A DNA stretch of 43,305 bases, from the NCBI GenBank assembly GCA_902761755.1, contig CACWLP010000015.1, positions 1 to 43,305 on the forward strand, in the 5' to 3' direction. Below the pieces are notes generated by a model. The model was not told the DNA's origin. It was given only the letters and a program-made list of their open reading frames with translations, and searched no databases. The DNA comes from an uncultured Eubacteriales bacterium. GTDB lineage: Bacteria > Bacillota > Clostridia > Christensenellales > Aristaeellaceae. The position numbers and the translations under genes are program-made. This document shows, piece by piece, positions 1 through 43,305 of this stretch; positions within the stretch are counted from its first letter, which is position 1, and every line of letters begins with the position of its first letter.

Positions 1-2
1 CG

Positions 3-112
3 CCTCCCGGGGTGGTCTGTTTGTCGTACTCTTTTTCTCCTCTCTTTTTCTGCAAATTTTTGTCTTCAGGGGCTTGACTTTTTATTCGCAGACTTGTTTC
101 GGGACAATTATA
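3..112 (-). promoter_or_regulatory. Possible leftward promoter and 5' leader for a gene beyond the left edge
   Basis: On the minus strand a perfect TATAAT lies at 112-107, with only a poor -35 (TTCCCT) 17 bases upstream. The RNA would run left off the window, and a GGGAGG ribosome-binding-like string sits at positions 3-8, right at the edge. This suggests a leftward gene whose start codon is just outside. No coding sequence can be read inside the window, so the call rests on motif spacing only. Confidence 0.3.
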
Positions 113-180
113 GCCGAACGCGAAGGAAAAGGGAACGGGCTGCTGCTTGATATTTCAAAGAGAAAAACAAGCTGAAATTG

Positions 181-208
181 AAAACGGAGCGGCAATAAAA
201 CCGCTCCG
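181..208 (-). terminator. Rho-independent terminator downstream of the 106-aa gene
   Basis: On the minus strand an 8-bp GC stem (CGGAGCGG paired with CCGCTCCG, positions 208-201 and 192-185) is followed by a short U run (184-181). It lies about 75 bases after the stop codon at 283, the expected place for the end of that transcript. The rest of 113-282 holds no gene that I can see. Confidence 0.6.
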
Positions 209-282
209 CAAGAATCGCAGAGGGAAGAGCCGCTTCCCGGAATGCCCCTCCGGCAGGCCCCGGAAGGCTTTTCCGTGTTTGG

Positions 283-603
283 TTATACTGGCAGCTCCGT
301 GATCAGGCGGACGCGCAGGGGACGCTTTGTTAAAAACTCGGCGTTAGCATCCATGACTGTGCGGGGATGCTGATAACAGTCCACACCCACGGTTACAGGT
401 TCATCGATCACATACAAATAACCCGGTTCATGACCGTTGTGTGTGATTTCCCCCAAATCATTATAGCTCAGCATACCGGGTTGGTGAGAGAAAGCTTCGG
501 CAAGCGCCCGCCATTGGGTGATCGTGCTGCCTGCTCTCAATTCGGCAAACAAGGCATTTGAACCATGATACCATACGCCGTCCGGCTGAAAAGGAACCTT
601 CAT
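283..603 (-). CDS. Small uncharacterised protein, possibly ADP-ribosyltransferase-like
   Basis: This is a 106-residue protein starting at an ATG with GAGGAG 7 bases upstream. It begins with a YHGSN motif (about residues 12-16), then an LRAGSTIT stretch and a HNGHEPGYLYVIDEPV segment. The order YHGS, hydrophobic/GS-T, and a late strand ending in DEP resembles the small ADP-ribosyltransferase fold (Arr/RES-type), in which a Tyr-His-Gly start binds NAD. That resemblance is by eye and the function is inference. There is no signal peptide or membrane segment. It stands alone between two terminators, and base composition is lower in GC than the genes to its right, so it may be a recent arrival. Confidence 0.6.
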   Translation of the reverse strand: MKVPFQPDGVWYHGSNALFAELRAGSTITQWRALAEAFSHQPGMLSYNDLGEITHNGHEPGYLYVIDEPVTVGVDCYQHPRTVMDANAEFLTKRPLRVRLITELPV

Positions 604-616
604 AGTTACTCCTCAA

Positions 617-648
617 AAAGAGGGAGAAAACCAAATTCCTCCCTCTTT
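617..648 (-). terminator. Terminator between the rubrerythrin tail fragment and the 106-aa gene
   Basis: A perfect 10-bp stem (AAAGAGGGAG paired with CTCCCTCTTT) with a 12-base loop ends in a U tract on the minus strand. It lies just after the duplicated rubrerythrin tail and only a few bases before the ribosome binding site of the 106-aa gene. It could therefore also attenuate readthrough into that gene. Confidence 0.7.
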
Positions 649-660
649 GGATATATGCGA

Positions 661-708
661 TTACTTCCCGAAATACCGCTTGAGCAGCCCCGCAAAGGCC
701 TTGCCGTG
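661..708 (-). pseudogene. Remnant of a second rubrerythrin C-terminus
   Basis: Read on the minus strand, these bases encode [15 protein letters not shown] followed by a stop, identical in protein to the last 15 residues of the intact rubrerythrin at 936-1478. The DNA copies (661-711 and 936-986) differ at only a few positions. Every difference within the 15 codons is synonymous. No start or body is present upstream: the reading frame is continuous with the 73-aa ORF but separated from it by that ORF's TAA stop. It looks like the tail of a former tandem rubrerythrin gene. Confidence 0.7.
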
Positions 709-714
709 CTGTGC

Positions 715-936
715 TTATGCCAGATGCGGAAAGTTCTCCTTCACAAAGGCCCAGTAATCATCCACCATGTGATGTTCTTCCTGCCACCAATGGCATTTCT
801 GAATGACTTCATCATCCGTCATATCAGAAATCTTCTTGAGGCGATAGCGGAACACACGATGATGCTTGAAATACGCTCTTGCTGCTTCGGCATAAGTTGG
901 TTCTGCTGGAGGCTGTGGCATTCTCTTGGCGGGCAT
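715..936 (-). CDS. 73-aa protein of unknown function, coupled to rubrerythrin
   Basis: The ATG overlaps the rubrerythrin stop codon by one base (TAATG), a typical translational-coupling arrangement. That supports expression as the last gene of the rubrerythrin transcript. The product is short, hydrophilic and rich in His, Lys and aromatic residues (for example HHRVFRYRLKK and CHWWQEEHHMVDDYW), with no signal peptide. I do not recognise a family. Immediately after its stop, in the same frame, lies a 15-codon copy of the rubrerythrin C-terminus, so the ORF is bracketed by two rubrerythrin 3' ends. Base composition is lower in GC than the rubrerythrin itself. It may be an inserted gene or a scar of recombination that happens to be open. 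Confidence 0.5.
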   Translation of the reverse strand: MPAKRMPQPPAEPTYAEAARAYFKHHRVFRYRLKKISDMTDDEVIQKCHWWQEEHHMVDDYWAFVKENFPHLA

Positions 937-1478
937 TACTTCCCGAAATACCTTTTCAGCAGCCCCGCAAAGGCCTTTCCGTGTCTCGCCTCGTCCCTTG
1001 CCATCTCATGCACGGTGTCATGGATGGCGTCCAGGTTCAGGGCCTTCGCCCGTTTGGCCAGGTCGGTCTTGCCGGCGGTGGCGCCGTTTTCGGCCTCCAC
1101 CCGCATTTTCAGGTTCTTTTCCGTAGAGTCGGTGAGCACTTCGCCCAGCAGCTCCGCGAACTTGGCGGCATGCTCGGCCTCCTCAAACGCGGCGGTCTTC
1201 CAGTATTCGGCGATCTCGGGATAGCCTTCCCGGGCGGCCACCCGGCCCATGGCCAGGTACATGCCCACTTCGCTGCATTCGCCCTGGAAATTGGCCCGCA
1301 GATCGTCGATGATGTCCTGGGGGACGCCCTGGGCCACGCCCACCACGTGCTCCGCCGCCCAGGTCATTTCAGCGTCCTGCTTGGTGAACTTGCTGGCCGG
1401 GGCCTTGCACACCGGGCACTTTTCCGGGGGCTGATCGCCTTCATGCACGTAACCGCAAACCTGACATACCCACTTCAT
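936..1478 (-). CDS. Reverse rubrerythrin (peroxide reductase)
   Basis: This is a 180-residue non-haem iron protein that reduces hydrogen peroxide with electrons from NAD(P)H-linked donors and protects anaerobes from oxygen. A rubredoxin-type Fe(Cys)4 site is at the N-terminus (C5, C8, C21, C24 in [10 protein letters not shown] and KCPVCKAP), ahead of the four-helix ferritin-like domain. This is the reverse of classical rubrerythrin. Diiron ligands are visible in the EEAEH and DEARH helices. I chose the ATG at 1478 because GGAGG lies 8 bases upstream; an ATG 17 codons earlier lacks this and adds no conserved sequence. It follows the TrmH-family gene by 60 bases. Confidence 0.93.
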
Positions 1479-1538
1479 TGATGATTCCTCCGTTTCATTT
1501 TTGATTTTTGTTCTATGCGCACGCCGCACGCCGCGGCG

Positions 1539-2396
1539 TCAGGGACGGGAGGGAGCGCCGGCGGTGGACAGGCCCTTTGCCAGCCGCTGGCGGCAGATTT
1601 CGTAAAAGCAGACCGTGGCGGCGCTGCCTGCGTTCAGGCTGGAGGCCGCGCCGAAAATGGGGATGCGGGCCAGCACGTCGCACTTGTCCTTCCAGGCCTG
1701 GGAAAGGCCGAAGGTCTCGTTGCCCACGATCAGGGCCACGGGGCCCGTAAGATCCAGATCGGAAAGATTCGCCTCCCCGTGGGCGCTGGTGCCCACGATC
1801 AGGGGACGGCAGGGCCGGCCCCGCAGGAAGGAAACGCCTTCCTCCGCGCCGGAGAGGGCGCCGAAGGGCAGGGAAAACAGGGTGCCCACGCTGGCACGGA
1901 TGCACTGGGGATCGTAAAAATCCGCGGCGTGGCCGGTGACCAGGACGCCGGAGGCGGAAAACGCGTCCGCCGAACGAATGAAGGTGCCTAAGTTGCCGGG
2001 GGACGCGGGGCGGTCGAACACCGCGAAAAACGGGGGACAGGCGGCTTGCTCCGCCCGGGCGGCCATGCGCTCAAGCCCGTCCGTACGGGTTTCGATCAGG
2101 CCCAGGATCTCGCAGGGGTTTTCCCGATCGGACAATTCCGCGTGAAGCGCGGCGTCCATGCGGTAAAGGGTGTCCGGCGCGGCTTTCCGGATCATATCCT
2201 CCGCCCAGCCGGAGAGGCGCTTGCCTTCCGCCACGGCCATGGCGGAAAAATGCCATCCGCCGCGGAGGGCCTGCTCCACCATCTGCACGCCCTCCAGGAA
2301 AGCCAGGCCCTGCTTCGCGCGCTTTTCCCGGCTGCGCTTCAATGCCTCGAAGCGCTGGAAATCCGCGTCCCGGGCGTATGTTCTGACAGTTTTCAT
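1539..2396 (-). CDS. TrmH/SpoU-family RNA methyltransferase
   Basis: This is a 285-residue SpoU-class S-adenosylmethionine enzyme, predicted to 2'-O-methylate ribose in rRNA or tRNA. The N-terminal substrate-binding part (about 1-110) is followed by the trefoil-knot domain. Its three motifs are visible: NLGTFIRSADAF with the catalytic Asn and Arg, ALIVGNETFGLS, and the knot IPIFGAASSLNAGSAATV near the C-terminus. Classical family members have SLNVAVA in the last motif; SLNAGSAA here is a mild variant. It starts 6 bases after the stop of thrC and is probably co-transcribed with it. The exact target nucleotide cannot be told from sequence. Confidence 0.9.
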   Translation of the reverse strand: MKTVRTYARDADFQRFEALKRSREKRAKQGLAFLEGVQMVEQALRGGWHFSAMAVAEGKRLSGWAEDMIRKAAPDTLYRMDAALHAELSDRENPCEILGLIETRTDGLERMAARAEQAACPPFFAVFDRPASPGNLGTFIRSADAFSASGVLVTGHAADFYDPQCIRASVGTLFSLPFGALSGAEEGVSFLRGRPCRPLIVGTSAHGEANLSDLDLTGPVALIVGNETFGLSQAWKDKCDVLARIPIFGAASSLNAGSAATVCFYEICRQRLAKGLSTAGAPSRP

Positions 2397-2402
2397 GGTT
2401 TC

Positions 2403-3881
2403 TTACGCAAAGCCCCGGAGCACCGCTTCGCCCATCCGGCCCTTTTCGCAGACCCGGGTGTGCAATACGGGCAGGGTTTTGAGCTCCTTCACCGCCCGGG
2501 GAGCGGGCACGCCGGTATGGTCTTCCAGCGCCCGGGCGGCGTCGAAGGCGTCGCCGGACACGGAAACGCCCAGGGCGGCGGCCACGTCCGCGGAGAATTT
2601 GTACGGGCTGGCGGTGGACACGGCCAGGATGGGCGTGGGATCGCCGGAATCGTGGCGGTAATCCTCCAGAACGGCCAGGGCCACGGCGGTATGGGGATCG
2701 GAAAGATATCCGTCCTGCCGCCAGACCCGGGCGATGGAAGCGGCGGTGGCCTTATCGTCCGCGAAGCCGCCGAAGAAGCAGGCGCGCATGCGGGCCTTGG
2801 CGCTTTCGGAAACGGCGTACGCGCCCTCCGTTTTCAGCTGCTCCATCCAGGCGTGGACCTGGGCGCAGTCCCCCTCCGCCAGCTCCCACAGATACCTTTC
2901 CAGGTTGGAGGAGATCAGGATGTCCATGGAGGGGGAGATGGTCTTGTGGAAATCCCGCCGCCGGTCGTAAACGCCGGTGCGGATGAAATCGGTGAGCACG
3001 TCGTTGCGGTTGCTGGCGCAGATCAGGCGGCGGATGGGCGCGCCCATGCGCCGGGCGTACCAGGCGGCCAGGATATTGCCGAAATTGCCCGTGGGCACGC
3101 AGACGTTGACGCCCTCCTCCCAGGCGATTTCTCCCCGGGAGAGCAGATCCGCGCAGGCGGAGAGATAATAGGCCACCTGGGGGGCCAGCCGGCCCAGATT
3201 GATGGAATTGGCGGAGGAAAGCGTCTTGCCCAGGGCGTTCATTTCCCGCCGGAAATCCGCGTCGGCAAACAGGGCCTTGACCCCCGTCTGGGCGTCGTCA
3301 AAATTGCCCTTTACGGCTACCACGTGCACGTTTCTGCCCTGGGAGGTGACCATCTGCTTTTCCTGAACGGCGCTGACGCCGCCCTGGGGATAAAACACGG
3401 TGACGGAGGTGCCTGCGATATCCCGGAAGCCCTCCAGGGCTGCCTTGCCGGTGTCGCCGGAGGTGGCGGTGAGGATGGCGATCTCCCGCTCTTCGCCGGT
3501 TTTGCGGGCGGCGGCGGTCATGAGATGGGGCAGCATCTGCAGCGCCATATCCTTGAAGGCCAGGGTGGGGCCGTGGAACAGTTCCAGCACGAACCGGCGG
3601 CCGGAAAGGGCCTTCACCGGGGCCACGGCTGGATCGTCGAACCGGGCGTAGGCCGCGCGGGCCATGGCAAGCAGCTCTTTTTCAGAAAACCCGTCCAGCA
3701 GCCAGGAAAGGGTCCGGGCCGCACGGGCGGGATAATCCAGCGCGGCGAAAGCATCAAAATCCGCCTTCGTCAGCGCGGGAAGGGACGCAGGAACATACAG
3801 GCCGCCGTCCGGCGCGATGCCGCGCACGATGGCCTCCGGGGCGGAAACGCCTTCCGCCCCGCGGGTGCTCAGATAAGGCAA
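2403..3881 (-). CDS. thrC: Threonine synthase
   Basis: This PLP enzyme converts O-phosphohomoserine to threonine, the last step of threonine biosynthesis. The 492-residue length and the opening (PYLSTRGAEGVSAPEAIVRG, then APDGGLYVP) match the long bacterial class of ThrC. The PLP-binding lysine is K110 in FHGPTLAFKDMAL, and glycine-rich phosphate-binding sequence is seen in TATSGDTGKAALEG and VPTGNFGNI. The start has a run of Gs in AGGGGGC upstream. The gene lies between a P-loop ATPase and the RNA methyltransferase without other amino-acid genes, so it appears to be carried by the general minus-strand operon. No T-box or leader is visible in the 18-base gap upstream. Confidence 0.96.
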   Translation of the reverse strand: MPYLSTRGAEGVSAPEAIVRGIAPDGGLYVPASLPALTKADFDAFAALDYPARAARTLSWLLDGFSEKELLAMARAAYARFDDPAVAPVKALSGRRFVLELFHGPTLAFKDMALQMLPHLMTAAARKTGEEREIAILTATSGDTGKAALEGFRDIAGTSVTVFYPQGGVSAVQEKQMVTSQGRNVHVVAVKGNFDDAQTGVKALFADADFRREMNALGKTLSSANSINLGRLAPQVAYYLSACADLLSRGEIAWEEGVNVCVPTGNFGNILAAWYARRMGAPIRRLICASNRNDVLTDFIRTGVYDRRRDFHKTISPSMDILISSNLERYLWELAEGDCAQVHAWMEQLKTEGAYAVSESAKARMRACFFGGFADDKATAASIARVWRQDGYLSDPHTAVALAVLEDYRHDSGDPTPILAVSTASPYKFSADVAAALGVSVSGDAFDAARALEDHTGVPAPRAVKELKTLPVLHTRVCEKGRMGEAVLRGFA

Positions 3882-3899
3882 GGGTAAGCCCCCTTCAAA

Positions 3900-4310
3900 T
3901 CAGATAAAGTATTTTATCAAAAACTCGGGCGCCACGGCGTCGTCCACGCTGACGGAGAGGATGAACCCCACGTTATGCTTTTCGGACAGCCTGTCCAGCC
4001 GGGCGAAGAACGCTTCGGTGTTGGCCACGTCGGTTTTGACCAGCTTGAGGAACGCGTCGATGAACACGACGCTGATATCGAAATTCTGGGCCAGCATGCC
4101 GCAGAGGAAGCCGAAGAACATTTCCGGGCCGTCGGTGCCGTACTCGCCGGCGTTGACGAAGCGCACTTCGTGGCGCAGATCGAACATGTAGCGGTTATCG
4201 TCGTCCACGAAGATCACGTCGCCCTTGTGGGCCTTGATGGCGTCGTTGGCCATGTCCAGGATGCGCTTGGTTTTGCCGGAGCCTTTTTTGCCGTGAATGA
4301 CCTGTATCAT
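3900..4310 (-). CDS. Small P-loop ATPase of unknown role
   Basis: A 136-residue soluble protein with a clear Walker A motif (IHGKKGSGKTKRIL, residues about 5-18) and a Walker B-like hydrophobic strand ending in Asp (ISVVFIDAFLKL). The rest alternates strands and helices as expected for a compact single P-loop domain. I chose the internal ATG at 4310 because it sits directly before the Walker A strand and has GGGGGA upstream; an in-frame ATG 37 codons earlier would add sequence unlike the family. Database names for such proteins (for example PilT-like) would be misleading because no secretion-ATPase features are present. It lies between addB and thrC in a same-strand run. Confidence 0.8.
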   Translation of the reverse strand: MIQVIHGKKGSGKTKRILDMANDAIKAHKGDVIFVDDDNRYMFDLRHEVRFVNAGEYGTDGPEMFFGFLCGMLAQNFDISVVFIDAFLKLVKTDVANTEAFFARLDRLSEKHNVGFILSVSVDDAVAPEFLIKYFI

Positions 4311-4368
4311 GGGAAATTCCCCCTTTACAGTATTTCTGATACCATTATACCTGATGTTGGCGACGATT

Positions 4369-7300
4369 TCAAGGTGTCGGGCCGGATTCTTCCTCCTGCC
4401 GGAGACGATCCAGCATTTCATCGAAGCCCATCCCGGGAAGGATGCGGGCGTCCCCGGGGGCGGTGCGCACGTCCCGGCGGCAGATCATGGCGTAATCGCA
4501 GCGGTCGCAGGGGCCGTGCAGGTCCCTGCCGCACAGCGGAGAAGCGGCGATCTCCCCGGCGCGCATGCGCTCGGCCCATTCGCCGGCCATTTTTTCCGCC
4601 CGCAGGATCAGCCTGCGCATGTCCTCCAGGTCCGCCAGGGGCGCGCGTTTATCAAAGTCCCCGTTTTTCGTAACGGCCTTGGGCAGCGTAAGGGGCGGCT
4701 CGGCCCCGTCCATGAGCCGGAGCACCGAAACGTCTTTCAGGGCCACGCCCCGCAGCTGGAGAGCCCGGGCCAGGGCGTCCTCGATGTCCTGCTCCGCGGC
4801 GGGATCATCCACCAGCGGATCGAACAGGTGCATATAAAACGCGCCGGCAGGCAGGGCGCCTGCTTCGGTAGACAGGGCAGCCCGGAGGTACAGCAGCAGC
4901 TGCAGCTGCGCGCCCCAGAACAGCCGGGCGGGGTCCAGCTTTTCGGCGCCGGACTTGTAATCCACCACCCGGAGGTACACCCCCTCGTCCCCGGCGTAGC
5001 GGTCGATACGGTCAATGACGCCCCGGACGTACACGGCGGAGCCGTCTTTGAGCCGCAGGAGGATGGGCGGAATGCCGCCCTCGTAGCCGAAGCGCACCTC
5101 CGCCCCCGCCGGGGAAAAGGCGCTTTTCCGGGTCCCCCGGGTGAACGTCCAGGCCACCCGGCGCAGCACCCGCACGTATTTTTCGCCCTGGGCGCGCATC
5201 CGGGCGCTGTCGCCCATGACGCCGGAGAGCATCCCCTCCAGCATGGGCTTTGCGGCCTGATCCACCAGCGCGTCGCACGTTTCCCGGGAAATGGCGGGCC
5301 AGCCGGGCACGGAGGGGAGCAGCCGGGTGAAGCCCTCCAGGGCGCTGTGATAGAAATTCCCCGCGTCGATGGGGGTCAGCGCCCATTCCTTCCGGGGGCG
5401 GGGGGCTAGCCCCTGGTCCACGAAGTGCTTATAGGGGCAGACGGCGAAGCTCTCCAGACGGCTGACGGACATGATCCTTTCCATGAACAGCGCCCTTGTG
5501 ATCTCCCGGGGCAGGGGAGAAGCGGCGCTTTCCGGGATGAAGGCGGCCCGCAGCCTTTCCGCCCGCGCCCGGGTGTCGGGCGCCTGGGAAAGATATTTCC
5601 ACGCTTCCAGCCATTCGCCCGTGAGCCGGCCTTCCCGGGCCTTGGCGCCCAGGGCGTCCAGGGCGGGGCCGGGAGCAAGGGGCAGCCGCGCGGCGGTTTT
5701 CTGGCTGACGCCGCCTTCCTCCACCAGGGCGGGGAACAGGCGGCGGATATGCTTCAGGCGCATGAAGGGGCGCAGGGCCGCCCCCTCCTGGGTGGCCTGG
5801 GAACGGGTGAGATACAGCCTTTCCCGGGGGGCGGAGAGGGCCTTCCACACGTCCAGCAGCCGCAGCGCGTCCTGCCCGTCCGGATCCTGGGACAGATAGG
5901 CGTGCAGACGCTTCTGGGCGTCCTCCTGCTCCCGGGGGGTGAGCAGGCCGGGATCGGCGGGGGAAAGCAAGCCGTCGGTGAGCCCCGTCAGGAACAGCGC
6001 CCGGGGGGCGGACAGGGGCAGCGTTCCCAGCGCCCCGCACATGACGGCGTCCGCCGTGGGGGGCAGGGAGGACAGCTCGCATTCCGCCAATCCGGCCTCC
6101 AGCCAGGCGGAAAGCTGCCTTGCCCGTACCGGCGCGTCCGCCAGCAGCACCCAGGCCTGGGACAGAAGCTGCGTCAGCACGTCCCACACCTGGCGCGCCT
6201 GCACGGCCTCCGCCGCCATGCCCCGGGCGAGCAGCTCCTCCTGGGCGTGGGCGAGGCGCTCCGGCAGGCCGGTGTCGGTGAGGTAAGCGTAGAGCGTTTT
6301 CAGCGCGGCGTCGGCGTCCTTCGCTTCCCGCAAGCCGGCGCGCAGGGCCTCCAGCGGGGTGATGAGGGAAAGCCGGGCGTCCTCCAGATGGGCGCATTCC
6401 TCCGCGCTGCCCCGGGTGAAGGGCGAAAGCCACATCCTGCCCCGGATGCCGTAGGAAATGAGATAGTTCTCCAGCCGCCAGGCGTCCTTCTCCCCGATGG
6501 GGGCGAAGCCGGATTTGATCAGGGCGATCATATCCTCGCCGTCGTACCCGCCGGACACCGCCCGGAGGGAGGCAAGCAGGAACCGCGCCGCGCCGTGGGA
6601 GGCGGCGGGGAGCTTGCGGTTCACGTACGCGGGGATGCGATAGCCCCGCAGCACGGTGGCGAGGGTGCCCGCGAAGCCGGGATCGCCCATCACCACGGCC
6701 ATATCCCCGAAGGACATGCCGCCCTCGTTCAGCAGCAGCATTTCCTGGGCGATGAAGTGGGCCTCGAAGAAGGGCGACGGGGCGGCGAACAGGCGGATGG
6801 AGGGGGCCGCGCCGGCCCAGGGCGCGCCGGGGGACGAAAGGAACTGGGCGGAAAGATGGGAAAGATCCGCGCTCTGCCCCGAATGATCCGGGGGCAGCTG
6901 CATGAACCGGCAGGGAACGCCGGCGTCCCGTGCGGCTTCCTCCAGCCGGCGGGCGCTTTCCCGGACGGGAGCGAACGCTTCTTCTTCCCCCATCTGGATC
7001 AGGGCGCGCACGTCCCCGCTTTCCCGGGCCAGGGTAAGCAGCAGCCGGTCCATCTGCCCGGTGAGCACGTCGAAGCCGTACACCGCCGCCGGGCGGTCAT
7101 GGCAGACGCCGCTGTCCGGCAGGCGGCGCAGCATGCTTTCAAGCACGTCCTCGCCGTCCACGAACCGCCCGGAAAGGGCGCTTTCGTACGCGCCGTAGAG
7201 CAGGGCCAGGTCCGCGAGCTTATCCCGGGCGGGGCCTTCCTCCGTGTCCGCGGCGCATCCGGCCAGCGCCTCCGGGCTGACCCCGGCGCGCTTGAAATCC

Positions 7301-7656
7301 GCGATCAGGGCGCCCAGACGCTTGATGAAGCCCGGGCGCTCGGCGGCGCTTTCATAATATTTCAGCTTATTTTTACACTGCAATAGCACCCGGGCCAGGG
7401 CGAACTGCTTGCCCCGGGCGTCCACCCGCACCCGGCTGTCCGCCCCGGCGGCGGCGAAGACCCGTTCGGTGAGCCGGGAAGGGGAGAGCACCTCCAGATC
7501 GAAAAAACCGGGGGCGTTCAGGCCGTTCATCAGCTCCCGTTCCGTCTGCAGGGTGTACTGCTCCGGCACGATCACCAGCAAGGCCGGGTTTTCCCGGGCA
7601 AAGGCGGCCAGATACCGCCTGAGGGCGCGCTGATTGCCGCCGATGATTTGCAGCAT
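4369..7656 (-). CDS. addB: AddB-type subunit of the ATP-dependent helicase-nuclease
   Basis: This 1095-residue protein matches AddB, the partner of AddA in resecting double-strand breaks for recombination. The C-terminal RecB-type nuclease is intact: D899 and K901 in VVDYKSG. The four cysteines of the AddB iron-sulfur staple are present (C740 in CPYKHF; C1050, C1053, C1059 in the CX2CX5C motif). The N-terminus departs from the usual family: where AddB normally has a GxxGxGKT Walker A, this protein reads MLQIIGGNQRALRRYL, with no GKT. addA is not adjacent and is not in the window. The gene follows recG by 22 bases and precedes the P-loop gene. Confidence 0.88.
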   Translation of the reverse strand: MLQIIGGNQRALRRYLAAFARENPALLVIVPEQYTLQTERELMNGLNAPGFFDLEVLSPSRLTERVFAAAGADSRVRVDARGKQFALARVLLQCKNKLKYYESAAERPGFIKRLGALIADFKRAGVSPEALAGCAADTEEGPARDKLADLALLYGAYESALSGRFVDGEDVLESMLRRLPDSGVCHDRPAAVYGFDVLTGQMDRLLLTLARESGDVRALIQMGEEEAFAPVRESARRLEEAARDAGVPCRFMQLPPDHSGQSADLSHLSAQFLSSPGAPWAGAAPSIRLFAAPSPFFEAHFIAQEMLLLNEGGMSFGDMAVVMGDPGFAGTLATVLRGYRIPAYVNRKLPAASHGAARFLLASLRAVSGGYDGEDMIALIKSGFAPIGEKDAWRLENYLISYGIRGRMWLSPFTRGSAEECAHLEDARLSLITPLEALRAGLREAKDADAALKTLYAYLTDTGLPERLAHAQEELLARGMAAEAVQARQVWDVLTQLLSQAWVLLADAPVRARQLSAWLEAGLAECELSSLPPTADAVMCGALGTLPLSAPRALFLTGLTDGLLSPADPGLLTPREQEDAQKRLHAYLSQDPDGQDALRLLDVWKALSAPRERLYLTRSQATQEGAALRPFMRLKHIRRLFPALVEEGGVSQKTAARLPLAPGPALDALGAKAREGRLTGEWLEAWKYLSQAPDTRARAERLRAAFIPESAASPLPREITRALFMERIMSVSRLESFAVCPYKHFVDQGLAPRPRKEWALTPIDAGNFYHSALEGFTRLLPSVPGWPAISRETCDALVDQAAKPMLEGMLSGVMGDSARMRAQGEKYVRVLRRVAWTFTRGTRKSAFSPAGAEVRFGYEGGIPPILLRLKDGSAVYVRGVIDRIDRYAGDEGVYLRVVDYKSGAEKLDPARLFWGAQLQLLLYLRAALSTEAGALPAGAFYMHLFDPLVDDPAAEQDIEDALARALQLRGVALKDVSVLRLMDGAEPPLTLPKAVTKNGDFDKRAPLADLEDMRRLILRAEKMAGEWAERMRAGEIAASPLCGRDLHGPCDRCDYAMICRRDVRTAPGDARILPGMGFDEMLDRLRQEEESGPTP

Positions 7657-7678
7657 GATCCAATCCCTTTCTCAATTA

Positions 7679-9691
7679 TCAGTTCATGGCGATTTCGTCG
7701 GTGATACGGGCGAAGGCGGCCCGGGCGCTTTCCCGGACGGCGGCCCATTCCGCTTCCTGGCCGGGGGCGCGCAGCCATTTGAGGCATTGGCTGGTTTCCT
7801 CCAGCATCTGCACGTCGGCGCCCAGCGCCATGCCGGGGATCAGGGTGTCCCCGTGCTGGCGGGTGCCCAGGAAATCCCCGGGCCCCCGGAGCTCCAGATC
7901 CTTCTGGGCGATACGGAAGCCGTCGTTGGTTTCGCACAGGGTTTTCAGCCGTTCGTTGGGCGAAGCCATGAGGAAGCACCAGCTTTCCTCCGCCCCCCGG
8001 CCTACCCGGCCCCGGAGCTGATGCAGCTGGGACAGGCCGAACCGGTCCGCGTTCTCGATGACCATGACGGTGGCGCTGGGCACGTTGACCCCCACCTCGA
8101 TCACGGTGGTGGATACCAGCACGTCTATTTCCCCGGCGGAGAACTTCCGGATGGTTTCTTCCTTTTCCACAGGATCCTGGTCGCCGTAGGTGAGGCCCAG
8201 GCGCAGGTCCGCAAGGGGGCCCAGGGACAGTTCCGCATAGGCGTCCTGGGCGCTTCTCGCGTCGATTAATTCGCTTTCCTCCACCAGGGGGCAGACGATG
8301 TACGCCTGCCGCCCGGCGGCGGCCTGCTTCCGGATGAAATCGTACAGCCCGTCCCGCCTGTCCTCGGGGACGATCCGGGTCTTGACCGGGGTGCGGCCCG
8401 GGGGCAGCTCGTCCACCACGGACAGATCCAGATCCCCGTAGAGCACCAGGGCCAGGGTGCGGGGAATGGGGGTGGCGGAAAGCACCAGCTCGTTGGGCGC
8501 GGCCTCCGCTTTTTCGGCTTTTTTCGACAGCAGCCGCCGCTGACGCACGCCGAAGCGGTGCTGCTCGTCCGTCACCACCAGCCCCAGACGGCTGTATTCC
8601 ACGCTCTCGGAAATCAGGGCGTGGGTGCCGATGACGCACTGCCACCGGCCGGAAGAAATCATTTCCAGCGCCTCCCGGCGCTCCTTTGCCTTCATGCCGC
8701 CCACCAGCAGCCCGCAGGATACCCCCAGGGGCTCAAGGATCCGCCGGGCGCTTTCCAGGTGCTGCCGGGCCAGGATCTCCGTGGGGGCCATCAGGGCGCT
8801 CTGCCATCCGGCCCGGGCGGCAAGGTACATGGCGCCGAAGGCCAGGGCGGTCTTGCCGCAGCCCACGTCGCCCTGCACCATGCGGCCCATGGCGTGGGGG
8901 GCGGAAAGATCCGCGGCGATCTCGCCCAGCACCCGGGCCTGGGCGTTTGTGGGAGGAAAAGGCAGGGAAGCCCAGTAGCGCTTCACATCGTCCTCGTTTA
9001 CGCCGATCACGGCGCCCTTGGTCCGCTCGCCCCGCAAGGCCGCGGCCGCCGCCTGATACAGCAGCATCCCTTCAAAGGACACCCGGCGCAGCGCGATGGC
9101 CAGGCTTTCCTTGGTATCCGGGAAATGGGCCTGGCGCAGGGCAAAATTGCGCTCGCACAGGCCGTATTTCATGCGGAGGGATTCCGGCAGCGTTTCCGGG
9201 CAGCAGTCTTCCAATTGGGTGAGGGCCTGGCGGATCAGATCCCGCATGGTTTTGGGCGGCAGCCCGGCCAGCGTCCGGTACACGGGCAGGATGCCCCGCT
9301 CCTTCACGATCACGGGGCTGGCCATGCGGACGCGGCCCTGCTTGTCCCGGTCGATGCGGCCGTAGAGGGTGAGGGGGTCTTCCTTATGGATCTGGGTCTG
9401 CAGCCAGGGCTGATTGTACCATACCACGCTGAGGCCCCCGGTTTCGTCCAGCAGCCGCAGCGTCACGGCGGAAAGCCCCCGGAAACGGCTCAGCCGCGGC
9501 TCGGCCTTGGGCCAGCCGCTGACGCAGACCTCCATCCCGGGGGCGATGTCCTTGATGGGGAGAGAAACGGACGTATCCTGATACCGGGCGGGCAGGGTCA
9601 AAAGGAGGTCGGCGAGGGTATGCACCCCCGCCTTTTCCAGCGTATCCAGCCGGGCCTTGCCCAGCCCTTTCAAATCCCGCAGCGCCAGCAT
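7679..9691 (-). CDS. recG: ATP-dependent DNA helicase RecG
   Basis: RecG remodels stalled forks and branches Holliday junctions. The 670-residue protein shows the N-terminal helix-hairpin-like and wedge (OB) part (DLKGLGKARLDTLEKAGV, then a beta-rich region to about 200). Two helicase lobes follow, with Walker A GDVGCGKTALAF, motif II DEQHRFG, motif III LSATPIPRTLAL and motif VI QLRGRVGRG. The late LELRGPGDFLGTRQHG segment is the RecG-specific TRG-type region. It starts 6 bases after the glycosidase stop and is followed by addB, making a DNA-repair pair. Length is normal for the family. Confidence 0.96.
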   Translation of the reverse strand: MLALRDLKGLGKARLDTLEKAGVHTLADLLLTLPARYQDTSVSLPIKDIAPGMEVCVSGWPKAEPRLSRFRGLSAVTLRLLDETGGLSVVWYNQPWLQTQIHKEDPLTLYGRIDRDKQGRVRMASPVIVKERGILPVYRTLAGLPPKTMRDLIRQALTQLEDCCPETLPESLRMKYGLCERNFALRQAHFPDTKESLAIALRRVSFEGMLLYQAAAAALRGERTKGAVIGVNEDDVKRYWASLPFPPTNAQARVLGEIAADLSAPHAMGRMVQGDVGCGKTALAFGAMYLAARAGWQSALMAPTEILARQHLESARRILEPLGVSCGLLVGGMKAKERREALEMISSGRWQCVIGTHALISESVEYSRLGLVVTDEQHRFGVRQRRLLSKKAEKAEAAPNELVLSATPIPRTLALVLYGDLDLSVVDELPPGRTPVKTRIVPEDRRDGLYDFIRKQAAAGRQAYIVCPLVEESELIDARSAQDAYAELSLGPLADLRLGLTYGDQDPVEKEETIRKFSAGEIDVLVSTTVIEVGVNVPSATVMVIENADRFGLSQLHQLRGRVGRGAEESWCFLMASPNERLKTLCETNDGFRIAQKDLELRGPGDFLGTRQHGDTLIPGMALGADVQMLEETSQCLKWLRAPGQEAEWAAVRESARAAFARITDEIAMN

Positions 9692-9697
9692 GCCGGT

Positions 9698-11449
9698 TTA
9701 CCGCGTGATCTCGACGGTGATTTCCCCGTCCTCGGCGGGATTCCCGAACACGTCGGTGCCGCCCTCAATCCAGCGCTTGATCACCAGGGTGTCCGCGTCC
9801 CGGGCGGATACGGTGAGGCCGCCGGTCTGGAGGATGGGGCTCTGGCGGCGCTGCAGAAGGAGCGCGCGGATCTGCTCCTCCAGATCCCGGTCGCCGCCCG
9901 CCCAGGGGAAGGTGCCGCGGCAGAAGGGATCGGGCCCGCCCTGGGCCCCGCGCTCGTCGCCGTAATAGACGCAGGGGATGCCCGGCAGGGCGCACAGCAG
10001 CCGCATCATTTCCACATAGCGCTTCTTTCCCAGGGCGTATTCCTGGTCCGTCAGGCGCTTGCCCCGCCGGCTGGCGGGGGCGTATTCCTCAAAGGTGCGG
10101 CCGCAGAGGGTGTTGATGGAGCGCGCCCGGTCGTGGCTGCCGGCCAGGTTCATCAGGGAGTAATAGAAGGGCAGGGGATAATTTTCCTTCTGGCTCAGGA
10201 TCAGCCGGAGCAGGGCGTAGGCGTCCGATTTGCCGGTGAAAAAGTCGATGGCGGCGCTGCGCAGGGGATAATTCATCACGCTGTCCAGGGTGTCGCCCTG
10301 GCAGTAGCAGCGCATTTCCCCGTAGGCCACCTTATGGCTGGCGTCCTCCCACACCTCGCCCAGCACCACGGCGTCCGGGTCCTCCTTTTTCGCGGCGGTG
10401 CGGAGCTTGCGCAGGAAATCCATGGTGAGCTCGTCCGCCACATCCAGCCGCCAGCCGGAGGAGCCGTTTGCGATCCAGGAGCGCACCACGCCCCCCTCCC
10501 GGAACATGAAATCCTGGTAGGAGGGATCGTTCTTTTCCAATTCCGGCAGGGTGTGGAAGCCCCACCAGGCCTTGTAATCGTCCGGGTAGCGGATGAATTT
10601 GTACCAGGGATAATAGGGGGACTTGGTGGACTGGCAGGCGCCCACGGAAGGGAAGCGGCCGTAGCGGTTGAAATACACGCTGTCTTCCCCGGTGTGGCTG
10701 AACACCCCGTCCAGCATGACGCGGATGCCCAGTTTCTTCGCCGCGCTGCACAGGGCGGAAAAATCCGCGTTGGTGCCCAGGAGCGGGTCGATGCGCAGAT
10801 AATCGGCGGTGTCGTAGCGGTGATTGGAGCGGGCCTGGAAAATGGGGTTCAGGTACAGCACCGTAACTCCCAGGGAGGCCAGGTAGGGCAGCTTCTCCTG
10901 AATGCCCCTGAGGTCGCCGCCGAAGAAATCCCGGGCGCAGTTGTCGTCCCCGCCCTCGGGCATGAGGATGGGATCGTCCTCCCATTTTTCGTGATAGAAG
11001 CATTCCTCCCGGCGGGGGTGCTTTTCGCCGCTGGCAAAGAAGCGGTCGGGGAAGATCTGGTACATGACGCCGGTGCGCAGCCATTCGGGGGTCTTGTAGG
11101 CGGGATCGTACACGGTGATCTGCCAGGCGTGGGGATGGGGGGCGAAGTGGCCTTCCCCGCCCATGCCGTCCTGGGGGCCGCCGTAGGCGTATTCGTTGCC
11201 GTGGCCGTCCTTGGCCCGGAAATCGTACCAGCAGAGGATGGGAACGGCGGGCATTTTCACGGAAACGCTGTGCCAGCCGCCCAGCTCCCGGCGCATGGGG
11301 AACCATTTTTCGCTGCCGTCATAGAAACGCAGGGTCAGGGATGCGGCGTCGTCGGAGCAGCGGATGCGGAACATCACGCTTTCGCCGCAGGGAACGGCCC
11401 CGGCCGGCAGCCGGCACAGGGAAGAATAAGAATCATGATAAAGCTGCAT
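9698..11449 (-). CDS. GH13 alpha-glycosidase (neopullulanase/cyclomaltodextrinase type)
   Basis: This 583-residue enzyme probably hydrolyses alpha-glucan oligosaccharides such as maltodextrins or pullulan fragments. An N-terminal beta-sandwich (about 1-125) precedes the TIM barrel, which opens with GVMYQIFPDRFF. The GH13 regions are present: VMLDGVFSHTG, GWRLDVADEL with nucleophile D336, VVLGEVWED with acid/base E365, and LAGSHDRAR with D440. There is no signal peptide, so it acts in the cytoplasm on imported sugars. The start has AGGAGGAAGT upstream. It heads the minus-strand run; the next gene, recG, follows after 6 bases although the functions are unrelated. Confidence 0.92.
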   Translation of the reverse strand: MQLYHDSYSSLCRLPAGAVPCGESVMFRIRCSDDAASLTLRFYDGSEKWFPMRRELGGWHSVSVKMPAVPILCWYDFRAKDGHGNEYAYGGPQDGMGGEGHFAPHPHAWQITVYDPAYKTPEWLRTGVMYQIFPDRFFASGEKHPRREECFYHEKWEDDPILMPEGGDDNCARDFFGGDLRGIQEKLPYLASLGVTVLYLNPIFQARSNHRYDTADYLRIDPLLGTNADFSALCSAAKKLGIRVMLDGVFSHTGEDSVYFNRYGRFPSVGACQSTKSPYYPWYKFIRYPDDYKAWWGFHTLPELEKNDPSYQDFMFREGGVVRSWIANGSSGWRLDVADELTMDFLRKLRTAAKKEDPDAVVLGEVWEDASHKVAYGEMRCYCQGDTLDSVMNYPLRSAAIDFFTGKSDAYALLRLILSQKENYPLPFYYSLMNLAGSHDRARSINTLCGRTFEEYAPASRRGKRLTDQEYALGKKRYVEMMRLLCALPGIPCVYYGDERGAQGGPDPFCRGTFPWAGGDRDLEEQIRALLLQRRQSPILQTGGLTVSARDADTLVIKRWIEGGTDVFGNPAEDGEITVEITR

Positions 11450-11491
11450 ACTTCCTCCTCAAATTTGATGGAGAATCGGGATGATAGCATC

Positions 11492-11520
11492 ATTTTACCA
11501 TCTGCCCGGGCAAAAATCAA
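11492..11520 (-). promoter_or_regulatory. Promoter for the GH13-recG-addB run
   Basis: On the minus strand TTGATT (11520-11515) and TAAAAT (11497-11492) are separated by 17 bases and lie about 45 bases before the glycosidase ATG. This is the only good candidate upstream of the long leftward gene run. Confidence 0.55.
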
Positions 11521-11543
11521 TCGGCATTTGTCCGCGGCCCGGC

Positions 11544-11572
11544 TTTTCTTTTCGGCGGATGTGCGCTATAAT
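11544..11572 (+). promoter_or_regulatory. Promoter for the first secreted-protein gene
   Basis: A perfect TATAAT at 11567-11572 follows a weak -35 (TTTTCT at 11544) by 17 bases. It points right, away from the glycosidase promoter, toward the gene starting at 11662. Confidence 0.5.
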
Positions 11573-11661
11573 GGGATGAAACCGGGGCGGCCCATCTAAA
11601 AAACGCCGGAAGGAAAAGGCTGCCCAAGTACGCTGCGGCGATCAGGAAAGGAAGCGGACGC

Positions 11662-13086
11662 ATGGGCGAGAGGATGCGGAGAGGAATCGTGATCCTGCTG
11701 GCGTTTTTCTGCCTGGCGGCGCCTGCGATGAGCGAGGGGACCGGGATCGCGCTGACGGCGGAAATGCGCCTTACGGACGCGCCGGACATGGGCAAGGACG
11801 CCCTGGCGGCCGTGAACGGGCTGCTGGAGCGGCTCGCTTTTTCCGTGCAGGCCGGGGAGGACGCCGGGCGGATCGCAGTGCTTTCGGACGGGACGGAGAT
11901 CCTTTCCGCCGCGGTGCTCGGCGGGGATGGGTACACCCTGACGGCGTTCGGCCCGGAGGGGAACGCTTACCTGACCGCCCCCGGGGAAAAGGACGCGCTG
12001 ACGCTGCTGACAGGCGCGGGGGATAGGACGGATCTGCCGCCGGTGCTGGAATGGGCCGGGAGCTACCCCGCCCTGGCGGAAAAGCTGTTCGGCGTGCTGG
12101 AAAAAAACTGCGCGCCCCGGAATGAAAAACAAAGAACGTCCATTAAGAATACGGCCGGCTCGGCGTCCTTCGTCACCTATGCTTTCAAGGCGGACGCCCT
12201 GACGGACGAAATCTGGGAAGAGGTGCTGGAGGAAATCCTGCCCCTGCTGCGGGACACGCTGGGGGACCGGGAGGACCTGTACGAAAGCGCGGAAAGCGTG
12301 CTGGAGGAGCTGATTTTTTCCGGGGGATGCACCTTCAAGCGGTTTCTGGACAAGGACGGCGCCGACATGGGCATGCAGTTCACCGGCACGGCGTCCTGGC
12401 GGCGGGACAAGCGCAAGGTGACGCTGTTCTGCGGATACACCCCGGGCAAGGGCGGATATTTCAGCCTGCGGCTGCCCGCCGCGCGGGGGGACAACGATCT
12501 GCATATCGTGCTGGATTACGCGGAAGCGGCCCAGGGGGATACCCGGACGTGGACGCTGAGCGCGGCGTTTGACAGGACGTATGAGGGCGAAAAAACCGCG
12601 GCGAAGCTGGATGCGGCGCTCAAAAGCGTGGGCCGGGACGGCGGGGAAGACTGGACCGGCAGGATCGTATGCAGCCGCACGGAGAACAAGCGGCGCGTGG
12701 AATGGACGCTGACGCCCAGCCTGGCTTCCGACGGGGAAACGCTGACGGGCGCCGTGCGCTTTGCGCGGCAGGAAGGGAAGAAGGATCCCGTGAAGGGCGA
12801 AATCGCCCTGCAGATCCGGCGCGGCGCGGCGGCCGGTTTCCCGGATGAGGCGCCGGAAGACGCCCGGGACCTGCGCGGCATGCCGGAGGAGGAAGCCCGC
12901 GCCGCGGTGCAGGCGGAGTGGGCGAATCTTGCGCGCGCGGCGGCCCGGCTGATGAAGACGCTGCCGGAGGAGGACCGGGCGCTGATCACCCACGCCCTGC
13001 GCACGGAAACCTGGATGTACGGGCCGGATGCGTCCCCGCTGCCTGAGGGGGACGCATGGACGGTAAAGGAGGAAACGAAGGAATGA
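11662..13086 (+). CDS. Secreted protein of unknown function (474 aa)
   Basis: A Sec signal peptide is evident (MRRGIVILLAFFCLAAPAMSEG, probable cleavage near residue 25). The mature part is acidic and strand-rich, with runs of alternating hydrophobic residues and no recognised catalytic motif. I do not recognise a family. The region about 280-390 reads as repeated beta strands (for example RIVCSRTENKRRVEWTLTPS), suggesting a beta-sheet scaffold of the kind seen in lipid- or envelope-binding proteins; this is inference. The start has AGGAAAGGAAG upstream. The stop overlaps the ATG of the next secreted-protein gene (ATGA), so the two are translationally coupled and may work together. Confidence 0.78.
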   Translation: MGERMRRGIVILLAFFCLAAPAMSEGTGIALTAEMRLTDAPDMGKDALAAVNGLLERLAFSVQAGEDAGRIAVLSDGTEILSAAVLGGDGYTLTAFGPEGNAYLTAPGEKDALTLLTGAGDRTDLPPVLEWAGSYPALAEKLFGVLEKNCAPRNEKQRTSIKNTAGSASFVTYAFKADALTDEIWEEVLEEILPLLRDTLGDREDLYESAESVLEELIFSGGCTFKRFLDKDGADMGMQFTGTASWRRDKRKVTLFCGYTPGKGGYFSLRLPAARGDNDLHIVLDYAEAAQGDTRTWTLSAAFDRTYEGEKTAAKLDAALKSVGRDGGEDWTGRIVCSRTENKRRVEWTLTPSLASDGETLTGAVRFARQEGKKDPVKGEIALQIRRGAAAGFPDEAPEDARDLRGMPEEEARAAVQAEWANLARAAARLMKTLPEEDRALITHALRTETWMYGPDASPLPEGDAWTVKEETKE

Positions 13087-14528
13087 AAAGGCGGATCGCG
13101 TGCCTGATGGCCGCGGCGGTGCTGTTGCTTTCCGCCGCCCCCGCCCTGGCGGCGGATTATCCCCTGGAAGTGAAGCTGATCAAGCAGATCCAGCAGTCCG
13201 CGTACCGGGGCACGGTAGCGGTGCGGGCGGAGGGCGAAAGCGCGCTTTTCGGGGAAGAAGCGTGGGCGCTGATCCAAAAAACCGCGCCCCGGCTTTCCCT
13301 GCAGGTGGACCACAGCGTGCAGCGCGGGCACAGCCAGACCGTGGCGGAATTGCTGGTGGACGGCGCTTCCGCCGGCAGGACGGACCTGCGCTGCAACGGC
13401 GCGCTCTATGCCTTTGCCAGCGATCTGCTGGCGGGGGCGGGCGCCTTTTATGCCGTTCCCGCGGACTGGGATGCGGCGGAATGGCTGTCGGGGCTGACGG
13501 AGGAGGAAGGCGCCTGGCCGGCGGTCTGGCCCGTATTGCTTTCCGTGTACGGCGCGGACGGGGAATGGAACGCCCGGGCGGAAAAGCACTGGCAGGCCGT
13601 CGAAATGGAGGTGGAGCTCTGGCTGGGAGACCTGGTGCTCTACGATACGGGGAGCGCCGAGGACGGCACGGAGTATACGGAGCTTTCCTGCGTCATTCCC
13701 GATTGGGAAGTGAAGGAAGAGATCAAGCGGGTGCTGACGCTGATTTACCAGGACGGGGAGCTGCTGGGTTTGCTGCGGGAGATCTGCGGCGGCAGGGTGC
13801 AGCTTTATCTGCAGCCCGGCTGCCTGGACAGTCTCCTTAAGGCGGCGGACGCGCTGCCGCTTAACGGGGACGTGATCCTGGCGCGCAGGTTCGACGCCGC
13901 GGGGCAGCCTATGCTGGATACGGTGACGCTGCCGCTGGCGGGGGACGGGCCGGTGGAGAAGCTGGCCCTGACCGCGCGGCCCCGGGACGGGGGCAGGGAA
14001 ACGGCGGTTTCCTGCTTTTTCAGGGACGGCGGATGGGCGCGCGTCGCCTGGACGCCCCTTGCGGATGCGAAGTATGCGGGAGAGATTGAATATTCCGGGG
14101 CGGACGGAAACGGGCTGGCTTTGGGCTGGGACCTGAAATGGGAAATGGGCGAGGAAAGCTACAACCTGGCCACCGACAAATTTGAAAAGACGCTGAAAGG
14201 CGAAATGAACCTGCGTCCTCTGGACGGGAAGGCGTTTCCCGCGCAGCGGCTGACGGCGGAAGCGACGCTTATGTCCGGCAGCTCCCAGCAGTCCCCCACC
14301 CGGCTGGACGGGGCCCTGACCTGGGAAGACACGGAAAACGGCGGCCGGATCGTATTCACCCTGGAAAGCCGCACCGCGGCGCCCTTCGCCATTGAGGAAA
14401 TCCCCGAGGAGGAATGCGTGCGGCTGGACCGGGCGGATGCGGAAGAGACGCTGTCCCTGGCGGTCCGGTGGGGCGAAAGCGCCGAAGAGTGGCTGGAAAG
14501 AACGGCGCGGCTCCTTACGGAGGAATAA
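13083..14528 (+). CDS. Secreted protein of unknown function (481 aa)
   Basis: The protein starts MKRRIACLMAAAVLLLSAAP with cleavage likely after ALA (about residue 24). A strong AAAGGAGG precedes the ATG at 13083, which overlaps the upstream stop; an ATG nine codons earlier would spoil the signal peptide. The mature protein resembles its upstream neighbour in design (acidic, many amphipathic strands, length about 450) though not obviously in sequence. Late segments such as TRLDGALTWEDTENGGRIVF look like beta hairpins. No metal site, lipobox or sortase signal is visible. With the preceding gene it forms a two-gene operon of envelope or secreted proteins. Confidence 0.78.
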   Translation: MKRRIACLMAAAVLLLSAAPALAADYPLEVKLIKQIQQSAYRGTVAVRAEGESALFGEEAWALIQKTAPRLSLQVDHSVQRGHSQTVAELLVDGASAGRTDLRCNGALYAFASDLLAGAGAFYAVPADWDAAEWLSGLTEEEGAWPAVWPVLLSVYGADGEWNARAEKHWQAVEMEVELWLGDLVLYDTGSAEDGTEYTELSCVIPDWEVKEEIKRVLTLIYQDGELLGLLREICGGRVQLYLQPGCLDSLLKAADALPLNGDVILARRFDAAGQPMLDTVTLPLAGDGPVEKLALTARPRDGGRETAVSCFFRDGGWARVAWTPLADAKYAGEIEYSGADGNGLALGWDLKWEMGEESYNLATDKFEKTLKGEMNLRPLDGKAFPAQRLTAEATLMSGSSQQSPTRLDGALTWEDTENGGRIVFTLESRTAAPFAIEEIPEEECVRLDRADAEETLSLAVRWGESAEEWLERTARLLTEE

Positions 14529-14593
14529 AGGAAGCGTCTGTCCCAAATGTCGGGATCAATGTGTAAAAGATGGAATTTTTACGCTGAAACGCA

Positions 14594-14657
14594 TTGTTTT
14601 TTTCCCCGCGGTATGCTATCATATATCCCGTAAAAGACATTTGCTGCGGCAAATGTG
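14594..14657 (+). promoter_or_regulatory. Promoter and 5'-UTR hairpin for the 431-aa secreted protein
   Basis: TTGTTT (14594-14599) and TATCAT (14617-14622) are spaced by 17 bases. The transcribed leader contains a perfect 8-bp hairpin, ACATTTGC-TGCG-GCAAATGT (14638-14657). It ends just before the ribosome binding site and could stabilise the mRNA 5' end. Confidence 0.6.
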
Positions 14658-14680
14658 AGTAAGAAAGGAGAAACCGTATT

Positions 14681-15976
14681 ATGAAGAAACTGCTTGCCTT
14701 GCTGCTGGCGCTGCTGCTGGCGACGAGCTGCGTATCCGCCCTGGCTGCGATGCCGGATCTGGAAAACGGCGTGACCGTGGCGGCTGCGATGAACTTTGAC
14801 GCCGAAGCCGTCATGGCCCTGGCTACTCAGGCCGGCGAAGACTTTAGCGATTTCCCCGAGGAAGCGATGACGGCCGCCTTCGGCATCATCAACAACCTGG
14901 GCGTGAAGGCCGCCGTCAAGGGCACCGACGCCCAGATCGACCTGCTGCTGAAGGACGCTTCCGTGCTCGCGCTGAACCTGGGCGTGAATGAAAGCGGCAT
15001 CGTGGTGACCTGCGACGCCATCCCCAACTACGCTTTCACCATTTCCGCCGAAACCATCCAGCAGCTGATGACCCAGATCGCCGAAGCCATGCCCAAGGGC
15101 CTGGACGGCATCGATCCCGAAGCCCTGGGCGAAGCCATCGGCAGCCGCCTGGGCGCGCTGATCCAGGAAGTGCTCGCCAAGGCCGGCGAAACCGAAACCG
15201 GCAGCTTCAGCGTGGACGGCATGGATTTCAACGCCAGGATCCCCCTGAACATCACCACCAAGGAACTGGCCCTGCTGACCATGAACTTCGTGAAGGACGT
15301 GCTGAATGACCCGGCTTTCGCTCCTGTCCTGGGCATGATCGGCGATCAGCTGAACCTGGGCGACCTGGACGAAGCGATCCAGGAGCTGGAAACCCTGGAC
15401 GAAGCCCAGATGCCCGTCACCGAAGCCTTCGTTTACGGCCAGCTGGACGAAGCCGGCAACGCCAACAGCATCTACGTCGCCATTGACATCAGCCAGAACG
15501 GCCAAACCATCGCCACCCGCGGCGGCATGGTGGGCAACCACATCCTGGGCAGCGTGAAGGTCCTGGACCAGGGCTCCTTCAAGCTGGATGCCGAAATCAA
15601 GGACAACGGCGCCAACGTGGCGTTCACCGTGGAAGCGCAGGGCATGACCGCCCTGGCGACCCTGGATGCTGCTGCCCGCGCCGACGGCGGCGTTGACCTG
15701 CGCGGCGATATCTCCCTGAACGGCAGCGCTCCGCTGTTCACCGGCTATCTGTCCGTGGTGCCCGGCGCCGAGATCGCTGCTCCCGCTTCCGCGGAAGGCA
15801 AGATCTGCATCGCGCTGGAAGACCTGATGAACAACGACAGCGAAGCCACCCAGAACGCCATGACCGCTCTGCAGAGCGCGGCCATCGTGATCATGGGCAA
15901 GGCCATGCAGGTGATGCCCGACGAATTCAACGTCATCATGACCATGGTCAACGGCGGTCAGGCTCAGATGTACTGA
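14681..15976 (+). CDS. Secreted protein of unknown function, paralogue A (431 aa)
   Basis: The signal peptide is MKKLLALLLALLLATSCVSA with a cleavage site near SALAA; a cysteine inside it does not form a good lipobox. AGAAAGGAG lies ahead of the ATG. The protein is a paralogue of the gene at 16152: both share the order of a hydrophobic N-terminal strand, a (V/I)CDxIPxYAFxxSAET motif, a (S)VDGxxFNxRIPxNIT motif and a C-terminal QxMPxExNxIM helix. Codon choice is much more biased (AAG, GAA, CTG, GCC) than in the neighbouring 11662 and 13083 genes, suggesting high expression. It has its own promoter and terminator. Function unknown; an abundant cell-surface or secreted protein is the best inference. 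Confidence 0.82.
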   Translation: MKKLLALLLALLLATSCVSALAAMPDLENGVTVAAAMNFDAEAVMALATQAGEDFSDFPEEAMTAAFGIINNLGVKAAVKGTDAQIDLLLKDASVLALNLGVNESGIVVTCDAIPNYAFTISAETIQQLMTQIAEAMPKGLDGIDPEALGEAIGSRLGALIQEVLAKAGETETGSFSVDGMDFNARIPLNITTKELALLTMNFVKDVLNDPAFAPVLGMIGDQLNLGDLDEAIQELETLDEAQMPVTEAFVYGQLDEAGNANSIYVAIDISQNGQTIATRGGMVGNHILGSVKVLDQGSFKLDAEIKDNGANVAFTVEAQGMTALATLDAAARADGGVDLRGDISLNGSAPLFTGYLSVVPGAEIAAPASAEGKICIALEDLMNNDSEATQNAMTALQSAAIVIMGKAMQVMPDEFNVIMTMVNGGQAQMY

Positions 15977-16000
15977 TTTTACGCAAGAACCCGATTCCTT

Positions 16001-16031
16001 CGCCGCCCGGCTCAGCCGGGCGGCGTTTTTT
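16001..16031 (+). terminator. Rho-independent terminator after paralogue A
   Basis: CGCCGCCCGGCT-CAGCCGGGCGGCG forms a long GC stem ending at 16025, followed by six Ts. It lies 25 bases after the stop codon. Confidence 0.88.
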
Positions 16032-16053
16032 ACGCAAACAGGCCGGATGGGGA

Positions 16054-16082
16054 TTGATGTTTTGTCCGTTTTATGCTATAAT
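16054..16082 (+). promoter_or_regulatory. Promoter for paralogue B
   Basis: TTGATG (16054-16059) and a perfect TATAAT (16077-16082) are separated by 17 bases, about 70 bases before the start codon at 16152. Confidence 0.72.
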
Positions 16083-16151
16083 ATCCACAATTCCCATTCG
16101 CGGTGCGGAAGTGAAGACGCGAATGATACGCAGAAAGGAGCCTTTTCCATT

Positions 16152-17435
16152 ATGAAAAAACTGATTTCCGTTCTGTTGATTGCAGCGATGCTGCTTTGCA
16201 GCGTGCCTGCGCTTGCAGGCTCGCTGACCACGGGCAAGGGCTTTACGGTCGAGCTTTCCGTTGATCTGAACGGCAATTCCATCCTCCAGTATGCCAGCAT
16301 GATGGGCGGCATGGCCGGAATGGATTTTACGGACGTGCTCAACAGCGTGGTTTCCATCGTAAGCAACACCAAGATCAAATATGCCGCCAAGGGCGACGCC
16401 TCGCAGATCGACGTGACGGTGAAGAATAAGCCGCTCATTTCCCTGGGCATCGGGCCGGACAAGGGCGGGTATACCATGGTGTGCGACCTGATTCCCACTT
16501 ATGCCTTCCATCTGTCCGCCGAAACCATGGAGCAGATGACCCGGGAAATCACCAAAACCATTCCCGCCAATATCGACGTGACGGCTGTGACCAACGCGCT
16601 GCTCAAGCCCCTGGATGAACTGATCACCTCCGTTTCCCAGAAGGTGGGCGCGCCGGAAAGCGGCTCCTACACCGTGGACGGCATCACCTTCAACAGCCGC
16701 ATCCCCGTCAATATCACCCAGAAGGACGCCCAGCTGATGCTGATGAATTACGCCAAGCAGGTGCTCGCGGAGCCCGCCGTGGCCAATCTGGTCAAGCAGG
16801 CGGGGGATTTTGACCCCGCCACCATCGACCAGGCGATCGCCGAGGTGGAGCAGTACGGCAGCGACGATCCCATTCCCGTGGAAATCTACGGCGACGTGAA
16901 TATGTACGGCGTGGCCTCGAAAACCTACGCGGTGATCACGGTCGGTTACGATACCAAAGTGTATGTGGGCCAGATGGATAACCGCTTCGTGGCGAAAATG
17001 GTGCGGGAATACAATAACGATACCATTTCCCTGGATATCGAGGACACGGAGAAGGGCTCCCTGGCTTCGCTGCGGGTCAAGGATTCCAGCAGCGACGTCT
17101 ACCTCAAAAGCGAGATCACCGATCGCAACGACGGCGGCTTTGATTCCAAGACCGATGTATTCATCAACAATATGAGCTTCGGCGCGGTGTATCTGAACGT
17201 ACATTCCGGCGCCAATATCACCCTGTCGGCCACCACCAACGGGCGGGATGTGATCCCCTTTGAACAGCTTGCCTCCGGCGATTCCTCCAGCCAGGAATTT
17301 CAGAATTTCCAGCAGGCGCTGGTGATGACGGCGGTGCCGCTGCTGCTGAGCCGGGCCCAGGACGCTATGCCCAGCGAAATGAACAGCATCATGAGCCTGT
17401 TCAACGGTGCCCTCGGCGGCATGAGCATGTTCTGA
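16152..17435 (+). CDS. Secreted protein of unknown function, paralogue B (427 aa)
   Basis: The signal peptide is MKKLISVLLIAAMLLCSVPA, with cleavage near ALAG. I placed the start at 16152, after AGAAAGGAG; the frame is open 35 codons further upstream, but that stretch covers the promoter. It aligns along its length with paralogue A at 14681: MVCDLIPTYAFHLSAET, YTVDGITFNSRIPVNITQ and the C-terminal DAMPSEMNSIMSLFNG segment match the corresponding parts. The middle is more diverged. Tandem duplication followed by divergence explains the pair. Each copy keeps its own promoter, so they may be expressed under different conditions. No enzymatic motif is seen. Confidence 0.82.
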   Translation: MKKLISVLLIAAMLLCSVPALAGSLTTGKGFTVELSVDLNGNSILQYASMMGGMAGMDFTDVLNSVVSIVSNTKIKYAAKGDASQIDVTVKNKPLISLGIGPDKGGYTMVCDLIPTYAFHLSAETMEQMTREITKTIPANIDVTAVTNALLKPLDELITSVSQKVGAPESGSYTVDGITFNSRIPVNITQKDAQLMLMNYAKQVLAEPAVANLVKQAGDFDPATIDQAIAEVEQYGSDDPIPVEIYGDVNMYGVASKTYAVITVGYDTKVYVGQMDNRFVAKMVREYNNDTISLDIEDTEKGSLASLRVKDSSSDVYLKSEITDRNDGGFDSKTDVFINNMSFGAVYLNVHSGANITLSATTNGRDVIPFEQLASGDSSSQEFQNFQQALVMTAVPLLLSRAQDAMPSEMNSIMSLFNGALGGMSMF

Positions 17436-17458
17436 AACTGAGCTGTATGCCAAAGAAA

Positions 17459-17485
17459 AGCGTCGCCCGCCATGCCGGGCGGCGC
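17459..17485 (+). terminator. Weak stem-loop after paralogue B
   Basis: GCGTCGCCCG and CGGGCGGCGC form a stem with one wobble pair, but only a short mixed U tract follows (CATTCTTG). It may terminate partly and let some transcription continue into the hydrolase gene. Confidence 0.4.
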
Positions 17486-17513
17486 ATTCTTGTATGAAAG
17501 AAAGGAAGAGCGA

Positions 17514-18299
17514 ATGGCGGATTATCTTTCCCCGCTGGCGGCGCCCTTTGAATTTGCCGGGGACGGCCACGGGGTGCTTCTGATCCACGGATACACGGGC
17601 TCGCCGGCCCACATGCGCCCCCTGGGGGAGAGGCTGCGCGATGCGGGGTTTTCGGTAAAGGGCATCCTGCTGCCGGGGCACGGAACGGACGCGGAGGACA
17701 TGCGGAAGGTATCCTGGCAGGATTGGGTGCTTGCCGCCCGGGAAGCGGCGGGGGAAATGCGGAAAAAGTATGCGTTTTTCTCCGTGGCGGGGCTTTCCAT
17801 GGGCGGGCTTTTATCGCTGCTGATCGCCTCGGAGGGGACGGCGGACGCCTGCGTGTCCATCGCTTCGCCCATGCGGACGCGCCAGCGCTTCCGCGGCCTG
17901 GCGCCGCTGCTGGCGAAAGTGTATCCCACGGTGCGCAAGCGGGGAGAATCGCGGGGCGTGGACGCGGAATACGACGTGGGATACGATTGCTTTCCCACTT
18001 CCAGCGTGCATGATCTGAACGTGATCATGCGCCTGGCCCGGCAGGGGCTGCCCCTGATCCGCTGCCCGCTGCTGGCGGTGCAGAGCCGCCGGGACGAGAC
18101 CGTGACGGAGGACAGCCCGGAAATCATCCTGCGGGAGGCGGGCAGCGAAAAAAAGGCCGCGCTGTGGCTGCAGGACGCGCCCCACGTGTGCACCATTTCC
18201 CCGGAGATGGGAAAGATCGCCGACGGCATGATCCGCTTCCTGCGGGAATGCGAGGCGGCCGCAGCGGCGGAAAAGGGGGAAAGCGCGAAGAATTCTTGA
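17514..18299 (+). CDS. Alpha/beta hydrolase (carboxylesterase type)
   Basis: This 261-residue soluble protein resembles bacterial carboxylesterases and monoacylglycerol lipases of the Est30 type, which cleave short- to medium-chain esters. The oxyanion-hole motif LLIHGYTGSP, the nucleophile elbow GLSMGG (catalytic Ser), an acidic residue in SRRDETV and the C-terminal His in DAPHVC complete the expected triad. The ATG at 17514 follows AAAGGAAGAG; an in-frame ATG 14 codons earlier lies within the stem-loop region. There is no signal peptide, so it acts in the cytoplasm. No pathway is indicated by its neighbours; the natural substrate is unknown. Confidence 0.88.
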   Translation: MADYLSPLAAPFEFAGDGHGVLLIHGYTGSPAHMRPLGERLRDAGFSVKGILLPGHGTDAEDMRKVSWQDWVLAAREAAGEMRKKYAFFSVAGLSMGGLLSLLIASEGTADACVSIASPMRTRQRFRGLAPLLAKVYPTVRKRGESRGVDAEYDVGYDCFPTSSVHDLNVIMRLARQGLPLIRCPLLAVQSRRDETVTEDSPEIILREAGSEKKAALWLQDAPHVCTISPEMGKIADGMIRFLRECEAAAAAEKGESAKNS

Positions 18300-18306
18300 A
18301 AAACCC

Positions 18307-18335
18307 TTGTATTTCCTGAAATCCCATGCTATAAT
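18307..18335 (+). promoter_or_regulatory. Promoter of the rimP-nusA-infB operon
   Basis: TTGTAT (18307-18312) and TATAAT (18330-18335) are 17 bases apart. Transcription should begin near 18342, giving a leader of about 190 bases before rimP. Confidence 0.75.
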
Positions 18336-18372
18336 ATCATTTGGACCGGCAATCGGCCGATCCGACGAAAAC

Positions 18373-18513
18373 AAGCGTGATCAGGGCGACCTGAGAGAAA
18401 GAAGGGTTTAACGAAGAGTGGGAGCTGCATGGGGGAAAGCGCAGGCGGAATGTGTGTTCCGCGACCCGCGTTTTCCGTACCGTGCGTGCTGATCCCGCTC
18501 TTTGTCTGTTTTT
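18373..18513 (+). ncRNA. Structured rimP leader with two mutually exclusive stems
   Basis: The leader contains a nested hairpin: an outer 9-bp stem at 18434-18442/18468-18476 and an inner perfect 6-bp stem at 18445-18450/18457-18462. Around it, two long-range pairings compete for the same 3' strand. AGCGTGATCAG (18374-18384) pairs with CTGATCCCGCT (18489-18499) at 10 of 11 positions. AAGAGTGGG (18414-18422) pairs with CCCGCTCTT (18494-18502), including one G-U. The second form is followed at once by TGTCTGTTTTT, so it looks like a terminator and the first like its anti-terminator. I cannot match it to a named riboswitch class. It may sense the level of an operon product, but that is inference. 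Confidence 0.55.
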
Positions 18514-18531
18514 CGGGAAAGGAAAGAGCAA

Positions 18532-19026
18532 ATGCCCGCCAGAAAAAAGGACGACATGCAGTGGATCGAAGGCATCTGCGAAAAGACGGCGGAGGCCCTG
18601 GGATACGAGCTTTGCGCCGCCGCCATGGAGAAGGAGCCCACGGGCCGGTACCTGCGGATCTACATTGATACGGAGGGCGGCGTAACCCTGGACGACTGCG
18701 AAAAATACCACCGGGCGGTGCAGGGGAAGCTGGAGGAATTCGATTACGATTTCCTGGAGGTGTGCTCCCCGGGCATCGACCGGGTGATCAGGACGCAGCG
18801 GGACGCCGAAAAATGCCGGGGGCTCCTGGTGGAGGCGAAGCTGTACCGCCCCGTGGACGGGAAAAAGGCCGTGCAGGGGCTGCTGGAAGGGATGGACGCG
18901 GAAAAAGTCACCCTGACGGCGGACGGGGAAACCGTGGAGCTGCCCCGCAAGGCGGTGGCTCAGGTGCGTCTGGTGCCGGATCTGAGCGCCCTGGACGAAG
19001 AAGACAGCGAAGAGACCGACGGCTGA
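18532..19026 (+). CDS. rimP: Ribosome maturation factor RimP
   Basis: RimP assists late assembly of the 30S subunit. The 164-residue product has the N-terminal alpha/beta domain (LGYELCAAAMEKEPTGRYLRIYID, then VTLDDCEKYHRAV) and the SH3-like C-terminal domain. The hallmark LEVCSPGIDRVIRT corresponds to the usual EVSSPGLDRPL. I chose the ATG at 18532, preceded by GGGAAAGGAAAG; an ATG ten codons earlier has no binding site and falls in the leader's U-rich stretch. It is the first gene of the translation operon and is separated from nusA by 38 bases. Confidence 0.93.
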   Translation: MPARKKDDMQWIEGICEKTAEALGYELCAAAMEKEPTGRYLRIYIDTEGGVTLDDCEKYHRAVQGKLEEFDYDFLEVCSPGIDRVIRTQRDAEKCRGLLVEAKLYRPVDGKKAVQGLLEGMDAEKVTLTADGETVELPRKAVAQVRLVPDLSALDEEDSEETDG

Positions 19027-19064
19027 AAAGCCTTGAAAAAAGTGGAAGGCAGGAGAAAAAGAAA

Positions 19065-20231
19065 ATGGCACGCAAATCAGAAATGTACGAAGCGATCGAA
19101 GCCCTGGCCAAGGCCAAGGACATCAGCGTGGAGCAGATCCTGGAGGCGATGGAGGACGGCCTGAAGGCGGCGTACAAGCGGTACATGAAAAAGAACGCCA
19201 ACGCCCCCATGAACCTTTCCGTGGTCATTTCCCGGGAAAAGGACGCCCAGATCTTCGCCCGGAAAAAGGTCGTGGAAGAGGTGGAGGACGACAGCCAGCA
19301 GATCTCCCTGGCCGAGGCCCGGGAAATCAGCCCTAATTATGAACTGGACGACATCGTGGAAATCGACGTGACGCCCAAGGATTTCGGCCGCGTGGCCGCC
19401 CAGACCGCCAAGCAGGTGATGCTGCAGAAGCTGCGGGAAGCGGAGCGGGGCAAGATCTACGACGAATTTATCGAGAAGGAAAACGAGATCCTCACCGGCA
19501 TCGTGGAGCGGGTGGATACCAAGGCCGTGTACGTGGAGCTGGGCCGCACCGAGGGCATCCTGGAAAGCGACCAGTTCATGCCCGGGGAGGAATACCGCCC
19601 CGGCGACCATATCAAGGTGTACGTGCTGCAGGTGTACCGCGACCGGCACGATCTGAACCGGGCGCCCCAGGTGGCCGTCAGCCGCACCCACGTGGGGCTG
19701 GTGAAGCGCCTGTTTGAAATGGAAGTGCCGGAGATCGCCACGGGCGTGGTGCAGATCAAATCCATCACCCGGGAAGCCGGCAGCCGCACCAAGATGGCCG
19801 TGGCTTCCGTGGACGCCATGATCGACCCGGTGGGCGCCTGCGTGGGGCCCCGGGGCAGCCGTGTGGACAAGGTGGTGTCCGAGCTGAAGAATGAGAAGAT
19901 CGACATCATCAAATGGAGCGCGGACCCGGCGGAATTCGTGGCCAACGCCCTGAACCCCGCCCACGTGGTCAGCGTGTTCGTATCCGACGCGGAGAAGATC
20001 TGCCGCGTGATCGTGCCGGATAACCAGCTCAGCCTGGCCATCGGCAAGGAAGGGCAGAACGCCCGCCTGGCCGCCAAGCTGACGGGATGGAAAATCGATA
20101 TCAAGTCCCAGACCCAGTACAATGAGCTGATGGGCCAGACCGTGGCGGAACTGCAGATGGGGGACGGCCAGGTGATCGCCGACGAATACGACGACGGCAG
20201 CTTCTCCCAGATCCCCGATGATATCGAATAA
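19065..20231 (+). CDS. nusA: Transcription termination/antitermination factor NusA
   Basis: NusA binds RNA polymerase and nascent RNA, modulating pausing, termination and rRNA antitermination. The 388-residue protein shows the N-terminal RNA polymerase-binding domain (about 1-125), the S1 domain (ILTGIVERVDTKAVYVELG onward) and two KH domains: GACVGPRGSRVDKVV in KH1 and LAIGKEGQNARLAAKLTGW in KH2. Like other Firmicute NusA proteins it lacks the C-terminal acidic repeats of E. coli. The ATG at 19065 follows AGGAGA. It is the second gene of the operon, ahead of ylxR. Confidence 0.96.
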   Translation: MARKSEMYEAIEALAKAKDISVEQILEAMEDGLKAAYKRYMKKNANAPMNLSVVISREKDAQIFARKKVVEEVEDDSQQISLAEAREISPNYELDDIVEIDVTPKDFGRVAAQTAKQVMLQKLREAERGKIYDEFIEKENEILTGIVERVDTKAVYVELGRTEGILESDQFMPGEEYRPGDHIKVYVLQVYRDRHDLNRAPQVAVSRTHVGLVKRLFEMEVPEIATGVVQIKSITREAGSRTKMAVASVDAMIDPVGACVGPRGSRVDKVVSELKNEKIDIIKWSADPAEFVANALNPAHVVSVFVSDAEKICRVIVPDNQLSLAIGKEGQNARLAAKLTGWKIDIKSQTQYNELMGQTVAELQMGDGQVIADEYDDGSFSQIPDDIE

Positions 20232-20246
20232 GCAGAGGACGTGCCC

Positions 20247-20525
20247 ATGAAGGAAAAGAAGGTGCCCATGCGGATGTGCGTGGGCTGCCGGGAGATGAAG
20301 CCCAAGAAGGAGCTGCTGCGGGTGGTGAGATCCCCCGAGGGGGAAGTAAGCATCGATCCCACGGGCCGGAAAGCCGGGCGCGGGGCGTATGTGTGCCGCA
20401 GCGCCGAATGCCTGAAAAAGGCGCTGAAGCAAAAGCAGCTGGAGCGCGCCTTCGAGTGTGCCCTGGGGGAAGAAACCCGCGCGTCCCTGCTGCGGGAGCT
20501 GGAAGCCCTGGAGGCCGCGGAATGA
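20247..20525 (+). CDS. ylxR: YlxR (RnpM) RNA-binding protein
   Basis: A 92-residue member of the YlxR family, which in Bacillus subtilis binds RNase P RNA and modulates its activity. The family pattern is clear: RMCVGCREMKPKKELLRVV, DPTGRKAGRGAYVC and a Cys/basic C-terminal helix. An in-frame GTG lies at 20241, but the AGAGGA at 20234-20239 is well placed (7 bases) only for the ATG at 20247. It sits between nusA and ylxQ, the standard order, and its stop overlaps the next start. Confidence 0.92.
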   Translation: MKEKKVPMRMCVGCREMKPKKELLRVVRSPEGEVSIDPTGRKAGRGAYVCRSAECLKKALKQKQLERAFECALGEETRASLLRELEALEAAE

Positions 20526-20848
20526 AGGAAGTATCCGGGCTGCTGGGCCTCGCCTGCCGGAGCGGGCAGATCACCCTGGGGGCGGACCTGGCCCTGCAGG
20601 AGATCCGGGCCGGCCGGGCGGAAGCGGCGCTCCTGGACGAGGAAGCGTCGGAGGGAACGAAGAAAAAAATCCTGGACGCCTGCGCTTACCGGGGGCTGCC
20701 GGCGCATATGCTGCCAGCGGGAGAATTATCCCGGGCCTGCGGAAAAGAAGGCCGGATGGCCGCGGCGCTGAAAAAGGGCGGGCTGACCCGGAGGATCCTG
20801 GAACTGCTGAACCGATCCCAGGCGGATGAACGGATAAGAAATATATAA
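20522..20848 (+). CDS. ylxQ: YlxQ, L7Ae-like RNA-binding protein
   Basis: A 108-residue protein of the L7Ae/L30e/Gadd45 fold, thought to bind kink-turn RNA. The start (GLLGLACRSGQITLGADLAL) and the AALLDEEASEGTKKKIL segment match the YlxQ branch (usual pattern GLAxRAGKxxxGxxxxxxxI, then LVxxAxDASxNTxKK). The ATG overlaps the ylxR stop (ATGA). YlxQ's precise role is not settled in any organism; position in the operon supports ribosome or RNase P related work. Confidence 0.88.
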   Translation: MKEVSGLLGLACRSGQITLGADLALQEIRAGRAEAALLDEEASEGTKKKILDACAYRGLPAHMLPAGELSRACGKEGRMAAALKKGGLTRRILELLNRSQADERIRNI

Positions 20849-20882
20849 TTGACTAGCCATATGGCGGGGGTGCAAGCATCGA

Positions 20883-23738
20883 ATGACCAAAGTGAAACTG
20901 GCGGAAGCCACCAAGGAAATCAATCAGCAGGCGGCCACTATGCTGGAGGAGGCGTCGCGGATCCGCAGGAGCCTGGAAAGCGTCCTGTCGGCCCTGCGCC
21001 GGCAGGAAAGCGATTTCCAGCGCCGGGAGGCAGAAGAGCAGGAACGCAAGCACCGGGAAGAGCAGCAGATGCTGGCCCAGCAGCACACCAAGGCGTGGAC
21101 CATGCCCGACGAGGAGGCCGAAGAGGCCCCCGCGCCGGAAGCGCCCGCGCCTGCTGCCGCGCCGCAGCCTGAAGCCGCCGCTCCGGCCCCGGAAAAGGCG
21201 GAGGAGCCCGCCCCGGCCGAAAAAACGGCAAAGGCCGAGGAGCAGGCGGAAGCGCCCGCCCCGAAGCAGCCTGAAAAGAAGGAAAAGGAGCCCGCGGCGG
21301 AAACGCCCGCAGAAAAGTCGGCGGCGGAAAAGAAGCCCGCCGCGGAAGCGCCTGCTGCGGCGAAGCCTGCGGAAAAGCCCGCTCCGCGTCCCGCCGCGCC
21401 CCAGGCCCCGCGTCCGGCGCAGCCTGCGCGTCCCGCCGCGCCCGTACAGGGCGGTCCGCGGCCCCAGGGCCCCTACGGACGGCCTGCGAACCCGCAGGGC
21501 CCCTACGGGCGCCCCGCCAATCCCCAGGGCCCTTATGGGCGGCCCGCGAACCCGCAGGGCCCCTACGGGCGGCCTGCCAATCCCCAGGGCCCCTACGGGC
21601 GGCCCGCCAATCCCCAGGGCCCCTACGGACGGCCCGCCAATGCGGGGCAGCAGCCCTATGGGCGGCCCGCTCCCGGCGCGCAGGGCGCCCGTCCCGTGGG
21701 CGGCGGCGCTCCCCGGCCCCAGCAGGGCGGCAGCCGGCCTATGGGCGGCGGACGCAGCCGCGGGCCCGAGCTGACTCCCGTGGTGGAAAAGGAGCGGGTC
21801 AGCAATTACGATCCCAATAAGAAGCAGTATATCCGCCAGCACGATCCGGAGCATGTGGCGAAGAACCGCAAGCAGCTGGTGAAGGAATCCTTCAACGGCT
21901 ACGACGACGATACCGTCCGCGGCGGCAAGAAGGCCCGCACCACCAAGAAGCAGCCCTCCGCCCAGCAGATGATGGCCCCCATCAAGATCGAAAAGGCGTT
22001 CATGACCGCGGAAACCATCACCGTCAAGGACCTGACCGAGCGCATCGGCAAGCCCGCGGGCGAAATCCTCAAGAAGCTGCTGATGCTGGGCATCATGAGC
22101 AATATCAACAGCGAACTGGATTACGATACCGCGTCCCTGGTCTGTTCCGAATTCGGCGTTGAGCTGGAAATGAAGCTGGATAAGACCGCCGAGGACGTGC
22201 TTTCCGAAACCATTCAGGAGGACAGCGAAGACGATTTGCAGCCCCGGCCCCCGGTCATCACCATCATGGGCCACGTGGACCACGGCAAAACGAGCCTGCT
22301 GGACTATATCCGCAAGGCCCACGTCACCGCCACCGAAGCCGGCGGCATCACCCAGCACATCGGCGCCTATACCGTGAAGCTGGACGGCCGGCAGATCACC
22401 TTCCTGGATACCCCCGGCCACGAGGCCTTCACCGCCATGCGCATGCGCGGCGCCCAGGCCACGGACATCGCCGTGCTGGTGGTGGCCGCGGACGACGGCG
22501 TGATGCCCCAGACCATTGAGGCCATCAACCACGCCAAGGCCGCCGGAGTGCCCATCGTGGTGGCCATCAACAAAATGGACAAGGAAGCGGCCAATCCCGA
22601 CCGCATCATGCAGGACCTGACCAAGTACGATCTGGTGCCGGAAGCCTGGGGCGGCGAGACCATTATGGTGCCCGTCAGCGCCGTGACCGGCCAGGGCGTG
22701 GACGAGCTGCTGGAAATGATCCTTCTGCAGGCCGACACCATGGAACTGCGGGCCAATCCCAACCGCATGGCCAAGGGCGTTATCATCGAGGCCAAGCTGG
22801 ATAAGGCCCGGGGCCCGCTGGCCACGGTGCTGCTGCAGAACGGCACGCTGAAAATCGGCGACAATATCGTGGCCGGCATGGCCGCGGGCCGCGTGCGCGC
22901 CATGGTCAACGACCGGGGCGAGCGCGTGCAGAGCGCTGGGCCCTCCACCCCCGTGGAGATTTCCGGCTTCAACGAAGTGCCCTCCGCCGGCGATGAAATG
23001 TTCGCCGTGGCGGACGATCACCTCAGCCGCCAGGTGGCCCAGGAGCGCCGCGACAAGCTGAAGGCCGCCCGGAGCAATACGGCCAAGGTATCCCTGGACA
23101 ATCTGTTCGCCGGGATCTCCGAGGGCAAGGTGCAGAACCTGAACATCATCATCAAAGCCGACGTGCAGGGCAGCGTGGAAGCCGTGAAGCAGGCGCTGGA
23201 AAAGCTGAGCAACGACGAAGTGAAGGTCCGCGTGCTGCATTCCGCCGTGGGCGCCGTCACCCAGGACGACGTGAACCTGGCCTCCGCCTTCAACGCCATC
23301 ATCATCGGCTTCAACATCCGTCCGGACGCCACCGCCCGGGACGCCGCCGAGAAGGAAGGCGTGGATATCCGGCTGTACCGCATCATCTATCAGGCCATCG
23401 AGGACATCGAAAAGGCCATGAAGGGCCTGCTGGCGCCGGAATTCAAGGAGAACCTGCTGGGCCACGCCCAGGTGCGCAATACCTTCAAGATCACCGGCGC
23501 GGGCACCATCGCCGGCTGCTACGTCACCGACGGCAAGGTGCAGCGCAACGCCAGCGTGCGCCTGCTGCGGGACAACGTGGTGGTGTTCGAGGGCAAGCTC
23601 TCTTCCCTGCGCCGCTTCAAGGACGACGTGCGCGAGGTAGCCAGCGGCTACGAGTGCGGCATCGGCCTGGAAAATTACAACGACGTCAAGGAAGGCGACG
23701 TCATCGAGTGCTTCGTGATGGAAGAAGTAGAAAGATAA
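20883..23738 (+). CDS. infB: Translation initiation factor IF-2
   Basis: IF-2 is the GTPase that places initiator fMet-tRNA on the ribosome. The 951-residue product has a helical N-terminus (1-60), a long Ala/Pro/Glu/Lys-rich linker (about 80-290) and the IF2N domain near residue 370. The GTPase core has G1 GHVDHGKT at 463-470, G3 DTPGHEA and G4 NKMDK, followed by domains II-IV. The linker carries six perfect copies of a [10 protein letters not shown] decapeptide plus a degenerate seventh. The gene starts 34 bases after ylxQ; GGGGGT is the nearest ribosome binding sequence. Confidence 0.97.
21462..21670 (+). repeat. Six 30-bp tandem repeats inside infB
   Basis: Six direct 30-bp units (21462-21641) encode [10 protein letters not shown], followed by a partial unit encoding QPYGRPAP. 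Differences between units are almost all synonymous third-position changes, so the peptide is being kept. The unit is in frame, so gain or loss would change linker length without breaking IF-2. Confidence 0.92.
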
Positions 23739-23750
23739 AAGCCGGGACAG

Positions 23751-23843
23751 GCGGGAGGGCTTTTCGGGAAGAAGAAGGGCCCTCCCGCGCCCGCCCGGAG
23801 AAAACCGGCTGAGGAACAGGCCGTCCGGCCGGGCGGTTTTCTC
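23751..23843 (+). other. Two tandem hairpins between infB and rbfA
   Basis: Two perfect 10-bp stems lie side by side in the 175-base gap. GCGGGAGGGC pairs with GCCCTCCCGC (23751-23760/23779-23788). GAGAAAACCG pairs with CGGTTTTCTC (23798-23807/23834-23843), with a small GGCC hairpin within the latter's loop. Neither is followed by a U run, so they are not ordinary terminators. They may be an mRNA processing or stability element separating infB from rbfA. Confidence 0.55.
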
Positions 23844-23913
23844 AGGGAAAGGCGCGGGCAGGGAGAATCTGTTTCCTTAAAAGCCCTCGCCTGCAAGAAG
23901 AAAGGAAAAACCA

Positions 23914-24279
23914 GTGAGCAGTTTTCGCATTGACAGGATCTCGGAGGAGGTGCGCCACGCCATCGACGCCATCATCCGGGAGATGAACGACCCGCGGATC
24001 ACCGGCACCTACGCCGTGACCCGGGCGGACGTGACCAGGGACCTGCGGTACTGCAAGGTATTTGTCAGCGTCCTGGAGGACGACAAGGCGGATGAAATGG
24101 TGAAAGCCCTCAAGAAAGCCGCCGGATACATCCGCCGCGAGCTGGGGGCGCGGGTGGACCTGCGCTACACCCCGGAGCTCTTGTTTGAACGGGACCGCAA
24201 CATCGCCTACGGCGTGCACATCGCCCAGGTGCTCAGGGAAGTGGCCCCCAAGGAGGATACGCAAGAACATGCAGACTGA
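23914..24279 (+). CDS. rbfA: Ribosome-binding factor A
   Basis: RbfA binds the 30S subunit during 16S rRNA 5'-end maturation. The 121-residue protein begins FRIDRISEEVRHAIDAII and has the DPRITGTYAVTRADVTRDLRYCKVFVSV core and KKAAGYIRRELGARVDLRYTPEL, all diagnostic. The start is GTG, preceded by AGAAAGGAAA with good spacing. The last codons overlap the start of nrnA. Confidence 0.95.
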   Translation: MSSFRIDRISEEVRHAIDAIIREMNDPRITGTYAVTRADVTRDLRYCKVFVSVLEDDKADEMVKALKKAAGYIRRELGARVDLRYTPELLFERDRNIAYGVHIAQVLREVAPKEDTQEHAD

Positions 24280-25252
24280 CACCTGCGAAAACGATATGCT
24301 GTCCGCGCTCCAGGGCGCGAACAGCATCTTGTTATGTACCCATGCCGCGCCGGACGGCGACGCGGTGGGATCGCTGCTGGCCATGGGGCGGACGCTGGAA
24401 AGAATGGGCAAAAAAATCGCGATGTGCTGCGCCGATCCCATGCCCGGACTGTACGGCTTTCTCTGGGGCGTCGGCCGGGTGACGGACGCAGCTGCCGTCG
24501 GCGGGCGCAGTTTCGACCTGGGCCTGGCCCTGGACTGCGCCAGCATCGAGAGGATGGGCAAATGCGCGGAGGCGTTTTTCGGCTGCCCGGTGACGATGCA
24601 ATTGGATCACCACGGGGACAACGAGGGCTACGCCGGGATGAACCTGATCGACGGGGACGCCTCCGCCGCCGGGTGCCTGGTGTGGCGGATGATGAAAAAG
24701 CTGGGCGTCCGCCCGGACAGGGAAACGGCGGAATGCCTGTACTGCGCCGTCAGCACGGACACGGGCAATTTCCGTTTCCCCAACACCACGCCGGAGGCCT
24801 TCTCCATGATGGCGGAATTGATGGACGCCGGGCTGGAGCTTTCCAAGGTTGCCCGGACGGTGCACCAGATCCGGGAGATCCCGGCGGCGCGGCTGCTGGG
24901 ACGGGCGCTGGATTCCCTGCGCTTTTTCGCCGGCGGACGGGGCGCGTGCATGCGCCTGACGATGGCGGATTACGCCGCGGCGGAGGCGCTGCCGGAGCAC
25001 AATACCGGCATCGTCAATTACGCCCTGGACCTGCCGGGGGTGGAAATGGCGTTCCTGGCGGAGGAAAGGGAAGAGGAATGCAAGGCCAGCCTGCGGGCGG
25101 TGAGCCCCCGGAACGTGCAGCAGATCGCGAAGCGCTTCGGCGGCGGCGGCCACGCGCTGGCGGCGGGCATGCGGTATAAGGGCACGCTGGAGGAAATGGA
25201 AACGGCGCTGGAAAAGGAAATGACGGCGGCGCTGCTGCGGGAGGACGCATGA
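24269..25252 (+). CDS. nrnA: DHH-family nanoRNase/pAp phosphatase NrnA
   Basis: NrnA degrades 2-5 nucleotide RNAs and dephosphorylates pAp; both activities are known in Bacillus. The 327-residue protein has the four metal-binding DHH motifs: HAAPDGDAVGS, an Asp in LALDCAS, the namesake QLDHHGDN and VSTDTGNF. The DHHA1 substrate domain ends in RFGGGGHALAAG. The start has AAGGAGG upstream and overlaps rbfA by 11 bases; the stop overlaps truB. The rbfA-nrnA-truB order is standard in Firmicutes. Confidence 0.93.
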   Translation: MQTDTCENDMLSALQGANSILLCTHAAPDGDAVGSLLAMGRTLERMGKKIAMCCADPMPGLYGFLWGVGRVTDAAAVGGRSFDLGLALDCASIERMGKCAEAFFGCPVTMQLDHHGDNEGYAGMNLIDGDASAAGCLVWRMMKKLGVRPDRETAECLYCAVSTDTGNFRFPNTTPEAFSMMAELMDAGLELSKVARTVHQIREIPAARLLGRALDSLRFFAGGRGACMRLTMADYAAAEALPEHNTGIVNYALDLPGVEMAFLAEEREEECKASLRAVSPRNVQQIAKRFGGGGHALAAGMRYKGTLEEMETALEKEMTAALLREDA

Positions 25253-26139
25253 ACGGCTTTCTGAATCTGCTCAAGCCCCCGGGCATGTCCTCCGGGGCAT
25301 GCGCGGCGGTGGTCAAGCGTCTGACCGGCGAGCGGGTGGGCCACGCCGGCACCCTGGACCCGGAAGCGGCGGGGGTGCTGCCGATCATGGTGGGCAGGGC
25401 CACCAGGCTGCTGGACCATTTGCCGGACAAGAGCAAGTCCTACGCCGCGGAGATCGCCTTTTCCGGGGCCACGGACACCCAGGATGCCCAGGGAAAAGTG
25501 ACCGAAGCAGCCGTGCGGGTGCCGGAAAGGGAGGAGATCGAAAAGGCGCTGTGCGCCTTCCGGGGCATGATCCTGCAACGGCCCCCGGCCTATTCGGCCC
25601 TCAAGCAGAACGGCGTGCCCCTCTACGCCCTGGCCCGGAAGGGGCAGGCGGTGGAAACCAAGGAGAGGAAAACGGAGATCCGTTCCCTGGAACTTCAGGA
25701 GAAGACGGGGCCGGACGGGTATATGCTGCGGGTGGACTGCGGCAGCGGCACCTACATCCGCACCCTTTGCCACGATATCGGCCAGGCCCTGGGCGCGCCG
25801 GCGCACATGCGCTTTCTGCTGCGCACCCGGCACGGCGCCTTTTCCGTTGCAGACAGCGTGACGATAGAGGAAACCGTGCAGGCGGCGGAGGAAGGGCGGC
25901 TGGAAAAGCTGCTCCTGCCGCTGGATTGGCCCCTGCAGGCGCTGCCGCGGATCGTGCTGCCGGAAAAATATGTGAAAGCCGGCCGGAACGGGGGCAAGCT
26001 GCCCGCCGGGCTGATCCCGGAATTGCGGGACGGGGAAAAATGCCGGGTCTATGACGAAAACACGCTGCTGGGCATCGTGCACCGGGACGGGGACGTGCTG
26101 CGGTTCGACGTGGGGCTGACGGGAGGAAGCGAAGAATGA
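25249..26139 (+). CDS. truB: tRNA pseudouridine-55 synthase
   Basis: TruB makes pseudouridine 55 in the T loop of tRNAs. In this 296-residue protein the catalytic aspartate is D37 in GHAGTLDPEAAGVLP. The KSYAAEIAFSGATDTQDAQG motif and RVDCGSGTYIRTLCHDIG are family hallmarks, and a C-terminal PUA-like part follows about 230. The ATG overlaps the nrnA stop, and the stop overlaps the next start (ATGA), so translation of all three is coupled. Confidence 0.96.
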   Translation: MNGFLNLLKPPGMSSGACAAVVKRLTGERVGHAGTLDPEAAGVLPIMVGRATRLLDHLPDKSKSYAAEIAFSGATDTQDAQGKVTEAAVRVPEREEIEKALCAFRGMILQRPPAYSALKQNGVPLYALARKGQAVETKERKTEIRSLELQEKTGPDGYMLRVDCGSGTYIRTLCHDIGQALGAPAHMRFLLRTRHGAFSVADSVTIEETVQAAEEGRLEKLLLPLDWPLQALPRIVLPEKYVKAGRNGGKLPAGLIPELRDGEKCRVYDENTLLGIVHRDGDVLRFDVGLTGGSEE

Positions 26140-26921
26140 CGGACAGGCTGAAGGAGATCCGCTGCTTCCTGCTGGATATGGACGGCACCTTTTATTTGGG
26201 GGACCGGCTGATCGAAGGCTCCCTGGAGTTTTTGCAGAAGCTGCGCGATACCGGCCGCCAGTGCCTGTTTTTGACCAACAATTCGTCCAAATCCGCGTCG
26301 TTCTACGTGGAGAAGCTGAAAAGGATGGGCGTGCCGGAGGAATTCCGCCGGGTGCTCACCAGCGGACAGGCGGCGGCGCGGTACGTGACGGCGCGTTTCC
26401 CGGGGAAGAAAGCGTTCCTGTTGGCCAACCGCATCGAGAGCGCGGAAATGGAAGCCCTGGGCGTCGAAACCGACCGGGAGCATCCCGATTATGTGCTGAT
26501 CGCCTTTGACACCGAGCTGGACTATGCCAAACTGACCGCCTTGTGCGATCATGTGCGGGCCGGGCTGCCCTATATCGCCACGCATCCGGATTTCAACTGC
26601 CCCACGGAAACGGGCTTCATCCCCGATATCGGGGCCACCATCGCCTATGTGAAGGCCAGCACGGGCCGGGAGCCGGACGTGATCATCGGCAAGCCCTACG
26701 GGGGCATCGTGGAGGAAACGCTGCGGGCGACGGGCCTGAAAAAGGAAGAAATGGCCATGGTGGGGGACCGGCTGTACACCGATATCGCCACGGGCAGGAA
26801 CTTCGGGATGCTGAGCATCCTGGTGATGAGCGGGGAAACCACGCAGGAGATGCTGCGTGGATCGCCGATTCAGCCGGATCTTGTGTTTGACCGGCTGCGG
26901 GACATGATCCCCCTGCTGTAA
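26136..26921 (+). CDS. HAD-IIA family phosphatase (NagD-like)
   Basis: A 261-residue haloacid dehalogenase-type phosphatase. Motif I is LLDMDGTFYLG (nucleophile and acid Asp), motif II TNN in LFLTNNSSKS, motif III the Lys in IIGKPYGGIVEE, and motif IV GDRLYTDIATG. The cap domain between motifs II and III is the C2a type of NagD and p-nitrophenyl phosphatases. Its ATG overlaps the truB stop, so it belongs to the translation operon. At this position many Firmicutes carry ribF (riboflavin kinase/FAD synthetase), which is absent here. Natural substrate unknown; sugar phosphates or nucleotides are typical for the family. Confidence 0.9.
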   Translation: MTDRLKEIRCFLLDMDGTFYLGDRLIEGSLEFLQKLRDTGRQCLFLTNNSSKSASFYVEKLKRMGVPEEFRRVLTSGQAAARYVTARFPGKKAFLLANRIESAEMEALGVETDREHPDYVLIAFDTELDYAKLTALCDHVRAGLPYIATHPDFNCPTETGFIPDIGATIAYVKASTGREPDVIIGKPYGGIVEETLRATGLKKEEMAMVGDRLYTDIATGRNFGMLSILVMSGETTQEMLRGSPIQPDLVFDRLRDMIPLL

Positions 26922-26930
26922 GGAGAAGAA

Positions 26931-27668
26931 ATGAACAAGTACGTGCGCCGGGCGCTGATTGCCGCCGTATGGATCGGGCTGTGGCAGGGGCTCATGCTGA
27001 TGGTGGGCCTGCCCAAGCTGCTGCCCGGCCCGGCCGATACGCTGCGGGCATGGATCGCGCTGGCGGGAACGGGAGAATTCTGGCTGAGCGTGGGCATGAC
27101 CCTGCTCCGGGTGGCGGCGGGCTATCTGTGCGCGGTGGCGGCGGGCATCCTGCTTTCGGTGCTGTGCTGGCGCTTCCGGACGGCGGAGGAATTCCTGTCC
27201 CCGATCCGGTCGGTGATCCGGGCAACGCCGGTGGCGTCCATCATCATCCTGGTGTATCTGTGGATCGCCAAAGGCCGGGTGCCGGTGTTCATTTCGTTTC
27301 TGATGGTGCTGCCCATCGTATGGACGGGGGTGCAGGAGGCCCTGGCCGGCGTGGATTCCCAGCTCAGGGAAATGTGCCGGGCGTACCGGTTCACGAAGAA
27401 ACAGACGGCGCGGTATCTGTATCTCCCCGCCGTGCGCCCCGCCCTCATCGCCGCCTGCGTGAACGGGCTGGGCTTCGCATGGAAATCCGGCATCGCGGCG
27501 GAGGTGATCGCCACGCCCGATCTGTCCGTGGGCAAATATCTCAACGACGCCAAGGTGTATCTGGAGGCGGCGGACCTGTTCGCCTGGACGCTGACGGTGG
27601 TGCTGCTTTCGATGGCGCTGGAAAAAACGCTGAAAGCCGTGATGCGCAGGAAGGGGGAAAAGCCATGA
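26931..27668 (+). CDS. ABC importer permease (NitT/TauT type)
   Basis: A 245-residue membrane protein with about six transmembrane segments, the first at residues 8-28. The cytoplasmic EAA loop reads GVQEALAGVDSQLREMCRAY, marking the SsuC/TauC/ThiX-type permease family that imports sulfonates, nitrate, pyrimidine precursors or vitamins. AAGGAGAAG precedes the ATG. It is followed with overlap by its ATPase. No substrate-binding protein gene is in the window, so either it is encoded elsewhere or the substrate remains unclear. Confidence 0.88.
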   Translation: MNKYVRRALIAAVWIGLWQGLMLMVGLPKLLPGPADTLRAWIALAGTGEFWLSVGMTLLRVAAGYLCAVAAGILLSVLCWRFRTAEEFLSPIRSVIRATPVASIIILVYLWIAKGRVPVFISFLMVLPIVWTGVQEALAGVDSQLREMCRAYRFTKKQTARYLYLPAVRPALIAACVNGLGFAWKSGIAAEVIATPDLSVGKYLNDAKVYLEAADLFAWTLTVVLLSMALEKTLKAVMRRKGEKP

Positions 27669-28228
27669 TCCGCGTGGAGGACGTATCCTTTTCCTATCCG
27701 GGCAAGCCGGTGTTTTCGCATCTGGATCTGACGCTGCCGGACGCGGGGATCGCGGCGCTGATGGCTCCCTCCGGCTATGGGAAAACGACCCTGCTTCGGC
27801 TGCTGGCCGGGCTGGAAGCGCCGGCATCGGGCAGGATCACGGGCCTGGAGAACCGCAAGACCGCCTTCCTGTTCCAGGAGGACCGGCTGCTGCCCTGGCT
27901 GACGGCGGAAAAAAATATCGCCCTGGTCAGCGATGCTGAAAGGGCGGCATACTGGCTGGAAAAAATGGAAATCGACGGCGGGCAGTATCCCCGGGCAATG
28001 AGCGGGGGCATGCAGCGCCGGGTGGCCCTGGCGCGGGCGATGGCCTTCGGCGGGGACGTGCTGCTGCTGGACGAGCCCTTCAAGGGCCTGGACGAAGCGC
28101 TGCGGGATCGGATCGCCGGGCGCATCCGGGATGTCTTCCCCCTGACGGTATTGGCTGTCCACGACCCGGAGGAGGCGGCGCTGATGGGCGCGCAGATCCT
28201 GCGGCTGGATGCAGGGCGGAACGGCTGA
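27665..28228 (+). CDS. ABC importer ATP-binding subunit (compact)
   Basis: This 187-residue ATPase pairs with the permease whose stop it overlaps. Walker A reads MAPSGYGKTTLLRLLAG, Q-loop FLFQEDRLLPW, signature MSGGMQRRVALARA, Walker B DVLLLDEPF, and the switch His is in LAVHDPEEA. All motifs are in place, although the usual first glycine of Walker A is replaced by alanine. At 187 residues it is clearly shorter than the 240-260 typical of this group: the helical region and the C-terminal end are trimmed. It is the last gene of the operon and ends at a bidirectional terminator. Confidence 0.9.
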   Translation: MIRVEDVSFSYPGKPVFSHLDLTLPDAGIAALMAPSGYGKTTLLRLLAGLEAPASGRITGLENRKTAFLFQEDRLLPWLTAEKNIALVSDAERAAYWLEKMEIDGGQYPRAMSGGMQRRVALARAMAFGGDVLLLDEPFKGLDEALRDRIAGRIRDVFPLTVLAVHDPEEAALMGAQILRLDAGRNG

Positions 28229-28243
28229 CCGACCAAATAAATC

Positions 28244-28275
28244 AATCCCCGGATCAGGCACGGTCCGGGGATTTT
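28244..28275. terminator. Bidirectional terminator between converging operons
   Basis: A perfect 10-bp stem (AATCCCCGGA/TCCGGGGATT) with a 10-base loop is flanked by T-rich sequence on the right and A-rich sequence on the left. It serves the plus-strand ABC operon, and overlaps the last codon of the minus-strand acetyltransferase. Confidence 0.85.
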
Positions 28276-28661
28276 ATCATGGCTCTGCCGTTCACCGTTT
28301 CAAAGCCGAATTTTTCATACAGCCCATGGGCGTCCCGGGTGAACAGGAAGCCCCGGAGAGCGGCGTACTCCGGCAGCGACACGATATGGGAAACCAGCGC
28401 CTTGCCCAGGCCCTGACGCCGGTACGCCCCGTCGATGATCACGTCGCACAGATAGTAGGCGGTGGCGTGATCGGTGATCACCCGGGCAAAGCCGATCAGC
28501 CTGTTTTCCTCCGCCGGGAAGACGCCGTAGCAGCATGAATTGCGCATGGACGCTTCGATTTGTTCCAAAGAGCGTTTGCCCGCCCAATACGTGGTTTTCA
28601 GCAGCCTTTCCACTTCTTCCGGGCGGATATGCTCCGCGCCGTCAACGATCCTGTATTCCAT
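28254..28661 (-). CDS. GNAT-family N-acetyltransferase
   Basis: A 135-residue acetyl-CoA-dependent acetyltransferase. The core acetyl-CoA site is DVIIDGAYRRQGLGKALVSHIV (RxxGxG/A: RRQGLG), followed by the strand FLFTRDAHGLYEKFGFE typical of the C-terminal half. Of two nearby ATGs, the one at 28661 has GGGAGG at the right 6-base spacing. Substrate unknown: GNAT proteins of this size acetylate small molecules or protein N-termini. It lies 16 bases after the prolyl-tRNA editing gene and is probably co-transcribed with it. Confidence 0.88.
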   Translation of the reverse strand: MEYRIVDGAEHIRPEEVERLLKTTYWAGKRSLEQIEASMRNSCCYGVFPAEENRLIGFARVITDHATAYYLCDVIIDGAYRRQGLGKALVSHIVSLPEYAALRGFLFTRDAHGLYEKFGFETVNGRAMIKSPDRA

Positions 28662-28677
28662 CTTCATCCTCCCGGCG

Positions 28678-29232
28678 TCACGGGGCGTCCGCCACGTCCA
28701 CGAAGGTGGGAACGTGGTGGACGGCGGGCAGGTAAATATCAAGAAAATCCCGCATGGAAAGGCGGATGGAGGCCGTGTTCACGCAGGGATGGCAGCCCAG
28801 CTGCGATGCGGAGAGCAGCGCCCGGTCCATAATGAGGCGCACGTCCCGGGCGCTTTCAAACAGCAATCCCATGGGGGATACCGCGCCGGGGGAAATGTGC
28901 AGCAGCCTGCGCATATCCTCCGGCGTGCCGAAGGACAGGCGGGACACCCCCAGCTGCTTGGAAATATCCTTGGTTTTGAAGGATTTCGTTTCCTGGATCA
29001 TCAGCAGGTAAAAAACGGTTTTCTGCTGATTGCACAGGAACAGGTTTTTGCAGATCTCGCCGCCCAGGGCGCGGTCGATGGCCTGGCAGTCCTCCATGGT
29101 GGACACCGGCGGATGGTCGATGCGGAAAAAGGGGATGCCCAGATCCGTGAGCAGCCGGTACACGGCGGTTTCGGCTTCGCCCCGGGGAGACTGCGGCGCG
29201 CCGGGGAGCAGGGTGTATACGGCGTCGTCCAT
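28678..29232 (-). CDS. Prolyl-tRNA editing protein (ProX/YbaK-type deacylase)
   Basis: A 184-residue free-standing editing domain that hydrolyses mischarged aminoacyl-tRNA, most often Ala-tRNA(Pro) or Cys-tRNA(Pro). The family features are PFFRIDHPPVSTMEDC near residue 30, GGEICKNLFLCNQQK with the substrate-binding Lys, and the late GCHPCVNTASIRLS stretch, which groups it with the ProX type. The start at 29232 follows GGGAGG; the frame is open upstream, but no conserved sequence is there. Confidence 0.88.
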   Translation of the reverse strand: MDDAVYTLLPGAPQSPRGEAETAVYRLLTDLGIPFFRIDHPPVSTMEDCQAIDRALGGEICKNLFLCNQQKTVFYLLMIQETKSFKTKDISKQLGVSRLSFGTPEDMRRLLHISPGAVSPMGLLFESARDVRLIMDRALLSASQLGCHPCVNTASIRLSMRDFLDIYLPAVHHVPTFVDVADAP

Positions 29233-29260
29233 GGGGTTACCTCCCAAAAGATTTTTCTGA

Positions 29261-29289
29261 ATTATACCGCCCCGGCAGGAAGGAAGCAA
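29261..29289 (-). promoter_or_regulatory. Promoter for the prolyl-tRNA editing/GNAT operon
   Basis: On the minus strand TTGCTT (29289-29284) and TATAAT (29266-29261) are separated by 17 bases, about 30 bases ahead of the start codon. Confidence 0.65.
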
Positions 29290-29410
29290 GCCCCGGACGG
29301 CGAAAAGAACAATAAAAGGATCGTTTTTCCGCAAAGACTGGAAAAAGATGCAAGAAAAACGAGGACAGGAACGTTGTATCGGTGAAAACCCACAGAGAGG
29401 AGAAAAAACG

Positions 29411-30160
29411 ATGAAACGCATCATTTCCCTGGCGATGGTCCTGGCGCTGCTGTGCGCCTGCATCCCCGCGCTGGCCGACGACGGCGAAGCGGTGAATCCC
29501 TACAGCATGGGCCCCGGCTCCACGCTGCTGGTCTCCCTGACCCATAACTGCACCCACACCGGCATCATGCTGCCTGAAGTGTTCAGCCCGTACCAGACCA
29601 CATACCTGCTGACGGTGGGCTATAACGTGACCCGTCCCCGCTTTACCCCCACCGCCGCGGACCCCAACGCCGTCATCACCGTGAACGGCCAGGTGGTGCG
29701 CAGCGGCCAGGATTCCAATTACCTCACCCTGCCGGAAGACAACAAGCCCCAGGTGGCGGAGATCGTGGTGACCAACGGCAGCGCGTCCACCACCTACACC
29801 ATCTTCATGCAGCGCCGGCCGGATGAAAGGCGCACCCGCGTGTCCGCCGGCTACATCAACAACATCTACCTGGACGGCAACACCTGGATGATCGACGCCG
29901 ACCTGGTCTCCGTCAAGTACAGCGGCGAGGACTATACCAGCGGCAACCTGTCCACGTTCTCCAACGGCTCCGTGGATCATTACCGCTACGCCGTGAACCC
30001 CAACTGCATCCTGTACTACGGCACCAAGCAGGATTGCCACCGCAGCGTGAACCTGGTGGATTTCATGAACAACTACCAGAACTACGGCAGCAACCTGTAC
30101 ACCATCGTCTACATCCGGGATCAGATCGTGGCCGTGGTGCCTTACGGCGCGGATTACTGA
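29411..30160 (+). CDS. Secreted protein with cadherin-like beta-sandwich domain
   Basis: A 249-residue exported protein: the signal peptide is MKRIISLAMVLALLCACIPA, with cleavage near ALAD. The region from about 45 to 135 reads as a bacterial cadherin-like domain: a PxxFxPxxxxYLLTV pattern, then RFTPTAADPNAVITVNGQVV, then a closing TTYTIFMQRR strand. Such domains are carbohydrate- or protein-binding modules on secreted proteins. The C-terminal 100 residues are not recognised. Codon use is strongly biased, as in paralogue A at 14681, suggesting abundant expression. GAGAGGAG precedes the ATG; I see no clear promoter in the 178-base gap, apart from the divergent one. Confidence 0.82.
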   Translation: MKRIISLAMVLALLCACIPALADDGEAVNPYSMGPGSTLLVSLTHNCTHTGIMLPEVFSPYQTTYLLTVGYNVTRPRFTPTAADPNAVITVNGQVVRSGQDSNYLTLPEDNKPQVAEIVVTNGSASTTYTIFMQRRPDERRTRVSAGYINNIYLDGNTWMIDADLVSVKYSGEDYTSGNLSTFSNGSVDHYRYAVNPNCILYYGTKQDCHRSVNLVDFMNNYQNYGSNLYTIVYIRDQIVAVVPYGADY

Positions 30161-30170
30161 TACCGCGCGA

Positions 30171-30209
30171 AAAGCCGCCTGAAGCGCAATGCTCCGGGCG
30201 GCTTTTTTT
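30171..30209 (+). terminator. Terminator after the cadherin-like protein gene
   Basis: AAAGCCGCC pairs with GGCGGCTTT (30171-30179/30197-30205), ending in seven Ts. It also forms on the minus strand, where it would end the nth transcript with a shorter U run. Confidence 0.88.
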
Positions 30210-30220
30210 GTTGCGGAGAA

Positions 30221-30910
30221 TCAGCAGGATACGCCTTGCTTCCTCTCCCGGGCGCGGCGCTTGGCGTCGGCCTTGGGGTTGATCATACGCCCCTGGCAGG
30301 CGGATTTGCAGAAGGACTTCAGCGCGCAGTGTTCGCAGTCCGGCTTCTGGCTGTGGCACACCCGGCGTCCGTGCCAGATCAGCCAGTGATGCGCCTGGCT
30401 CCAGTCCGATTCCGGGATCAGGGCCATGAGCTGCCTTTCCGTTTCCTCCACCGTCCGGGCGTCGGAAAGCCCCAGGCGGTTGGCCACCCGGAATACGTGG
30501 GTGTCCACCGGGATGGCGGCCTTGCCGAAGGAAAAGGCCAGCACCACGTTGGCGGTTTTCCTGCCCACGCCGGGGAGCTGGGTGAGCTCCTCCAGGGTGT
30601 CCGGCACCCGGCCGCCGAATTTCTCCACGATCATCCGGCTGGCGGCCACGATGTTGGCCGCCTTGCTTTTGAAGCCGCAGGATTTGACGTAGGGGAAAAT
30701 CTCCTCCGGCTCCGCCTTCGCCATAGCGGCGGGATCGGGATAATCCCGGAACAGGGCGGGGGTCACCATGTTCACCCGGGCGTCGGTGCACTGGGCGGCC
30801 AGGATGGTGGCCACCAAGGTTTCGAAGGGGTTCGTGAAGTGCAGCTCCGGCCCGGCGTTGGGGTACAGCTCCGCCAGGCCCTGCAAAACGGCTTTTTGCT
30901 GCTGTGTCAT
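30221..30910 (-). CDS. nth: Endonuclease III
   Basis: This DNA glycosylase/AP lyase removes oxidised pyrimidines. The 229-residue protein has the helix-hairpin-helix LPGVGRKTANVV with catalytic K118 and the catalytic D136 in PVDTHVFRV. The [4Fe-4S] cluster motif C185-X6-C192-X2-C195-X5-C201 is intact. A basic C-terminal extension of about 28 residues (KRRARERK region) goes beyond the cluster. It follows the folate S-component gene by 18 bases and probably shares its riboswitch-controlled transcript. Confidence 0.95.
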   Translation of the reverse strand: MTQQQKAVLQGLAELYPNAGPELHFTNPFETLVATILAAQCTDARVNMVTPALFRDYPDPAAMAKAEPEEIFPYVKSCGFKSKAANIVAASRMIVEKFGGRVPDTLEELTQLPGVGRKTANVVLAFSFGKAAIPVDTHVFRVANRLGLSDARTVEETERQLMALIPESDWSQAHHWLIWHGRRVCHSQKPDCEHCALKSFCKSACQGRMINPKADAKRRARERKQGVSC

Positions 30911-30928
30911 CGCGCGGCCTCCCCGGGA

Positions 30929-31546
30929 TCATTCCCGCATCTTTTTGATGCCGGGCAGCTTGTTCAGCCGGTGCAGCAGGGGCGTGGTGACGATCATGTA
31001 AACCACGGAGGTCAGCGCGCCGTTAATGTAACGGGTCACCATGATCGCGACTTGGGTGGCTTTCGTGGAATACTGGAAGATTTCCGCGTCGATGATCTGG
31101 ACCACGGTGTTCATGGTGGTGACCACAAGCGCGGAAACGGCCAGGATCCACAGGATCTGGAAGGGGTTCAGCTGATAATCGTAGGCCTTGGCGTACACGC
31201 CGCACATCCAGCCCTTCACCGCCGCCGGCAGGATCCACAGCACGGTGGTGGCGGTGAAGCCGTAGGTTATGAGCTGGTTGAGAAAGCTGCCCAGCAGGCC
31301 CGTGATCCCACCGCTGAGGGGGCCGAACAGCAGCCCGGCCACCACTTCCGTGATGCCGGACACGGTGATCACGATGCTGGGCCCGATCTTAATGCTGGCG
31401 ATGCGGGCGATGATCACGTGCAGGGCCACCAGGATCGCCAGCGTGACCAGCTTCTGCGTGGTAAACAGCTGCCCCCCCTGATTTTCCCGCCTGGGCATCA
31501 GGCTTTTGAAGTACGAAAGGACCTTGTTCTGCTCTTTTTCGGACAT
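30929..31546 (-). CDS. folT: ECF transporter S component, folate-specific type
   Basis: A 205-residue integral membrane protein of the energy-coupling factor family. It captures the vitamin and docks on a shared EcfAAT module (not in this window). Five to six hydrophobic segments follow an N-terminal hydrophilic 30 residues: LVTLAILVALHVIIARIA, then the IVITVSGITEVVAGLLFGPLSG motif typical of the group. The substrate call rests mostly on the tetrahydrofolate riboswitch directly upstream. AGGAGG precedes the ATG at 31546. Confidence 0.88.
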   Translation of the reverse strand: MSEKEQNKVLSYFKSLMPRRENQGGQLFTTQKLVTLAILVALHVIIARIASIKIGPSIVITVSGITEVVAGLLFGPLSGGITGLLGSFLNQLITYGFTATTVLWILPAAVKGWMCGVYAKAYDYQLNPFQILWILAVSALVVTTMNTVVQIIDAEIFQYSTKATQVAIMVTRYINGALTSVVYMIVTTPLLHRLNKLPGIKKMRE

Positions 31547-31601
31547 AAAAAACCGCCTCCTCACAGATGAATTGCTCGATCCGCAGAGGCAGTTTCCTAA
31601 A

Positions 31602-31698
31602 GCAGCGGGATGCGCAGCAGACACCGCGCCGGAAAACCGGCTTCGTCCCATGGCAACTCCCCGTCCATGAGCACTTGACGCGTCTGCCGCTACTCTGC
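31602..31698 (-). promoter_or_regulatory. Tetrahydrofolate (THF) riboswitch
   Basis: Read on the minus strand, the RNA matches the THF aptamer in order: an AGAGUAG start, CGCGUCAAGUG, a GGGGAGUUGCC part, GACGAAGC, a GGCGCGGUG element and the closing UGCGCAUCCCGCUGC. Stem P2 (GCAGAC with GUCUGC) closes the core, and GCAG with CUGC forms P1. Downstream, GCCUCUGC (31590-31583) can pair either with the GCAGAG at the aptamer's 5' end or, through GCCUC, with the AGGAGGC ribosome binding site. This suggests translational control. The known class switches expression off when THF binds. Confidence 0.85.
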
Positions 31699-31713
31699 GT
31701 ACGAATCGCCTGT

Positions 31714-31742
31714 ATTGTAGCATTTTTGCCCGGATTCCGCAA
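31714..31742 (-). promoter_or_regulatory. Promoter of the folT-nth operon
   Basis: On the minus strand TTGCGG (31742-31737) and TACAAT (31719-31714) lie 17 bases apart. Transcription would start just before the riboswitch. Confidence 0.7.
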
Positions 31743-31780
31743 GAGGCGGATTGGCCGGGCTTTGTTTTTTTCAAAAACGG

Positions 31781-31830
31781 TTGACATATACCGTGGAGGG
31801 GTATATAATACGGATACCCCAATGGGGTAT
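31781..31830 (+). promoter_or_regulatory. csoR-copA promoter with two CsoR operator palindromes
   Basis: A consensus TTGACA (31781-31786) and TATAAT (31804-31809) are spaced by 17 bases. Two 17-bp GC-centred palindromes overlap it: ATACC-GTGGA-GGGGTAT (31788-31804), filling the spacer and touching the -10, and ATACCCC-AAT-GGGGTAT (31814-31830), covering the start of transcription. The second has perfect 7-bp arms. CsoR repressors bind sites of this form and release them on binding Cu(I). Confidence 0.85.
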
Positions 31831-31849
31831 TTTGAACGAGGTGATCGCC

Positions 31850-32170
31850 ATGACGCATGGAAAAACCTGCTGCGGGGAACAGCTGACGGAGGGCCGCACC
31901 AAGGAGCGTTCTCCGGAGGAAAAAACCGGCCTGATCCATCGGCTCAGCCGCATCGAGGGCCAGGTGCGGGGCATCCGGGGCATGGTGGAAAAAAACGCCT
32001 ACTGCCCGGAGATCCTGATCCAGGTATCGGCGGTGAACGCGGCCCTGGCGGCCTTCAACCGGGAACTGCTGGCCGAGCACATCCGCACCTGCGTGGCCCG
32101 GGACATCCGGGCGGGGAAGGACGAAACGGTGGACGAGCTGGTGAAGACCCTGGAAAAGCTGATGAAGTAA
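31850..32170 (+). CDS. csoR: Copper-sensing repressor CsoR
   Basis: This 106-residue helical repressor binds Cu(I) between subunits and leaves the operator when loaded. The three copper ligands are all present with exact family spacing: C52, H77 and C81 (YCPEIL and EHIRTC), as in CsoR C36/H61/C65. The conserved RLSRIEGQVRGIRGMVE helix lies at 31-47. The start at 31850 follows GAGGTGAT; an extra CC pair at residues 7-8 in the N-terminal tail is unusual. It precedes copA by 9 bases, forming a self-regulating copper operon. Confidence 0.95.
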   Translation: MTHGKTCCGEQLTEGRTKERSPEEKTGLIHRLSRIEGQVRGIRGMVEKNAYCPEILIQVSAVNAALAAFNRELLAEHIRTCVARDIRAGKDETVDELVKTLEKLMK

Positions 32171-32179
32171 GGGGAGAAA

Positions 32180-34699
32180 ATGAAGCAATATACCGTAACG
32201 GGCATGAGCTGCGCCGCCTGCTCCGCCCGGGTGGAAAAGGCGGTAAGCAAGGTGCCGGGAGTGACGGCGTGCTCCGTCAGCCTGCTCACCAATTCTATGG
32301 GCGTGGAGGGCAGCGCAGAGGAAGAAGCCGTGATCCGCGCCGTGGAGGAGGCCGGCTACGGCGCGAAAAGCAAGGACGCGGGAACAGCCGCCGCGGCGGA
32401 AAAAAACGAGGACGCGCTGCGGGACACCGAAACCCCCCGGCTGAAAAAGCGCCTGATCGCGTCGCTTGTTTTTCTGCTGGCGCTCATGTATTTTTCCATG
32501 GGCCATATGATTGGGCTGCCGCTGCCGGGCTGGTTCACGGTGGAAACAGCGGCGGGTGAAGCGGTGCAGAATCACGTGGCCATGGGGCTTATTCAAATGC
32601 TGCTGACCGTCATCGTGATGGTGATCAACCAGAAATTCTTTATCAGCGGCTTCAGGGCCCTTTTCCATCACGCCCCTAACATGGACACCCTGGTGGCGCT
32701 GGGCTCGTCCGCGTCCTTTCTGTGGAGCGTATACGTGCTGTTTGCGCTGACCCGGGCAACGGCGGCGGGGGACGCAGCGGCGGCGGACGAACTGATGATG
32801 CAGTTTTACTTTGAGTCCGCCGCCATGATCCTGACCCTCATCACCGTGGGCAAAATGCTGGAAGCCCGGAGCAAGGGGAAAACCACCGATGCCCTGAAAG
32901 GCCTGATGCGCCTGTCACCCCGGACCGCCCGGCTGATCCGGGACGGGCAGGAATACACCGTGCCCGTGGAGGAAGTGCGCCCCGGCGATATTTTTGCCGT
33001 GCGGCCCGGGGAGAGCATCCCGGTGGACGGGGTGGTGGTGAGCGGCGAGAGCGCGGTGAACGAAGCCGCCCTCACCGGGGAGAGCATCCCGGTGGATAAG
33101 GCCGAAGGGGATCCGGTGTCCGCCGCCACGGTGAACCAGTCCGGGTTTCTCACCTGCCGGGCCACACGGGTGGGAGAGGATACCACGCTGAGCCAGATCA
33201 TCCGGATGGTGTCCGACGCCGCGGCCACGAAAGCGCCCATCGCCAAGATCGCGGACCGGGTATCCGGGGTGTTCGTGCCGGCGGTGATCACCGTTGCGGC
33301 GGTGACCGTGCTGATCTGGGGGCTGCTGGGGAAAGAATTCGGCTTCGCTCTGGCCCGGGGTATTTCCGTGCTGGTGATCTCCTGTCCCTGCGCTCTGGGC
33401 CTGGCCACCCCCGTGGCCATCATGGTGGGCAGCGGCGTGGGCGCAAAGCACGGCATCCTGTTCAAGACTGCCGCCGCCCTGGAGGAGACCGGCCGGGCGC
33501 AGATCGTCGCCCTGGACAAGACCGGCACCATCACGGCGGGGACCCCCGTGGTGACGGACGTGGTTTCCGCGGAGGGGATCGGCGAAGAAGAACTGATGGG
33601 GGCCGCCTTGGCCCTGGAGAGCAAAAGCGAGCATCCCCTGGCCCGGGCCGTCGCCGCCTACGGCGCGGAAAAGGGCCTGAGCGCCGGGGAAACGGAGGGC
33701 TTTTCCGCTCTGCCTGGGAACGGCCTGACCGCGGTATGGCGGGGCCAGAGGCTGTACGGCGGGAACCGGGCGTTCATTGCCGGGAAAGCCACGCTCCCGG
33801 AAGCGCTGGCCGCCCGGGGAGACGCCCTGGCCGCCCAGGGGAAAACGCCCCTGTATTTCTGCCGGGAGGACGCTCTCCTGGGGCTCATCGCCGTGGCGGA
33901 TACCCTGAAGGAAGACAGTCCGGAGGCCATCCGGCAGCTGAAGGGCATGGGCGTCCGGGTGGTGATGCTCACCGGGGACAACGAAGCCACCGCCCGGGCC
34001 ATCGGCAGCCAGGCCGGGGTGGACGAGGTGATCGCCGGGGTGCTGCCCGCGGGCAAGGAGCAGGCTGTCCGGGCGCTGAAAAAGCAGGGGAAGGTCATCA
34101 TGGTGGGGGACGGCATCAACGACGCCCCGGCCCTCACCCGGGCGGACATGGGCGTCGCCATCGGCGCGGGCACGGACGTGGCCATCGACGCGGCGGACGT
34201 GGTGCTGATGAACAGCCGCCTTACCGACGTGGCCGCCGCCGTGCGCCTGAGCCGCGCCACGCTGCGCAATATCCACGAAAACCTGTTCTGGGCATTCATA
34301 TACAACGTCATCGGGATCCCCCTGGCGGCGGGGTGCTTCATCCATCTGTTCGGCTGGTCCATGAACCCCATGTTCGGGGCCGCGGCCATGAGCCTGAGCA
34401 GCTTCTGCGTGGTTTCCAACGCGCTGCGATTGAACTTTTTCGATCTGTACAGCGCGAAAAGGGACAGAAAAATCAAAAAAAAGGAGAGAAAAACCATGGA
34501 AAAGACATTGAAGATCGAAGGCATGATGTGCATGCATTGCTCCGGCCGGGTGCAGAAGGCCCTGGAAGCCGTGGACGGCGTGGAAAGCGCCGCGGTGAGC
34601 CACGAAAACGGCACCGCCGTGGTGACCCTGAGCAAACCCGTGGCCGACGAAGCACTGGAAAAAGCGGTCACCGACGCGGGCTACATTGTGTTAAAATAA
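32180..34699 (+). CDS. copA: Cu(I)-exporting P-type ATPase with metal-binding domains at both ends
   Basis: An 839-residue P1B-1 ATPase that pumps Cu(I) out of the cell. In order: an N-terminal metal-binding domain (C11, C14 in [13 protein letters not shown]), eight membrane segments and the actuator motif TGES. The ion-binding C402-P403-C404 of TM6 follows, then phosphorylated D446 in DKTGTIT, the nucleotide motif SEHPLA and [15 protein letters not shown] in TM7 and MSLSS in TM8 are the Cu(I)-type ligands. A basic linker then leads to a second metal-binding domain (773-839, C784 and C787 in GMMCMHCSG), which is preceded by its own ribosome binding site and ATG. AGGGGAG lies before the start. 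Confidence 0.95.
34496..34699 (+). CDS. Possible separate CopZ-like chaperone from an internal start in copA
   Basis: Inside the copA frame, AAGGAGA (34481-34487) stands 8 bases before an ATG. From there the frame encodes exactly one 67-residue copper-binding domain with a GMMCMHC site, the size of a free CopZ chaperone. An A8 run (34475-34482) lies just ahead; a +1 slip there would end CopA after about nine residues. Both a fused ATPase and a free chaperone may therefore be made. The fused frame is open, so this entry is an alternative product, not a replacement. Confidence 0.5.
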
Positions 34700-34707
34700 G
34701 GGACGGT

Positions 34708-34752
34708 AAAAAACGGAACCGCGCAGTACGAGTGAGCGCGGTTCCGTTTTTT
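34708..34752. terminator. Strong bidirectional terminator after copA
   Basis: A perfect 17-bp stem (AAAAAACGGAACCGCGC with its complement) and an 11-base loop, with A and T runs on each side, ends both copA and the converging phosphodiesterase operon. Confidence 0.95.
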
Positions 34753-34761
34753 ATGATTCGG

Positions 34762-35307
34762 TCAGGAAAGGACCAGCGTGTGCCAGGTTTCTCCCTCCAG
34801 GGTTTTCCACAAAAATGCGCGGCCTTCCCACAACATGTATCCCCGGGACGATCCCGCTTTGGGGATGGAAACGGAGCCGGGATTGAGGCACAGGACGCCG
34901 TTTCTTTTATCCCAGGCGGGAACGTGGGTATGCCCGAAAAGCAGGATATCCCCCGAGGCCATGGACGGCAGTTTCTCCGGCCCATAATCGTGGCCGTGTA
35001 CCAGATACGCGGAGACGCCGTCCTGATGGATCAGGGCGAAATTCGACAGCAGGGGAAAACCCAGCATCATCTGATCCACCTCTGCATCGCAGTTCCCCCG
35101 GATGCAGAGAATGCGTTCTTTACGCCGGTTGAGCATTTCCGCGGTCTGCCTGGGATCATATTCCTCCGGCAGGCTGTTGCGGGGGCCGTGATACAGCAAA
35201 TCCCCCAGCAGGATCAGCCGGTCTGCGCCTTCCCGGTCAAAGGCTTCCAGCATTTTCCTGCAATAAAGGGCGGAACCGTGAAGATCCGACGCGATAAACA
35301 GTTTCAT
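34762..35307 (-). CDS. YfcE-type metallophosphodiesterase
   Basis: A 181-residue calcineurin-like phosphoesterase of the YfcE/MJ0936 group, which cleaves phosphodiester bonds using Mn(II). Metal ligands are visible in MKLFIASDLHGS (D-x-H), LLGDLLYHGP, IRGNCD, a central LVHGHDY and LFGHTHVP. The length fits. It is the last gene of a three-gene minus-strand operon, 16 bases after the CotH protein; the pairing of a cytoplasmic phosphodiesterase with a secreted CotH protein has no obvious functional reason. Confidence 0.92.
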   Translation of the reverse strand: MKLFIASDLHGSALYCRKMLEAFDREGADRLILLGDLLYHGPRNSLPEEYDPRQTAEMLNRRKERILCIRGNCDAEVDQMMLGFPLLSNFALIHQDGVSAYLVHGHDYGPEKLPSMASGDILLFGHTHVPAWDKRNGVLCLNPGSVSIPKAGSSRGYMLWEGRAFLWKTLEGETWHTLVLS

Positions 35308-35323
35308 GAGGCGATCCTCTCAT

Positions 35324-37294
35324 TCAAGGCAGTTTATTGGTGCTTTCCAGCAGCCGCTGCACCGGGCCGAAATACTGTTCCACTTCCTCGTCTGTCAGCT
35401 TCATATGGCTTTGCAGCATGGATACGATCTTTACCGGCCGCATCCGGGCGTAGTATTTCACCGCGTCCACATTCTGCCGCCAGGCCTTCATGGTGACGTG
35501 CTTCCACCGGGTCTGGTGCCGGGGCAGCAGGATTTCCATGGTTTCCTCCCAGGGCAGGAAATGGCTTTCCACATAAGGCCATTGGAAGGATTTTTCCAGC
35601 ACCTCGGCAAAACGGGTAAGAAATCTTGCTTTCATCTCCGGCACGTTCAGCAGCGCGGCCAGGGGCTCGTGCCGGAAGCCCTGCACCTTGTCGTTCACTT
35701 TCTTGATGTAGTAATTCATAGGCCCCTTGTCCATGGACAAAAAGCCGGCTTCCACGTCGAAGAGCAGGTATTTCCATTTGCCTCCCGGCACCCGGTAAAC
35801 CCGCACGTTGGTGAAATCGTTGTTGCCGATGATGATTTCAAAGGCGGCGTGGGTAAACAGGCTTTCCGTATCCAGGCGGTCCAGGACATACTGCAGGTTT
35901 TCCGGATCGTTCAGGTCCTTGGTTTTGCAGAAATCGCACAGGGAGAGCCAGTCGGCGTTATCGCCGTTATTGACGAATTCGTCCCGGCCGGTGCGGGCCA
36001 GCAGGTCGATCCGGTCGATCTCCTTTTCGTCGGTGACGCCCTCCCACTGGGCTACGAAATGCTTGTTGATCTTTTCCCGCAGATTGTAATGCCCCCAGTA
36101 TTTGCCGTTGATGTACACTTCGATGGCCAGCGCGTCCTGGTAACAGATGTCCAGCGGCTCCGCCAGGGAGGAGATCACCGCGTCCCGGATGCGGGTGGAG
36201 AAAGCGTCGGAATTGGCGCCGCGCAGCAGGAGGGATTTATAGCTTTCATAGTTCCGGTGGGGGAAGGGGTTGAAATAAAACCGGTCCGGCCCGTAGGCCT
36301 TGCGGGCGAAAATGGCGATGGATTTCTGGTTGTTCTGCCGGGCGGAATGGCCCGCGGTGGTGAAGGTGCCCAGCTGGTTGATCTCACAGACTCCGTCGGC
36401 GCCGTAGTATTCCACGTTGGCGGGGTATTCCCAGTCGTGCTCATAGTTGGGGTAGCTCTTGCTTTTGCCCTTCACCAAAAGGCCCGTGTTCTGATCGAAG
36501 AGGTATTTTTCGTCCGTCACCAGGCACACCGCGGGCACGGGATGGTCCTGCCCGATCAGGTAGGTGGCGGACACGGTTTCGGAAGGCACCAGGTTTTCCC
36601 CGAAGGCCCGGACGCGGAAAACGCCGGTTTTCTGGAACGCGACGCCCTCCGGCGGCAGGAGCTTGGATTTTTCCGTGGGGGTGGAGCCGTCCAGGGTGTA
36701 GCGCAGAGAGAGCTCCTCTTCCGCCGCCGCCCCGACGGTGACCGGGCCGTCGTAAAACCCGCCTTCCAGCGTCAGCGCCGGCAGCGCCGCCCGGGCGGGA
36801 TACGCCTGGGCAGGATTCTTTTTCCCCGGCGTGGCTTGGGCGAAGAAGCCGTATTCCCCGCCGCCCGACGGCAGGCCCCAGGAGACGTTGCCGTACTGAA
36901 CGGGGAATTTGAGGGAAACAATCTCCGTTTCTCCGTCCCGGTCCGTCAGGATCACTTTATCGCCGGAGGAGGACAGCTTGAAATTGGCGTAGTACACGCC
37001 GTTTTTTCCGGGGTTCACGTCCTCGCCGGTGCAGTAAACCAGCAGGTATTCCCCGCGCTTGAGCACGGTTTTTTCGGGGAAGGCCCATTTGGTGGGGTTC
37101 TTTTTGCTGTCGGAAAGGTAGCAGCCGCTCAGGTCCACGGTTTTTTCCCCGGCGTTGTACAATTCCACCCAGTCGTAGGCTTCGCCGTTGATATACACGC
37201 CGTTGGAGGCCATCACCTCCGTGACCGCGATCTCCGCGCAGGCGGGGGCGGACAGGAGGAGAAGAAGCAAAAACGGAAACAGAAATTTTTTCAT
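35324..37294 (-). CDS. Secreted lamin-tail/CotH-domain protein
   Basis: A 656-residue exported protein. After the signal peptide (MKKFLFPFLLLLLLSAPACA) come a lamin-tail-like beta domain (EVMASNGVYINGEAYDWVELYN, about 22-130), a chitobiase C-terminal-like strand set (LRYTLDGSTPTEKS, about 190-245) and the CotH kinase-like domain (about 270-600). The atypical-kinase motif is intact: IIIGNNDFTNVRVYR followed by KWKYLLFDVEAG, giving the D-x-x-N and D-x-E metal/ATP residues. In Bacillus CotH phosphorylates spore-coat proteins; in anaerobes, CotH-lamin-tail proteins are common on the cell surface. Its substrate here is unknown. GTAAACGGGG precedes the start with weak ribosome-binding character. 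Confidence 0.9.
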   Translation of the reverse strand: MKKFLFPFLLLLLLSAPACAEIAVTEVMASNGVYINGEAYDWVELYNAGEKTVDLSGCYLSDSKKNPTKWAFPEKTVLKRGEYLLVYCTGEDVNPGKNGVYYANFKLSSSGDKVILTDRDGETEIVSLKFPVQYGNVSWGLPSGGGEYGFFAQATPGKKNPAQAYPARAALPALTLEGGFYDGPVTVGAAAEEELSLRYTLDGSTPTEKSKLLPPEGVAFQKTGVFRVRAFGENLVPSETVSATYLIGQDHPVPAVCLVTDEKYLFDQNTGLLVKGKSKSYPNYEHDWEYPANVEYYGADGVCEINQLGTFTTAGHSARQNNQKSIAIFARKAYGPDRFYFNPFPHRNYESYKSLLLRGANSDAFSTRIRDAVISSLAEPLDICYQDALAIEVYINGKYWGHYNLREKINKHFVAQWEGVTDEKEIDRIDLLARTGRDEFVNNGDNADWLSLCDFCKTKDLNDPENLQYVLDRLDTESLFTHAAFEIIIGNNDFTNVRVYRVPGGKWKYLLFDVEAGFLSMDKGPMNYYIKKVNDKVQGFRHEPLAALLNVPEMKARFLTRFAEVLEKSFQWPYVESHFLPWEETMEILLPRHQTRWKHVTMKAWRQNVDAVKYYARMRPVKIVSMLQSHMKLTDEEVEQYFGPVQRLLESTNKLP

Positions 37295-37309
37295 GGCCGT
37301 CCACCCCGT

Positions 37310-37603
37310 TTACAATAGAGGTGCGTAAGGGTTCGGGTTCTTTTTCTTTTTGTCCGGGTCGATGAATTCCACTTCCATCCGGTCGAAAGGAACGGACTCC
37401 ATAAAATGCTCCGGCAGGAACCGGGCCTGATTGAATTGCTCCCAGTCCCGTTCATGCCGGGCGAGGATCAGCGGCCGGGGCATATCCAGCTGGCGGCAGG
37501 CGGTATCCAGCGCCGTCTGCCATTCGTTATGGGCGCAGTCCACCGCGGCGTCCCGGAGGATGTGGTTCTTGTGCATCAGGCGCACCCAGATGCCGGTGGC
37601 CAT
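37310..37603 (-). CDS. Small conserved-looking protein of unknown function (97 aa)
   Basis: The protein has a short helical N-terminus and ends in a Lys/Asn/Pro-rich tail ([14 protein letters not shown]). No signal peptide, membrane segment or metal site is seen. I do not recognise a family. Three ATGs lie close together; the third (37603) has AAGGAG at 9-base spacing. Its own promoter is upstream and the CotH gene follows after 15 bases, so it heads that operon. Confidence 0.7.
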
Positions 37604-37626
37604 GGGCATCATCTCCTTATCGGTTT

Positions 37627-37655
37627 ATTATGGCATAGAACGCCCCCGATTTCAA
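37627..37655 (-). promoter_or_regulatory. Promoter for the 97-aa protein/CotH/YfcE operon
   Basis: On the minus strand TTGAAA (37655-37650) and CATAAT (37632-37627) are spaced by 17 bases, ending about 25 bases before the first start codon. It diverges from the uvrA promoter. Confidence 0.68.
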
Positions 37656-37679
37656 GGGAAAAAACGCGAAAGATGCCCC

Positions 37680-37708
37680 TTCACAAATGCGAACATATGT
37701 GCTATAAT
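37680..37708 (+). promoter_or_regulatory. Promoter of uvrA-ridA
   Basis: TTCACA (37680-37685) and a perfect TATAAT (37703-37708) are separated by 17 bases. I looked for an SOS (DinR/LexA) box: GAACATATGTGC (37691-37702) between the two elements is a GAAC-N4-GTKC-like match, as in the Gram-positive SOS consensus GAACNNNNGTTC, with one or two deviations. Confidence 0.7.
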
Positions 37709-37741
37709 GGGCCGTACCCGATTGAATTGACGGAGGCGGAG

Positions 37742-40552
37742 ATGGAGGACAAAATTATTGTCCGGGGCGCCCGGGAGCACAACCTGAAAAACGTGGACCT
37801 GACGATCCCCCGGGACAAGCTGGTGGTATTCACGGGGCTGAGCGGATCGGGCAAATCCTCTCTGGCCTTCGATACGATATACGCCGAGGGGCAGCGCCGC
37901 TATGTGGAAAGCATGAGCAGCTATGCCCGGATGTTTTTGGGCCAGATGGACAAGCCGGACGTGGACGGCATCGAGGGCCTTTCGCCCGCCATTTCCATCG
38001 ACCAGAAAACCACCGCCCGGAACCCCCGGTCCACGGTGGGCACGGTGACGGAGATCCACGATTATCTGCGGCTTTTATACGCCCGGACGGGCCTGCCCCA
38101 CTGCCCCAAATGCGGCCGGGAGATCAGGCAGCAGACGGTGGACCAGATGGTGGACGCCGTCGAGGCCCTGCCGGAGGGCACGAGGATCCAGATCCTGGCG
38201 CCGGTGGTGCGTCAGCGCAAGGGCGAGCACGTGAAGCTGATGGAGGACGCGCTGAAAAGCGGGTTCGTGCGGGCGCGGATCGACGGGGAAATGTACGAAC
38301 TGGACGACGTGCCGCCCCTGGACAAGCAGAAAAAGCACCAGATCGATCTGGTGGTGGACCGGCTGGTGGTGCGCCCGGGCATCCAGCAACGGCTGACCGA
38401 CAGCCTGGAGACTGCCATGAAGCAATCCGGCGGGCTGGCCTGCGTGCTGGTTTCCCCGGACGATAAGGAAATGATGTTCTCCCAGAACTACGCCTGTCCG
38501 GACTGCGGCGTGAACATCGAGGAGCTGGCTCCCCGGATGTTCTCCTTCAACAACCCCTACGGGGCGTGCCCCCACTGCTCCGGCCTGGGGGAGACCATGA
38601 AGGTCAGCGCCGATCTGGTGGTGCCGGACGCGGGAAAATCCCTGAACGAAGGGGCCGTCAGCTGCATGGGCTGGAACAGCGGGGACGTGGGCTCCACCGC
38701 CCACAGCATGTTCCAGGCCATGGCGAATTTTTACGGCTTTTCCATGGATACGCCCTTCCGGGCGCTGCCGGAGGAGATCAAAGAAAAGATCCTCTACGGC
38801 ACCGGGGCGCAGAAGCTGAAAATCGTATTTGAAACGGGCACTTACCAGACCACCTTCGAAGGGGTGATCCCCTCCCTGGAGCGCCGCTATCAGGAGACGC
38901 AGAGCGAAGGCATGAAGGCCGCGTACGAGGAATACATGGCCCACGAGACCTGCCCGGTCTGCAAAGGCCGGCGGCTGAAGCCCGAGGCCCTGGCCGTCAC
39001 CGTGGGGGGCAGGAACATCGCCGAGATCAGCGAATGGAACATCCGCAAGACCCGGGATTTCCTCGGGCAGCTGAAGCAATCCGAAAAAGAGCGGATGATC
39101 GCCGCGCCCATCCTGCGGGAGGTAAACGCGCGCCTGGGCTTCCTGTGCGACGTGGGGCTGGATTACCTGACGCTGTCCCGGGCGGCGGCCACGCTGTCCG
39201 GCGGGGAGGCTCAGCGTATCCGCCTGGCCACCCAGATCGGCAGCGGGCTGGTGGGGGTGCTCTATATCCTGGACGAGCCCAGCATCGGCCTGCACCAGCG
39301 GGACAACGCCCGTCTGCTCCGCACCCTGCGCCATCTGCAACAGCTGGGCAACACCCTGATCGTGGTGGAGCATGACGAGGAAACGCTGCGCAGCGCGGAT
39401 TACCTGGTGGATATCGGCCCCGGGGCCGGAGAACACGGGGGCCGCATCGTGGCCCAGGGCACAGTGGAGGACGTGATGAATGCCCCGGAATCCATTACCG
39501 GCCAATACCTGAGCGGAAAAAAGCGCATCCCGGTGCCCAAAGCGCGGCGCACGCCCCAGGGGTGGCTGACGGTGCGGGGCGCCCGGGAGCATAACCTGAA
39601 AAATATCGATGTCAGCTTCCCCCTGGGGGTGTTCTGCTGCGTCACGGGGGTCAGCGGCAGCGGGAAGAGCAGCCTGGTGAACGCCATCCTGTACACCGCC
39701 CTGGCCCATCAGCTCAACCGCGCCCGCCCCCGGAAGGCGGATTACGACCGCATCGAGGGCGTGGAGCAGCTGGACAAGATCATCAATATCGACCAGTCGC
39801 CCATCGGGCGCTCTCCCCGGAGCAATCCGGCCACCTATACCGGGCTGTTCGATCTGATCCGCAAGGTGTTCGCCCAGCTGACCGAGGCCAAGATCCGGGG
39901 CTATAAGGAGAACCGCTTCTCCTTCAACGTGAAGGGCGGCCGGTGCGAGGCCTGCTCCGGGGACGGGCTGCTGAAGATCGAAATGCACTTTATGGCGGAT
40001 ATTTACGTGCCCTGCGAAGTGTGCCGCGGGAAAAGGTACAACCGGGAAACGCTGGAGGTCAAATACAAGGGGCTGTCCATCGCCGACGTGCTGGATCTGA
40101 CGGTGGAGGAAGCCATGGGCGTTTTCGAGGCGCATCCCGCCGTGATGCAGAAGCTGCGCACGCTGTACGACGTGGGCCTGGGCTACATGAAGCTGGGCCA
40201 GCCCAGCACCACCCTGTCCGGCGGCGAGGCCCAGCGGGTGAAGCTGGCCACGGAGCTGAGCCGCCGCGCCACGGGAAAGACCCTGGTGCTGCTGGACGAG
40301 CCCACCACCGGGCTGCACATGGACGATGTGAGCCGGCTGGTGAAGGTGCTGCAGCAGCTGACGGATCAGGGCAACACCGTGCTGGTGATCGAGCACAACC
40401 TGGACATCATCAAGACCGCCGATTATATCATCGACCTGGGGCCCGAAGGGGGCGACGCCGGCGGAAAAGTGATCGCGGCGGGGACGCCGGAGGAAATCGC
40501 CGGCGTGAAGGCAAGCTATACCGGGCAGTTTTTGAAGGGAGTATTGAAATGA
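37742..40552 (+). CDS. uvrA: Excinuclease ABC subunit A
   Basis: UvrA scans DNA for bulky lesions and loads UvrB in nucleotide excision repair. The 936-residue protein contains two ABC ATPase modules: Walker [13 protein letters not shown] near residue 34 and [12 protein letters not shown] near 640. Signatures [13 protein letters not shown] and [13 protein letters not shown] follow. Zinc sites appear as [19 protein letters not shown] and [16 protein letters not shown]. Length is normal for the family. GGAGGCGGAG precedes the ATG. The stop overlaps the start of ridA. Confidence 0.97.
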
Positions 40553-40914
40553 GCGGGATCGTACGGAAAGACATCAACGAGGGCTTCGCCCATTCCGGCA
40601 TCGTGAAGGCGGGGGATTACTGTTTCCTGTCCTACTGCGTGGGCAACGTGGGCGGCACGGTGGAGGAGCAGGTAAACGGCGCCTTCGACGAGATGGAAAG
40701 GCGGCTTTCGCTGTTCGGGCTGACGCTTGAAAACGTGGTGCAGATGGATTGCCTGTTCCGGGACGTATGGAACATCCCGGTGATGGAAAAGGTGATTCAC
40801 GAACGCTTCGGCGGGCATTATCCCGCCCGGAAATCCATCCAGACCAATTTTGCCCACGTGGGCGGACCGGATGGCTTACAGTTCCAGGCGGACGCGATCG
40901 CCTACAGTAAGTAA
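40549..40914 (+). CDS. RidA-family enamine/imine deaminase
   Basis: A 121-residue member of the YjgF/RidA family; the archetype hydrolyses reactive enamines made by PLP enzymes. The key arginine that holds the substrate carboxylate is present as R94 in [10 protein letters not shown], with [11 protein letters not shown] and [19 protein letters not shown] matching the trimer core. The N-terminus is shorter than in typical RidA. The ATG overlaps the uvrA stop (ATGA), an unusual coupling with a DNA repair gene. It is followed at once by the hairpin repeat. Confidence 0.85.
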
Positions 40915-41002
40915 CTTCGCACGCCTCTCACCGGGGAGGCGTGCTTCTGTTCTATATATCGTGGCGGACGCTTTCTCGGCCCGTTCGGGCCGAGCGCGAC
41001 GG
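40914..41002 (+). repeat. 89-bp intergenic repeat, copy 1
   Basis: This 89-bp unit begins at the last base of the ridA stop codon. It holds two stems: GCACGCCTC with GAGGCGTGC (40919-40927/40936-40944), followed by TTCTGTTCT and so able to terminate ridA, and CTCGGCCC-GTTC-GGGCCGAG further on. A second copy lies 228 bases downstream and differs at six positions, with no gaps. Confidence 0.85.
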
Positions 41003-41141
41003 GAATCTTCGCGCGCCCCTTCGCCCGTTTTGCCCCGTGCCCATCGCTTCGCTTGCGCACGGGTTTCGGGCGGCGATCCAGAAGGATCGCTTCGCCCTCA
41101 GCCGCCTACGGCGGCGCTGCCGGAGGCGCGCTTCTTTTATT
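41003..41141 (+). other. Hairpin-rich spacer between repeat copies
   Basis: This non-coding 139 bases contains at least three more inverted repeats: CCGTGC with GCACGG around a CTTCGCTTG loop, GCGATCC-AGAA-GGATCGC, and GCCGCC-TAC-GGCGGC. With the flanking copies, seven stems are packed into about 320 bases. An open frame of 203 codons crosses it but is a by-product of the repeats, with no ribosome binding site. Confidence 0.6.
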
Positions 41142-41230
41142 ACTTCGCACGCCTCTCACCGGGGAGGCGTGCTTCTTTTCTATATTTCCTGGCGGCCGCT
41201 TTCTCGGCCCATTCGGGCCGAGCGCGAAGG
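41142..41230 (+). repeat. 89-bp intergenic repeat, copy 2
   Basis: Same unit as copy 1 with six substitutions: both stems are kept (the GTTC loop becomes ATTC). The first stem is followed here by TTCTTTTCT, a better U tract than in copy 1. Confidence 0.85.
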
Positions 41231-41259
41231 AACAGAAGCGGAGGAAAAAGCTGCAATAA

Positions 41260-41287
41260 AAATGCGCCTCTGAAAGGAGGCGCATTT
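41260..41287. terminator. Terminator of the 545-aa secreted protein gene
   Basis: AAATGCGCCTC pairs with GAGGCGCATTT; on the minus strand the stem is followed by TTTTTATTG. It closes the leftward gene at 41380 and marks the right limit of the hairpin array. A further imperfect stem (41332-41363), GGAGGGGCTTTT with AAAAGCCGCCTCC, lies between. Confidence 0.8.
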
Positions 41288-41379
41288 CTGGTCCATCGCC
41301 CTGTGTTCTGGACGGTTTTCGGGAGGTCGCGGGAGGGGCTTTTGCGTCAAAAGCCGCCTCCTGCTTTTCTTTGTGTTAC

Positions 41380-43017
41380 TTACCGGTTCGGGGTCAGCTG
41401 GGTGCCGGGCTGGGGGAAGGCGCTGTCGGAAAAATACACCACGCCGTTGTCGCCTTCGTAAACGTAATCATAGGCGGTGGAGACCTTGACGTGGGAGCCG
41501 TCGGACAGCGTGTAATCGTTCTGATCGAAGATGTAATCGGTGAAGCGTTCGTCGTCGTAGGTTTCGTCGGAGCCGGTGGCGGTGCTCAGGGCAGCGCGGC
41601 TGTATTTGTAGCCGGACGGCATCCGTGAATCCACGATGATCTGGCGCAGCTCGTCGCTCAGGCGCTGGTTGGTGGCGATGAACTGGTCGCTGACGGTGGT
41701 GTTTTCCATGAAAATCTCAAAGGCGGGATAAACGCTGTCAAACTCCGCTACGGGGCAGGAGAGCACATAGGTGCACAGGGGGCTCCACAGGATTTCTTCT
41801 TCCTTCAGCGTGCCTTCCAGCAGGGCCATGGTGGAGGTGGTCTGGGTGGCCTCGATCACGGTGCCCACCACGAAGAAATAGGGTTCGCCGTTCACTTCGC
41901 CGCTGAAAGCGCAGATATCCCCGTTGACGGAAACGCTGTCGATGTTCAGGCCCAACAGTTCGGGATGGCCGGCGCGCAGGGCGTTGTATTTCTCCTCGGC
42001 GTTTTTCTGGAACAGGGGCTGATAAGCAGACAGATCCTTGGAACCGATATAGGTGATTTCCGTGCCGGGATACATGCCGGTCAGGTAGGCGTAGGCATAG
42101 GCGTTGGGCTGGGGAAACTGGGCCATGGGGGTCATGGTCATGGTATCGTAGCCGCCGTTTTCCTGCGTCCGGAAAGGCCTGCCGCCCTTGGTGGAGGATA
42201 CGATTTCCAGGTAAGCGCTGGGGGATTCGTACACCATGGAGATCCGCCCGTCCGGAGATTTGGCGATGACGGTCAGGCCCAGGGGCGCGGTGAAGCTGCG
42301 GATTTCGCCGCAGATGTCCGGATAAGGCGTGATGCTGTAGCCTGCGGGCGCTGCGCATAGGGCGAGGCGCATGTCTTCATACCGCACATGCTCGAAGGAT
42401 ACGGCGACGGCGCCGGTGACGGGCGCGGGCTGCGGGGCGGGGCTGGTCTGGGGAGGAACGGGCTCATTCACAGGCGGCTGAGCGCCGTCGTAATAATGGG
42501 CGTCGGGCTGATAACAGCGGACGGCCATGTCCAAAGCGTTCAGGGTCTCTTCCCGGTACTCGGAGAGGAATTTGGCGGTGTAGAACACCGTATCGTTCCC
42601 GTTGAGCTCCAGCGCCTGCAGGAAGTATACCGTGTATTCGCCCACCTTGTAGGTGAACTGGGCGGCGGGCAGATCCTTGCCGCCGACGGTATAGTATTCC
42701 ATGACGGAGGTGCCGCGCAGGTTGTCGCCGTAGCGGGACTGCATATCGTTCATCAGAATTTCATTGAAATACCTGCCGGTATCGTACCGCTGGCCCAGGA
42801 CCTTGTCGATCTCCACGTAGGGGATGCCGTTCACGGGATTCAGATCGATGAACATGGATTCCCCGTCCGCATACACGGCGGCGTCCTCGGGCGCCAGGGT
42901 GGAATACTGCAGAGCTTCACAGACGACCTTCTGGGAATCGGCGGGGACCTGGGCGATGGCCGCTGCGTAAGCCGTTACGAGCAGCAGCGCCAGCAGCAGG
43001 GCGATGGACCGTTTCAT
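41380..43017 (-). CDS. Secreted protein of unknown function (545 aa)
   Basis: The signal peptide (MKRSIALLLALLLVTAYAAA) is cleaved near residue 22. The N-terminal part to about 175 and the C-terminal part from about 205 are separated by a Pro/Gln/Ala-rich linker, suggesting two folded domains. The second half has alternating strands with no catalytic motif that I recognise (for example YLEIVSSTKGGRPFRTQ). The ATG at 43017 has AAAGGAGTG upstream and its own promoter. It appears to be a single-gene transcript. It resembles the 11662-17435 secreted proteins in overall design but not in sequence. Confidence 0.8.
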   Translation of the reverse strand: MKRSIALLLALLLVTAYAAAIAQVPADSQKVVCEALQYSTLAPEDAAVYADGESMFIDLNPVNGIPYVEIDKVLGQRYDTGRYFNEILMNDMQSRYGDNLRGTSVMEYYTVGGKDLPAAQFTYKVGEYTVYFLQALELNGNDTVFYTAKFLSEYREETLNALDMAVRCYQPDAHYYDGAQPPVNEPVPPQTSPAPQPAPVTGAVAVSFEHVRYEDMRLALCAAPAGYSITPYPDICGEIRSFTAPLGLTVIAKSPDGRISMVYESPSAYLEIVSSTKGGRPFRTQENGGYDTMTMTPMAQFPQPNAYAYAYLTGMYPGTEITYIGSKDLSAYQPLFQKNAEEKYNALRAGHPELLGLNIDSVSVNGDICAFSGEVNGEPYFFVVGTVIEATQTTSTMALLEGTLKEEEILWSPLCTYVLSCPVAEFDSVYPAFEIFMENTTVSDQFIATNQRLSDELRQIIVDSRMPSGYKYSRAALSTATGSDETYDDERFTDYIFDQNDYTLSDGSHVKVSTAYDYVYEGDNGVVYFSDSAFPQPGTQLTPNR

Positions 43018-43077
43018 GGCGTTTCACTCCTTTATTGGCTGTGAACGATCGGTATAAAGGAATCAATGTCTTTTTCC

Positions 43078-43105
43078 ATTATACGGATCTGGAAAAAATT
43101 TGCAA
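43078..43105 (-). promoter_or_regulatory. Promoter of the 545-aa secreted protein gene
   Basis: On the minus strand TTGCAA (43105-43100) and TATAAT (43083-43078) are spaced by 16 bases, about 60 bases ahead of the start codon. Confidence 0.65.
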
Positions 43106-43210
43106 GGGATTCTCTTCCCTGCCTTTTCCGTTTCGCTTAAATTGGACGGCAGGAAAGAAAAAAAGTTCCCGCTATTTGGAAAGAATAAAAAACCCCGGCC
43201 GATGAATGAT

Positions 43211-43260
43211 ATGCTCCCTTCATGAGAGACAGTAAAAAAACTGTCACATGAAGGGAGTAT
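43211..43260 (+). repeat. Long inverted repeat covering a ribosome binding site
   Basis: Outer arms ATGCTCCCTTCATG (43211-43224) and CATGAAGGGAGTAT (43247-43260) pair at 13 of 14 positions. Inner arms GACAGT and ACTGTC (43228-43233/43240-43245) enclose an A-rich loop. The 3' arm contains GGGAG, the ribosome binding site of the gene starting at 43267, so a transcript covering the whole structure would hide it. Confidence 0.8.
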
Positions 43261-43266
43261 TGCATT

Positions 43267-43305
43267 ATGAGGAAACGGAAATATGATGCAGAATTGATCA
43301 TGAAA
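43267..43305 (+). CDS. Start of a gene cut by the window edge, possibly a transposase
   Basis: Thirteen codons (MRKRKYDAELIMK) run off the right edge after a GGGAG ribosome binding site. The short basic start followed by an acidic helix is reminiscent of the helix-turn-helix N-terminus of IS3-type transposases (KRKYxAEF pattern), and a hairpin hiding the ribosome binding site is common at transposase genes. Thirteen residues cannot decide it. Confidence 0.4.
   Translation, partial: MRKRKYDAELIMK

Follow-up and report, generated by a model that had tools for sequence, protein, structure and literature searches.

Introduction

The rimP-leader is an attenuator that lies in front of the rimP-nusA-infB genes. 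In the sections of Naville and Gautheret (2010; PMC2965389) that deal with it, it is a hairpin with a G-rich 5' arm and a C-rich 3' arm, followed by a T-stretch in most species. These sections describe no larger conserved element and name NusA as the best candidate effector, and they report that in several Gammaproteobacteria there is a second terminator, which is preceded by an antiterminator. According to the relevant passage of a review, NusA of Bacillus subtilis is autoregulated by NusA-stimulated termination in the 5' leader (PMC12288461). For Streptococcus agalactiae, the passage concerned describes a short RNA from the rimP leader that ends at a terminator and proposes feedback by NusA (PMC4448216). 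Searches of open-licence papers listed no title or abstract with a long rimP leader or a tag of the kind described below, the passages cited above mention neither, and one further paper (PMC8060035) held nothing on the rimP leader outside its reference list.

Here we describe the rimP leader in a stretch of 43,305 nucleotides (the window) from an uncultured Eubacteriales bacterium of the family Aristaeellaceae. The original prediction for this DNA was an attenuator for the rimP-nusA-infB operon with two competing stems and an aptamer-like middle. The attenuator layout is borne out insofar as a terminator-like stem and a U tract precede the full gene row, while the two-stem switch and the aptamer are not. 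Autoregulation by NusA, put forward there as a natural idea, is supported and has already been published for the rimP leader of other bacteria, in the passages cited above (PMC2965389, PMC4448216, PMC12288461).

Results

The rimP leader folds into a single rod

All features of the leader lie on the forward strand. The gene row, read from Pfam matches, is rimP, nusA, ylxR, an L7Ae-like gene, infB and rbfA, and the leader thus occupies the place of a rimP-leader attenuator, before rimP-nusA-infB. The first gene of the row that would be controlled, rimP (18532-19026), matches Pfam RimP_N and DUF150_C, and its likely ribosome-binding site is AAAGGAAAG at 18518-18526. A promoter, TTGTAT-17-TATAAT, can be read from the sequence at 18307-18335 and would place the RNA start near 18342. 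Among 29 leaders of the genus, the top-scoring promoter, selected as the best of a 120-nt stretch, has a -10 element with at least five of six matches and a TTGTAT or TTGTAA -35 element in 26; a generic promoter scan with stricter rules listed none at the window leader. Between the RNA start and the tag described below, many leaders of the genus have a variable hairpin that is absent from some other genera.

The leader (18340-18513) folded far better than expected by chance (z -5.16), and no dinucleotide shuffle out of 200 matched it. Its best fold is a single rod from 18411 to 18505 at -55.5 kcal/mol, in which P1 (18411-18423 with 18493-18505) is followed by P2 (18424-18432 with 18480-18489), P3 (18434-18442 with 18468-18476) and P4 (18445-18451 with 18456-18462). 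The letters and coordinates of the original prediction were correct, with CTGATCCCGCTCTT at 18489-18502. The second of its two stems, in which AAGAGTGGG (18414-18422) pairs with 18494-18502 over nine positions including one G-U, is included in the rod and gains a tenth pair, A18423-U18493. The fold and the family and phylum comparisons delimit this terminator stem to a 5' arm, AAGAGUGGGA, at 18414-18423 and a 3' arm, UCCCGCUCUU, at 18493-18502. The hairpin proposed to be nested in the middle was likewise recovered, its 9-bp stem as P3 and its second stem as P4, which has 7 bp and not 6.

P1 is followed by an interrupted U tract, UGUCUGUUUUU, which we expect to be the stop site (18503-18513, reading TGTCTGTTTTT). 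A generic terminator scan does not list this stop or its stem because the loop limit of the scan is 8 nt. The segment GCUCUUU at 18497-18503, in the 3' arm, could alternatively pair over 7 bp, as seen by eye, with AAAGAGC at 18524-18530 in the rimP ribosome-binding site, a possible tie to translation while P1 is open. GCUCUUU may also resemble boxA.

The terminator stem is conserved across the phylum

The second stem, before the U tract, is the rimP-leader terminator, an attenuator of published type (PMC2965389), and of the two stems originally proposed it is, judged from sequence comparison, the only conserved feature. In a survey of the phylum, RimP was found in 142 of 149 genomes, and 78 rimP upstream regions were taken, one per family, with one family omitted as its contig was too short. 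A strict motif (AGUGG, 3-20 nt, CCRCUYU) preceded rimP in 71 of the 78 families and occurred in none of 78 reversed strings. Nearer relatives in the order and family that lack the tag carried it in 24 of 46 cases, and the spacers of these 71 and 24 hits measured 4-16 nt. Among the seven families without the strict motif, some have altered arms that still pair by eye (L122, L126, L147, L164). The element has the form of the described attenuator, a hairpin with a G-rich 5' arm and a C-rich 3' arm and then a U stretch. An Rfam search of 20 short-form loci returned no rimP family and one sub-threshold match to L20_leader (E 0.75).

Best folds contained P1 in 45 of the 46 leaders folded (44 from the family, together with L199 and L200) and in all 104 loci found through the tag pattern (see below); the one exception, L067, had a misplaced anchor. 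Since P1 hardly varies, its covariation is thin: one comparison found both sides changed in one of ten pairs, and a genus alignment that included P2 found this in none of 15. Across genera, the innermost P1 pair is G-C in 34 leaders, A-U in four, U-A in one and C-G in one, and it is non-standard in five of 45. Across families (L121-L198) the stem letters GAGUGGG/CCCRCUC are near-fixed. This is more than pairing requires and suggests that one arm may be read by sequence; the passages on the rimP-leader in PMC2965389 likewise argue for sequence-reading of a terminator arm.

The terminator encloses a variable, folded insert

What is new in this lineage, as far as the compared sequences tell, is that the terminator arms stand around a stable hairpin with a covarying lower stem and are accompanied by a tag. 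The insert (18424-18489; P2, P3 and P4) forms a loop of 69 nt in the window and of 57-124 nt over 46 leaders. Inserts were more stable than their dinucleotide shuffles, with a mean z of -3.08 and 36 of 46 below -2. In a swap test, uncorrected for kinship, the own P2 arms of 91 unique leaders paired at -10.91 kcal/mol vs -6.81 (sd 0.26) for swapped arms; the 59 leaders not of the genus type, equally uncorrected, gave -10.87 vs -6.80 (sd 0.32). None of 200 swaps was as good as the own arms in either set.

The insert differs between genera in length and sequence, with no core common to all. The middle of the leader had been likened to an aptamer, a likeness that does not extend beyond a hairpin that varies from genus to genus; the conserved aptamer core of a riboswitch was not found across genera. 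The original prediction could not match the element to a riboswitch class, and an Rfam search of the region that admitted E values as high as 5 gave no match. By eye, the bulge between P1 and P2 holds no constant GA that would indicate a K-turn for the L7Ae-like product. In its typical, though not defining, form the rimP-leader is a compact hairpin that forms no part of a larger conserved element, and the present leader departs from this form; because of its loop of 57-124 nt and its constant tag we file it as a variant of the rimP-leader.

The only Rfam match in the whole window is a THF riboswitch elsewhere, at 31601-31699 on the minus strand (83.1 bits; gathering threshold 36). It lies upstream of a membrane-protein-like frame on the same strand, which presumably resembles a folate transporter (FolT).

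A 17-nucleotide tag adjoins the 5' arm

Directly before the 5' arm stands a near-invariant 17-nt tag, GAAAGAAGGGUUUAACG, at 18397-18413, identified by its conservation and overlooked in the original prediction. The 33-mer that spans the tag and the 5' arm (18397-18429) was the best conserved of 520 tested, with a mean identity of 0.985 over 28 relatives vs a median of 0.765 for all 33-mers, which were drawn from 18340-19900 and cover rimP and part of nusA. All 17 letters matched in 25 of the 29 leaders of the genus and 16 in the remaining four. Between tag and P1 the pattern has 0-4 extra letters, with a wider gap in L086. In the window's own genome (73% complete) the tag is single-copy at up to two mismatches, and at three mismatches tag-like sites were not in excess over the backwards control.

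No conserved pairing partner for the tag was found in comparisons with the insert and the 3' arm. The pairing tests used 78 leaders from 80 of the 106 pattern loci; mean z was -0.04 for tag with insert and 0.19 for 5' arm with insert, and tag with 3' arm averaged -9.32 vs -16.15 for P1. Moreover, leaders whose 3' arm no longer contains CCC still have GGG in the tag (e.g. L062, L063, L069, L072, L086, L199). On these values and on the GGG kept despite loss of CCC, we rejected antiterminator pairings that involve the tag or the insert.

The tag and the long loop occur together

Of 60 genomes of the family, counting the window's own, 59 had a RimP match, and the leaders of all 59 were read. The tag and the long loop are tied to each other: 44 of these leaders have both, five have a short loop and no tag, and ten have neither. 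The arms of P1 are 65-130 nt apart in the 44 tagged leaders, where 13-17 of the 17 tag letters match (L086 was classed by its 103-nt loop); the best upstream match in the five short-loop leaders is 10-12 letters. Over the whole lineage the arm distance is 65-134 nt. Among the relatives, 96 of 100 had a RimP match; leaders were read for 90 of them, and the six with the weakest matches were left out.

The ten family relatives with neither tag nor recognisable P1 are L071, L076, L078-L082, L085, L088 and L089, and in some of them rimP appears, by eye, to start with TTG. In L079 a stretch immediately before rimP resembles the 3' half of a tRNA with its terminal CCA; in the 801 bases searched, ARAGORN detected no complete tRNA. 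The stretch is reminiscent of Escherichia coli, where the metY gene precedes rimP.

In 297 genomes of the order the tag pattern occurred in eight, once in each, and it was absent from the backwards control. A species-level genome collection yielded 106 stretches with the pattern. In 103 of them RimP follows on the same strand, at most 900 nt away, and the other three have 55-111 nt of sequence left; the 3' arm was found 66-134 nt on in 104, the two without it being among the three short ones. The titles name Clostridia, Clostridiales, Eubacteriales, Christensenella or Christensenellaceae, and many are from the ruminant gut. The pattern itself prescribes GAGUGG and the greater part of the tag, and constancy at these letters was left uncounted; the pattern loci also overlap the other genome set and cannot be treated as independent of it, and L249 and L278 come from one isolate.

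One of the eight tagged genomes of the order, G386, belongs by its placement to a different family. Its leader, L199, and that of Christensenella sp. UBA1428 (L257) have both tag and long loop, and L090 of the same family is of the short form. The tag in a genome of another family beside the short-form L090 may reflect transfer, loss or misplacement.

Discussion

With moderate confidence we read this leader as a lineage-specific rimP-leader, a NusA-type autoregulatory attenuator to which a factor site and a delay loop have been added. The RNA would start near 18342, and the tag and the 5' arm would be made first. The 69-nt insert would fold into its rod, and the 3' arm would close P1 just before the interrupted U tract. 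By analogy with the described leaders, part of the polymerases would stop near 18510, and more NusA would mean more stopping. As a second input in this lineage, a factor would recognise the tag in its unpaired, single-stranded state, and the insert, by delaying closure of P1, would give that factor time before the stop-or-go decision; we infer both the reader and the delay. The co-occurrence of tag and long loop suggests that they work together, and one tag site per genome would suit feedback by a product of the operon.

We count in favour of this reading the strict terminator motif, present in 71 of 78 families and in no reversed string, the near-complete recovery of P1 in the folds, the swap test of P2, the tie between tag and long loop in the family, the position of 103 of 106 tag sites before RimP and the published passages on NusA feedback. 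Against it we count the interruption of the U tract, the non-standard innermost P1 pair in five of 45 leaders, the ten family leaders with neither feature, the absence of a kinship correction from the P2 test and the thin covariation of P1 itself.

More tentatively, the leader may be a distinct regulatory RNA in which an old NusA terminator has been turned into a timed checkpoint: the 17-nt tag would be recognised by a dedicated factor, for which the folded insert would serve as a delay before the terminator closes. We hold this to be possible, though rather unlikely. Candidates for the factor may include the KH and S1 domains of NusA, if they recognise the tag sequence-specifically, other products of the operon such as RimP, YlxR, the L7Ae-like protein, RbfA or IF2, or the 30S subunit.

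The tag could also have another purpose. In a plain rimP-leader terminator the insert would be a passive hairpin and the tag would serve, for example, RNA stability or as a ribosome standby site. The insert is free in length and sequence between genera, as this would predict, and the short form without a tag suffices for most of the phylum. However, no classified leader had one of tag and long loop without the other, and the tag adjoins P1 with few letters between them, save in L086, and we regard the plain terminator as unlikely.

It is less probable still that the attenuator is gated by the ribosome, with a 30S subunit binding the tag as a Shine-Dalgarno-like site, perhaps with a start at GUG 18418 within the 5' arm, and keeping P1 open. 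The tag pairs with a generic 16S rRNA tail at -9.64 (78 leaders), about as well as do the 30 nt before RimP (-9.8; 48 leaders), and in 12 of 29 leaders of the genus the frame from GUG ends 4-6 nt short of the 3' arm. However, the window's own genome is incomplete and yielded no 16S gene against which to check the tail, the gap from tag to GUG varies, and the constancy of UUUAACG is left without a reason. The leader frames differ, with four codons in L011 and an end beyond the 3' arm in others, and codon changes in the GUG frame (123 synonymous and 453 not, in 11 leaders) resemble those in the other frames (142/462 and 94/433). A leader peptide from GUG 18418 was rejected on these differing frames and stops and flat codon statistics, although 12 of the 29 stops cluster before the 3' arm; the conserved short reading frame of a leader-peptide attenuator was not found.

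Very improbably, the rod is chiefly a site of RNA processing, for example by RNase III, and not an attenuator; the leaders do contain a long stable rod, but P1 descends from a phylum-wide short terminator with a U-rich stretch after it, and the rods are variable and bulged.

Finally, the original prediction had assigned the role of antiterminator to AGCGTGATCAG (18374-18384), which does pair with 18489-18499 at 10 of 11 positions. In the window this pairing is better than chance (P 0.008, from 1000 shuffles of the 56 upstream nt of this leader). In relatives, however, the same test fell below 0.05 in just two of 30 leaders, the window counted, and the other of these, L016, has a different pairing; L003, the closest relative by leader DNA (84% over 165 nt), gave P = 0.95. 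When arms were swapped among 91 unique leaders from relatives, the 50-nt segment ahead of the tag paired worse with its own 3' arm than with those of others (-8.25 vs -8.63, sd 0.20), and an earlier swap test with 71 leaders gave -8.39 vs -8.55. The region upstream of the tag cannot be aligned across the genus, and the first stem, if forced, costs 8.4 kcal/mol relative to the rod. It has no room in L077, a tagged leader, because the predicted start is only 12 nt before the tag; most other tagged leaders have enough room, yet lack an equivalent. Covariation of both stems had been offered as the check, and the outcome is divided: the second is conserved with thin covariation of its own, and the first has no counterpart in relatives, where a termination/antitermination switch would keep or covary its alternative stem. 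A two-state switch in which 18374-18384 takes the 3' arm and blocks termination is, on the shuffles, swap tests and forced fold together, scarcely credible.

If the leader is the extended NusA-type attenuator that we favour, the tag and the long loop on the same terminator offer a handle, as a binder of the tag would make the sensing step testable, and the leader would be an example of a bare terminator acquiring a second input. Its relation to the known systems can be put as follows, within the passages of the sources that bear on each. The B. subtilis NusA leader (PMC12288461) is the leader of the same operon, with an intrinsic terminator and the same feedback logic; unlike here, the passage mentions neither tag nor long loop. 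The leader of the S. agalactiae rimP operon (PMC4448216) gives a terminator-ended short RNA with proposed NusA feedback, both of which we would predict here, but that RNA ends 31 nt past its start and the stop in the present leader is expected at about 170 nt. With the rimP-leader of Firmicutes and Gammaproteobacteria (PMC2965389) our leader shares the site before rimP-nusA-infB, the G- and C-rich arms, the U stretch and the suspicion of NusA, and, as in the common form described there, no antiterminator is visible. Unlike that rimP-leader, it has in addition a folded insert of 69 nt and a constant tag of 17 nt.
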